Source: Nocardioidaceae bacterium (lineage in GTDB: Bacteria; Actinomycetota; Actinomycetes; Propionibacteriales; Nocardioidaceae). From it: DNA of 40,496 bases. The stretch covers positions 1 through 40,496 of the forward strand of contig JAQSWV010000034.1 in assembly GCA_029266455.1 (NCBI GenBank). The letters are read 5' to 3'. The position numbers and the translations under genes are program-made. Under the pieces are notes generated by a model, which saw only the letters and a list, made by a program, of their open reading frames with translations, searched no databases and was not told the origin of the DNA. Of this stretch, positions 1 through 40,496 are shown in pieces (the first letter of the stretch is position 1; every line of letters begins with the position of its first letter).

Positions 1-743
1 CCGGACTCACGCACGTCGGAGTGGCCGCCGCAACCGTGGTCGAACGACACCACCCGGCCGTCGTCACCCACGTTCCCGTTGGCGCACACCCCGAACAGGG
101 TGCCCACCGGGCCGGCGATCCGGACCAGGAAGCCGCAGGTCATGCACCGGCCCGGCGCCACCTCCGCCACTGGCGAGGAGGGACCGTGCTCGCCGTCGTA
201 CCAGCGCTGGGCGGCCTCGTCGCGACCCTCAAGCGACAGCACCCGCTCGCGCCCCAGGCCCACCTCGTCGGCGACCGACCGCACCGTCGACTCGTCGACC
301 AGCGCCTCGGTCGCCGGGTCACCGGCCCACCAGCCCGGGACCAGCCGGGGGTCGTCGTCCTCGACCGGGAGCAGGTCGCCCGGCTTGAGGTCGCCGGGGC
401 GAAGGCGATCGGACCACGGCACCCACGGTGGCGCCACCAGTGCGTCCTCCCCCGGCAGCAGCACCACCTCGTCGACGGTGACGTGACGCTGTCGAGGGGC
501 ACGCGCGAGCGTCACCGACCACTGCCAGCCGCGGTAGCCCGGTTGCGTGCACGCGAACAGATGGGTCACGACCCGGTCGGCCTCGGCGCGGACCCCGGCG
601 TGGTCGCCCACGTTGGGCGCACCGGCGACCTCGACGGCAGCCGCCCGGGCGTCGTCGACGGCGCGCGCCAACACCGCGTCGGTCCGGGGGCGGGCGGCCC
701 GGGGTGGAAGGGCTGGGGAGGTCACCGGCCGAGTCTTCCACAT
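1..743 (-). CDS. DUF3027 family protein (3' end cut by window edge)
   Basis: This reading frame starts at ATG 743 and runs off the left edge without a stop, so the C-terminus is missing; 247 codons are present. I recognise it by conserved segments such as VPWSDRLRPGDLKPGDLLPV (about residues 107-126), WWAGDP, and a cysteine/histidine region DHGCGGHSDVRES close to the edge. An upstream CMTCGFLVRIAGP-type segment would fit a metal-binding module with the last cysteine. The N-terminus (WKTRPVTSPALPPRAARPRTD) is unremarkable. DUF3027 proteins are found in actinobacteria and have no established function. The gene is divergent from the MFS permease with only 48 bases between the starts, and the DUF3027/MFS/cold-shock grouping recurs in actinobacteria (from memory). 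Family call is firm; function unknown. Confidence 0.82.
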   Translation of the reverse strand, partial: MWKTRPVTSPALPPRAARPRTDAVLARAVDDARAAAVEVAGAPNVGDHAGVRAEADRVVTHLFACTQPGYRGWQWSVTLARAPRQRHVTVDEVVLLPGEDALVAPPWVPWSDRLRPGDLKPGDLLPVEDDDPRLVPGWWAGDPATEALVDESTVRSVADEVGLGRERVLSLEGRDEAAQRWYDGEHGPSSPVAEVAPGRCMTCGFLVRIAGPVGTLFGVCANGNVGDDGRVVSFDHGCGGHSDVRES

Positions 744-779
744 GGCAGCCACCGCACCGGCTGCGTCTGCCGGGTGCGG

Positions 780-785
780 CAGGAT
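780..785 (+). promoter_or_regulatory. candidate -10 element of a leaderless promoter (MFS gene)
   Basis: CAGGAT is followed by exactly six bases (TGGGAC) and then the GTG start at 792. The spacing would put the transcript start on or next to the GTG. The same CAGGAT-N-GGGAC-GTG string precedes the methyltransferase at 6312. I see no convincing -35 hexamer and no Shine-Dalgarno sequence. Inferred from sequence only. Confidence 0.45.
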
Positions 786-791
786 TGGGAC

Positions 792-2264
792 GTGGTCGGA
801 CCGGACGAGGGCGAGGGCCGGCCCGAGCCCGCGGCTGCGAAGCCCGGTGCGGGCTCCGGTGCGGGCCCCGGTCCGGACGCCGGTGCGGGCCCCGGTGCGG
901 GCCCCGGTGCGGGCTCCGGTGCCACGCGGGTGCTTCGGGCGGGCGGCAGGGCGGCCCGGGCCACCGGGCGCCTCGGGGAGCGGACGCTGCGGACCGCGCG
1001 CCGGATGACCCACGCCCACGGCGCGGGCGAGAGCGGGCTGTCACGTCTGCTCGAGATGCACGCGGTCAGCACGGCGGCCGACGCCGCGGTCGCGGTGGCG
1101 CTGGCCGGCACGCTGTTCTTCCAGGTGCCCACCGGTGACGCCCGTGGGCAGGTGGCCCAGTTCCTCGCCCTCACCATGCTGCCGTTCGCGATAGTGGCGC
1201 CGCTGATCGGACCGTTCCTCGACAGGTTCCGGCGCGGCCGCCGCTGGGCGCTCGGCTCGACCATGGCCTTCCGCGGCTTCTGCTGCTGGGTGCTGGCCGG
1301 AGCAGTGACCACCGACTCACCCACGCTGTTCCTCGCCGCCCTGGGGGTGTTGGTCGCCTCGAAGGCCTACGGCGTGACCAAGGCGTCCGCGGTCCCCCGG
1401 CTGGTGCCTCGGGACCTGACCCTGGTCAAGACCAACTCCCGGCTTGCGCTGACCGGCACGGCCGCGGCCGCCGTCTCGGCGCCGGTCGCGGTGCTCCTCG
1501 CCCAGATCGGGTCGGAGTGGACCCTGCGCTACGCGTTCGCCTTGTTCGTCGTCGCCACTGTGCTGGCGATCCTGCTCCCGCCCCGGGTGGACTCGTCGGC
1601 CGGCGAGGAGCAGGTGGGCCTGTCCGATGTCGGCGGTGACACCCGCTCGGGACGCCGCTTCGGCATCACGCCGGTGGTGGTGTTCGCGCTCCGGGGCAAC
1701 GCCGGCCTCCGGTTCCTCGCCGGGTTCCTGATCATGTACATGGCCTTCCTGCTGCGCGAGCGCCCGTTCGCCGGCTGGGAGGGGCGCGAGACGATCCTGC
1801 TGGCCCTGGTCGTCGGCGCGGCGGGGGTGGGCAACACGGTGGGCACCCTCACCGCCTCGGTGCTGCGCTCCCGCAAGCCCGAGGGCACCGTGGTGGTGGT
1901 GCTGCTCGCCGACGTGGCGGCCATCGTGGTGGCCGCCGTGTTCTACGGACTGCCCACCGCGGTCGCCCTGGGGCTCACCGTCGGCATCTGCCAGTCGCTG
2001 GGCAAGCTGTCGCTGGACGCCCTCATCCAGCGCGACGTTCCCGAGCGGGTGCGCACCAGCGTGTTCGCCCGGTCCGAGACGCTGATGCAGCTGTCCTGGG
2101 TGCTCGGCGGCTTCCTCGGCATCGCGCTGCCGCTGTCTCCTGCGCAGCTCAGCCTGGGGGTCGCTGCGGGGCTGCTGGCGGTCTGGGTCGCCGTGACACT
2201 GCGCGGGTTCGCGAACCTCCGCCGCCGCAGCACCGGGGCTGACCCAAGCCGGGACCGGGGCTGA
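792..2264 (+). CDS. MFS-type permease with a Gly/Ala/Pro-rich N-terminal tail
   Basis: A 490-residue integral membrane protein of the major facilitator superfamily. Hydrophobic segments run from about residue 90 to the C-terminus; typical signatures include GPFLDRFRRGRRWALG (cytoplasmic loop 2-3) and QRDVPERVRTSVFARSETLMQL late in the protein. The substrate cannot be read from sequence. The open frame extends to position 21, but that part is antisense to DUF3027. I chose GTG 792 because it has a -10-like CAGGAT six bases upstream; ATG 1006 is an alternative that would remove the tail. The first ~55 residues contain six 12-base repeats encoding GAGS/GAGP units and a basic stretch before the first helix. 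The stop lies 14 bases from the stop of the convergent cold-shock gene. Confidence 0.82.
   Translation: MVGPDEGEGRPEPAAAKPGAGSGAGPGPDAGAGPGAGPGAGSGATRVLRAGGRAARATGRLGERTLRTARRMTHAHGAGESGLSRLLEMHAVSTAADAAVAVALAGTLFFQVPTGDARGQVAQFLALTMLPFAIVAPLIGPFLDRFRRGRRWALGSTMAFRGFCCWVLAGAVTTDSPTLFLAALGVLVASKAYGVTKASAVPRLVPRDLTLVKTNSRLALTGTAAAAVSAPVAVLLAQIGSEWTLRYAFALFVVATVLAILLPPRVDSSAGEEQVGLSDVGGDTRSGRRFGITPVVVFALRGNAGLRFLAGFLIMYMAFLLRERPFAGWEGRETILLALVVGAAGVGNTVGTLTASVLRSRKPEGTVVVVLLADVAAIVVAAVFYGLPTAVALGLTVGICQSLGKLSLDALIQRDVPERVRTSVFARSETLMQLSWVLGGFLGIALPLSPAQLSLGVAAGLLAVWVAVTLRGFANLRRRSTGADPSRDRG
846..917 (+). repeat. six 12-bp tandem units (minisatellite) inside the MFS gene
   Basis: Units of the form GGTGCGGGC(C/T)CC repeat six times in phase with the reading frame, with one diverged copy (GGTCCGGACGCC, 870-881). 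They encode GAGS, GAGP, GPDA, GAGP, GAGP, GAGS. The 12-base period keeps the frame, so copy number could vary without breaking the protein. Confidence 0.85.
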
Positions 2265-2278
2265 CCGGACCCTCGGGG

Positions 2279-2662
2279 TCAGGCGTCGAGCTCGTCGGCC
2301 AGCGCGCGCAGCAGCTGGGCGGTACGCGAGGCGGTCCGCCCTTCGGGCTGGCGACCACGACGGTAGGTGTTCTCGAGGCCGTCGAGCAGCTTGATCAGGT
2401 CCTCGACGATCGCGATCATGTCCTCCGGCGACTTGCGCCGGGCCTTGGAGACCGAGGGCGGCGCCTCCAGCAGGCGTACCTGCAGCGCCTGGTCGCCCTT
2501 TCGGCCCTGCACGATCCCGAACTCGACCCGCGTGCCCGAGCGGAGCGCCTCGGTGCCTGGCGGCAGCGCGGACGCACGGACGAAGACGTCGCCGCCCTCG
2601 TCGGTCGACAGGAACCCGAAGCCCTTCTCGGCGTCGTACCACTTGACCTTGCCAACAGGCAC
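2279..2662 (-). CDS. cold-shock domain protein with C-terminal extension
   Basis: A 127-residue protein. Residues 1-66 form a cold-shock (OB-fold) domain with nucleic-acid-binding motifs KVKWYDAEKGFGFL (RNP1-like) and GGDVFVRASAL (RNP2-like, with VFVR rather than the usual VFVH). Residues 67-127 are a basic, then helical extension (SKARRKSPEDMIAIVEDLIK) absent from the 67-residue CspA class. A longer protein of this kind occurs in actinobacteria, including mycobacteria. It is expected to bind single-stranded RNA or DNA. GTG 2662 was chosen because GAGG lies just upstream and the domain begins at VPVGKVKW; the open frame reaches 2734 but would add non-homologous residues. It lies downstream of fprA on the same strand (52-base gap) and converges on the MFS gene. 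Confidence 0.92.
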   Translation of the reverse strand: MPVGKVKWYDAEKGFGFLSTDEGGDVFVRASALPPGTEALRSGTRVEFGIVQGRKGDQALQVRLLEAPPSVSKARRKSPEDMIAIVEDLIKLLDGLENTYRRGRQPEGRTASRTAQLLRALADELDA

Positions 2663-2714
2663 GTCGACCTCACGCTCTCGTCCGGGTGTGCGAGGCCAGG
2701 GTACGACCACCCGG

Positions 2715-4160
2715 TCAGCTGCCCCAACTGCCATCGGCGCGGCGGGCCGCCGCGAGAAGGTCGTCCGTGTGCACCAGTTTGACCCGCGGGCGACCCTGCA
2801 CGACGCCGGCCGCTCGCTCGACCTCGTCGATGGCGTGCCACCCCTCGTCGGTGACCAGCGCGGGCTGTCGCTCCCGCAGCCATGCCTCCAGCCTGACCGG
2901 CCGGTCCGGGCGGGGATCGCGGGGCCCGGCGGCGCCGAGGTCGGCGAGCAGCCGGGCCACGGACTCCCGGGCGTCCTTCTTGTTGGTGCCGATCACCCCG
3001 GTGGGGCCCCGCTTGATCCAGCCGACGACGTACTCCCGGTCGCCGCCCTCGACGCGGCCCTGCTCGTGCGGAATGTGACCCGCCGCCGCGTCGAACGGAA
3101 GGCCCGCCACCGGCACCCCGAGATATCCCACCGCGCGGACGACCAGGCCCGCGTCGACGACCTCCCGCTGACCGGTGTCGCGTGCGACGATCCGGCCATC
3201 GGGGGCCACCTCCGGCTCGTTGACCGCCAGCACCACCCGGGCCACGGAGCCGGCGTCAGACGCCTCCAGCGCGATGGGGGAGCGCCAGAACCGGAACACG
3301 AGCCGGCGGGCGCCTGGCGTTCCGGTGGGTGGCGTGGCGGCCAAGACACGGAGGGCCGCCAGGTTGCGCCGGACCGCGGGGGCGAGTCCGTCCTCGGGGA
3401 TGTCCAGCACCCCCGCCGGCTGGACCGAGACGTCCACGCCGCCGAGCGCACCGAGCTCGCGCAGCTCGAGAGTGGTGAACGTCGCCTGCGCCGGACCACG
3501 CCGTCCCACCACGAGGACCTCGCGGACCGCCGAGGCCGACAGCACTGCCAGCGCGTGGTCGGCGATGTCGGTCCGGTTCAGCTCCGCGACATCGGTGCAC
3601 AGCATTCTCGCGACGTCGAGGGCCACGTTGCCGTTGCCGACCACCACGGCGCGTTCGCCGTGCAGACCGACCTCGACGTCGTGGAAGTGGGGGTGGCCGT
3701 TGTACCAGCCGACCACGTCCGTGGCAGCGACACAGCCGGCCAGCTGTTCGCCCGGGACGCCGAGATGCCGGTCCGTCTGCGCCCCGATGGCGTAGACGAC
3801 GGCGTCATAGACCTCCTTCAGCTCCTCGCGGGTGACGTCGGTACCGAGCGCGACATGGCCGTACCACCGGAAGGCGGGATGTGCGGCGATCTGCTCGAAG
3901 GTGTCGGCGACCGACTTGATCTTGGGATGGTCGGGCGCAACACCCGACCGCACCAGGCCCCACGGCGTCGGCAGGCGCTCGATCATGTCGACACGCACCT
4001 GCGGCGCCTCGGACGCCAGCAGCGCGTCCGCGGCGTAGAAGCCGGCCGGCCCTGAGCCGACCACCGCGACGTGGAGCGGCTCGCTGGACGAGCGGCTGGA
4101 CGAGCGGCTGGGCGATCCGGTGGAGGAGGCGCTGGACGGGCCGGGGTGCGGCCCGGTCAC
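2715..4160 (-). CDS. fprA: FprA-type ferredoxin/adrenodoxin-like NADP+ reductase
   Basis: A 481-residue cytoplasmic flavoprotein expected to move electrons between NADPH and a ferredoxin. FAD-binding GSGPAGFYAADALL lies at about residues 36-49, followed by family-typical PTPWGLVRSGVAPDHPKIK. The NADP-binding GNGNVALDVARML lies near residue 175, and the C-terminal signature GWIKRGPTGVIGTNKKDA near residue 385. Length matches FprA (about 456) plus a Ser/Pro-rich N-terminal tail. That tail (SSASSTGSPSRSSSRSSSEP) comes from short 12-base-type repeats and is probably disordered. The ATG overlaps the stop of the upstream ATP-binding/PAS gene by four bases (ATGA), so the two are translationally coupled. 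No ferredoxin gene is adjacent, so the partner is unknown. Confidence 0.92.
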   Translation of the reverse strand: MTGPHPGPSSASSTGSPSRSSSRSSSEPLHVAVVGSGPAGFYAADALLASEAPQVRVDMIERLPTPWGLVRSGVAPDHPKIKSVADTFEQIAAHPAFRWYGHVALGTDVTREELKEVYDAVVYAIGAQTDRHLGVPGEQLAGCVAATDVVGWYNGHPHFHDVEVGLHGERAVVVGNGNVALDVARMLCTDVAELNRTDIADHALAVLSASAVREVLVVGRRGPAQATFTTLELRELGALGGVDVSVQPAGVLDIPEDGLAPAVRRNLAALRVLAATPPTGTPGARRLVFRFWRSPIALEASDAGSVARVVLAVNEPEVAPDGRIVARDTGQREVVDAGLVVRAVGYLGVPVAGLPFDAAAGHIPHEQGRVEGGDREYVVGWIKRGPTGVIGTNKKDARESVARLLADLGAAGPRDPRPDRPVRLEAWLRERQPALVTDEGWHAIDEVERAAGVVQGRPRVKLVHTDDLLAAARRADGSWGS

Positions 4161-5509
4161 GGTCGGGCCTGCGCACCGGACGCGTCGGTGCCGGAAGGGA
4201 CCGGGCTCATCCAGCCCACGACGATCGCCTCACCGCCGGCGCCGGGCGTCTCCTCGAGGGTGAGCATGCACCGAAGCGTGGTGCCGTCCCGGCGCTGGAC
4301 GGGCATCTCCACCGCGGCGCCGCCCAGGCTCGTCTCGCCCGAGCTGAGGTACCGGCTGAACCCCGCCACGTGGGCCTCTCGCAGCTCGGCGGGGATGATG
4401 CTCACGAGCCGGCGCCCCAGCAGCTCGTCGACCCGCCAGTCGAGCTGCTCGGCAAGTGGCCGGCTGACCGCGATGATCCTGTTCGACGCGTCGACCGCGA
4501 CGACCTGGCGGGTCGAGCCGGAGATGCCGAGCACGTCGGCGGGCAGCGTGCCTCGCCCCGGCAGCGGATTGACGGCCGTCTCGAACAGCGCGCGGGCCGT
4601 GCCCGGCCACGGCTCCGGTTCGCGGCCGGCCAGCTGGGCCGCGATCTCGTCGTAGACCCAGTCCCGGACCGCCACGATCTCGGGCAGGCCGGGCCGGGTC
4701 AGCAGCTCGCCGCTGCCGGCCAGCCGCTCCGCCAGACCCAGCATCTCGCGCAGAGTGACGTACGCCGGACCGGCATCGCGCGGGACCAGTACCTCCACGT
4801 CGGCCGCCACCGGCTCCCAGGACCGCATCAGTGCCGGTCCGAGGCGGTCGGCCGTCTGGTCGACGACCTGGGACACGGTCTCCCTCGCCCGGCCGGCGAG
4901 CGTCAGGTCGATGCCGAGGGACTCCCGCTCCGACGCGAAGAGCATCAGCTCGCGCAGCAGCGCGTCGTGATGCTGTCGCGCCGCCTGCCACAGCCGGACC
5001 GGCATGGCCTGCAGACGGATGCGGACCGCCGGACCCTGCGGTGCCGGCGCCCGGGACCCGACGTCCTCGACATCCCACCCGGCGTGGTGTCCCCCGTTGT
5101 CGGCGCTGACCTCGAACCAGACGATCTTGCCGTCGGGGCCGAGACTGCGCGCACCGCAGCGGTCGGTGAGCGCCGCTACGAGGCTCATTCCCCTGCCGGT
5201 CGTCTCCCGGGGGTCGTAGGCCCGCGGGGTGGGCAGCGTCGGCTCGTAGTCACGCACCTCGACCCGGACGCGGTCGCGGCCGGGCTCGATCGTCACCTCG
5301 ATCGACGTGTGCGCGTGCAGGACCGCGTTGGCGACCACCTCGTGCACCGCCAGCTCGGCGTCGTCGCCCCACGACGCGGAACCGGCGACGCCTGCGTCGC
5401 TGAGAGTGCGGCGCAGCAGTCGGCGGGCCACCCGGGCACTCGACAGCTCCGGCGCCAGCCGAGTCAGGCGCCGGTCGGCACTGGAGTCGTCCGCTTCTCC
5501 CGCCGGCAC
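4157..5509 (-). CDS. ATP-binding (anti-sigma-kinase-like) protein with PAS domain
   Basis: A 450-residue soluble regulator. Residues about 20-140 form a GHKL/HATPase fold of the RsbW type: ELAVHEVVANAVLHAH is the N-box and DPRETTGRGMSLVAAL the G1/G2 region. The middle (about 150-310) is helical with no motif I can name. Residues about 325-440 are a PAS domain (VVAVDASNRIIAVSRPLAEQLDW, then LLGRRLVSIIPAELREAHVAGF). No histidine phosphoacceptor or PP2C phosphatase is seen. A role as stress-responsive anti-sigma or anti-anti-sigma regulator sensing redox or small molecules is inference. GTG 5509 has TACGCT seven bases upstream and no Shine-Dalgarno, suggesting leaderless translation. It overlaps fprA by four bases, so its signal may be linked to flavin/NADPH redox state. 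Confidence 0.83.
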   Translation of the reverse strand: MPAGEADDSSADRRLTRLAPELSSARVARRLLRRTLSDAGVAGSASWGDDAELAVHEVVANAVLHAHTSIEVTIEPGRDRVRVEVRDYEPTLPTPRAYDPRETTGRGMSLVAALTDRCGARSLGPDGKIVWFEVSADNGGHHAGWDVEDVGSRAPAPQGPAVRIRLQAMPVRLWQAARQHHDALLRELMLFASERESLGIDLTLAGRARETVSQVVDQTADRLGPALMRSWEPVAADVEVLVPRDAGPAYVTLREMLGLAERLAGSGELLTRPGLPEIVAVRDWVYDEIAAQLAGREPEPWPGTARALFETAVNPLPGRGTLPADVLGISGSTRQVVAVDASNRIIAVSRPLAEQLDWRVDELLGRRLVSIIPAELREAHVAGFSRYLSSGETSLGGAAVEMPVQRRDGTTLRCMLTLEETPGAGGEAIVVGWMSPVPSGTDASGAQARP

Positions 5510-5516
5510 GGGCGAC

Positions 5517-5522
5517 AGCGTA
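5517..5522 (-). promoter_or_regulatory. candidate -10 element of a leaderless promoter (ATP-binding/PAS gene)
   Basis: Read on the minus strand, TACGCT (TAnnnT) is followed by seven bases and the GTG at 5509. No Shine-Dalgarno sequence lies between them and no clear -35 element is visible. Confidence 0.45.
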
Positions 5523-5622
5523 CGGGGTGGTCTCAGCCGACGGCCCGGCCTCGCGATGCGAACCGACGCGCGCGACGCACCGGAGGCGACAAGGCGCTCA
5601 CGGGCGAGGGCCTAGCGCTGGC

Positions 5623-6162
5623 TCACAACCCGCGGCACTGGTCCTCCTTGTTGCCGTCGACCCGGTTGCCGCCACCAACAGGTTTCGGCTGGTTGCTCTT
5701 GCACTGCAGGTTGCCGTCGACCCGGTTCTTGCGCACCACGAACCGGCCGTCGTTGGAGAACAGCTGGATGTCGCCGCCGACGACGTTCCTCAGCAGCTTG
5801 CCGCCACCACCCTGCTTGAGCTGGATGCTGCCTTCGACCAGTGACGTGCGGATGTTGCCGTCGACCTTGCGCGTGCTGACCACCACACGCCGATGGTTCT
5901 CCGCCTGGATGTTGCCGTCGACCCGTACGCCGCGCGCCAGGAGCGTGGCGTTGCCCTTGACGATCACGTTGCCACCGACGCGAGTGCCCAGGAGCCGGCA
6001 GGTCTTCCCCGTCGGCACCACCACGTTGTCATCGATCGTCCTGGCCGCGATGGTGCCCGTGCACCGGCGGTCATCGGCGTGGGCTGCCGGGCTCACCAGC
6101 AGGGCCGCCGACAGCGCAAGGGGAAGTGCGGCGATGGGAACGGTGAACAGCAGGCGCTTCAT
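5623..6162 (-). CDS. secreted repeat protein, predicted beta-solenoid
   Basis: A 179-residue exported protein of unknown function. The first ~30 residues form a signal peptide (MKRLLFTVPIAALPLALSAA, ending near SPAAHADD). The mature part is built from repeats of roughly 20 residues, each with a core such as VDGNIQ: TRVGGNVIVKG, VRVDGNIQAE, KVDGNIRTS, LVEGSIQLK, VVGGDIQLF, RVDGNLQCK, RVDGNKEDQ. One hydrophobic and one Asn/Gly position per rung suggests a right-handed beta-helix, as in bactofilin-like or pentapeptide-like folds; this is inference. Four cysteines sit near the two ends (RRCTG, KTCRLL and LQCKS, DQCRGL) and could form capping disulfides. ATG 6162 has AGGAT a few bases upstream; the frame is open to 6276. 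The DNA also repeats (TTGCCGTCGACC four times), so the rungs may have arisen by duplication. Confidence 0.75.
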   Translation of the reverse strand: MKRLLFTVPIAALPLALSAALLVSPAAHADDRRCTGTIAARTIDDNVVVPTGKTCRLLGTRVGGNVIVKGNATLLARGVRVDGNIQAENHRRVVVSTRKVDGNIRTSLVEGSIQLKQGGGGKLLRNVVGGDIQLFSNDGRFVVRKNRVDGNLQCKSNQPKPVGGGNRVDGNKEDQCRGL

Positions 6163-6299
6163 TGGCGGATCCTTCGTCGATGGGGGTGCGCAGACAACTC
6201 TTGTCGTCCCACTGTCGGCGACCCGGCTAAGGCCTTGATGAGCGGTCGATGAGACGGCCCTTATGCCGCGGGGCATGCCCAGGCGGCACGCTGTGACGA

Positions 6300-6305
6300 C
6301 AGGAT
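6300..6305 (+). promoter_or_regulatory. candidate -10 element of a leaderless promoter (methyltransferase gene)
   Basis: CAGGAT, six bases (GGGGAC), then GTG 6312. It nearly duplicates the arrangement before the MFS gene at 792. No clear -35 element is visible. Confidence 0.45.
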
Positions 6306-6311
6306 GGGGAC

Positions 6312-7142
6312 GTGAGCGAGGACTACCGCGACGTCAACCGGGTGCACTGGGACGAGCGGGCCCCCGCCCACGCGGCGTCGATCGACTACGGCGTGGAGCG
6401 CTTCGTGTCGGATCCCGCCCACCTCAGCAGCGTGGTGCGGTTCGACGTGCCGCGCCTCGGCGACGTCTCCGGTCTTCGGGGCGTGCACCTGCAGTGTCAC
6501 ATCGGCACCGACACCGTCTCGCTCTCCCGGCTGGGCGCGCGGATGACCGGCCTCGACTTCTCCCCGACCGCACTGTCCGAGGCGCGCGGGCTCGCGGAGC
6601 GGACGGCAACCGAGGTCCACTTCGTCGAGGCCGACGCCTATGACGCCGTCGAACGACTGGGTGCCGAGGCCTTCGACCTCGTCTTCACCGGAGTGGGGGC
6701 GCTGTGCTGGCTCCCCGACATCCGGCGGTGGGCCGGCACCGTGGCGGGCCTGCTGCGTCCCGGGGGGCGGCTGTTCCTGCGCGAGGGCCACCCCCTGTTG
6801 TGGGCACTGGACGAGAGCGTCACGGCCCAGCTGGTCGTGGGGTACCCGTACTTCGAGCAGCGTGACGCGCTGATGTTCGAGGAGGAGGGCACGTACGTCG
6901 AGACCGACGTCGCGTTCACCGCCAACCGCACCTATGTGTGGAACCACGGTCTCGGCGAGACCGTCACGGCCCTTCTCGAGGCCGGCATGGAGCTGACCGC
7001 GCTCGAGGAGCACGACTCGGTGCCCTGGGAGGCGCTCCCGGGCCAGATGGTGCACGACGACCGGGACGACGAGTGGCGGCTGGCGTCCGGCCGAGAACGA
7101 GTACCACTGACGTACACCCTGCAGGCGGTCAAGCGCGCCTGA
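6312..7142 (+). CDS. class I SAM-dependent methyltransferase
   Basis: A 276-residue cytoplasmic methyltransferase of the Rossmann class. Motif I is degenerate but placed correctly (GVHLQCHIGTDTVSLSRLGA, about residues 57-76). The acidic residue ending strand 2 is the Asp of MTGLDFSPTALSEA. VEADAYDAV and FDLVFTGVGALCWLPD cover motifs II-III, and LLRPGGRLFLREGHPLLW is the post-I motif. HIGTD in place of GxGxG resembles methyltransferases of the Methyltransf_11 group. The target is unknown. The gene stands alone between a divergent secreted-protein gene and a convergent small gene. GTG 6312 begins the conserved region (SEDYRDVNRVHWDERA). Confidence 0.9.
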   Translation: MSEDYRDVNRVHWDERAPAHAASIDYGVERFVSDPAHLSSVVRFDVPRLGDVSGLRGVHLQCHIGTDTVSLSRLGARMTGLDFSPTALSEARGLAERTATEVHFVEADAYDAVERLGAEAFDLVFTGVGALCWLPDIRRWAGTVAGLLRPGGRLFLREGHPLLWALDESVTAQLVVGYPYFEQRDALMFEEEGTYVETDVAFTANRTYVWNHGLGETVTALLEAGMELTALEEHDSVPWEALPGQMVHDDRDDEWRLASGRERVPLTYTLQAVKRA

Positions 7143-7148
7143 GCAGGA

Positions 7149-7164
7149 GCGCCCGACAGGGCGC
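7149..7164. terminator. GC hairpin between convergent genes
   Basis: GCGCCC-GACA-GGGCGC is a perfect 6-bp stem with a 4-base loop, sitting between the methyltransferase stop (7142) and the stop of the convergent small gene (7179). There is no T-tract on either side, so a role as bidirectional terminator is inferred from position. Confidence 0.45.
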
Positions 7165-7178
7165 AGGTAGGCGTCCGC

Positions 7179-7322
7179 TCAGCGCTTCTTGCCGCGGGAC
7201 ACGATCTCCGTGGCGCTCGGGAGGTTCTTGGCGTCCGCCTTCGCGTGCTTGTCGGCACGCTTCTCCTTGAGGGACTTGCCCGCCTTCTTGGTCAGGTGCT
7301 GTCGCGGGGACTTGTCGGCCAT
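7179..7322 (-). CDS. 47-residue lysine-rich basic protein
   Basis: A complete 47-codon gene running from ATG 7322 to TGA. The protein is highly basic and helical in character: it begins MADKSPRQHLTKKAGKSLKE, has an Ala/Lys/Asp-rich middle, and ends SATEIVSRGKKR. On the minus strand AAGGGAGC lies a few bases upstream of the ATG, a good ribosome binding site. There is no signal peptide or membrane segment. The charge suggests nucleic acid or ribosome binding, but I do not know the function. Small basic proteins of this look occur in related actinobacteria (from memory). It faces the pspC gene across a 176-base divergent region. Confidence 0.75.
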   Translation of the reverse strand: MADKSPRQHLTKKAGKSLKEKRADKHAKADAKNLPSATEIVSRGKKR

Positions 7323-7439
7323 GGCTGCTCCCTTGTCGAGAGCCTGGACGGCTCCGCACCACCGACACTACGCCGCCCCGACGTCGGGGAGGCCGACCGC
7401 GGTGCGCCGCGCCGCCGACGACCGGCCAGGGGATGCTCG

Positions 7440-7461
7440 GGGATCGACCAGGGTCGATCCC
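7440..7461. promoter_or_regulatory. 22-bp palindrome upstream of pspC-like gene (candidate operator)
   Basis: GGGATCGACC-AG-GGTCGATCCC is a perfect 10-bp inverted repeat with a 2-base centre. It ends 37 bases before the pspC-like ATG and lies within the divergent region shared with the small basic gene. The short spacer fits a dimeric regulator site better than a terminator. No regulator gene is adjacent. Confidence 0.5.
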
Positions 7462-7498
7462 GATGGGCTGCGGTGCGGTGTGGTCCCAGGCTGGACCC

Positions 7499-7870
7499 AT
7501 GACCACCGAGAACACGACCGAGACCAGGTCCGGAACCACGTCCGACACTCCGCCCGGCCCGCCGCCCGAGCCGACGGCCGACCCGCCGCCCGAGCCGACG
7601 GCCGGCCCGCCGCCCGAGTCGATGGCCCCGCCCGCCGCTCCCACCCCCGACGTCCGCTTGCTGCGCCGCCGCGACGACGGTCGACTGCTCGGCGGGGTCT
7701 GCGGCGGCTTCGCCGACTACGTCGGTGCCGACGTGGGGCTGGTCCGCCTGCTGATGGTCGTGCTGACCCTCTTCGGCGGCACCGGTGTCGCGCTGTACGC
7801 CGCCGCCTGGCTGCTGGTGCCCGTGCACGGCAGCTCCCGGTCCCCGGCCGAGCGCCTGCTGCGCCGCTGA
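7499..7870 (+). CDS. PspC domain membrane protein
   Basis: A 123-residue protein. Residues 1-52 are a Pro/Glu/Thr-rich tail with tandem PPPEPTAD/PPPEPTAG/PPPES units (24-base DNA repeat). Residues about 53-115 are a PspC domain: RLLRRRDDGRLLGGVCGGFA, then YVGADVGLVRLLMVVLTLFG and a second hydrophobic segment ALYAAAWLLVPV. PspC proteins sit in the inner membrane and take part in envelope-stress responses; in actinobacteria they also occur fused to sensor kinases, but no kinase is nearby here. ATG 7499 follows the 22-bp palindrome at 7440-7461, which may control it. The next gene (malY-like) starts 96 bases downstream on the same strand. Confidence 0.9.
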   Translation: MTTENTTETRSGTTSDTPPGPPPEPTADPPPEPTAGPPPESMAPPAAPTPDVRLLRRRDDGRLLGGVCGGFADYVGADVGLVRLLMVVLTLFGGTGVALYAAAWLLVPVHGSSRSPAERLLRR

Positions 7871-7966
7871 GGGGCCGGCGGCGAGAGATCGAGCGCTTGC
7901 AGGTACGGGCGTACTGCGCCACGGTTCCGGAGGGCGGCAGGGGCCGCCCGCGCGAGGAGGTTGCCG

Positions 7967-9130
7967 ATGGTGCGCACGCCTCCCGGCTCGTTGCCCGTGG
8001 ACGGTCTGCATGCACTCCGGCAGCGACGCAGCGCCAAGTGGAGCACGTACCCCGACGACGTCCTGCCCCTGCCGGTGGCGGAGATGGACTTCCCGCTGGC
8101 TCCGGTGGTCCAGGACGTGCTGCGCCGCGCCGTCGACGCGTCGGACACCGGGTACGGCTACGCCGAGCCGGTGCTGGGCGCCGCAGTCGCGCGGTTCGCC
8201 GGCGAGCGCTGGAGCTGGGAGGTGGACGCGGACGCCGTGTCCGCGGTGGCCGACGTGGGTGTCGGTACGGTCGAGCTGCTGCGGGCCGTGTGCCGGCCCG
8301 GGGACGCCGTGGTGATCAGCCCACCCGTCTACCCTCCGTTCTTCTCCTGGGTTGCCGAGACGCGAACACGGCTGGTCGAGGCGCCGCTTCGCCAGGGCGC
8401 CGACGGCACCTGGCGGCTCGACCTCGACCGGCTCGGTACTGCCTTCGCGCAGCGGCCGGCCGCGTACATCCTGTGCAACCCGCACAACCCGGTGGGGCGT
8501 GTCCACGACCGCGAGGAGCTGACGGCGATCGCACGGCTGGCCGCCGAGCACGGTGTCACCGTCATCGCCGACGAGATCCATGCCCCGCTGGTGCTGCCCG
8601 GCGCGGAGTTCACGCCGTTCCTCACGGTGCCCGGCGGCGGCGAGGTCGGGATCAGCCTGGTGTCGGCCAGCAAGGCCTTCAACCTTGCAGGCTTGAAGTG
8701 TGCGGCAGCGGTGACCGCGTCCTCGCCGATGCGCGCGGTCACCGATCGGCTGCCACCCGACGGGGTGTGGCGGATCGGTCACTTCGGGCTGCTGGCGACG
8801 GAGGCCGCGTTCACCGACGGGGGCGAATGGCTGGACGCGCTCCTGACCACTCTGGACGCCCGCCGGCAGCAGCTGGGTCGGCTGCTGGCCGAGCGGCTCC
8901 CGCAGGTGCGGTGGACGCCACCTGAGGCGACCTTCCTTGCCTGGCTCGACTGCCGCTCCCTCGGCGGAGGTGACACGGCCCACGAGCTGTTCCTGCGCGA
9001 GGGACGCGTCGCCCTCGAGCCGGGCACGCGGTTCGGCGCGGAAGGCAGCGGGTGGGTCCGTCTCAACTACGGCACGTCCGAGGAGATCCTCGACGAGGCC
9101 GTCCTCCGGATGGCGGCTGCCCTGCACTGA
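7967..9130 (+). CDS. MalY/PatB-type PLP-dependent C-S beta-lyase (aminotransferase fold)
   Basis: A 387-residue class I/II aminotransferase-fold enzyme. The PLP lysine is in SASKAFNLAGLKCA (about residue 236). The cofactor-contacting ADEIHAPLVL lies about 30 residues earlier and NPHNPVGRVHDREEL near residue 170. Early RRSAKWSTYPDDVLPLPVAEMDFP is typical of the MalY/PatB subgroup, which cleaves cystathionine-like C-S bonds to give ammonia, pyruvate and a thiol; some members have regulatory roles. Length fits (about 390). ATG 7967 was chosen because GAGGAGG ends six bases upstream; TTG 7961 is also in frame. The substrate in vivo is not known. It converges on the hydrolase gene with a 49-base gap. 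Confidence 0.9.
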   Translation: MVRTPPGSLPVDGLHALRQRRSAKWSTYPDDVLPLPVAEMDFPLAPVVQDVLRRAVDASDTGYGYAEPVLGAAVARFAGERWSWEVDADAVSAVADVGVGTVELLRAVCRPGDAVVISPPVYPPFFSWVAETRTRLVEAPLRQGADGTWRLDLDRLGTAFAQRPAAYILCNPHNPVGRVHDREELTAIARLAAEHGVTVIADEIHAPLVLPGAEFTPFLTVPGGGEVGISLVSASKAFNLAGLKCAAAVTASSPMRAVTDRLPPDGVWRIGHFGLLATEAAFTDGGEWLDALLTTLDARRQQLGRLLAERLPQVRWTPPEATFLAWLDCRSLGGGDTAHELFLREGRVALEPGTRFGAEGSGWVRLNYGTSEEILDEAVLRMAAALH

Positions 9131-9179
9131 CAACGCTTTTGCCGGCGGTACGCACCACCGCGTCAGGACAGGAAGGCAG

Positions 9180-10151
9180 TCAGGCCAGGAACGCCGTCAG
9201 GGCGCCGGCGAGCTCGCCGGGTGCCTCCTCAGCGACATGGTGGCCAGACTCGATCGCGTGACCGCGCAGGTCGTCGGCCCAGGCGTCCCACACCGACAGC
9301 GGATCGCCGTAGAGCGCCCAGGCGTCCCACACCGACAGCGGATCGCCGTAGAGCGCCGCCATGTCGTCTTGTGACGACCACAGGACCAGCGTCGGGCAGC
9401 GAATCCGGCGGCCCGCTGCCCGGTCCGCGGCGTCGTGGTGGCGGTCGTGGCTGAGCCCGGCGCGGTAGTCCTCGCACATGGCGAGCACCGTGGCCGGGTC
9501 CCGGATCGCGGCCACGAAGTCGGCGTGGTTGGCGGCGCCCAGCCGCTGCGGGGTGTTGGTCGTCGCCACCGAGTACCAGGCGTCCGGGTCGGCGCTGATG
9601 ACCCGCTCGGCGGGCTTGGCCCGCTGGCCCAGGAAGAACCAGTGCCACCACAGGCTGGCGAAACGCACATCGCATCGGTCCAGCGCCTCGACGATCGGCA
9701 CGCTGTCGAGCACCGCCAGCCGGGTGACCGCATCCGGGTGGTCGAGCGCGGTGCGCAGCGCGACGTACGAGCCGCGGTCATGCCCCACGACGGCGAAGTG
9801 GTCGTGGCCGAGTCGGCGCATCAGCCCGACGACGTCACCGGCCATCGCCCGCTTGGTGTACGCAGCCGGGTCGGCACCCACGTCGGGCTTCGAGGAACGG
9901 CCGTAGCCACGCAGGTCGGGACAGACCACCGTATGGCTCGCCGCGAGCTGCGGGGCGACCGCGTACCAGGTCGTGTGCGTGCGGGGATGCCCGTGCAGCA
10001 ACACCACCGGCGGACCGCTACCGCCATGACGCACCCGCAGGATGACGCCGCCGACATCGAGGTGGTCGAGGGTGAAGCCGTCGAAGAAGCCACCGGCCCC
10101 GCCCGACGAAGGGTGTGCCATGACCGGCACCGTACGAGGCGCCGCGGACAT
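9180..10151 (-). CDS. alpha/beta hydrolase, haloacetate-dehalogenase/epoxide-hydrolase type
   Basis: A ~323-residue alpha/beta-hydrolase. The oxyanion segment is LLHGHPRTHTTW. The nucleophile elbow GHDRGS has Asp rather than Ser, as in haloacetate and haloalkane dehalogenases and epoxide hydrolases. LDSVPIVEAL follows and the catalytic His is in ESGHHVAEEAPGEL. FFLGQRAKPAERVI matches the cap of fluoroacetate-dehalogenase-like proteins. The actual substrate is unknown. The oddity is a 13-residue perfect tandem duplication (ALYGDPLSVWDAW twice), from a 39-bp DNA duplication, between WSSQDDMA and the catalytic His. Whether the enzyme stays active is open. ATG 10151 lies one base after the ribokinase stop, so it is probably translationally coupled; ATG 10121 and GTG 10130 are alternatives, none with a clear ribosome site. 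Confidence 0.85.
   Translation of the reverse strand: MSAAPRTVPVMAHPSSGGAGGFFDGFTLDHLDVGGVILRVRHGGSGPPVVLLHGHPRTHTTWYAVAPQLAASHTVVCPDLRGYGRSSKPDVGADPAAYTKRAMAGDVVGLMRRLGHDHFAVVGHDRGSYVALRTALDHPDAVTRLAVLDSVPIVEALDRCDVRFASLWWHWFFLGQRAKPAERVISADPDAWYSVATTNTPQRLGAANHADFVAAIRDPATVLAMCEDYRAGLSHDRHHDAADRAAGRRIRCPTLVLWSSQDDMAALYGDPLSVWDAWALYGDPLSVWDAWADDLRGHAIESGHHVAEEAPGELAGALTAFLA
9277..9357. repeat. 39-bp in-frame tandem duplication in hydrolase gene
   Basis: Bases 9277-9318 match 9316-9357 without mismatch (42 matching bases at a period of 39). The duplication adds 13 codons and keeps the frame. Perfect identity means it is recent, or is an assembly or PCR artefact. Confidence 0.93.
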
Positions 10152-10152
10152 G

Positions 10153-11097
10153 TCATCGCGCCGGCTGCGCGTCCACCTGCTCGGCGGTCGGGATGGACGG
10201 CACGGCACCCGGTGTCTGGGTGCTGAGGGACGCGGCCGACACTGCCCGCGCGGCCGCCTCGGGAAGCGAGGAACCGGCCGCCAGACCCGCTGCCAGCACA
10301 CCCGTGAACGTGTCGCCGGCACCGGTGGTGTCGACGACCGGAACACTGGGCGCGGGCAGCCGGTGCGGGTCGGCGGTGCCGGTGAGGACCACCGCGCCCT
10401 CAGCGCCGAGCGTGACCACGACGGCGCCGACGCGGTCGAGCAGGGTCGCTGCTTCGATGGCCGGGTCGGCCGGGTCACCGGGCGCACCCGGCTGTGCACC
10501 CTCGGCCGGTCCGGCCGCGGCCAGCACTCGCGCCTCGTGCTCGTTCACGACCAGGACGTCCACGAGGCGAAGCAGCTCGTCGTCGAGGGCCTGGGCAGGG
10601 GCGGCATTGAGCACCACGGTGGTCTCGGCCCATCGCGCACGGGCCGCTCCTTCGGCCACCACGTCGACCGGCACCTCCAGCTGGGCGACGAGCACCCTGC
10701 TGCCGGTGATCGCGGCTGACTCCGCCGGCTGCAGGTGGTCGACGGTCGCGTTGGCGCCGGCGGCCACCACGATCGTGTTGTCGCCGTCCGCCTGCACGGT
10801 GATCAGGGCGGTGCCCGTCGGCTGCGCCACCGCTCGTACCAGGGAGGTGTCGATGCCCGCGTCGTCCATGACCGACCGCAGCACGGCCGCCGCGTCGTCG
10901 TCCCCGAGGGCGCCGACGAACCCGGTCCGCGCGCCGGCTCGGGCCGCTGCCACTGCCTGGTTGAGTCCCTTGCCCCCGGGGTGCCGGGCCTGACCTCCGG
11001 CGAGCACGGTCTCACCCGGTGCCGGGATCCGCTCCACGGTGTAGACGAGGTCGAGGTTGGCGCTGCCCAGGACGACGACGTCGAACGCCGACGTCAT
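10153..11097 (-). CDS. rbsK: ribokinase-family (PfkB) sugar kinase
   Basis: A 314-residue PfkB-family kinase that would phosphorylate ribose or a similar sugar or nucleoside with ATP. N-terminal VVVLGSANLDLVYTVERIP, the first PfkB signature HPGGKGLNQAVAAARAGA (about residues 39-56) and the second signature VVDTTGAGDTFTGVLAAG (about 250-267, Asp of GAGD being the catalytic base) are all intact. NEHEARVLAAAG matches the N/E motif. The C-terminus ends SIPTAEQVDAQPAR as in ribokinases. A short Gly/Pro/Asp-rich insert follows NEHEARVL. No transporter or rbs operon lies beside it; the hydrolase gene follows after one base. The ribose assignment is by family only. Confidence 0.9.
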   Translation of the reverse strand: MTSAFDVVVLGSANLDLVYTVERIPAPGETVLAGGQARHPGGKGLNQAVAAARAGARTGFVGALGDDDAAAVLRSVMDDAGIDTSLVRAVAQPTGTALITVQADGDNTIVVAAGANATVDHLQPAESAAITGSRVLVAQLEVPVDVVAEGAARARWAETTVVLNAAPAQALDDELLRLVDVLVVNEHEARVLAAAGPAEGAQPGAPGDPADPAIEAATLLDRVGAVVVTLGAEGAVVLTGTADPHRLPAPSVPVVDTTGAGDTFTGVLAAGLAAGSSLPEAAARAVSAASLSTQTPGAVPSIPTAEQVDAQPAR

Positions 11098-11184
11098 GCC
11101 CGCACCGACGAGCCGGCAACGGCGGTGACGGCGTGCACCCGGCGAGAGTATGTCGGCGCGCAGGGCACGCCTGCCGGGTGCCCG

Positions 11185-11553
11185 CTACCGGCGGGCGGCC
11201 CCGGCATGGCGAAGACAGCGAACCGCCCAGGGCAGTGCCTCGAGGCGCTCGGGAGGGATGGGTTCGCTGCAGTCGTCACAGCGGCCGTACGTGCCGTCAC
11301 CGACCTTGACCAACGCACGCCGCACGTCGGTGAGCATGTCCTGCAGCCGTTCGTGGGCGGCCACCGACGAGATGCGGTCGACCGCCATGGAGGTGCCCTC
11401 ACCCACCCGCTTGCCGAACGAGATGCCGCCGACGTCGCGTTGGGGTGCCGACATCGTCGCCAGCTGGTCCTCGAGCTCGTTGCGCTTGGCGAGCAGCGCT
11501 GCGGTGGCGCCCTCCGGACCGGTGGCAGGCGTCTGCCCGGCAGGACCGCTCAT
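11185..11553 (-). CDS. TraR/DksA-type zinc-finger protein
   Basis: A 122-residue protein. Residues about 20-85 form a helical hairpin (ALLAKRNELEDQLATMS, then SMAVDRISSVAAHERLQDML). Residues about 90-120 form the DksA/TraR finger, YGRCDDCSEPIPPERLEALP followed by WAVRCLRHAG. The ligands read Cys-X2-Cys and Cys-X2-His, so the fourth cysteine of the classical finger is replaced by His. DksA relatives bind RNA polymerase through the secondary channel; whether this one does is unknown. ATG 11553 follows a GAGGAG ribosome site; the frame is open to 11616. It lies downstream of cspA beyond a strong hairpin, so it probably has its own promoter between 11554 and 11732. Confidence 0.85.
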   Translation of the reverse strand: MSGPAGQTPATGPEGATAALLAKRNELEDQLATMSAPQRDVGGISFGKRVGEGTSMAVDRISSVAAHERLQDMLTDVRRALVKVGDGTYGRCDDCSEPIPPERLEALPWAVRCLRHAGAARR

Positions 11554-11680
11554 CGGGACGTGCTCCTCGGGGACGACCAGTTGCTGCGGAGGGTCGGCGT
11601 GCACCACATCCCGCAAGTATCACCCGGCATGGCCCCGGTCCGCCCGGCTCTTGCGCCACGCGCCGAGGGACGCCCGGGCA

Positions 11681-11730
11681 GACCCGGGCGGACCCGGACG
11701 GACCCGGACGGACCCGGACGGACCCGGACG
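11681..11730. repeat. five 10-bp tandem repeats (GACCCGGACG)
   Basis: GACCCGG(G/A)CG repeats five times without a gap; the first copy has one difference. It fills part of the 240-base gap between the DksA-like gene and cspA and adjoins the hairpin at 11733. A 10-base period does not preserve reading frame, so this is a non-coding minisatellite. Confidence 0.88.
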
Positions 11731-11732
11731 TG

Positions 11733-11776
11733 CCGATGGGGGTGGCACCGGCCGAAGCCGGCGCCACCCCCATCGG
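11733..11776 (-). terminator. 20-bp hairpin downstream of cspA
   Basis: Arms 11733-11752 and 11757-11776 pair over 20 positions with one mismatch, closing a CGAA/TTCG tetraloop. The cspA stop is at 11794, so the hairpin falls 18 bases into the 3' region of the cspA message. There is no clear T-tract, as is common for actinobacterial terminators. It should end cspA transcription and protect the 3' end. Confidence 0.7.
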
Positions 11777-11793
11777 GGTGTCGGACCGTGAGG

Positions 11794-11997
11794 TCAGACG
11801 GGGCGGACGTTCTCCGCCTGCGGGCCCTTCTGACCCTGCGTCTGCGTGAACTCCACGCGCTGGCCCTCGTCGAGCGAGCGGTAGCCGGTCGAGTCGATGG
11901 CCGAGTAGTGGACGAAGACGTCCGGGCCGTCGCCGTCTTGGGCAATGAAACCAAAGCCCTTCTCGGCGTTGAACCACTTCACTGTGCCTTGAGCCAC
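11794..11997 (-). CDS. cspA: CspA-type cold-shock protein (67 aa)
   Basis: A standard 67-residue cold-shock protein that binds single-stranded nucleic acid and acts as an RNA chaperone. [16 protein letters not shown] (RNP1) and DVFVHYSAI (RNP2) are intact, and the C-terminus is [15 protein letters not shown] 11997 is fixed by a near-perfect AAGGAG eight bases upstream and by the usual VAQGTVKWF start. The 5' region up to the terminator at 12089-12120 could be a leader of 80-90 bases, in keeping with the long leaders of cold-shock messages. It is distinct from the 127-residue cold-shock protein at 2279-2662. Confidence 0.97.
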
Positions 11998-12088
11998 GAG
12001 GCTCTCCTTCTGGGGTGTGCCGGTCGAGACAGCCGTGTGCAGCCTCGGGTTGCTACCAGGCGCCACGCCTCCGGAGTGCCCAGAGACG

Positions 12089-12120
12089 AAAAAAGCGCCC
12101 GCTGTAAGACTTCGCGGGCG
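12089..12120 (-). terminator. rho-independent-type terminator (minus strand)
   Basis: On the minus strand a 7-bp GC stem (CGCCCGC/GCGGGCG, 11-base loop) runs into GC and then six T residues (bases 12094-12089). This is the clearest intrinsic terminator in the window. It ends the symporter transcript; if a cspA promoter lies upstream of 12120 it would instead act as an attenuator in the cspA leader. Confidence 0.82.
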
Positions 12121-12205
12121 TTGGAAACGAGCGGAAGTACAAACTGCAACCGGTACCGACCGTACGGGGGCGGGGGTGTGCAGGTCAAACCCGGGACCCC
12201 CTCGG

Positions 12206-12239
12206 GGTGGGCGGCGCGCTCGATCGCCCGCCGCCCACC
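12206..12239 (-). terminator. 11-bp GC hairpin after the symporter gene
   Basis: GGTGGGCGGCG (12206-12216) pairs perfectly with CGCCGCCCACC (12229-12239) around a 12-base loop, beginning 13 bases past the symporter stop. It lacks a T-tract and stands before the T-rich terminator at 12089-12120, giving two terminators in series. Confidence 0.65.
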
Positions 12240-12252
12240 GCCCGCGCCGGTC

Positions 12253-13620
12253 TCAGGACGGGCGCGTCGCAGAGGTGTCCACGTCCGTCTCGCCCGCCAC
12301 CCGGTCGTGGTCCAGCGACGACCCCCGGGTCTCGATCGAGAACAGCACCGCCACCACCGTGATCGCCGCCGCGACCGCCAGGTAGACCCCCACCGCCATG
12401 GTGTTCGGAGAGCTGACGTCACCCAGCAGCGCGAGCGCGATGATCGGCGCCAGGGCACCCGCGAAGACGGACGCCAGCTGGTAGCCGATCGATGCCCCTG
12501 AGTAGCGCACGCTGGTGCCGAACAGCTCCGCGAAGAAGGCCGCCTGTGGTGCGTACATCAAGCTGTGGAACACCAGACCCACGGTGACCGCCGTGGCGAC
12601 CGCAAGCCCGGAGCCGTCCTCCAGCAGGCCGAAGAAGAAGAAGCCCCACACGCCGACGCCGACGGCCCCGATCAGGTACAGGGGCCGACGGCCCACACGG
12701 TCGGAGAGCAGTCCGATCGCGGGCACGAGCACGACCTGGATCGCGGACCCGATCAGCACGCCGTTGATCCCGACCTGCTTGTCCGCGCCCATGAAGTCCG
12801 CCAGGTACGTGAGGGAGATGACCGTGAACAGGTAGTACGAGATGTTCTCGGCCGTCCGCATGCCCATCGCGATGAGGATCTCGCGCGGGTACCGCTTGAC
12901 CACCTCGATGATCGGCATGTGCGTGTCGGTCTTCTCGGCCAGCTCGTCCCGGGCGGCCGCGAAGACCGGCGACTCCTCCAGCGTCAGGCGCACCCACATG
13001 CCGACACCCACCAGGACCGCCGACAGGAGGAAGGCCACCCGCCAGCCCCAGCTCTGGAACTGGTCGTCGCTGAGGGTGAAGGCCAGCACCCACAGCACGG
13101 CCGCTGCCACCAGGTTGCCGGCCGGCACGCCCGCCTGCACCCACGAGGTCCAGAACCCGCGGCGGGACGAGTCGCCGTGCTCGGCGGCCATCAGCACCGC
13201 CCCACCCCACTCGCCGCCGACGGCGAACCCCTGCAGCAGCCGGCACACGATCAGCAGGATCGGCGCGAGGATGCCGACCTGGGCGTAGGTAGGCAACAGC
13301 CCGATGGCGAAGGTGCCCGCGCCCATCATCAGCAGCGAGATGACCAGCATCTGCTTGCGACCGACCTTGTCGCCGTAGTGCCCGAAGATGATGCCGCCGA
13401 GCGGGCGGGCGAAGAAGCCCAGGGCGTAGACCATGAACGAGTACAAGGTGCCCGTCGTGCCGCCGATCTCGCCGAAGAACGCCTCGCCGAACACGAGGGC
13501 GGCGGCCGACCCGAACAGGAAGAAGTCGTACCACTCGACGGTGGTGCCGATCGTGCTGGCGAAGACGACCTTGCGGATGCTGCTCTGTGGGGGCGTCTCA
13601 GCCGGCTGCGCGTTGCTCAT
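12253..13620 (-). CDS. metabolite:H+ symporter (MHS family, MFS)
   Basis: A 455-residue 12-helix permease. Signatures of the MHS subgroup (ProP/ShiA/KgtP-like) are all present: IGTTVEWYDFFLFGSAAALV at the first helix, FARPLGGIIFGHYGDKVGRK in loop 2-3, LLQGFAVGGEWGGAVLMAAE, and LLSDRVGRRPLYL between helices 8 and 9. These carriers import organic acids or osmolytes with protons. Substrate is not readable, but the gene lies 54 bases downstream of a 3-hydroxybutyrate-dehydrogenase-like gene on the same strand, so uptake of a short hydroxy- or keto-acid is a reasonable inference. ATG 13620 opens directly on MSNAQPAETPPQSS, as usual for the family. Two hairpins follow the stop. Confidence 0.92.
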   Translation of the reverse strand: MSNAQPAETPPQSSIRKVVFASTIGTTVEWYDFFLFGSAAALVFGEAFFGEIGGTTGTLYSFMVYALGFFARPLGGIIFGHYGDKVGRKQMLVISLLMMGAGTFAIGLLPTYAQVGILAPILLIVCRLLQGFAVGGEWGGAVLMAAEHGDSSRRGFWTSWVQAGVPAGNLVAAAVLWVLAFTLSDDQFQSWGWRVAFLLSAVLVGVGMWVRLTLEESPVFAAARDELAEKTDTHMPIIEVVKRYPREILIAMGMRTAENISYYLFTVISLTYLADFMGADKQVGINGVLIGSAIQVVLVPAIGLLSDRVGRRPLYLIGAVGVGVWGFFFFGLLEDGSGLAVATAVTVGLVFHSLMYAPQAAFFAELFGTSVRYSGASIGYQLASVFAGALAPIIALALLGDVSSPNTMAVGVYLAVAAAITVVAVLFSIETRGSSLDHDRVAGETDVDTSATRPS

Positions 13621-13674
13621 GTGTCGTCCTCCCGACGTGTTGCCAGGGACCTCTCGGTACCTGCGCGTGGACGG

Positions 13675-14472
13675 TCAGGTCGCCGTCCACGCCCCTGCCA
13701 TCTCGTACGAGGAACCCGACATCGATGCGCTGCCGGGTCCGCACAGGTAGACCGCCAACCCCGCCACCTCCGCGGGTTCGATCAGCCGTTTCACCGGGGT
13801 GCGCGCGAGCAGGACGTCGTTGAGCACCTGCTCCTCGGGAATGCCGTGGGCCGCGGCCTGGTCGGCGAGCTGGCCCTCGACCAACGGCGTCCGGACGTAC
13901 CCGGGGCAGATCGTGCTCGACGTGACCCCGTGCGCGGCTCCCTCGACGGCCAGGACCTTCGACAGCCCCTCGAGCGCGTGCTTGGCCGTGACGTAGGCCG
14001 ACTTGTACGCCGATGCCCGGTGGCCGTGGACGCTCGACACGTGCACGAACCGACCCCAGCCGCGGTCGTACATGCCGGGCAGCACCGCTCGCGCGATCCG
14101 GAACGGTGACTCGACCATGACCCGCAGGATCACTCCGAACCTGTCGGGGTCGAAGTCCTGGACGGGCGCGACGTGCTGCAGGCCCGCGTTGTTGACGACG
14201 ATGTCGGCGTCGAGCCCGTCGAGGGGTCCGCCGTCGAAGAGCGCGCCCGGTTCGGACAGGTCGGCGACCAGCGCCTTTCCGCCGACCTCGTCGGCGACCG
14301 CTCGCGCACCGTCGGGCTCCCGGTCGAGCACCAGCACGTCGGCGCCGGCGGCGGCGAACGCCTGGGCACAGGCGCGACCGATTCCGCTGGCGGCGCCGGT
14401 GACCAGCACCGTGCGACCACCGAGGCCGGAAGGCCCGGAGGGGCCGGACAGGGACGTATCGGGAGCAGCCAC
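13675..14472 (-). CDS. SDR oxidoreductase, 3-hydroxybutyrate-dehydrogenase-like
   Basis: A 265-residue classical short-chain dehydrogenase. The cofactor site is VTGAASGIGRACAQAF (about residues 21-36) and LDREPDG gives an Asp after strand 2, favouring NAD. NNAGLQHVAPVQDF and the catalytic triad S...YxxxK in VSSVHGHRASAYKSAYVTAK are complete. LQHVAPV plus ICPGYVRTPLVEGQLADQA closely match 3-hydroxybutyrate dehydrogenases, which interconvert 3-hydroxybutyrate and acetoacetate in PHB or ketone-body use. GTG 14472 was chosen: it gives the family length (about 260), and TACTGT lies six bases upstream on the minus strand (leaderless). The MHS symporter follows, probably in one transcript. No PHB depolymerase is nearby. 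Confidence 0.88.
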   Translation of the reverse strand: MAAPDTSLSGPSGPSGLGGRTVLVTGAASGIGRACAQAFAAAGADVLVLDREPDGARAVADEVGGKALVADLSEPGALFDGGPLDGLDADIVVNNAGLQHVAPVQDFDPDRFGVILRVMVESPFRIARAVLPGMYDRGWGRFVHVSSVHGHRASAYKSAYVTAKHALEGLSKVLAVEGAAHGVTSSTICPGYVRTPLVEGQLADQAAAHGIPEEQVLNDVLLARTPVKRLIEPAEVAGLAVYLCGPGSASMSGSSYEMAGAWTAT

Positions 14473-14478
14473 GCGGAG

Positions 14479-14484
14479 ACAGTA
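14479..14484 (-). promoter_or_regulatory. candidate -10 element of a leaderless promoter (SDR gene)
   Basis: On the minus strand TACTGT (TAnnnT), six bases (CTCCGC), then GTG 14472. No Shine-Dalgarno sequence is present. Confidence 0.45.
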
Positions 14485-14588
14485 GAGGGCCGGGGCCGCC
14501 TCCGCTACGCCCTGAGGCCACCGATTGCCGCCCCGCTGCGGCGAGGCGGTGCCGGACCGGGACCCCCGGAAGGGCTCCCGGCCGCGGC

Positions 14589-14594
14589 TACCGT
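14589..14594 (+). promoter_or_regulatory. candidate -10 element (helicase-associated gene)
   Basis: TACCGT followed by eight bases and ATG 14603. The spacing is slightly longer than at the other candidates; the start may be leaderless or carry a 1-2 base leader. Confidence 0.38.
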
Positions 14595-14602
14595 GGACGA
14601 CG

Positions 14603-16981
14603 ATGTCCACGACCCCTGCCCAGCACGCGATCCCGCGTACCCTCGCCGACGCCCTGCGGGGCTGGGACGACGCTTCGCTGGCCGCGCTGCTGCTGGCCCG
14701 ACCGGACCTCGCCCGACCGGCGCCGGTCGACGTCGGTCAGCTCGCTGCGCGGGTCGGCGGCCGCAGCTCGGTGGCGCTGGCCGTCGACCGGCTCGACACG
14801 GCCCACCTCACCGTGGTGGAGGCCCTGGCCCGGCTGGACGAGCCCGTCGGCGGAGCCGACGTCGCGCGCGTGGTGAACGCCGAGCCCGAGACGCTGCACG
14901 CCGTACTGGGACGGCTCCGCGCGCTGGCGCTGCTCTGGGGTCAGGACGACGACCTGCGGCTGGTCCGCAGCGCGCGCGAGGTGCTGAGTCCGCATCCTGC
15001 CGGTCTCGGACCTGGTCTGCGCACGCTGCTGCTCGGGCTGGCGCCGGCCAGGCTCTCGGCGCTCGCGGCCGACCTCGGCCTGCCGGTCGCGGGCGACCCG
15101 ACGACCACGGCGAGCCGGGTCGCCGGCGCCTACGCCGACGAAGGGTGGGCGCAGGCCAGGGTCGACGAGGCGGCCGCGGCGGGCGGTGCCGACGCCCTGC
15201 GCCTGCTGGACCGGCTGGCCGACGGACCGGCCAGTGGCCGGCTCGGCCAGGTGCCCGACGACGTCCGGCTCGGGTCCGCCACCACTGCACTGGAGCACCT
15301 GCTGGCCCGCGGCCTGCTGGTCGGCACCGATGCGCGCACCGTCACCCTGCCGCGCGAGATCGGCCTGCTGCGGCGGGGCGGGCACACCACCCGGCAGCCG
15401 GTCGACCGTGCACCCGCTCTGGGCACCGCGCCCGTGGACCCCGGGCGGGTCGACCGGGTCGGTGCCGGCGCCGCCTTCGACGTGGTCCGTCGGGTCGAGC
15501 TGGTGCTGGAGTCGTGGGGGGCGGCGCCACCCGACGTCCTCCGGTCGGGGGGCGTCGGCGTCCGTGAGGTGCGCGCACTGGCCGCTGCCATCCATCTCGA
15601 CGTCGACCAGACGGGCTTCCTCGTCGAGCTGGCTCGCGCGGCGGCTCTGCTGGCTCCCGGCGACGACCCCGACCGAGGTGACGTCTGGCTGCCGACGGGC
15701 CTGTTCGACCGCTGGAGGGAGCGGCCGCCGGCGCAGCGGTGGGCGGCGTTGGCACAGGCCTGGCTGCGCACGCCGCGCGCCACCGGCCTGGTGGGTGGTC
15801 GGGACGAGAACGACCGCCCCGTCAACGCGCTGGCGCCCGACCTCGAGCGCGGAGCAGCCGCGACGGTGCGGGCGGCCACGCTCGACGTCCTGAGCTCGCT
15901 GCCCTCCGGCACGGCGATGACCTCGGCCGCCGACGTGGTGGCGCAGGTGGCGTGGGCCCGACCGCGCCGCAGACTGCTCCGGGAGCTCACGGTGCTGCGC
16001 ACCATCACCGAGGCCGGCTGGCTGGGGGTGAGCGCCATGGGCGCGCTCACCTCGGCCGGACGCGCCCTGGTCGGTGGCGCCGATCCCGCACCGCTGGTCG
16101 AGGCGCTCCTCCCCGCGCCGGTCGACCACGTGCTGCTGCAGGCCGATCTGACCGCGATCGCACCCGGCCCGCTGGAGCCCGAGGTCGGCAGGGGGCTCGC
16201 CCTGATGGCCGACGTGGAGTCACGTGGCGGAGCGACGGTCTTCCGCTTCAGTGCGAGCTCGGTACGCCGCGCCCTCGACGCCGGGTGGCCCGCCACGCAG
16301 CTGCACGCGTTCCTCGACGCGCACTCGCGCACACCGGTGCCGCAGCCGTTGACGTACCTGATCGACGACAGCGCCCGGCGGCACGGTCGGCTCAGGGTGG
16401 GTGGAGCCGCGGTGTACGTGCGCAGCGACGACCCCGCAGAGCTCGACACCCTGCTGGCCGACGCCTCGCTGGCCGGTCTCCGACTGCGCCGGATCGCCCC
16501 CACCGTGGCGCTGTCCGACGCGCCCGCCGACCGGGTGCTCATGCGTCTGCGGGCGGCGCAGGCCGCACCGGTCCTCGAGGGCGCCGACGGTCGCAACGCC
16601 GAGATCGCCTCGCCCGTCCGCCGGTCGGCCGTGCCGTCGCAGCCCCTGACCACCGTCTCGGCGCTGGGACCGGACGACGCGGCAGCCGCGGTTGCCGCGC
16701 TGCGCGCCGGTGAGCGCGCGCGCGCCGCGCGGCCCAGCGGCGAGCGTGCCGCTCCCGGGCCGACCCGGCTCGTCGAGCAGCTGCGCGCCGCCGTCGAGGA
16801 CCGCCAGCCGGTGTGGCTCGCCTACCTCGACGAGACGGGAACCGTCTCCGAGCGGGTGGTCGACCCGCTCGCCGTCGACAGCGGTCGGCTCACCGCCTTC
16901 GACCACCGCTCCGCCCGTACCCGCAGCTTCGCCCTGCACCGGATCAGCCGCGTCGCCGCCGCGGGCCGCCCCTCCGGCTGA
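14603..16981 (+). CDS. helicase-associated (XPB/Ssl2-like N-terminal) protein with WYL domain
   Basis: A 792-residue protein related to the mycobacterial gene next to ercc3 (Rv0862c, from memory). The N-terminal ~450 residues are repeated winged-helix-like units rich in Leu/Ala/Asp (SVALAVDRLDTAHLTVVEAL; HTTRQPVDRAP). Residues about 500-600 form the Helicase_C_3/XPB-N-like module (VDHVLLQADLTAIAPGPLEP; FRFSASSVRRALDAGWPATQ). Residues about 720-790 are a WYL domain (AAVEDRQPVWLAYLDETG, then VDPLAVDSGRLTAFDHRSAR). No Walker motifs are present, so it is not itself a helicase. It likely works with XPB in DNA repair or binds nucleic-acid ligands through WYL. Here XPB lies 3.7 kb downstream instead of adjacent. 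ATG 14603 gives the family start (MSTTPAQHAIPRTLADALRG). Confidence 0.87.
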   Translation: MSTTPAQHAIPRTLADALRGWDDASLAALLLARPDLARPAPVDVGQLAARVGGRSSVALAVDRLDTAHLTVVEALARLDEPVGGADVARVVNAEPETLHAVLGRLRALALLWGQDDDLRLVRSAREVLSPHPAGLGPGLRTLLLGLAPARLSALAADLGLPVAGDPTTTASRVAGAYADEGWAQARVDEAAAAGGADALRLLDRLADGPASGRLGQVPDDVRLGSATTALEHLLARGLLVGTDARTVTLPREIGLLRRGGHTTRQPVDRAPALGTAPVDPGRVDRVGAGAAFDVVRRVELVLESWGAAPPDVLRSGGVGVREVRALAAAIHLDVDQTGFLVELARAAALLAPGDDPDRGDVWLPTGLFDRWRERPPAQRWAALAQAWLRTPRATGLVGGRDENDRPVNALAPDLERGAAATVRAATLDVLSSLPSGTAMTSAADVVAQVAWARPRRRLLRELTVLRTITEAGWLGVSAMGALTSAGRALVGGADPAPLVEALLPAPVDHVLLQADLTAIAPGPLEPEVGRGLALMADVESRGGATVFRFSASSVRRALDAGWPATQLHAFLDAHSRTPVPQPLTYLIDDSARRHGRLRVGGAAVYVRSDDPAELDTLLADASLAGLRLRRIAPTVALSDAPADRVLMRLRAAQAAPVLEGADGRNAEIASPVRRSAVPSQPLTTVSALGPDDAAAAVAALRAGERARAARPSGERAAPGPTRLVEQLRAAVEDRQPVWLAYLDETGTVSERVVDPLAVDSGRLTAFDHRSARTRSFALHRISRVAAAGRPSG

Positions 16982-17010
16982 CCCGTTCCCCCGCTTCTGG
17001 GCCGCGGAAC

Positions 17011-17094
17011 TTTCGCTGGGTGGGCTGCGAAAACTGCGCTTCCGGAGGGATATAGCGCCGTGGAGGCGCATCTTTCGCAGCCCACCCTGCGAAA
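17011..17094. repeat. 84-base near-palindromic element (33-base inverted arms, 18-base spacer)
   Basis: Arms 17011-17043 and 17062-17094 match in inverted orientation at 29 of 33 positions. Each arm also contains its own smaller inverted repeat (TTTCGC ... GCGAAA around GGGTGGGCT). The spacer is 18 bases and includes GGGATATAGCGCC, which is less GC-rich than the surroundings. It starts 29 bases after the WYL-protein stop and ends 34 bases before ybdK. It could be a repetitive extragenic palindrome or small non-autonomous mobile element, a strong terminator, or a structured RNA leader. No T-tract is visible. Confidence 0.85.
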
Positions 17095-17128
17095 ACACCA
17101 TCGCGACCGGAGGTGGCACGATGCAGCA

Positions 17129-18247
17129 GTGAAACGGCGAACCATAGGTGTCGAGGAAGAGCTGCTGCTGGTCGACCTCGACGACGGAACCCCGCGTCCG
17201 TCGGCGGGGCCGGTGGTCGGCTCGGCGGACCGGCAGCAGACCGACACCGGCGCGGGGGAGGTGGAGAAGGAGCTCAAGCGGGAGCAGGTCGAGTCCAACT
17301 CCGAGCCCACGGCCGACCTCGACGAGCTGCGGGCGGACCTGCACCAGCTCCGCCGCCGGCTCGCCGACGCGGCGGGCAGCAACGGCCTGGGGGTGGCGGC
17401 CCTGGGCACCAGCCCGCTGAGAGCGACCCCGACGCCGACGCAGGACGAGCGCTACGAGCGCATCAACCGCGAGTACGGGCTGACCACGCGCGAGATGCTC
17501 GTCAACGGCTGCCACGTGCACGTGTCGATCGACTCGCCCGACGAGGCGGTCGGCGTTCTGGACCGGATCCGGCCATGGCTGGCGACCATCAGCGCGCTGA
17601 CCTGCAACTCGCCGTACTGGCAGGGCGCCGACAGCGGGTACGCCAGCTATCGGCACCGGGTGTGGACCCGCCTGCCCAGCGCCGGGCCGGTCGAGCTGTT
17701 CGGCGACCCGGCCGGCTACGAGCGCGCCGTCGAGCAGATGATCTCGTGCGGCGCCGCGATGGACGCCGGCATGGTGTACCTCGATGCGCGGCTGTCCCGC
17801 GAGTTCCCCACCGTCGAGCTCCGCATCGCCGACGTGTGCGCCGGTGTCGATGACGCCGTGCTGGTGGCCGGGCTGTGCCGCGGGCTGGTCGAGACGGCGG
17901 CGCAGGAATGGGCGGCGGGCGCGGAGGCGCCGCAGGTACGCCTGGAGGTGCTGCGGGGCGCAGCCTGGCGCGCGGCGCGCTCGGGCGTCTCCGACCACCT
18001 CGTCGACACACTCACGGCGACGACCGCACCCGCGGCGCAGATGGTGGACCGGCTGTTCGAGCACATCGGCCCGGCGCTGGAGTCGCACGGCGACCTCGAC
18101 TCGATGCGGGCCGAGGCCGCCCGGGTGCTCGAGGACGGCACCGGAGCCGACCGGCAGCGGGCAGCGTTCGACCGCAGTGGCGGGGATCTGGTCGCGGTCG
18201 TGACCGATGCGGTGACCCGCACGACATCGGCCGCCGCGGACCGATGA
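17129..18247 (+). CDS. YbdK-type carboxylate-amine ligase (GCS2 family)
   Basis: A 372-residue member of glutamate-cysteine ligase family 2. Start IGVEEELLLVD, then VEKELKREQVESNSEPTADL, NGCHVHVSIDSPDEAVGVLD, NSPYWQGADSGYASYRHRVW and FPTVELRIADVC are the conserved ATP/metal and substrate segments. Family members have weak glutamate-cysteine ligase activity and the true substrate is generally unknown. Length fits (about 370). GTG 17129 is preceded by GGAGGTGG at 17109-17116, 12 bases away, which is long. A three-codon ORF (ATG 17121, CAG, CAG, TGA) has better spacing to that site and its stop overlaps the GTG (GTGA), so reinitiation may control translation. The 84-base inverted repeat lies upstream. 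Confidence 0.88.
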   Translation: MKRRTIGVEEELLLVDLDDGTPRPSAGPVVGSADRQQTDTGAGEVEKELKREQVESNSEPTADLDELRADLHQLRRRLADAAGSNGLGVAALGTSPLRATPTPTQDERYERINREYGLTTREMLVNGCHVHVSIDSPDEAVGVLDRIRPWLATISALTCNSPYWQGADSGYASYRHRVWTRLPSAGPVELFGDPAGYERAVEQMISCGAAMDAGMVYLDARLSREFPTVELRIADVCAGVDDAVLVAGLCRGLVETAAQEWAAGAEAPQVRLEVLRGAAWRAARSGVSDHLVDTLTATTAPAAQMVDRLFEHIGPALESHGDLDSMRAEAARVLEDGTGADRQRAAFDRSGGDLVAVVTDAVTRTTSAAADR

Positions 18248-18310
18248 GATAGGGGGCACCTCAGGGTCAAACCTGATGACGGGCGTCGGTGCCTGTCGAT
18301 ACCGTCTGCA

Positions 18311-18332
18311 ACGGCCACAGCGCCGTGGCCGT
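18311..18332. promoter_or_regulatory. 8-bp inverted repeat upstream of MMPL gene
   Basis: ACGGCCAC-AGCGCC-GTGGCCGT is a perfect 8-bp inverted repeat 19 bases before the MMPL ATG and just before its GAGGAG ribosome site. It may be an operator (MMPL genes are often controlled by TetR proteins, though no regulator gene is adjacent) or a leader hairpin. A TACCGT -10-like hexamer lies just upstream near 18299. Confidence 0.45.
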
Positions 18333-18351
18333 GTGCTCAGAGGAGACCACC

Positions 18352-20469
18352 ATGCCCCGCACGATCGCCCGGGCCCTCAGCCATCACCGCATCAAGTGGG
18401 TGGTGCTGGCCGTCTGGATCGGCCTGCTCGTCTTCGGCGGCATGTACGGCACCAAGCTCACCGAGGCTCAGAACAACGAGACCGCCTCGTGGCTGCCCGG
18501 CGATGCTGAGTCGACCCAGGCGCTGGAAGCGCTCGAGGAGTTCCAGTCGCCGGACGCGCTGACGGCGGTGATCGTCTACGAACGGGCCGGCGGCACCACG
18601 CCCGCAGACATGCAGGCCGCCGCCAGCGACGCCCAGGAGTTCAGTGGCTTCGACGGTGTCACCGGCGAGGCGTTGGGACCCTTCCCGTCCGACGACGGAG
18701 AGGCCCTCCAGACGGTGGTGACCTTCGACCTGGGTCCCGACGGCTGGGAGCTGGCACCCGAGATCGCCGACGACATGCACGAGATCTCCGACGCGAGCGC
18801 ACCCGACGGGCTGGACATGTACGTCACCGGGCCGCTCGGCAACGCGGCCGACTCGGCGGAGGCCTTCGCCGGCATCGACGGGATGCTGCTGGTCGCGGCA
18901 CTCAGCGTGGTGATCGTGCTGCTGCTGCTCACGTACCGGAGCCCGGTGCTGTGGATCCTGCCGATCTTCAGCGCGGTGTCCGGCCTGCTCGTCGCCCAGG
19001 GCCTCATCTACCTGTTGGCCGAGCACGCCGGGCTGACGGTCAACGGACAGAGCGCAGGCATCCTCACCGTGTTGGTGATCGGGGCCGGCACCGACTACGC
19101 GCTGCTGCTGGTCGCGCGCTATCGAGAAGAGCTGCGTCTGCACGAGGACCGGCACGAGGCCATGGCCGAGGCGCTCTACCGGGCCGGGCCGGCGATCCTG
19201 GCGAGCGGCGGCACGGTGATCCTGGGCATGCTCTGCCTGCTGGCCGCGACCATGAACTCGACGCAGGGGCTGGGGCCGGTCGCCGCGATCGGGGTCGCGG
19301 TGGCCCTGGTGGCCATGGTGACCCTGCTGCCGGCACTGCTGGTGATCTGCGGCCGGTGGGTCTTCTGGCCCGTCCGGCCGCAGTACGGCACCGCCGAGCC
19401 GACGGCGACGGGCATCTGGGCGAGGACGGGGCAGGCGATCGCGCCCCGCGCGCGCATCGTCTGGGTGACGACCACGGTGCTGCTGGGAGCCGCCTGGCTC
19501 GGTCTGGTCTCACTGGACGCCAACGGCCTCACCCAGGCCGAGGGGTTCCGGGGCGAGCCGGAGTCCATCCAGGGCGCCGAGGTGGTGGACGCCCACTACG
19601 ACAGCGATGCCGGCAACACCGCGCAGGTCATCGGGCCGGCAACGGCGGCGGCCGACATCCAGGCCACGGTCGCCGACACCGAGGGCGTCGAGCCGGCGGG
19701 CGAGCCCGCCGTCGTGGGCGACCGGGTGCTGGTCGAGGCGACCCTCACCGACCCGGCCGGGAGCGGAGCGGCCAACGACACCATCGACCGGCTGCGCAGC
19801 GGGCTCGACCAGGTCGGCGAGGACGTCCTCGTGGGCGGCTTCACGGCCATCAACCTCGACGTCCAGCGGGCCTCGCAGGACGACAACCGGGTCGTGATCC
19901 CGCTGATCATGCTGGTCGTGCTGGTGATCCTCGGGGTGCTGCTGCGCGCGATCGTCGCCGCCGTCGTGCTCATGCTGACGGTCGTGCTGTCCTTCGGCGC
20001 GGCGCTCGGCCTCAGTGCGCTGGCCTTCGAGCACATCTTCGGCTTCGGCGGGACCGACAGTGCCTTCCCGCTGTTCGTGTTCGTGTTCCTGGTGGCACTG
20101 GGGATCGACTACAACATCTTCCTGATGACCAGGGTGCGCGAGGAGGCGCTCGACCACGGGACCCGGCGGGGCGCGCTGATCGGTCTGTCGGCGACCGGGG
20201 GCGTGATCACGTCCGCCGGGCTCGTGCTGGCCGCGACGTTCGCCGTGCTCGCGACCCTGCCACTCACGTTCCTGACCGAGCTCGGCTTCGCGGTCGCGCT
20301 CGGGGTGCTGCTGGACACCATCGTGGTCAGGTCGGTGCTGGTGACCGCCCTCAACCTCGACCTGGGCCGGGTGATGTGGTGGCCGAGCGCGCTGTGGCAC
20401 AAGCGGGACGACGGCGATCCGCTGGCCGACAGCCAGCTGCCTCCCACCCACACCCCCGCCGGGGTGTGA
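18352..20469 (+). CDS. MMPL family RND-type transporter
   Basis: A 705-residue inner-membrane exporter with two similar halves. Each half has one N-terminal helix, an extracytoplasmic domain and a block of about five helices. First helix: IKWVVLAVWIGLLVFGGMYG. The proton-relay Asp-Tyr pairs are in GAGTDYALLLVARYREEL (about residue 245) and ALGIDYNIFLMTRVREEAL (about 585). Loops contain ETASWLPGDAEST and SIQGAEVVDAHYDSD, as in MMPL/YdfJ-like proteins. Actinobacterial MMPL proteins export lipids, siderophores or toxic compounds; substrate unknown here. ATG 18352 has GAGGAG nine bases upstream. It follows ybdK by 104 bases and is not obviously an operon with XPB, since a 10-bp hairpin lies at 20533-20576. 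Confidence 0.93.
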   Translation: MPRTIARALSHHRIKWVVLAVWIGLLVFGGMYGTKLTEAQNNETASWLPGDAESTQALEALEEFQSPDALTAVIVYERAGGTTPADMQAAASDAQEFSGFDGVTGEALGPFPSDDGEALQTVVTFDLGPDGWELAPEIADDMHEISDASAPDGLDMYVTGPLGNAADSAEAFAGIDGMLLVAALSVVIVLLLLTYRSPVLWILPIFSAVSGLLVAQGLIYLLAEHAGLTVNGQSAGILTVLVIGAGTDYALLLVARYREELRLHEDRHEAMAEALYRAGPAILASGGTVILGMLCLLAATMNSTQGLGPVAAIGVAVALVAMVTLLPALLVICGRWVFWPVRPQYGTAEPTATGIWARTGQAIAPRARIVWVTTTVLLGAAWLGLVSLDANGLTQAEGFRGEPESIQGAEVVDAHYDSDAGNTAQVIGPATAAADIQATVADTEGVEPAGEPAVVGDRVLVEATLTDPAGSGAANDTIDRLRSGLDQVGEDVLVGGFTAINLDVQRASQDDNRVVIPLIMLVVLVILGVLLRAIVAAVVLMLTVVLSFGAALGLSALAFEHIFGFGGTDSAFPLFVFVFLVALGIDYNIFLMTRVREEALDHGTRRGALIGLSATGGVITSAGLVLAATFAVLATLPLTFLTELGFAVALGVLLDTIVVRSVLVTALNLDLGRVMWWPSALWHKRDDGDPLADSQLPPTHTPAGV

Positions 20470-20532
20470 CGGGGACAGACCCGGGCGTCGAAGGGGACCT
20501 GCATGAGCTGCGCCTGGACGGTCGGGCGCTTC

Positions 20533-20576
20533 CTGGGACGTAAGGCCCATGAGTCGACCTGACTCCTACGTCCCAG
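20533..20576. terminator. 10-bp hairpin between MMPL and the XPB operon
   Basis: CTGGGACGTA (20533-20542) pairs perfectly with TACGTCCCAG (20567-20576). Inside, GAGTC (20551-20555) pairs with GACTC (20561-20565). It lies 64 bases past the MMPL stop and ends nine bases before the -10 element at 20586. It could terminate the MMPL message or be a regulatory site for the downstream operon. Confidence 0.6.
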
Positions 20577-20585
20577 CACCGCCCG

Positions 20586-20591
20586 TACATT
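20586..20591 (+). promoter_or_regulatory. candidate -10 element of a leaderless promoter (small ORF/XPB/HelD)
   Basis: TACATT is followed by six bases (GTCCCC) and ATG 20598. This is one of the better TAnnnT matches in the window and supports the reality of the 45-codon ORF. Confidence 0.5.
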
Positions 20592-20597
20592 GTCCCC

Positions 20598-20735
20598 ATG
20601 CACGTCGTCCGCTCCGCCGTGTCCGCCGCGCAGCCGGTCAACGCCCCACGTGACCACGCCGCCGGGGCGGAGGCGCGCCTGGTCGAGCGCCGGTGGCTGA
20701 TGTCGAGGCTGCCGGCAGGGAGCGAGAGCGCGTGA
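20598..20735 (+). CDS. 45-residue small ORF preceding and overlapping XPB
   Basis: A 45-codon frame beginning MHVVRSAVSAAQPVNAPRDH and ending SRLPAGSESA. Its TGA overlaps the GTG start of XPB (GTGA, 20732-20735). A -10-like TACATT lies six bases before the ATG, so it would be translated from a leaderless message and could hand ribosomes on to XPB. The peptide is Ala/Arg-rich with no signal peptide, membrane segment or motif I recognise. It may matter as a coupling device rather than as a protein. It is too short for codon statistics to be convincing by eye. Confidence 0.45.
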   Translation: MHVVRSAVSAAQPVNAPRDHAAGAEARLVERRWLMSRLPAGSESA

Positions 20736-22384
20736 ACGACGGCCCGCTGATCGTCCAGTCCGACAAGACCCTGCTGCTCGAGGTCGACCATCCCGAGGCC
20801 GTCGACTGCCGCAAGCAGATCGCCCCGTTCGCCGAGCTCGAGCGCTCACCCGAGCACGTGCACACGTACCGGCTCACGCCACTCGGCCTGTGGAACGCCC
20901 GGGCGGCCGGGCACGACGCCGAGCAGGTCGTGGACGTGCTCCTGCGCTACTCGCGCTATCCGGTGCCGCACGCGCTGCTCGTCGACGTTGCGGACACGAT
21001 GGCCCGCTACGGCCGGCTCCGGCTGGACAAGCACCCGACGCACCACCTGGTGCTGGTCGGCACCGACCGCCCCGTTCTCGAGGAGGTGCTGCGATCCAAG
21101 CGGGTGGCGCCGATGCTGGGCGACCGCATCGACGACGACACGGTCGTCGTCCATCCGTCGCAGCGGGGCATCCTCAAGCAGGCCCTGCTCAAGCTCGGCT
21201 GGCCGGCGGAGGACCGCGCCGGCTACGTCGACGGCGAGCATCACCGCATCGCCCTGACCGAGCACGACTGGGCATTGCGTCCGTACCAGCACGAGGCGGT
21301 GGACTCGTTCTGGCACGGCGGCTCCGGCGTCGTCGTGCTGCCGTGCGGCGCGGGCAAGACGCTGGTGGGGGCAGGTGCCATGGCCCAGGCCTCGGCGACC
21401 ACGCTCATCCTCGTGACCAGTACGGTCGCCGCCAGGCAGTGGCGCGACGAGCTGCTCAGGCGCACATCGCTCACCGACGACGAGATCGGCGAGTACACCG
21501 GCGCCAGGAAGCAGGTGCGGCCGGTGACGATCGCCACGTACCAGGTGGTGACGACCCGGCGCAAAGGCATCTACACCCACCTCGAGCTCTTCGACGTCCG
21601 CGACTGGGGCCTCATCGTGTACGACGAGGTGCACCTGCTGCCGGCGCCGGTCTTCCGGATGACGGCCGGGCTGCAGGCGCGCAGACGGCTGGGACTGACT
21701 GCGACGCTGGTGCGCGAGGACGGCCGCGAGGGCGACGTGTTCAGCCTCATCGGACCCAAGCGCTACGACGCGCCGTGGAAGGACATCGAGACGCAGGGGT
21801 GGATCGCACCCGCCGACTGCGTCGAGGTGCGGGTCGCGCTCAGCGACGGCGACCGGTTCACCTACGCCACCGCCGAGGCGGAGGACCGCTACCGGCTGGC
21901 CGCCGCCACGCCGGCCAAGACCGCAGTGGTGGAGGAGCTGGTCGAGCGGCACCGCGGAGAGCCGACGCTGGTGATCGGGCAGTACCTGGACCAGCTGGCC
22001 GACCTCGGCGAGCGGCTCGACGCTCCGGTCATCACCGGCCAGACCCCGGTCAAGGAGCGGCAGCGCCTGTTCGAGGCGTTCCGCGAGGGCGAGCTGCAGC
22101 TGCTGGTGGTCAGCAAGGTGGCCAACTTCTCCGTCGACCTGCCCGAGGCGAGCATCGCCATCCAGGTGTCGGGTGCGTTCGGCTCCAGGCAGGAGGAGGC
22201 CCAGCGTCTCGGCCGGCTGCTGCGGCCGAAGGGGGACGGACGCGCGGCCCGCTTCTACGCGGTCGTGACGCGCGACACCGTGGACGCCGACTTCGCCCAG
22301 CATCGCCAGCGCTTCCTGGCCGAGCAGGGCTACGCCTACCGGATCGTCGACGCCGGCGACCTGCAGACCGAGACCGACCGCTGA
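20732..22384 (+). CDS. DNA repair helicase XPB (ERCC3-like, SF2)
   Basis: A 550-residue 3'-5' superfamily 2 DNA helicase related to XPB/Ssl2 and mycobacterial Ercc3. The N-terminal damage-recognition-like domain (about 1-185) includes ELERSPEHVHTYRLTPLGLW. Walker A is VLPCGAGKT (about residue 204), Walker B YDEVH (about 296), the XPB-specific RED motif is in TLVREDGREGDVF (about 328), and motif VI is QEEAQRLGRLLRPK. It should unwind DNA during repair. GTG 20732 matches the family start (VNDGPLIVQSDKTLLLEVDH) and has GGGAGCGAG upstream. It overlaps the small ORF by four bases and is followed after four bases by HelD, indicating one transcript. Confidence 0.95.
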   Translation: MNDGPLIVQSDKTLLLEVDHPEAVDCRKQIAPFAELERSPEHVHTYRLTPLGLWNARAAGHDAEQVVDVLLRYSRYPVPHALLVDVADTMARYGRLRLDKHPTHHLVLVGTDRPVLEEVLRSKRVAPMLGDRIDDDTVVVHPSQRGILKQALLKLGWPAEDRAGYVDGEHHRIALTEHDWALRPYQHEAVDSFWHGGSGVVVLPCGAGKTLVGAGAMAQASATTLILVTSTVAARQWRDELLRRTSLTDDEIGEYTGARKQVRPVTIATYQVVTTRRKGIYTHLELFDVRDWGLIVYDEVHLLPAPVFRMTAGLQARRRLGLTATLVREDGREGDVFSLIGPKRYDAPWKDIETQGWIAPADCVEVRVALSDGDRFTYATAEAEDRYRLAAATPAKTAVVEELVERHRGEPTLVIGQYLDQLADLGERLDAPVITGQTPVKERQRLFEAFREGELQLLVVSKVANFSVDLPEASIAIQVSGAFGSRQEEAQRLGRLLRPKGDGRAARFYAVVTRDTVDADFAQHRQRFLAEQGYAYRIVDAGDLQTETDR

Positions 22385-22388
22385 GCTG

Positions 22389-24437
22389 ATGCCGCGCGGT
22401 GCCTCCGGGTCCCTTCCCGGCTCGGAGCTGTCCTCCGAGCAGGAGCACCTGGCCGCATCGCGCGCCGCCCTCAGCCGGATGCGGTCCAAGGTCGCCGGCC
22501 TGTCCGCGGCCGGCGGCGACGCGGTGTCGACCGAGTACCTCAAGGCCGCCCTGTGGCACCGCATGCGTGCCCTGGAGGACGACCCCGAGGTGCCGTTGTT
22601 CTTCGGCCGCCTGGACATGTCGTCCGGCTCCACGCCCGGGTCTGCCGCCGAGCGGCTGTACATCGGCCGCCGGCACGTCACCGACGAGGCCGGCGACCCG
22701 TTGGTGCTCGACTGGCGGGCACGGATCTCGCGCGCGTTCTACCGGGCCAGCGCCCGCGAGCCGATGGGCGTACGCCTGCGACGCCGGTTCGGCTTCTCCG
22801 CCGGCGTGCTCACCGCGTACGAGGACGAGCGGCTCGCCGACGCGCAGACGCCAGCCGTCGACGCCACGAGCGCGCTGCTGGAAGCCGAGATCGAACGCCC
22901 GCGGCTGGGACCGATGCGCGACATCGTGGCCACCATCCAGCCCGACCAGGACGACATCGTGCGCGCCGACGTGTCGACGACGGTGTGCGTGCAGGGCGCG
23001 CCGGGCACCGGCAAGACGGCGGTCGGTCTGCACCGCGCCGCCTACCTGCTGTACGCCTATCGCGAGCAGCTGCAACGCCAGGGTGTGCTGGTGGTGGGAC
23101 CGAACACGTCGTTCCTGCGCTACATCGCCGACGTGCTCCCGGCCCTGGGTGAGATCGACGCCCGGCAGACGACGATCGAGCAGCTCTGCGGCCGGGTCCG
23201 GGTCCGGGCCGCCGACGACCCGGCCGTCGGCCGGCTGAAGGGCGACGCCCGGATGGCGGTGGTCCTGCGCCGGGCGGTCTGGGGTCAGCTGCAGCCCGCG
23301 TCCGAGCCGCTGGTCGTGCCCCGGGGCGTACGCCGCTGGCGGGTACCGGCGTACCAGGGCGACGAGATCGTCGCGGAGCTGAGGACGCGTGGCGTGCGCT
23401 ACGGCGCGGGGCGGGCGCTGCTGCCGCAGCGGCTGGCGCACGCGGTGCTGGTACGGATGGAGGAGGCCGCCGAGTCTCCCGACGACCGCGTGCAGGACCA
23501 GGTGGCGCGGTCCAGGCCGATGCGCGCCTGGTGCGACGCCGTCTGGCCGCGGGTCGACCCGGCGCGGCTGGTGTTCCGGCTGCTGGCCGATCCGGCGCTG
23601 CTGGCCGCCAGCGCCGAGGGGGTGCTCGACGCGGACGAGCAGCGGCTGCTGGCCTGGACCACGCCGCCGCGCACGCCCGGGTCGGCACGGTGGACGACCG
23701 CCGACGCGGTGCTGGTCGACGAGGTGGCCGACCTGGTCGAGCGGGTCCCCAGCCTGGGGCACGTCGTGCTCGACGAGGCCCAGGACCTGTCCCCGATGAT
23801 GCTCCGCGCCGTGGGGCGGCGGTGCTCGACCGGCTCGGCAACCGTGCTGGGCGACCTGGCGCAGGCCACCACGCCGTGGGCGAGCCGCGACTGGGCCACC
23901 GCCCTGGCCCATCTGGGGAAGGCGGGCGCGCACGTCGAGGAGCTGACCCAGGGCTTCCGGGTGCCTCCGGACGTCATCGCGTACGCCGCCCGGCTGCTCC
24001 CGGTCGCCGCACCGGGGCTCACGCCGCCCACGTCGGTGCGTCGGGCCGCCGGCGGGCTGGAGGTCGTGCGGTCGCCGCACCCGCTCGAGGCCGGCGTGCA
24101 GGCGGTCGCCACGGCACTGAGCGGCGAGGGGTCGGTGGGCCTGGTGGTGCCCGACGCCCTGACGACGAGGGCGGCAGCGGCCCTGCGCGGGGCAGGTGTC
24201 GCGCACGCGGTGCTGGGCGAGCCCGGCGACATGGACAGTCGCGTCGACCTCGTCCCGGCGACCCTGGCGAAGGGGCTCGAGTTCGACTCCGTGGTGCTGG
24301 TCGAGCCGGCCGCGATCACGGCCGCCGAGCCGGACGTCGAGACGGGCGTGCGCCGGTTGTACGTGTGCTTGACCCGGGCGGTCACCGCGCTGACGGTGGT
24401 GCACGCCGAGCCGTTGCCGGACCTGCTGGCCGCCTGA
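22389..24437 (+). CDS. helD: HelD-type RNA polymerase-associated helicase (UvrD-like SF1)
   Basis: A 682-residue actinobacterial HelD-like protein. The N-terminal coiled coil (SEQEHLAASRAALSRMRSKV) would enter the secondary channel of RNA polymerase. A conserved FFGRLDMSSGS and YIGRRHVTDEAGDPLVLDWR block follows, typical of HelD. Walker A is GAPGTGKTAVGLHRAAYLLY (about 203-222), Walker B VVLDEAQDLSP (about 460), and late motifs LAKGLEFDSVVLVEP and RRLYVCLTRA (about 620-665). HelD removes stalled RNA polymerase from DNA; some actinobacterial members (HelR) give rifamycin tolerance. I see no rifamycin-associated inverted repeat upstream. The ATG lies four bases after the XPB stop, without its own ribosome site, so translation is probably coupled. 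Length is slightly under the better-known members (about 700-760). Confidence 0.9.
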   Translation: MPRGASGSLPGSELSSEQEHLAASRAALSRMRSKVAGLSAAGGDAVSTEYLKAALWHRMRALEDDPEVPLFFGRLDMSSGSTPGSAAERLYIGRRHVTDEAGDPLVLDWRARISRAFYRASAREPMGVRLRRRFGFSAGVLTAYEDERLADAQTPAVDATSALLEAEIERPRLGPMRDIVATIQPDQDDIVRADVSTTVCVQGAPGTGKTAVGLHRAAYLLYAYREQLQRQGVLVVGPNTSFLRYIADVLPALGEIDARQTTIEQLCGRVRVRAADDPAVGRLKGDARMAVVLRRAVWGQLQPASEPLVVPRGVRRWRVPAYQGDEIVAELRTRGVRYGAGRALLPQRLAHAVLVRMEEAAESPDDRVQDQVARSRPMRAWCDAVWPRVDPARLVFRLLADPALLAASAEGVLDADEQRLLAWTTPPRTPGSARWTTADAVLVDEVADLVERVPSLGHVVLDEAQDLSPMMLRAVGRRCSTGSATVLGDLAQATTPWASRDWATALAHLGKAGAHVEELTQGFRVPPDVIAYAARLLPVAAPGLTPPTSVRRAAGGLEVVRSPHPLEAGVQAVATALSGEGSVGLVVPDALTTRAAAALRGAGVAHAVLGEPGDMDSRVDLVPATLAKGLEFDSVVLVEPAAITAAEPDVETGVRRLYVCLTRAVTALTVVHAEPLPDLLAA

Positions 24438-24468
24438 CCCGCGCGCCGACCGGACGGGCCGCGGGTCA
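24435..24468 (+). terminator. 9-bp GC hairpin at the helD stop
   Basis: TGACCCGCG (24435-24443, including the helD stop) pairs with CGCGGGTCA (24460-24468). It lies in the 60-base gap between convergent helD and the glucoamylase gene. There is no T-tract. Confidence 0.5.
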
Positions 24469-24497
24469 CGGCGGCGACCTATCCCTCTCCCCCCGGG

Positions 24498-26693
24498 TCA
24501 CCGCCGGTAGCGGTCGGCCACCACGGCCTGCTGGTCGACGGGGTTCCCCTGCTCGATCGTCCACGCGAGGCGGACCAGCCCGGCGTGCGACCACACCAGC
24601 GGCGTCGCGGCGCGGGTGCCCTCCCCCAGCGGGCAGCATGGCCGGCCTGTCGGCGGGCGGCCGTCCCACACCTGCTCGGAGATCATGTCGCTCGGCCCCG
24701 AGGCAGCGGCGATCGTGGCGAGGTAGGGGCTGCCGTCCGCACCGGCGGCCACGGCGTACTCCCCTCGCTCCCCGGTCAGCAACGGCCACCCGCGGCCGAG
24801 CGTCCGGAAGGTCCCGGACTCGGTGGGCTCCCATTGCCCTCCCTTGCGGGTCTCGCCGTAACCGTCGTAGGTGAAGCGGTGCCAGAACTGTCCGTTCGGG
24901 GTGGCGAACCCGAGCTCGTCGTCGATCACGGCCAGGGTGCTGAGCACCTCGGGGTCGTCCGGGTCGGTGATCCCGTAGCGCACGAGGTCGAGGAAGCTGG
25001 GGTCGACGATCTCGCGCTGGTCGACCGACTCCGGCCCGCCGTCACCCATGGGGTAGGGGCTGGCGGTGTTCGGCCGGCCGTTCTTCGTCAGCCGCAGGAA
25101 GTACGGCTTCTCCGACAGCGGCCCGTTGGTGGTGACGGTCCAGTCCTCCACCGTGCGCTGCCAGCGGTCGGCCTTGGCGAACCAGGTCCGCGCGAGCAGC
25201 TTCCGGCCACGGTCGCGCGCCATGTCGGCGGCGACCACGAGGCCGGAGATCTGTGCCGCGATCGAGTTGGGCGAGTAGCCCGCCTGGTTCTCCCAGCGCT
25301 CCTGCGGCGAGTACGGCGCGCGCCGGCCGGTCTCCTCGTCGCGGAAGTCGACGATGAACTCGGCCGCCCTGCGCACCCCGCGCCAGGTGCGGGCGTCGTC
25401 CTTGCCGACGAGGCCCGCGAGGACGATCGGGAGGGCGACCTCGTCGAGCTGCAGCTCGTCCCAGACGGGGGTGCCGTCGACGTGGGAGTTCTGCGGGAAG
25501 GAACCGTCCCTCATCTGCTGCTCCCCGAAGAGCCAGTCCACGCTGCGCCGTGCGGCGGCCCGGTCGCCCATGGCCCACTGGGCCGTGCCGAACTGGTAGG
25601 AGTCGCGGGACCAGACCAGGTGGTAGGCGCCGGACGGCGAGGACAGGTCCTCGATCTCGTCACCCCAGACCCACGGGGCGGACGGCGAGGCGATGACGGC
25701 GCCGCGGTTCAGCTTGTCCTCGGCCGCGGCGACGACCAGGACGGAGGCGAGGTACTGGTCGCTGACGGCCGAGGCGCTGGCCGGCACCGGCCCGAGCCGG
25801 GCCAGGTAGCGGTGCCAGCCGGTGTCGTACTGCCGCCGGGTGGCGGCCCAGCCGACGGCACGCGTGCCCCGGGCATGCTGCTTGGCCGATGTGGCGCTGC
25901 GGCCGAAACCCAGGGAGAGGGTCGCCCGCTCAGCGCCCTGCCGTCCGGTGACGCCGGTGACCCTGCCCAGCTGGACGACGTTGCCGGGCCCGGCGTCGGC
26001 GCCGCGACGATCGAGGTCATGGTCCTGCGTCAGGTCGCGCCAGGGGTCGGTCCGGGTGCCGGCCAGGCCGTTGGCCCGGGCACCGAAGCCCGGTCTCGAC
26101 AGCAGGGAGGAGGCGACGTCGCGGTCGTAGGCCAGGAGCCCCTTGCCGCTTGTGCGGGCCCGGTCGTCCATCCCGTCATTGGTGAGCGCCGGATCGTGGA
26201 GGGCATAGAGCTGGTAGCGACCGCCGTCGAGTGAGGTGAGCCGGACCGTGACCGTGACGCTGTCGTGCCGGGGTGAGGTCACGTACTTCTCGGTGAGCTC
26301 GTAGCGGCCGTCCTTGTCGGTGTTGACCTGGGTGAAGCGCAGGCTCCGCGGGTCAGGGCGTCGGACTGTCGTCCGGGTGTGCTGCGAGGTGCGATCGGTG
26401 AACGTCTCGCCGTCCGACACGACGAACTCCAGGCTGCGCACGCTGGGAGTCGAGAGGTCGGGGTAGAACACCTCGCTCATCCGGCCGTTCTGCAGCGTGA
26501 ACCAGACGTTGCTCCGCCTCGTCTTGGCCGTCCCGAACCCGGCCTTGTCCGCCTCGGTCCAGGTGGACGTGGCTCCGCGATCCGCGGGGCCGGTGGCGGC
26601 CGGGTCCCCGGCCGAGGGCGAGGTGGCGAGGGCGAGGGTGCCGGTCACGCCGACGGCGAGCGCCGTCACCACCGACAGTGTGCGGGCGACCAT
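24498..26693 (-). CDS. secreted GH15 glucoamylase/glucodextranase-like enzyme
   Basis: A 731-residue exported glycoside hydrolase of family 15, expected to release glucose from alpha-glucans. Residues 1-35 are a signal peptide (MVARTLSVVTALAVGVTGTL). Residues about 45-300 form the beta-sandwich N-domain (KTRRSNVWFTLQNGRMSEVF). The catalytic (alpha/alpha)6 barrel follows: WGDEIEDLSSPSGAYHLVWS plus RDSYQF near residue 350, the general acid Glu in WDELQLDEVALPI (about 425), and the general base Glu in MISEQVWDG (about 675). TPLVWSHAGLVRL closes the barrel. Glucodextranase (alpha-1,6) versus glucoamylase (alpha-1,4) cannot be decided by eye. ATG 26693 is divergent from the HD gene with a 91-base gap. 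There is no neighbouring sugar-uptake gene. Confidence 0.92.
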   Translation of the reverse strand: MVARTLSVVTALAVGVTGTLALATSPSAGDPAATGPADRGATSTWTEADKAGFGTAKTRRSNVWFTLQNGRMSEVFYPDLSTPSVRSLEFVVSDGETFTDRTSQHTRTTVRRPDPRSLRFTQVNTDKDGRYELTEKYVTSPRHDSVTVTVRLTSLDGGRYQLYALHDPALTNDGMDDRARTSGKGLLAYDRDVASSLLSRPGFGARANGLAGTRTDPWRDLTQDHDLDRRGADAGPGNVVQLGRVTGVTGRQGAERATLSLGFGRSATSAKQHARGTRAVGWAATRRQYDTGWHRYLARLGPVPASASAVSDQYLASVLVVAAAEDKLNRGAVIASPSAPWVWGDEIEDLSSPSGAYHLVWSRDSYQFGTAQWAMGDRAAARRSVDWLFGEQQMRDGSFPQNSHVDGTPVWDELQLDEVALPIVLAGLVGKDDARTWRGVRRAAEFIVDFRDEETGRRAPYSPQERWENQAGYSPNSIAAQISGLVVAADMARDRGRKLLARTWFAKADRWQRTVEDWTVTTNGPLSEKPYFLRLTKNGRPNTASPYPMGDGGPESVDQREIVDPSFLDLVRYGITDPDDPEVLSTLAVIDDELGFATPNGQFWHRFTYDGYGETRKGGQWEPTESGTFRTLGRGWPLLTGERGEYAVAAGADGSPYLATIAAASGPSDMISEQVWDGRPPTGRPCCPLGEGTRAATPLVWSHAGLVRLAWTIEQGNPVDQQAVVADRYRR

Positions 26694-26772
26694 GCCTCGT
26701 CATACCCCACGGCTCGGGGTGCAGACAAACAGGCTCGGCGAACGCCCGGGCTGTGTCGTGGCCGGCGCCGCT

Positions 26773-26778
26773 TAGGCT
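26773..26778 (+). promoter_or_regulatory. candidate -10 element of a leaderless promoter (HD-domain gene)
   Basis: TAGGCT, six bases (TCTGCC), then GTG 26785. TAGGCT is a good actinobacterial -10; there is no ribosome binding site between it and the start. Confidence 0.5.
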
Positions 26779-26784
26779 TCTGCC

Positions 26785-27414
26785 GTGCCGCGCCGCCCCC
26801 AGGCCCTGTCTCCCGATCTCACGGCGGACCTGCTGGGTCGCTGGCGCGAGCCGCATCGGCACCATCACGGCGAGCGGCATCTGACCGAGGTGCTCGACGC
26901 GATAGGTCTGCTGGCAGCGTCCGACGCCGACCCCGACACCGCGACCAACACCGACATCGACACCGACACCGACATCGAGGCCGTCGACCTGGCGGCCTGG
27001 TTCCACGACGCGGTCTACGCCGGCCGGCCCGACGACGAGGAACGGTCGGCCGAGCTTGCGCGCGAACGGCTCGCCGCCGCCGGCGCCTCGGACCTGCTGG
27101 TCGCCGAGGTCGTTCGGCTGGTGCTGCTGACCCGCACCCACGACCCCGCGCCCGGAGACGTCAACGGTGCGGTGCTCTGCGACGCTGACCTGTCCGTGCT
27201 CGGCGCACCACCGCCCCGCTACGCCGAGTACGTGGCCGACGTACGGGCCGAGTACGCCCACGTCGACGACGCGGGCTGGCGGACCGGCCGGGCCGAGGTG
27301 CTGCGGCACCTGCTCGGCCTGGACCCGTTGTTCCGCACGGCCGCTGGCCGGGACCGGTGGGAGCGTGCCGCCCGGTCCAACCTGGCCGCCGAGCTGCGCG
27401 ACCTGTCGCGGTGA
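26785..27414 (+). CDS. HD-domain (predicted metal-dependent phosphohydrolase) protein
   Basis: A 209-residue cytoplasmic protein. YHxxHH-like PHRHHHGERHLTEVLDAIGL (about 24-43) and LAAWFHDAVYAGRPDDEERS (His-Asp at about 75) are the HD-superfamily metal ligands. LLLTRTHDPAPGDVNGAVLCDADLSVLG supplies the later ligands (split here: LLLTRTHDP, then LCDADLSVLG, about 114-140). Proteins of this group are annotated as predicted metal-dependent HD phosphohydrolases; the substrate is unknown. An Asp/Thr/Ile-rich insert (DADPDTATNTDIDTDTDIEA, about 51-70) lies between the first two ligand motifs and comes from 6-base repeats (GACACC/GACATC). GTG 26785 is six bases after TAGGCT. Confidence 0.82.
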   Translation: MPRRPQALSPDLTADLLGRWREPHRHHHGERHLTEVLDAIGLLAASDADPDTATNTDIDTDTDIEAVDLAAWFHDAVYAGRPDDEERSAELARERLAAAGASDLLVAEVVRLVLLTRTHDPAPGDVNGAVLCDADLSVLGAPPPRYAEYVADVRAEYAHVDDAGWRTGRAEVLRHLLGLDPLFRTAAGRDRWERAARSNLAAELRDLSR

Positions 27415-27445
27415 CCGATCCGTCGCCGTCCAGGAGGCGACCCGG

Positions 27446-27784
27446 TCATCGTGGGGTTGCGTCGGCCACCCGAAGCACGCCGACGCTCTCGCCGTAGAGC
27501 GACTCCGCTCGATCCAGCTCCGACCCCAGCCGCCCGGTGTCGGCCGTCGCAGCCGCGGCCAGAAACGCGGGCGCGACCGGCCGCGCCGGCAGTGCGGAGA
27601 CGATGTCCGGACGGGCCGGGCTGAGCACGACGTCACCATCCAGTCGCAGCACCGTGGCGCCGAGGAGCTGGACGCCCACGTCCAGCCGCATGCAGACGCC
27701 CTCGGACAGCCGCTCGCCCGGCTGCATCCCCAGATGCAGGGTCCGGTGCGGGCGTCGCCCGCCGGCGCGCCGGACGAACCTCAC
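27446..27784 (-). CDS. hypothetical protein (112 aa)
   Basis: I do not recognise this protein. The 112-residue frame begins MRFVRRAGGRRPHRTLHLGM and has a mixed hydrophobic middle (LDVGVQLLGATVLRLDGDVV) suggesting a small beta-rich fold, then an Ala-rich helix and ELDRAESLYGESVGVLRVAD. GTG 27784 was preferred because GGTGGAG lies six bases upstream; GTG 27799 and 27796 are also in frame. There is no signal peptide or membrane helix. The gene lies downstream of the coiled-coil operon (90-base gap) and converges on the HD gene with a 31-base gap. Reality rests on frame length, ribosome site and lack of any better frame here. Confidence 0.55.
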   Translation of the reverse strand: MRFVRRAGGRRPHRTLHLGMQPGERLSEGVCMRLDVGVQLLGATVLRLDGDVVLSPARPDIVSALPARPVAPAFLAAAATADTGRLGSELDRAESLYGESVGVLRVADATPR

Positions 27785-27874
27785 GCGCCGCTCCACCACA
27801 GCGACGGTCGGGACAGGACGGTGAGGTCTGACCGGGCCGAGCAGGGGGGCGTCGAGGTCGAGACCGCCACCGAC

Positions 27875-28048
27875 TCAGTCCGACTGCTGGGACTTCTTGC
27901 GGACCGAGGACACTGCCGAGCTCAGCGCCGTCACACCCACCGCCGCACCCGCGGCAAGCAGACCGGACTGCGCCGACTTGGCTGACCCACGGGAGGTGAC
28001 CGTGCCAGCCAGCTTCTCCCACCTGCTCTTGCGGCGAAAGATCCTCAT
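27875..28048 (-). CDS. 57-residue basic/hydrophobic protein coupled to coiled-coil gene
   Basis: A complete 57-codon gene. The N-terminus is basic (MRIFRRKSRWEKLAGTVTSR). The middle is a short Ala/Gly/Val segment (GLLAAGAAVGVTALSSAVSS) that could lie in or on a membrane, and the C-terminus is polar (VRKKSQQSD). Its ATG overlaps the stop of the upstream coiled-coil gene by four bases (ATGA), so the two are translated together and probably act together. The function is unknown. An anchoring or membrane-associated role is inferred from the hydrophobic segment. Confidence 0.75.
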   Translation of the reverse strand: MRIFRRKSRWEKLAGTVTSRGSAKSAQSGLLAAGAAVGVTALSSAVSSVRKKSQQSD

Positions 28049-28902
28049 GCGGTGTCTCCTTGCTCGTCGTCCTTGGTCAACGCGGCTGCTTTGACCTTTG
28101 ACTTGGTCGCACTCGTACTGCCACCACGCTGCCCGTTCTGCGAACCGGCAGCCTCCTCGTCGGCAGCCGCCGCCATCTTGACCGCCTCCTGCTGCACCTT
28201 GTCCGCCTCGACGACGGAACCGTTGCTGTCGCCGGCCTGACGTCGAGCCTCGGCGGCCAGCTCCTCGGCCCGGCGCTGCGCCTCTGCCGCGGCGGCATGA
28301 GCCTCCTGGGCTGCCTCGTCGGCGAGTCGGCGCGCCTCGGCCATCTGCTCACGGGCATCCGCGATGGCGTCCTGAGCGCGCTCCTGCGCCTGCTCGGCCT
28401 GCGCGCGGCTCTTCTCGATGCGGCTGTGCACATCGGCGGCCACCTTTCGCGCGGCCTCGTCCGCCTCCGCCTGGGCCCTGGCCCGCTCCTCCTCCACCAT
28501 CGCGTCGGCCTTCCGCTGCACCTCGGCGACCCGGCGCTTGACGTCCTCGGCCGACGCGTTCTTCGTCTGCCGGATCTGCTCGTGGCCTTCCTCGACCCGC
28601 GCCTTGTGCTCGTCGGCCAGCTGCTTGGCCTGAGTGGCCTCTGCCAGCGCCTTGTGCTCGGCGCGCTGCGCCCGTTCGGTGGCCTCGCGAGCGTGCTGCA
28701 GACGGCTGTTGAGCGAGTCCGATCCCGGCAGGTCCTGCACCGCCGCGGTCATCCGCAGCGCCGTGTTCTTCGCGCCCCCCGCCGCCTGCTCGACCGGGGA
28801 GGGGACTGCCTTGGACACCGCCCAGGCGGCGTTCGACGGTAGGTCTTTCACTCCGGTGGCCGCGCTGGACGCCAACCAGCGCAGCGGCTTCATCTTCGTC
28901 AT
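28045..28902 (-). CDS. alanine-rich coiled-coil protein
   Basis: A 285-residue protein of unknown function. Residues 1-65 are mixed (MTKMKPLRWLASSAATGVKD; VEQAAGGAKNTALRMTAAVQ). Residues about 70-225 form one long Ala/Glu/Arg/Gln-rich coiled coil (EATERAQRAEHKALAEATQA; RAQAEADEAARKVAADVHSR; EEAQRR-type heptads). The C-terminal ~50 residues are polar and likely disordered (GSQNGQRGGSTSATKSKVKA). There are no cysteines, enzymatic motif or signal peptide. The run resembles DivIVA-like or stress-type structural coiled coils, but no family signature is visible. It is followed by the 57-residue gene with an ATGA overlap. ATG 28902 has a purine-rich GAGGAAGAC upstream. The 199-base region before it probably carries the promoter. 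Confidence 0.85.
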   Translation of the reverse strand: MTKMKPLRWLASSAATGVKDLPSNAAWAVSKAVPSPVEQAAGGAKNTALRMTAAVQDLPGSDSLNSRLQHAREATERAQRAEHKALAEATQAKQLADEHKARVEEGHEQIRQTKNASAEDVKRRVAEVQRKADAMVEEERARAQAEADEAARKVAADVHSRIEKSRAQAEQAQERAQDAIADAREQMAEARRLADEAAQEAHAAAAEAQRRAEELAAEARRQAGDSNGSVVEADKVQQEAVKMAAAADEEAAGSQNGQRGGSTSATKSKVKAAALTKDDEQGDTA

Positions 28903-29057
28903 GCGGTCTTCCTCCTGAGGTCCTCCCCCCTTGAACTGCCGCGCTCCGGATGGAGCGCGACGACTGTCTCCCTACTGGGTGAGACGCCGCTGCCCCGGCA
29001 GCATGACGCGGGCATCCGAAATAGGAGGTTCGTCAGTGTTTGTGCACTGTAGCCCTC

Positions 29058-29074
29058 GTCACATCTGCTGTGAC
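29058..29074. repeat. 6-bp inverted repeat downstream of manA
   Basis: GTCACA-TCTGC-TGTGAC lies 28 bases past the manA stop, within the 199-base gap before the coiled-coil gene. It could be a weak terminator or a regulator site. The rest of the gap shows nothing I can name apart from a less GC-rich patch around 29013-29050. Confidence 0.35.
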
Positions 29075-29101
29075 CTTCATCGGAGAAGTCGTGGCCGCCG
29101 A

Positions 29102-30163
29102 TCACACGCGGTGAGCGCCGCGGGACTCCCGTTCGGGCGCAGTGCCATGACCCACCCCCGGGCGGCAGACCAGCAGCCGCACGTACCCGTCGGCCCGCCA
29201 GCCACCGAACGCGGCCGGGACGGCCAGCACCTCCCCGCGGTGTACGGGACGGGCATCCGTGTCGCCGACCAGCGAACCGTCGCCCTCGAGCACGACGACC
29301 ACCGCGAACCCTGCCGGGACAGCCGGGGCTCCGCCGCCGTGCGGAGCCCAGACGTCGAGGCGGAAGAACGGGTCCGCCTCGGCGACGAATGCTGAGCGAG
29401 GCTCCGCTGCACTGGCACGCGGGTTGGTGAACCTGTGCAGCGCCGCGAGCCGCTCCGGCGACATCCGGCGGTGGTCGACGGCGGACATCACGGCGTCGAA
29501 GCCGAGGCCGAGGTGGGAGTCCCCGCGGTCACTCGTCGTGATGGACCACTCCAGCACGATGGACAGATCCGTGGGCTCCTGGAGCTCGGCGACGAAGACC
29601 CCCTCACCGAGGGCGTGCGCCGTCCCGGCCGGCACGAGCAGCCCGTCCCCGGGCCGCACCTCCACCCGGTTGAGGTGTCCCAGCATCCAGTCGCTGTCCT
29701 GGGCATCCCGGCGCCGCGCGAGCTCGTCCGGATCGACATCGGCGCTCCAGCCCAGGTAGACCGCACCGTCGAGGGTCGCGTCCAGGACGTACCAGGCCTC
29801 GGTCTTGCCGTACGGGCAGGACAGGTGCCGTGCGGCGAACGACCGGTCTGGGTGCGCGTGCACCGGCAGCCGCTGCCCCGCGTCCAGCAGCTTGACCAGC
29901 AGCCCGGTGTCGGCCGGACCGCCGGGCGCGGAGGCGGTGCCGGTCCAGGCGACCGGGTCAGCGGCGACCACGTCGCGGAGCAGTCGGCCGTCGGACAGCG
30001 CGGACAAGCCGACGCGGCCGTCCCCCGCCCGCGCCACGGTCGCGGCGAGCCACTCCTCGGGTTGGTGCGCGGAGGTGGTACGGATCCCGCGCAACGCCGC
30101 TATCTTCCCCCCGCCGGCATAGAAGTGGTCCACCAGGTTCGGGGGTAGCGACACCGGCCTCAT
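29102..30163 (-). CDS. manA: class I mannose-6-phosphate isomerase
   Basis: A 353-residue zinc enzyme interconverting mannose-6-phosphate and fructose-6-phosphate, feeding mannose into glycolysis or GDP-mannose synthesis. The cupin metal site is visible: LPVHAHPDRSFAARHL (Gln/His ligands replaced by HAHP, about 96-111), GKTEAWYVLDA (Glu ligand, about 117) and VPAGTAHALGEGVFVAELQE (His ligand, about 175-195). LEWSITTSDRGDSHLGLGFD follows as in the family. Length fits short actinobacterial ManA. ATG 30163 is preceded directly by an in-frame GTG (30166). The gene follows the DUF4031-LdcA gene by six bases in a three-gene operon with cutC, which hints at recycling or processing of wall-derived sugars. 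Confidence 0.9.
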   Translation of the reverse strand: MRPVSLPPNLVDHFYAGGGKIAALRGIRTTSAHQPEEWLAATVARAGDGRVGLSALSDGRLLRDVVAADPVAWTGTASAPGGPADTGLLVKLLDAGQRLPVHAHPDRSFAARHLSCPYGKTEAWYVLDATLDGAVYLGWSADVDPDELARRRDAQDSDWMLGHLNRVEVRPGDGLLVPAGTAHALGEGVFVAELQEPTDLSIVLEWSITTSDRGDSHLGLGFDAVMSAVDHRRMSPERLAALHRFTNPRASAAEPRSAFVAEADPFFRLDVWAPHGGGAPAVPAGFAVVVVLEGDGSLVGDTDARPVHRGEVLAVPAAFGGWRADGYVRLLVCRPGVGHGTAPERESRGAHRV

Positions 30164-30169
30164 CACAGG

Positions 30170-31360
30170 TCAGGCGAGCGCCGCGCCGGTGAGCTCCAGG
30201 GTGCCGGCGTCGGCGTCCAGCCTGACCGGCACGCCGAAGGGCAGTGGCTGGTTGTCCGGGATGTGACCGACCCGGGCGCCGTTGACCATCGGCACGCCGA
30301 GAGCACCGAGCCGGTACGCGACCACGCCGTCGACGTCGGAGCCGCCCGTGTCCGTGAAGGCACCGGCCACCACGCCGCGTACGCCGTCCAACCATCCGGC
30401 GCGCATCAGCTGGGTCAGCATGCCGTCGACCCGGTAGGCCTGCTCGCCGACGTCCTCGATGAGGAGGATGCTGCCGCGCGCGGGACGCGCGGCACGGGTT
30501 CCGAGGCTCGCGGTCAGGGTGCGCAGGTTCCCACCGAACAGCACCCCTTCGGCGGCCCCGCCGGTGACGGTCGAGAGGCCCGTCAGCAGCGTGCGAGTGG
30601 AGTCGGGCTCGAACAGCAGCCGGCGTACCTGGTCCTGGGTCGCAGCCTCGCTCGCGCCCAGCGACGTGAGCACCGGCGCGTGCACGGTGACCAGCCCGAG
30701 TCGCTGCGCCACCGCCTCGTGCAGCGCGGTCACGTCCGAGAAGCCGACCAGCAGCCGGCGTCCCGCCTGCGCCATGGCCGGCCAGTCCAGCCGGTCGACG
30801 AGCCGGTGGCAGCCGGTGCCGCCGCGGGCGACCCAGACCGCGGCAACGTCCGGCGTGCACCAGGCGTGCACCATGTCGCCGGCCCGTTGCTCGTCCGGCG
30901 CCGCGAGGTGCTCGAGGCGCGGGTGCCGCCCGTGCACATGGGCGGCCACCCTGACCGAGAGCCCCCACGACTCGAGCAGGGCGATCCCGGCCGCGAGCTC
31001 GTCCGCGGGCACCGGTCCGGCCGGGGCCACCACCGCGACGGCGTCGCCGCTGACGAGCCGCCCCGGTCGCAGCAGCTCCTGGCCCGGTGCGCGGCGGCCC
31101 GGCCCGACGCCACGACGGCGGCGCAGCCCGGCGGCCGACAGGGCCGCGACCAGCTCACGGCTGCTCACCGGCCGGGCCCCTTCGGCGACGACCGCGGCGT
31201 AGCGGTCCGACGGGACGTCGTAGTGGTCGCGGTCGAAGCCGCGGGACGGGATCCCCAGCCGGCGCGCGAAGGCATGCAGCTCGTCGAGCGACCGGTCGCT
31301 GACGACGTGTGACCACAGCCGCCCGTGCGCCGGCCACGCCGGCGGGTCGATCAGGATCAT
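30170..31360 (-). CDS. DUF4031 - LD-carboxypeptidase (peptidase S66) fusion
   Basis: A 396-residue two-domain protein. Residues 1-85 are DUF4031: MILIDPPAWPAHGRLWSHVV, then DELHAFARRLGIPSRGFDRD and HYDVPSDRYAAVV. After a ~20-residue Arg/Gly/Pro-rich linker, residues about 105-396 are a peptidase S66 (LdcA) domain: VAVVAPAGPVPADEL, nucleophile Ser in LVGFSDVTALHEAV, Glu in LLIEDVGEQAYRVDG and His in VGHIPDNQPLPFG. LdcA removes the terminal D-Ala from muropeptide tetrapeptides during wall recycling. In relatives I know, DUF4031 and LdcA are separate neighbouring genes; here no stop separates them. ATG 31360 overlaps the cutC stop (ATGA). There is no signal peptide, so the fusion acts in the cytoplasm. 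Confidence 0.87.
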   Translation of the reverse strand: MILIDPPAWPAHGRLWSHVVSDRSLDELHAFARRLGIPSRGFDRDHYDVPSDRYAAVVAEGARPVSSRELVAALSAAGLRRRRGVGPGRRAPGQELLRPGRLVSGDAVAVVAPAGPVPADELAAGIALLESWGLSVRVAAHVHGRHPRLEHLAAPDEQRAGDMVHAWCTPDVAAVWVARGGTGCHRLVDRLDWPAMAQAGRRLLVGFSDVTALHEAVAQRLGLVTVHAPVLTSLGASEAATQDQVRRLLFEPDSTRTLLTGLSTVTGGAAEGVLFGGNLRTLTASLGTRAARPARGSILLIEDVGEQAYRVDGMLTQLMRAGWLDGVRGVVAGAFTDTGGSDVDGVVAYRLGALGVPMVNGARVGHIPDNQPLPFGVPVRLDADAGTLELTGAALA

Positions 31361-32130
31361 GCGGTGCGGACCCGCTCGAGGGCGTCGTCGAGCAGCAGCC
31401 GCCAGGACCGCACCAGGGCGGCGTCGGTGTGCGCCTTGGTCCACGAGCCCCCGAGCCGGACGGCCGTGCCCAGGTGCAGCCGCCGGATCCCTGCCCGTAC
31501 CAGCCAGGGGACGTGCTCGGCCTGCACCCCACCGGCGGCGATCGTCAGCCTGGCCGCGGCCGGGTCGGACGCCGCCAGCGCGAGCAGTGCCTCGTGTCCC
31601 TGCGTGGCGCCGAGGGCCGCACCCGCGGTGAGCACGCCGTCGAGGCCTGGCAGCTGCCGCACCTGTCGCCACGCCCGCCGGGGGTCGAGGACGCGGTCGA
31701 ACACCCGGGAGAAGGTCCACGGCGCACGGGTACGGTCGGCCAGCTCGGCACACAGCTCGGTGTCGATCTCCAGGTCGCTGTCGAGGAATCCGTACACCAG
31801 ACCCTCCGCCCCCGCGGCGAGGTAGTCCGATGCCAATCCCGCCAGCCGGACGAGGCCCGCGCCGGTGGTCGTCTCCCGGTCGTCCAACCGCAGCAGCACC
31901 CGTACCGGAATGTCGCTGGAGCGGCACAGCGACGAGACCAGCGCAGGCTCCGGGGACCGGGCGGCGTCGGCGGGAGCAACCCCGCCGGCCATGCCGCCGG
32001 ACCAGCCGCCGGACCTGCCGCCGGAGCTGCCGTCGGGCACGGCCACGACGAGCAGCCGGTCGGCGCCGGCCGCCTCGGCTGCCTCGGCGTCGGCCGCGTG
32101 CACCACGCGGATCTCCAGCAAAGGATCCAT
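31357..32130 (-). CDS. cutC: CutC family protein (TIM-barrel, copper homeostasis family)
   Basis: A 257-residue CutC-like TIM barrel. LLEIRVVHAADAEAAEAAGA and DRLLVVA form the start, where E-x-C-V is usual and a Cys is absent here. IPVRVLLRLDD, GAEGLVYGFLDSDLEID, WTFSRVFDRVLDPRRAWRQV (family: TFHRAFD) and LDGVLTAGAALGA (family: RVLTSG) follow, then LTIAAGGVQAEHVPWLVRAG. CutC was linked to copper tolerance in E. coli; the biochemical role is unresolved. A Gly/Ser insert (SSGGRSGGWSGGMAGG, about 35-50) comes from short GC repeats. ATG 32130 lies nine bases from a -10-like GACAAT; the open frame to 32178 is not needed. It heads the operon with LdcA and manA. Confidence 0.83.
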   Translation of the reverse strand: MDPLLEIRVVHAADAEAAEAAGADRLLVVAVPDGSSGGRSGGWSGGMAGGVAPADAARSPEPALVSSLCRSSDIPVRVLLRLDDRETTTGAGLVRLAGLASDYLAAGAEGLVYGFLDSDLEIDTELCAELADRTRAPWTFSRVFDRVLDPRRAWRQVRQLPGLDGVLTAGAALGATQGHEALLALAASDPAAARLTIAAGGVQAEHVPWLVRAGIRRLHLGTAVRLGGSWTKAHTDAALVRSWRLLLDDALERVRTA

Positions 32131-32139
32131 GTCGCGGCC

Positions 32140-32162
32140 ATTGTCACCCACGGTGGGACAAT
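32140..32162. promoter_or_regulatory. symmetric bidirectional promoter (back-to-back GACAAT)
   Basis: ATTGTC at 32140-32145 and GACAAT at 32157-32162 form a perfect 6-bp inverted repeat, with CCC/GGG also facing each other inside. Read outward, each is a GACAAT -10. The rightward copy is six bases from GTG 32169 (leaderless); the leftward copy is nine bases from the cutC ATG at 32130. The two starts are only 38 bases apart. Confidence 0.55.
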
Positions 32163-32168
32163 TCCGCG

Positions 32169-32513
32169 GTGACGCCACGCGACTGCCTGCTCGAAGCCCG
32201 GGCGCTCGTGCTGCACGACCTGCAGGCCAGGGGCTTCGCCGACGCGGACACCGTGTCGCTGCTCGAGGACGCCGTCTCGGGCCGCGGCTGGTGGGTGGAC
32301 CAGTGGGACGAGGGCACGCCGTTCGTCGCCGGGCTGGTCGCCCAGGACCTGCAGGACGCGCTGCTGGACCGCTCCACCCGATGGCCCCGGTGCACGGCCT
32401 GCGACCTCACCGCCGAGCACTCGCTGGCCATCGAGCCCGAGCTCGGCACCGACCCCCACTGGGTGTGCCGCGAGGCCGGGATGGTCGTGTCCCGGCTGGG
32501 CCTCCTCACCTGA
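32169..32513 (+). CDS. hypothetical protein with Cys pair (114 aa)
   Basis: A 114-residue cytoplasmic protein of a small actinobacterial family I recognise only as uncharacterised. The first half is helical (TPRDCLLEARALVLHDLQAR; DADTVSLLEDAVSGRGWWVD). The second half carries a potential metal site: WPRCTACDLTAEHSLAIEPE, then GTDPHWVCREAG, giving Cys-X2-Cys ... His-X2-Cys. PFVAGLVAQDLQDALLD is the hydrophobic centre. GTG 32169 is six bases from GACAAT, so the message is probably leaderless. It shares its promoter region with the cutC-ldcA-manA operon, which may mean joint control. The function is unknown. Confidence 0.72.
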   Translation: MTPRDCLLEARALVLHDLQARGFADADTVSLLEDAVSGRGWWVDQWDEGTPFVAGLVAQDLQDALLDRSTRWPRCTACDLTAEHSLAIEPELGTDPHWVCREAGMVVSRLGLLT

Positions 32514-32586
32514 CCCCTCCCGGACGTCATACGACGCGCCGGCGGTACGCCACCCCGGCGATGACGCCACGGGCGGGTCGGCCAGG

Positions 32587-33345
32587 TCAGCGCCGGAGCA
32601 CGCGGATCAGCACGTACAGCGCGAGCAACGACCCACCGACGGGAAGCGCGTAGCGGCGCGCGAGCACGGGGGCGACCGTACGGAACAGGTCGAGTCCCTC
32701 GTCGTCGGCACGACTGCCTCGCCCCGCGGTCGGAGAAGCCGGCTCGGTCGGACCCTCCCGCTCGGCATCGGGTACGGCGGTGGCGCGCTGTGGCGGCGGG
32801 GCGGCTTTCGGGGCGTCGCCGTCCGAGTCGGCCACGGCGTTCGCCGACGGGGTGGGGACCGGGGCGGGCGCTGCGACGGCAGGCTCCTCGGCCGCCTCCT
32901 CGGAGCCGGACAAGGTGTCGGCCAGGCAGACCGTGAACCGCTCGAGCAGCTTGTTGCTGACGTCCTGGATCACGCCGCGCCCGAACTGCGCCGGCTTGCC
33001 GGTGATCGAGAGGTCGGTGCTCACGTCCACCGCCGTCCCCGAACCCTCGGGGCTGAGCTGCGCCGTCACCAGAGCAGCCGCGGTGCCGTTGCCCCGCTTG
33101 TCCTTGCCCTTGGCCTCGATGCGGGCCCGGTGGGTCGCCTCGTCCCGTTCCAGGAACGTCCCGGTGCCGGCGTACTGCATGGAGATGGGCCCGAGCTTGA
33201 TCTTCACCGTCCCGGAGAACGAGTCGCCGTCGACCGACGTCAGGGCGGCGCCGGGGAAGCACGGTGCGACCAGCTCGAGGTCCTGGAACGCCGCCCACGT
33301 CTCGTCGACGGACGCGGGCACGGTGAAGCGGTGCTGCAGTTCCAT
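32587..33345 (-). CDS. coxG: CoxG-like SRPBCC protein with C-terminal membrane anchor
   Basis: A 252-residue protein. Residues 1-150 are an SRPBCC/CoxG domain: LQHRFTVPASVDETWAAFQD, LVAPCFPGAALTSVDGDSFS, GTVKIKLGPISMQYAGTGTF and GRGVIQDVSNKLLERF. Residues 150-225 are a Pro/Ala/Glu-rich linker, and residues about 229-250 a single membrane helix (LPVGGSLLALYVLIRVL) ending in RR. CoxG is thought to recruit CO dehydrogenase to the membrane, and recent work links it to quinone delivery. The gene is last in the cox cluster, 47 bases after coxM, with its own start at ATG 33345. Short flanking gaps (32514-32586, 33346-33392) hold nothing notable. Confidence 0.9.
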   Translation of the reverse strand: MELQHRFTVPASVDETWAAFQDLELVAPCFPGAALTSVDGDSFSGTVKIKLGPISMQYAGTGTFLERDEATHRARIEAKGKDKRGNGTAAALVTAQLSPEGSGTAVDVSTDLSITGKPAQFGRGVIQDVSNKLLERFTVCLADTLSGSEEAAEEPAVAAPAPVPTPSANAVADSDGDAPKAAPPPQRATAVPDAEREGPTEPASPTAGRGSRADDEGLDLFRTVAPVLARRYALPVGGSLLALYVLIRVLRR

Positions 33346-33392
33346 GTCAGTCCTCCATCCGACGGCGGCATCCCGCGCTGCTCAGGGCCGGC

Positions 33393-34247
33393 TCATGCTC
33401 CGGACGCCGCCAGCACTGCTCTCCGGGTCAGGACCGCCGCCAGATGCCGGCGGTAGTCGGCGTCCCCGTTGATGTCGCTCGGGGGCGAGGTGCCCTCGGC
33501 CACGGCGGCGACTGCGGCCCGCACGGAGTCGGCGTCGGCGGGAGTGCCGGCCAGCGCCTGCTCGACCGCTGTCGCCCGGATGGGCACCGACCCCATGTTG
33601 GTGAGTGCCACCCGGGCCTCGGTGATGGACCCGCCCTCCGCGCGTACGGCCGCGGCGACCGCCACGATCGACCACTGCTGCGCGACCCGGGTGAACTTCT
33701 CGTAGTGCCCGCCCCACCCGGTGTGCTTGGGGATGCGGATCTCGGTGAGGATCTCGTCCTCGCCCAGCGCGGTGGTGAAGTAGTCCTCGAAGAAGTCCGC
33801 CGCCGCGACGGTGCGCTGCCCGCCCGGGCCCTGGATGACCAGCTCGCCGCCGAGGGCCAGCACCGGCGCCGGCATGTCGCCGGCCGGGTCGGCGTGGGCC
33901 AGCGCCCCGCCGAACGTGCCCCGGTGCCGGACCTGCGGGTCGGCCACGGTGGCCGCGGCCTCGGACAGGACCAGCGCGTGCTCGTGCACCAGCGCCGACT
34001 CGACGACCTCGAAGTGCGGGGTCATCGCGCCGATGACGATGCTCTCGCCGTCGTCGCGCACGCCGCGCAGGGCCTCGATCCGGCCCAGGTCGATGACCAC
34101 CTCGGGTGCGGCCATCCGCAGGCGCATCACCGGCAGCAGGCTCTGCCCACCCGCCAGCAGCTTGGCCTCGTCACCCGCCCCGGCCAGCAGCCGCAGGGCC
34201 TCGTCGACCGACTCGGGTGCGTGATAGTCGAACTCGGTCGGGATCAT
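33393..34247 (-). CDS. coxM: molybdenum hydroxylase medium (FAD) subunit, CoxM-like
   Basis: A 284-residue FAD-binding subunit that passes electrons from the Fe-S subunit to an acceptor. FAD motifs are LLAGGQSLLPVMRLRM (about 30-45; AGGxSL) and VADPQVRHRGTFGGALAHAD (about 103-122; the TxGG motif read here as GTFGG). The C-terminal CO_deh_flav_C domain covers about 175-280 (EKFTRVAQQWSIVAVAAAVR). ATG 34247 overlaps the coxL stop by four bases (ATGA). The S-L-M gene order is that of form II clusters, whereas form I clusters are M-S-L. Confidence 0.94.
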   Translation of the reverse strand: MIPTEFDYHAPESVDEALRLLAGAGDEAKLLAGGQSLLPVMRLRMAAPEVVIDLGRIEALRGVRDDGESIVIGAMTPHFEVVESALVHEHALVLSEAAATVADPQVRHRGTFGGALAHADPAGDMPAPVLALGGELVIQGPGGQRTVAAADFFEDYFTTALGEDEILTEIRIPKHTGWGGHYEKFTRVAQQWSIVAVAAAVRAEGGSITEARVALTNMGSVPIRATAVEQALAGTPADADSVRAAVAAVAEGTSPPSDINGDADYRRHLAAVLTRRAVLAASGA

Positions 34248-36742
34248 CGGTCGTCTCCTCCGGTCGCGTCCCCGGTGGGTAGCTGCCCGCTGCTGCCGTC
34301 GGTCTGCATCGTCTCCGGGTTGACCGGCTGGGTCACGGTGCGCTCACCGACCGACCTGCCCTGGACGGCCTGCCACACCCGGTGGGGCGAGCACGGCATC
34401 GGCACGTCGTCGACGCCCCACGGCCGGAGCGCATCCACGACGGCGTTGACCACGGCCGGGGTCGAGGCGATGGTCCCGGCCTCGCCGACACCCTTGACGC
34501 CGAGCTCGTTGGTCGTGGCGGGAGTCTCGGTACGGTCGGTGGTCAAGTGCGGCAGGTCGGGCGCGCTCGGCACCAGGTAGTCGACGAACGACCCTGTCAC
34601 CAGGGTCCCGGACTCGTCGTAGACGGCCTCCTCGAACAACGCCTGCGAGATGCCCTGCACGAGCCCGCCGTGCACCTGGCCCTCGACGATCATGGGGTTG
34701 ATCACCTTTCCGATGTCGTCGACGCAGACGTACTTGGCGATCGTGACCTCGCCGGTCTCGGTGTCCACGTCGACCGCGCACAGGTGCGTACCGTGCGGGT
34801 ACGAGAACGTGTCCGGGTCGAAGGCGGCATCCGCGTCGAGGCTCGGCTCGACGCCGTCGGGCAGGTCGTGCGCGTCGAAGGCCGCCCACGCCACCTCGGC
34901 CAGCGTCTTGCTCTGGTCGGTCCCGCGCACAGAGAACCTGCCCTCCGCGAACTCGATGTCACCCGGGCTCGCCTCGAGCATGTGGGCCGCGACCACCGTC
35001 GCCTTCTCGATCACCTTCTCGACCGCCTTGACCACCGCGATCCCGCCCACGACCAACGACCGCGACCCGTACGTGTCCAGGCCCTTGTGCGCGATCTGGG
35101 TGTCGCCGTGCAGCACCTCGACGTTCTCGAAGGGCACGCCGAGGCGGTCGGCCACGATCTGGCTCCAGGCGGTCTCGTGACCCTGCCCGTGCGGAGTCAC
35201 GCCGGTGACGACCTCGACCGTGCCGGTGGGCAGCATGCGGATCGACGCGTGCTCCCACCCGCCGGCGGCGTAGGCGAGCGCGCCGAGGGTGCGTGAGGGT
35301 GCCAGCCCGCACATCTCGGTGAACGTGGAGACGCCGATGCCCAGCTGCACCTGGTCGTTGTCGGCCCGGCGTCGCTCCTGCTCGCGGCGCAGCTCGTCGT
35401 AGCCGAACAGCTCCTTGGCCTTGGCCGTCGCCGCCTCGTAGTTGCCGGAGTCGTACTCCAGACCGGCGACCGAGGTGAAGGGGAACTCCTCGTGCGTGAT
35501 CCAGTTCTTCGCACGGAGCTCGAGCGGGTCCATGCCCAGCTCGTGCGCGAAGTCGTCCATGATCCGCTCGATGGCGAACGTCGCCTCCGGGCGACCGGCG
35601 CCGCGGTAGGCGTCGGTCCACGCGGTGTTGGTGAAGACCGTGCGGAGATCGAAGCGGTAGGCGTCGAACTTGTAGATGCCGTTGAACATGAAGGCGCCCA
35701 ACTTCGGCGTGCCACCGCCGAGCAGGGACAGGTAGGCCCCCATGTCGGCGATCAGCTCGGCCTTCAGCCCGGTGACGGTGCCGTCCTTCCTGGCGGCCAG
35801 GGTGATCTTCTGGTGCTGGGCCCGGCCGTGGTGAGCGGCCATCAGCGACTCGCTGCGCGTCTCGGTGTACTTGCACGGCTTGCCGAGCCGTCGGGCGACG
35901 AGGACGGTGATGAACTCCTCGGGCGTGACCTGCAGCTTGCCCCCGAAGCCGCCGCCGACGTCGGGGGCGATGACCCGCAGCTTGCTCTCCGGGATACCGA
36001 GCGACATCGCGAGGAGCACGCGCAGGATGTGGGGGATCTGGGTGGAGCTCCACAGCACGGTCTGCTCGCCGGTCGGGTCGCAGATCATCGAGCGGGGCTC
36101 CATGAACGACGGGATGAGGCGCTGCTGCTCGTACCTGCGCTCGAACACGATGCCGTCGGTGCGCGCGGCCTCGATGACGGCGTCGACGTCGCCGACGCTG
36201 CTCTCGGTCTGGTGGTCCATCACCAGGTGCGCGCTCTGGTTCGTCCCGATGTCGGGGTGGATGAGCGTCTCGTCCTTCAGGGCCTCGACCGTGTCCAGCA
36301 CGACCGGCAGCTCGTCGTAGTCCACGTCGACGAGCTCCACCGCGTCCCGCGCGGCGGCGGGCGTACGGGCCACGACGCAGGCGACGATCTCGCCGGCGAA
36401 GCGCACCGTGTCGACGGCGATGGACGGGTGGGCCGGGGTCTTCTGCTCCGGGGTGATGGTCCAGACGTTGGGGAGCGTCCCCTGGACGTCGGCCAGGTCG
36501 GAGCCGGTGATCACGGCGACGACGCCGGGTGACCGCTTGGCCTCGTCGACGTCGACGGAGCTGATGCGGGCGTGGGCGAAGGGGCTGCGCACCATCGCCA
36601 TGTGCAGCATCCCCGGCAGACTCATGTTGTCGGTCCACCGGGTGCGGCCGGTGATCAGCCGCTGGTCCTCCTTGCGGTGGCGCGCCGCGCCGACCTCGAG
36701 CTGGGGGGTCTCCCCGGTGGTGCGTTCGTCGACGGCGGTCAT
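34244..36742 (-). CDS. coxL: molybdenum hydroxylase large subunit, form II CoxL-like
   Basis: An 832-residue molybdopterin-binding catalytic subunit of the xanthine oxidase family. [20 protein letters not shown] opens the N-domain. Mo-cofactor contacts include [17 protein letters not shown] and [20 protein letters not shown], and the active-site Glu lies in [13 protein letters not shown]. The loop that discriminates forms reads [10 protein letters not shown], the form II signature; true CO dehydrogenases (form I) have AYxCSFR. Form II enzymes have uncertain substrates, and CO oxidation should not be assumed. ATG 36742 overlaps coxS by four bases (ATGA); the frame is open far upstream to 37909, but that part is antisense noise. 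Length fits the family (about 780-830). Confidence 0.95.
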
Positions 36743-37227
36743 CGGGCGCCTCCCTCGGTGCCTGCGGCGGTGGCGGACGCGGCTGCCTGCACGGCCTTGA
36801 CGATGTTCTGGTAGCCGGTGCAACGGCAGAGGTTGCCCTCCAGGCCGTGCCGGACCTCCTCGTCGCTGGGCGACGGATTGTCCTGGACGAAGTCGATCGA
36901 CTGCATGATCATCCCCGGGGTGCAGAAGCCGCACTGCAGCGCGTGGTTCTCGTGGAACGCCTTCTGCATGGGGTGCAGCTCGCCGTCGGTGGACAGCCCC
37001 TCGATGGTGGTGACCTCGTGCCCGTCGGTCTGGACGGCCAGCAGCGAGCACGACTTCACGCTGCGTCCGTCGAGGTGCACGGTGCAGGCGCCGCAGTTGC
37101 TGGTGTCGCAGCCGACCACCGTGCCGGTCTTGCCGAGCTGTTCGCGCAGGTAGTGCACCAACAGTGTCCGCGGCTCGACGTCGTCCTGGTAGGAGACCCC
37201 GTCGACTGTGACGCTGATCCGGGACAT
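36739..37227 (-). CDS. coxS: molybdenum hydroxylase small [2Fe-2S] subunit, CoxS-like
   Basis: A 162-residue subunit with two [2Fe-2S] clusters. The plant-type cluster uses [17 protein letters not shown] plus SCSLLAVQ (about 40-65). The second uses [11 protein letters not shown] and [12 protein letters not shown] (about 102-145). All eight cysteines are present. It relays electrons from the Mo centre in CoxL to FAD in CoxM. ATG 37227 has a GGAGAG/GGCGAG purine stretch upstream and starts the conserved [10 protein letters not shown]; the frame is open to 37389. It is the first structural gene, with 174 bases separating it from xdhC, so a promoter may lie there. Confidence 0.96.
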
Positions 37228-37320
37228 GAACTCGCCCACTCTCCTGCGCCACGGTTTGACGGACACAGGCCCGCCGGCGGCGCGACGGCGACGGGGCTGC
37301 GTGGGACCAGTCCACCCCGG

Positions 37321-37336
37321 TGTGGCGTGGGCCACA
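37321..37336. promoter_or_regulatory. inverted repeat upstream of coxS (possible regulator site)
   Basis: TGTGGC-GTGG-GCCACA is a perfect 6-bp inverted repeat 94 bases before the coxS ATG. On the minus strand it overlaps TTGTGG, which is followed 17 bases later by TGGACT, a possible but weak -35/-10 pair. The rest of the 37228-37401 gap shows nothing else I can name. Confidence 0.33.
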
Positions 37337-37401
37337 ACCCGAAGCCGAGCTGAAACCCGCACTGTGCGCGAAGGGTGCCACACAGTCATCGCCGGCGGTG
37401 G

Positions 37402-38604
37402 TCAGCCGGCGGGCACCTCGGCCGCCGTCGGCTGCTCGTCCTGCTGCCCGGCCGGCGCCACGTCCGGGTGCGCAGCGCTCTCGTGGATGCGGCCGTCGAG
37501 CTCGGCCAGCCGCTGCCCACTCCCGCCCCAGCGCAGCGCGATGATCTCCGCGGCGATCGAGACCGCGGTCTCCTCGGGGGTACGGGCACCGAGGTCGAGC
37601 CCGATCGGGCTCGACATGCGTCGCAGCTCGGCCTCCGAGAGGCCGGCCTCCCGGAGACGAGCCAGGCGGTCGTCGTGGGTCCGCCGCGAGCCCATGGCGC
37701 CGACGTAGGCCACCTCGGGCAGGCGCAGCGCCTCCTCCAGCAGGGGCACGTCGAACTTCGGGTCGTGGGTCAGCACGGCGATCACGGTGCGGGCGTCGAG
37801 CGTCCCGGCCTGGGCCTGCCGCCGCAGGTAGCGGTGCGGCCACTCGACGATGACCTCGTCGGCCTCGGGGAACCGAGCCGGGGTCGCGAAGACCGGCCGG
37901 GCGTCGCACACGGTCACCCGGTAGCCGAGGAACGACCCCACCCGGGCAACGGCCGCGGCGAAGTCGATGGCACCGAAGACCAGCATCCGCGGCCGCGGCG
38001 CGTACGACGCGCAGAAGACCCGCATGCCCTCACCCCGTCGCTGGCCGTCGGGCCCGTACGTGAGCAGGGTGCTGCGGCCCTGGGCCAGCAGGCCGCGCAC
38101 GTCGTCGGTGACTGCGTCGTCGGCGCGCTGCGATCCCAGGCCGCCCTGGACCGGCGCATCCGCCTCCTCGGGCCGCACCACGAGCCGGCGCCCGACCCAT
38201 GCGGCGTCGGGGTGGTCGACCACGGTGACCACGGCCACCGGTCGTCCGGCGGCCAGGTCGGCCGCGACATCGGCGAGCTCGGGGAAGGTCTCGCGCGACA
38301 CGCTCTCCACGAACACGTCGAGCACCCCACCGCAGGTCAGGCCGACGGCGAAGGCGTCCCCGTCGCTGACGCCGTAGCGGTGCAGCACGGGGCTGCCGTC
38401 GCTCACGACCTGCTGGGCGAGCTCGTAGACCGCGCCCTCGACGCACCCGCCCGACACCGAGCCGACGGCCGTGCCGTCAGGGCCCACCAGCATCGCCGCT
38501 CCTGCCGGTCGCGGGGCGGAGCGCCAGGTGGCCACGACCGTGCCGACACCGATGGTCTCACCGTCCTGCCACCACTCGAGCAGCTCGTCCATGACCTCAC
38601 GCAC
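37402..38604 (-). CDS. XdhC/CoxI family molybdenum hydroxylase maturation protein
   Basis: A 400-residue maturation factor that, by family, helps insert the (sulfurated) molybdenum cofactor into the large subunit. The N-terminal XdhC_CoxI domain (about 10-90) has GVGTVVATWRSAPRPAGAAM, SVSGGCVEGAVYELAQQVV and GLTCGGVLDVFVE. The C-terminal Rossmann domain (about 205-370) has MLVFGAIDFAAAVARVGSFL, VTVCDARPVFATPARFPEAD and YVGAMGSRRTHDDRLARLR. GTG 38604 has GGAGG nine bases upstream and overlaps the VWA gene; ATG 38592 is a weaker alternative. It is coupled to the VWA/MoxR genes and sits upstream of coxS. Confidence 0.93.
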   Translation of the reverse strand: MREVMDELLEWWQDGETIGVGTVVATWRSAPRPAGAAMLVGPDGTAVGSVSGGCVEGAVYELAQQVVSDGSPVLHRYGVSDGDAFAVGLTCGGVLDVFVESVSRETFPELADVAADLAAGRPVAVVTVVDHPDAAWVGRRLVVRPEEADAPVQGGLGSQRADDAVTDDVRGLLAQGRSTLLTYGPDGQRRGEGMRVFCASYAPRPRMLVFGAIDFAAAVARVGSFLGYRVTVCDARPVFATPARFPEADEVIVEWPHRYLRRQAQAGTLDARTVIAVLTHDPKFDVPLLEEALRLPEVAYVGAMGSRRTHDDRLARLREAGLSEAELRRMSSPIGLDLGARTPEETAVSIAAEIIALRWGGSGQRLAELDGRIHESAAHPDVAPAGQQDEQPTAAEVPAG

Positions 38605-39694
38605 GGCGCACCACCTCCAGCAGCTCCTCGAACGTTGCCAGCGAGTGCCCGGCCAGCAGCTCGTCGACGTACGGCAGCACCGCCACGATGCCGCCCTGCA
38701 CCGGCAGGTAGCCGGCCTTGCCCCGGTGCGGGTTCACCCAGACCAGCCGGTGAGCCATCCGGCGGAGTCTCGCGACCTGCTCGCCGAGGAGCAGCGGGTC
38801 GCCGCGCTCCCAGCCGTCGCTGAAGACGACCACCACGGCGCCGCGCGCCATCCCACGCTGCCCGTGCCGGTCCAGGAAGGCCCGCAGCATCTCACCGAGG
38901 CGCGTGCCACCGGACCAGTCGGGAACCGTCAGTCCGGCCGCCCGGAGCGCGGCATCGCCGTCCCGGCGGCGCAGGGCACCGGTCACCCTGGTGAGGCGGG
39001 TCCCCATGGTCAGCACCTCGGTCGTCGTCGGCGCCGCCTGCACCATGCGGTGAGCCAGCCGCAGCAGGTGGTCGGCGTACGGCTCCATCGACCCGGACAC
39101 GTCCACGAGCAGCACCACCCTGCGGGGGCGCCGGCCGCGGCGACGGTGCCGCAGCGGGCCCGGCTCTCCTGCCCGGCGCAGCTGCTCGCGCAGGGTGCGG
39201 CCGGCATCGAGCCTGCCGCGACGGTGCGCGTGCAGCCGGGGGCTGGTGCGCGTCGGCGGCCGCACCACCAGCCGGTCGAGCAGCCGGTCGAGCAGCCGGC
39301 GCTCCGTGGCGTCGAGGTCGGCGACGTCACGGTGCCGCAGCACCTCGGCCTCGCTGGCGACCGCCCGGGCGTACTCGGTGACCTCCGCCGCCTCGCCCTG
39401 TCGGCCACCGGCGAGGTCCGGCCGCAGTACCCGGCGGGGCTGCTGCTCGCGCCGGATGCCGCCGGTCGGCCGGTCGCTGGCGAACCAGGCAGCGAAGACG
39501 GTGTCGTAGCGGTCCACGTCGTCGCGGCTGGCACACAGGGTCGCCCGGCCCGACCAGTACACGGCCGACTGGTCGCCGAGCCCGGCCAGCGACACGGCCC
39601 GGCAGAACGCCTGCCCCCGGTCCGGGGTGACCGGCACACCTGACACTCGGAGCGCCTCGGCGAAACCGAGCAGCATGTCCTCGGGGCCGTTCAC
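38597..39694 (-). CDS. coxE: VWA domain protein (CoxE-like)
   Basis: A 365-residue protein. Residues about 190-350 are a von Willebrand A domain with an intact metal-ion-dependent adhesion site: VVLLVDVSGSMEPYADHLLR (DxSxS), DWSGGTRLGEMLRAF (Thr) and VVVVFSDGWERGDPLLL (Asp). The N-terminal ~180 residues are helical, with an Arg-rich stretch (LRHRRRGRRPRR) just before the VWA domain. CoxE works with the MoxR-type ATPase CoxD in maturing the Mo site of CO dehydrogenase and its relatives. GTG 39694 has GAGG six bases upstream. It lies 52 bases after the coxD stop and overlaps xdhC by eight bases. Confidence 0.9.
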   Translation of the reverse strand: MNGPEDMLLGFAEALRVSGVPVTPDRGQAFCRAVSLAGLGDQSAVYWSGRATLCASRDDVDRYDTVFAAWFASDRPTGGIRREQQPRRVLRPDLAGGRQGEAAEVTEYARAVASEAEVLRHRDVADLDATERRLLDRLLDRLVVRPPTRTSPRLHAHRRGRLDAGRTLREQLRRAGEPGPLRHRRRGRRPRRVVLLVDVSGSMEPYADHLLRLAHRMVQAAPTTTEVLTMGTRLTRVTGALRRRDGDAALRAAGLTVPDWSGGTRLGEMLRAFLDRHGQRGMARGAVVVVFSDGWERGDPLLLGEQVARLRRMAHRLVWVNPHRGKAGYLPVQGGIVAVLPYVDELLAGHSLATFEELLEVVRRA

Positions 39695-39746
39695 CGGATC
39701 CTCGGCGGGTCAGGGGGTCGTCGGGATGTCGGGGTGGGAGGCATCG

Positions 39747-40496
39747 CTAGGAGGCCAGCACCCGGTCGAGTTGCGCGCGTACTCGGTCGACGTCCTCGCG
39801 GTACTTGACGACGGCGCCCAGGGTGGCAGCAGCGCTGGCCAGGTCGAGGTCGTCGCGGCCCAGCGTGTGCAAGGCGCGTGCCCAGTCCAGGGTCTCGGCG
39901 ACACCAGGCGGCTTCTGCAGGTCCGCCCCGTCCCGCAGCCGTTGCACCGCCACGGTGACCTGCTCGGCCAACCGGGTCGAGACCTGCGGGAGCCGGGTGC
40001 GCACGATCTGGACCTCGCGGGCCAGCCCGGGGTGGTCGATCCAGTGGTAGAGGCAGCGCCGCTTGAGCGCATCGTGCAGCTCTCGGGTGCGGTTGGACGT
40101 GAGCACCACCACCGGCGGCGGGTCGGCGACCACGGTCCCGTGCTCGGGAATGCTCACCTGGTACGTCGAGAGCACCTCGAGCAGGAACGCCTCGAACTCG
40201 TCGTCGGCCCGGTCGATCTCGTCGACGAGGAGGACGGCAGGGCTGGTGCGCAGCGCCCGGAGGACGGGCCGGTCCAGCAGGAACCGCTCGTCGTACAGCG
40301 ACCGCTCGACCTCCTCGAGGTTCCCGCTGTCACCGGCCCCGTGCGTGGTGGCCTCGACCGCACGCAGGTGCAGGATCTGGCGCGGGAAGTCCCAGTCGTA
40401 GAGCGCCTGGCTGGCGTCGATCCCCTCGTAGCACTGCAGCCGTACGAGCTCGACGCCCAGCAGCTCGGCGAGTGCCTCCGCGAGCGCGGTCTTGCC
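39747..40496 (-). CDS. coxD: MoxR-type AAA+ ATPase (CoxD-like), 5' end cut by window edge
   Basis: The gene runs off the right edge inside Walker A: the first residues visible are GKTALAEALAELLGVELVRL, so roughly the first 40-50 residues are missing. 249 codons remain. Walker B is AVLLVDEIDRADDEFEAFLL, sensor 1 VVVLTSNRTRELHDALKRRC, and the C-terminal lid follows (PGLAREVQIVRTRLPQVSTR). LQCYEGIDASQALYDWDFPR is typical of MoxR/CoxD ATPases. CoxD is thought to unfold or remodel the apo large subunit so that its Mo-Cu or Mo-S site can be completed; it pairs with the VWA protein encoded next. The stop is TAG at 39749-39747. Confidence 0.92.
   Translation of the reverse strand, partial: GKTALAEALAELLGVELVRLQCYEGIDASQALYDWDFPRQILHLRAVEATTHGAGDSGNLEEVERSLYDERFLLDRPVLRALRTSPAVLLVDEIDRADDEFEAFLLEVLSTYQVSIPEHGTVVADPPPVVVLTSNRTRELHDALKRRCLYHWIDHPGLAREVQIVRTRLPQVSTRLAEQVTVAVQRLRDGADLQKPPGVAETLDWARALHTLGRDDLDLASAAATLGAVVKYREDVDRVRAQLDRVLAS

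Follow-up and report, generated by a model that had tools for sequence, protein, structure and literature searches.

Dispersed palindromes in a Nocardioidaceae genome and a putative partner gene bracketed by inverted copies of the same repeat

Small palindromic repeats of bacterial chromosomes are described in several forms, which differ above all in the enzyme, if any, that accompanies them. In REP/REPIN systems, extragenic palindromes lie behind genes in dozens of copies per genome, as singlets and inverted doublets with a genome-specific sequence, and one gene, encoding the Y1 HUH transposase RAYT (TnpA-REP), is bracketed by inverted copies of the same type (PMC2817692, PMC3733652). CGTC-tagged REPs, including dRS3, have an 8-9 bp stem with A/T outer pairs and a 4-5 nt loop and no RAYT (PMC3733652), whereas MITE/insertion-sequence pairs combine short non-autonomous ends with a single-gene unit flanked by inverted repeats. 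The repeat described here resembles REP/RAYT in layout and appears to work like it, but it is not a member of that group, as it lacks the Y1 transposase and is associated instead with a gene for an AbiEi-type winged-helix protein with a nuclease-like C-terminal domain.

The window analysed is a stretch of 40,496 nucleotides of a Nocardioidaceae bacterium (GCA_029266455.1, contig JAQSWV010000034.1, positions 1 to 40,496). The 84-base nested palindrome reported by a first-pass annotation at 17011-17094 is present as described. Its arms, 17011-17043 and 17062-17094, are 33 nt long, are complementary at 29 of 33 positions (88%) and lie 18 nt apart, and its folding energy is -62.7 kcal/mol against -32.4 for shuffled sequences (z -8.6, 0 of 200 shuffles as good). 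The TTTCGC/GCGAAA repeat occurs in each half, as TTTCGCTGGGTGGGCTGCGAAA at 17011-17032 and TTTCGCAGCCCACCCTGCGAAA at 17073-17094. The element lies behind a gene for a Helicase_C_3 + WYL protein (14603..16981, plus strand), whose stop is 29 nt before it, and ahead of a gene for a GCS2 (YbdK-type) protein (17129..18247, plus strand; start codon chosen by coding score and ribosome-binding site), with the ribosome-binding site GGAGGTGG near 17109-17116 behind the element. The further claim that these two genes are usually adjacent was not supported: among 10 named loci around ybdK relatives, a relative of the WYL gene lies beside ybdK only in a same-genus MAG, where a copy of the repeat also lies between them.

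The palindrome is one of a family of dispersed repeats. In its own genome (3.43 Mb, 128 contigs) the 22-mer pattern with up to 2 mismatches has 41 matches and the reversed control none, and these resolve into 33 full elements (33 left and 8 right copies of the 22-mer), with one further copy cut by the end of a contig. The 33 copies align without a gap in a rigid register: a 22-bp palindrome A, a 40-bp palindromic segment B, and then either half of A plus an arm of B (TTTCGC plus an arm ending in AGTG; here C) in 25 short forms, or a second A in 8 long forms, four direct and four inverted, always 62 bp from start to start. The window copy is a long, inverted form, with the left A at 17011..17032 (plus strand), B at 17033..17072 (plus strand), whose altered core GGGATATAGCGC replaces the family core GCGCTGCAGCGC in an imperfect palindrome, and the second A at 17073..17094 (minus strand); it is preceded by a 5-base left border, GGAAC, at 17006..17010 (plus strand; GGAGT, GGAAG or GGAAC in the family). 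The possibility that the palindrome is a single copy amounting to a local terminator, which the first-pass annotation had set against its own reading, is thereby refuted.

Although the 22-mer itself is private to this genome, with no match at up to 2 mismatches in 340 other family genomes and no exact match in a wider collection of genome contigs from which the own genome may be left out, a covariance model of the own copies (R1) finds full-length relatives with the same 85-bp register in 117 of 335 Nocardioidaceae genomes, representing 9 of 26 genera. The architecture is kept and A differs from genome to genome; in several genomes its half-sites TTTCAC/GTGAAA and TTTCCC/GGGAAA resemble halves of parS and Noc sites, though 10 bp apart. 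An alignment of 100 elements from 9 genomes, comprising 17 of the 33 own copies, 53 of 66 places in a congener (those of length 85 beginning TTT, minus two dropped for shifted register) and 30 relatives taken from the top of the R1 search, contains no gaps, and 21 of 26 pairs of A and B change on both sides, in 353 cells against 155 in shuffles, although it should be noted that the models used to find relatives contain these pairs, which favours pairing. Within the own genome alone the B stem showed no covariation above shuffles. The alternative pairing of B's 5' arm with the C arm also exceeds shuffles on some measures, and we read it as a repeated half-site rather than a switch. A broader model (R2) in 394 genomes of the class finds 43 with matches at E <= 0.001, 30 in this family and 13 weak cases in other families; two of the genomes from other families, with 8 and 4 weak matches (best E 4e-7 and 5e-5; G577 and G439 of our genome set), perhaps carry related repeats outside Nocardioidaceae. 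One copy from another genome of the set (G219) had no match in phage and plasmid records, and two patterns had no exact match in IMG/VR.

The position of the copies would at first sight fit a transcription terminator or mRNA 3'-end element, as they typically lie 10-40 nt behind stop codons, with a strong hairpin and a strand preference: over both congeners (62 of 66 places used in the second genome), tandem gene pairs hold the element with A towards the upstream stop in 39 cases and reversed in 11 (p 9e-5). However, over the 100 aligned elements G-T pairs (113) are no more frequent than A-C mismatches (121), as expected for palindromes kept as DNA rather than as RNA; there is no constant U-tract and no length variation in loops or linkers, Rfam gave nothing near gathering scores, and such a function leaves the gene bracketing described below unexplained. 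An RNA function is considered unlikely. The first-pass interpretation is therefore supported only in part: the REP-like or small non-autonomous transposon alternative is borne out by copy number and by bracketed gene-bearing relatives, whereas the alternative of a structured leader of ybdK is not, since copies sit behind many unrelated genes and show no sign of RNA-level selection.

The only other genome of the genus in the set (G001), taken to be the MAG Nocardioidaceae bacterium MGR_bin155, has 66 places. Nine of the 33 own copies share a gene junction with a copy in this congener, six by both neighbours and three by the upstream neighbour only, against 0.78 expected by a rough estimate with about 2,800 genes, and the WYL-ybdK junction is one of them. 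Positions are thus shared, but sequence is not: A is 0.98 identical among own copies, 0.75 between orthologous own and congener copies (5 pairs from the nine junctions averaged) and 0.76 between non-orthologous ones. Either copies changed in concert within a genome or the same sites were hit again. Rigidly spaced dyads, conserved positions and DNA-level palindromes could also mark an old chromosome-organising site (gyrase-, ParB- or MatP-like) with no mobile history, but this is unlikely in view of the species-specific sequence, the bracketed gene and the presence or absence of copies between congeners. The congener carries two sub-families, of which sub-family I (TTTCGCTGG-N4-CCAGCGAAA) is the more abundant, yet only one bracketed gene at E <= 1e-20 was found there and its brackets are of sub-family II, so sub-family I looks orphaned or its gene lies in an assembly gap. 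Loops of A and B in the congener occur in both orientations (GTCA/TGAC, TTGTTT/AAACAA), as if small inversions happen inside the palindromes, which would also explain the direct and inverted second A of the own long forms.

Mobilisation by a RAYT, suggested by the layout, is contradicted by the gene content. PF01797 is found in 3 of 335 family genomes, not in the own genome or the congener, and the three carriers (G231, G339 and G340) are not among the genomes listed with the repeat; nor is there a constant GTAG (GT[AG]G) tetranucleotide beside A in the 33 own copies. The repeat shares with the CGTC-type REPs an 8-9 bp stem with A/T outer pairs, a 4-5 nt loop and the lack of a RAYT, but they are likewise not matched, as no constant CGTC/TGTC/CCTC tag directly before the stem or CCA-like tail was found (the left border varies: GGAGT, GTCGG, GCAGG, GCGCT), the unit is a composite A-B-C and it has a partner gene; in the searched text of the paper describing them (PMC3733652) no word beginning Actinobacteria or Nocardioid occurs.

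A different candidate partner emerged from inverted pairs of copies. In the complete genome G097, several copies form inverted pairs facing each other. Some are doublets about 185 bp from start to start that resemble REPINs (contig C1, 1113644/1113830, 1584021/1584207, 1888834/1889019 and 347016/347189), and in three loci examined (L211, L212 and L216) no gene was called between them. Wider pairs enclose a gene, and in own contig C115, G001 contig C159, G097 and G294 this is the same protein family; one other G097 pair (736492/737500) encloses an unrelated gene, methyltransferase-like by eye. A profile of the four proteins finds matches in 295 of 335 genomes, often several per genome, which is wider than the R1 repeat matches, so presence alone proves no link. 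Model R2 found both brackets in 16 of the 30 top loci, one bracket in 4 and none in 10, with the four loci that had seeded the query among the 16. A model-free scan found flanking inverted repeats at E <= 1e-8 in 47 of 50 loci, four of them (L224-L227) seeds of the query, against 0 of 88 control genes taken from the window, loci L114-L123, L214 and L221; three loci lack clear inverted repeats, and in one set of 20 loci five (L254, L255, L257, L259 and L260) had been chosen because an element hit was already known nearby. Units are 1199-1438 bp long. Short non-autonomous ends together with a single-gene unit of about 1.2 kb with inverted ends are features shared with MITE/insertion-sequence pairs. 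The brackets are most similar to the dispersed repeats of their own genome in 17 of 20 cases, three rows that were the same elements as the tested brackets having been left out, while in G084 and G307 they resemble other genomes' repeats more. Brackets of more distant members of the gene family (L229, L230, L233, L247, L262 and L266) have other sequences with a similar arrangement, or tandem repeats, so that the family of end repeats is wider than R1 and R2 reach.

The encoded protein of about 310-340 residues combines an N-terminal AbiEi-type winged helix with a C-terminal domain that is a probable Vsr/PD-(D/E)XK-like nuclease. All 50 ORFs are open across the match, 46 of 50 proteins match AbiEi_4 at E <= 1, and AbiEi models in PADLOC reach to about residue 190; no DDE, Y1 or serine transposase, nor any other transposase family, was matched in Pfam, and IMG/VR held no relative of the protein. 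The C-terminal part carries the pattern E...D...ExDG..K...E..R, with E217, D249, E260, D262, K266, E284 and R287 invariant in the 50 proteins, and its assignment rests on these residues and one weak profile match to AbaSI (E 0.44), whose matched domain is Vsr-like; Vsr-like nucleases, AbaSI and Vsr-like homing endonucleases among them, have residues similar to those of this domain. In contrast to the type IV toxin-antitoxin system AbiE, the four units read contain only one predicted gene between the brackets and hence no AbiEii nucleotidyltransferase toxin partner inside the unit, and the protein has the additional C-terminal domain. AbiEi antitoxins bind inverted repeats, and rigid spacing fits a protein-DNA complex, so the protein could be a regulator or defence protein with the palindromes as its operators or insulators. 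This non-mobile reading seems unlikely, because dispersed copies lie behind genes and not in promoters, both sides of the gene are bracketed, and sites differ between congeners.

The clearest such difference is at own contig C115, where the 1.2-kb unit lies between two genes, whereas the same junction in G001 (contig C196), with flanks 82.9% and 78.6% identical, has only A palindromes; the outer palindrome with its unusual GAGAAC end is present in both. This site could, however, be a deletion remnant rather than an empty target. Of 15 G001 junctions that align to 1.17 Mb of own sequence, 4 hold an own element (one of them the C115 unit) and 11 do not, and in several of these the own gap is 60-105 bases shorter. 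Around short copies no target duplication above control was seen for 3-9 bp, but because A is palindromic, A itself could be a duplicated target.

Taken together, these results suggest, with a probability of roughly 0.68, that the palindrome is a non-autonomous, REP-like end piece (A-B-A form) of a chromosomal mobile element family of Nocardioidaceae, whose gene-bearing unit of about 1.2-1.4 kb consists of an end repeat A-B-C, one gene and the same end repeat inverted, with C ends inward. In the proposed mechanism the protein binds the dyads A and B of its own genome's repeat type and nicks or cuts there, and the unit or its end repeat is copied into sites at or near palindrome A behind genes, by break repair or a homing-like process rather than by cut-and-paste with target duplication, while existing copies are converted to the current type; this would also explain the concerted change and the lack of short duplications. 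The repeat family, its architecture, the inverted bracketing of the gene, the matching of bracket and dispersed repeat within a genome, one filled/unfilled site and the species-specific sequence at shared positions are established by the analysis, whereas binding, cleavage, copying, conversion and hence any mobilising activity, as well as the nuclease function, are inferred, and the dispersed copies could have been spread by another enzyme. It is tempting, though more tentative than not, to hypothesize a class of bacterial mobile element separate from DDE, HUH, serine and tyrosine transposons, in which an AbiEi-winged-helix/Vsr-like nuclease copies its palindromic ends, and sometimes its gene, into palindromes behind genes by a homing-like process and keeps resetting all copies in a genome to its current recognition sequence, giving REP-like repeats that stay in place over species divergence while their sequence changes in concert.

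Repeats with a bracketed cognate gene are already known from REP/RAYT, and what differs here is the partner protein, the absence of the GTAG tag and the 85-bp three-part unit; whether the enzyme makes this a class of its own is left open. Literature searches, restricted to open-licence papers, listed nothing describing this pairing, and a term search of PMC6006769 gave no hits. A RAYT-less, REP-like family here has a cognate candidate gene with a different domain make-up, in a bacterial family with many complete genomes. This turns "orphan" palindromes into a testable pair and gives a candidate function to a gene family found in 295 of 335 genomes searched, and the concerted change at shared positions also raises the question of how 22-bp repeats are homogenised.
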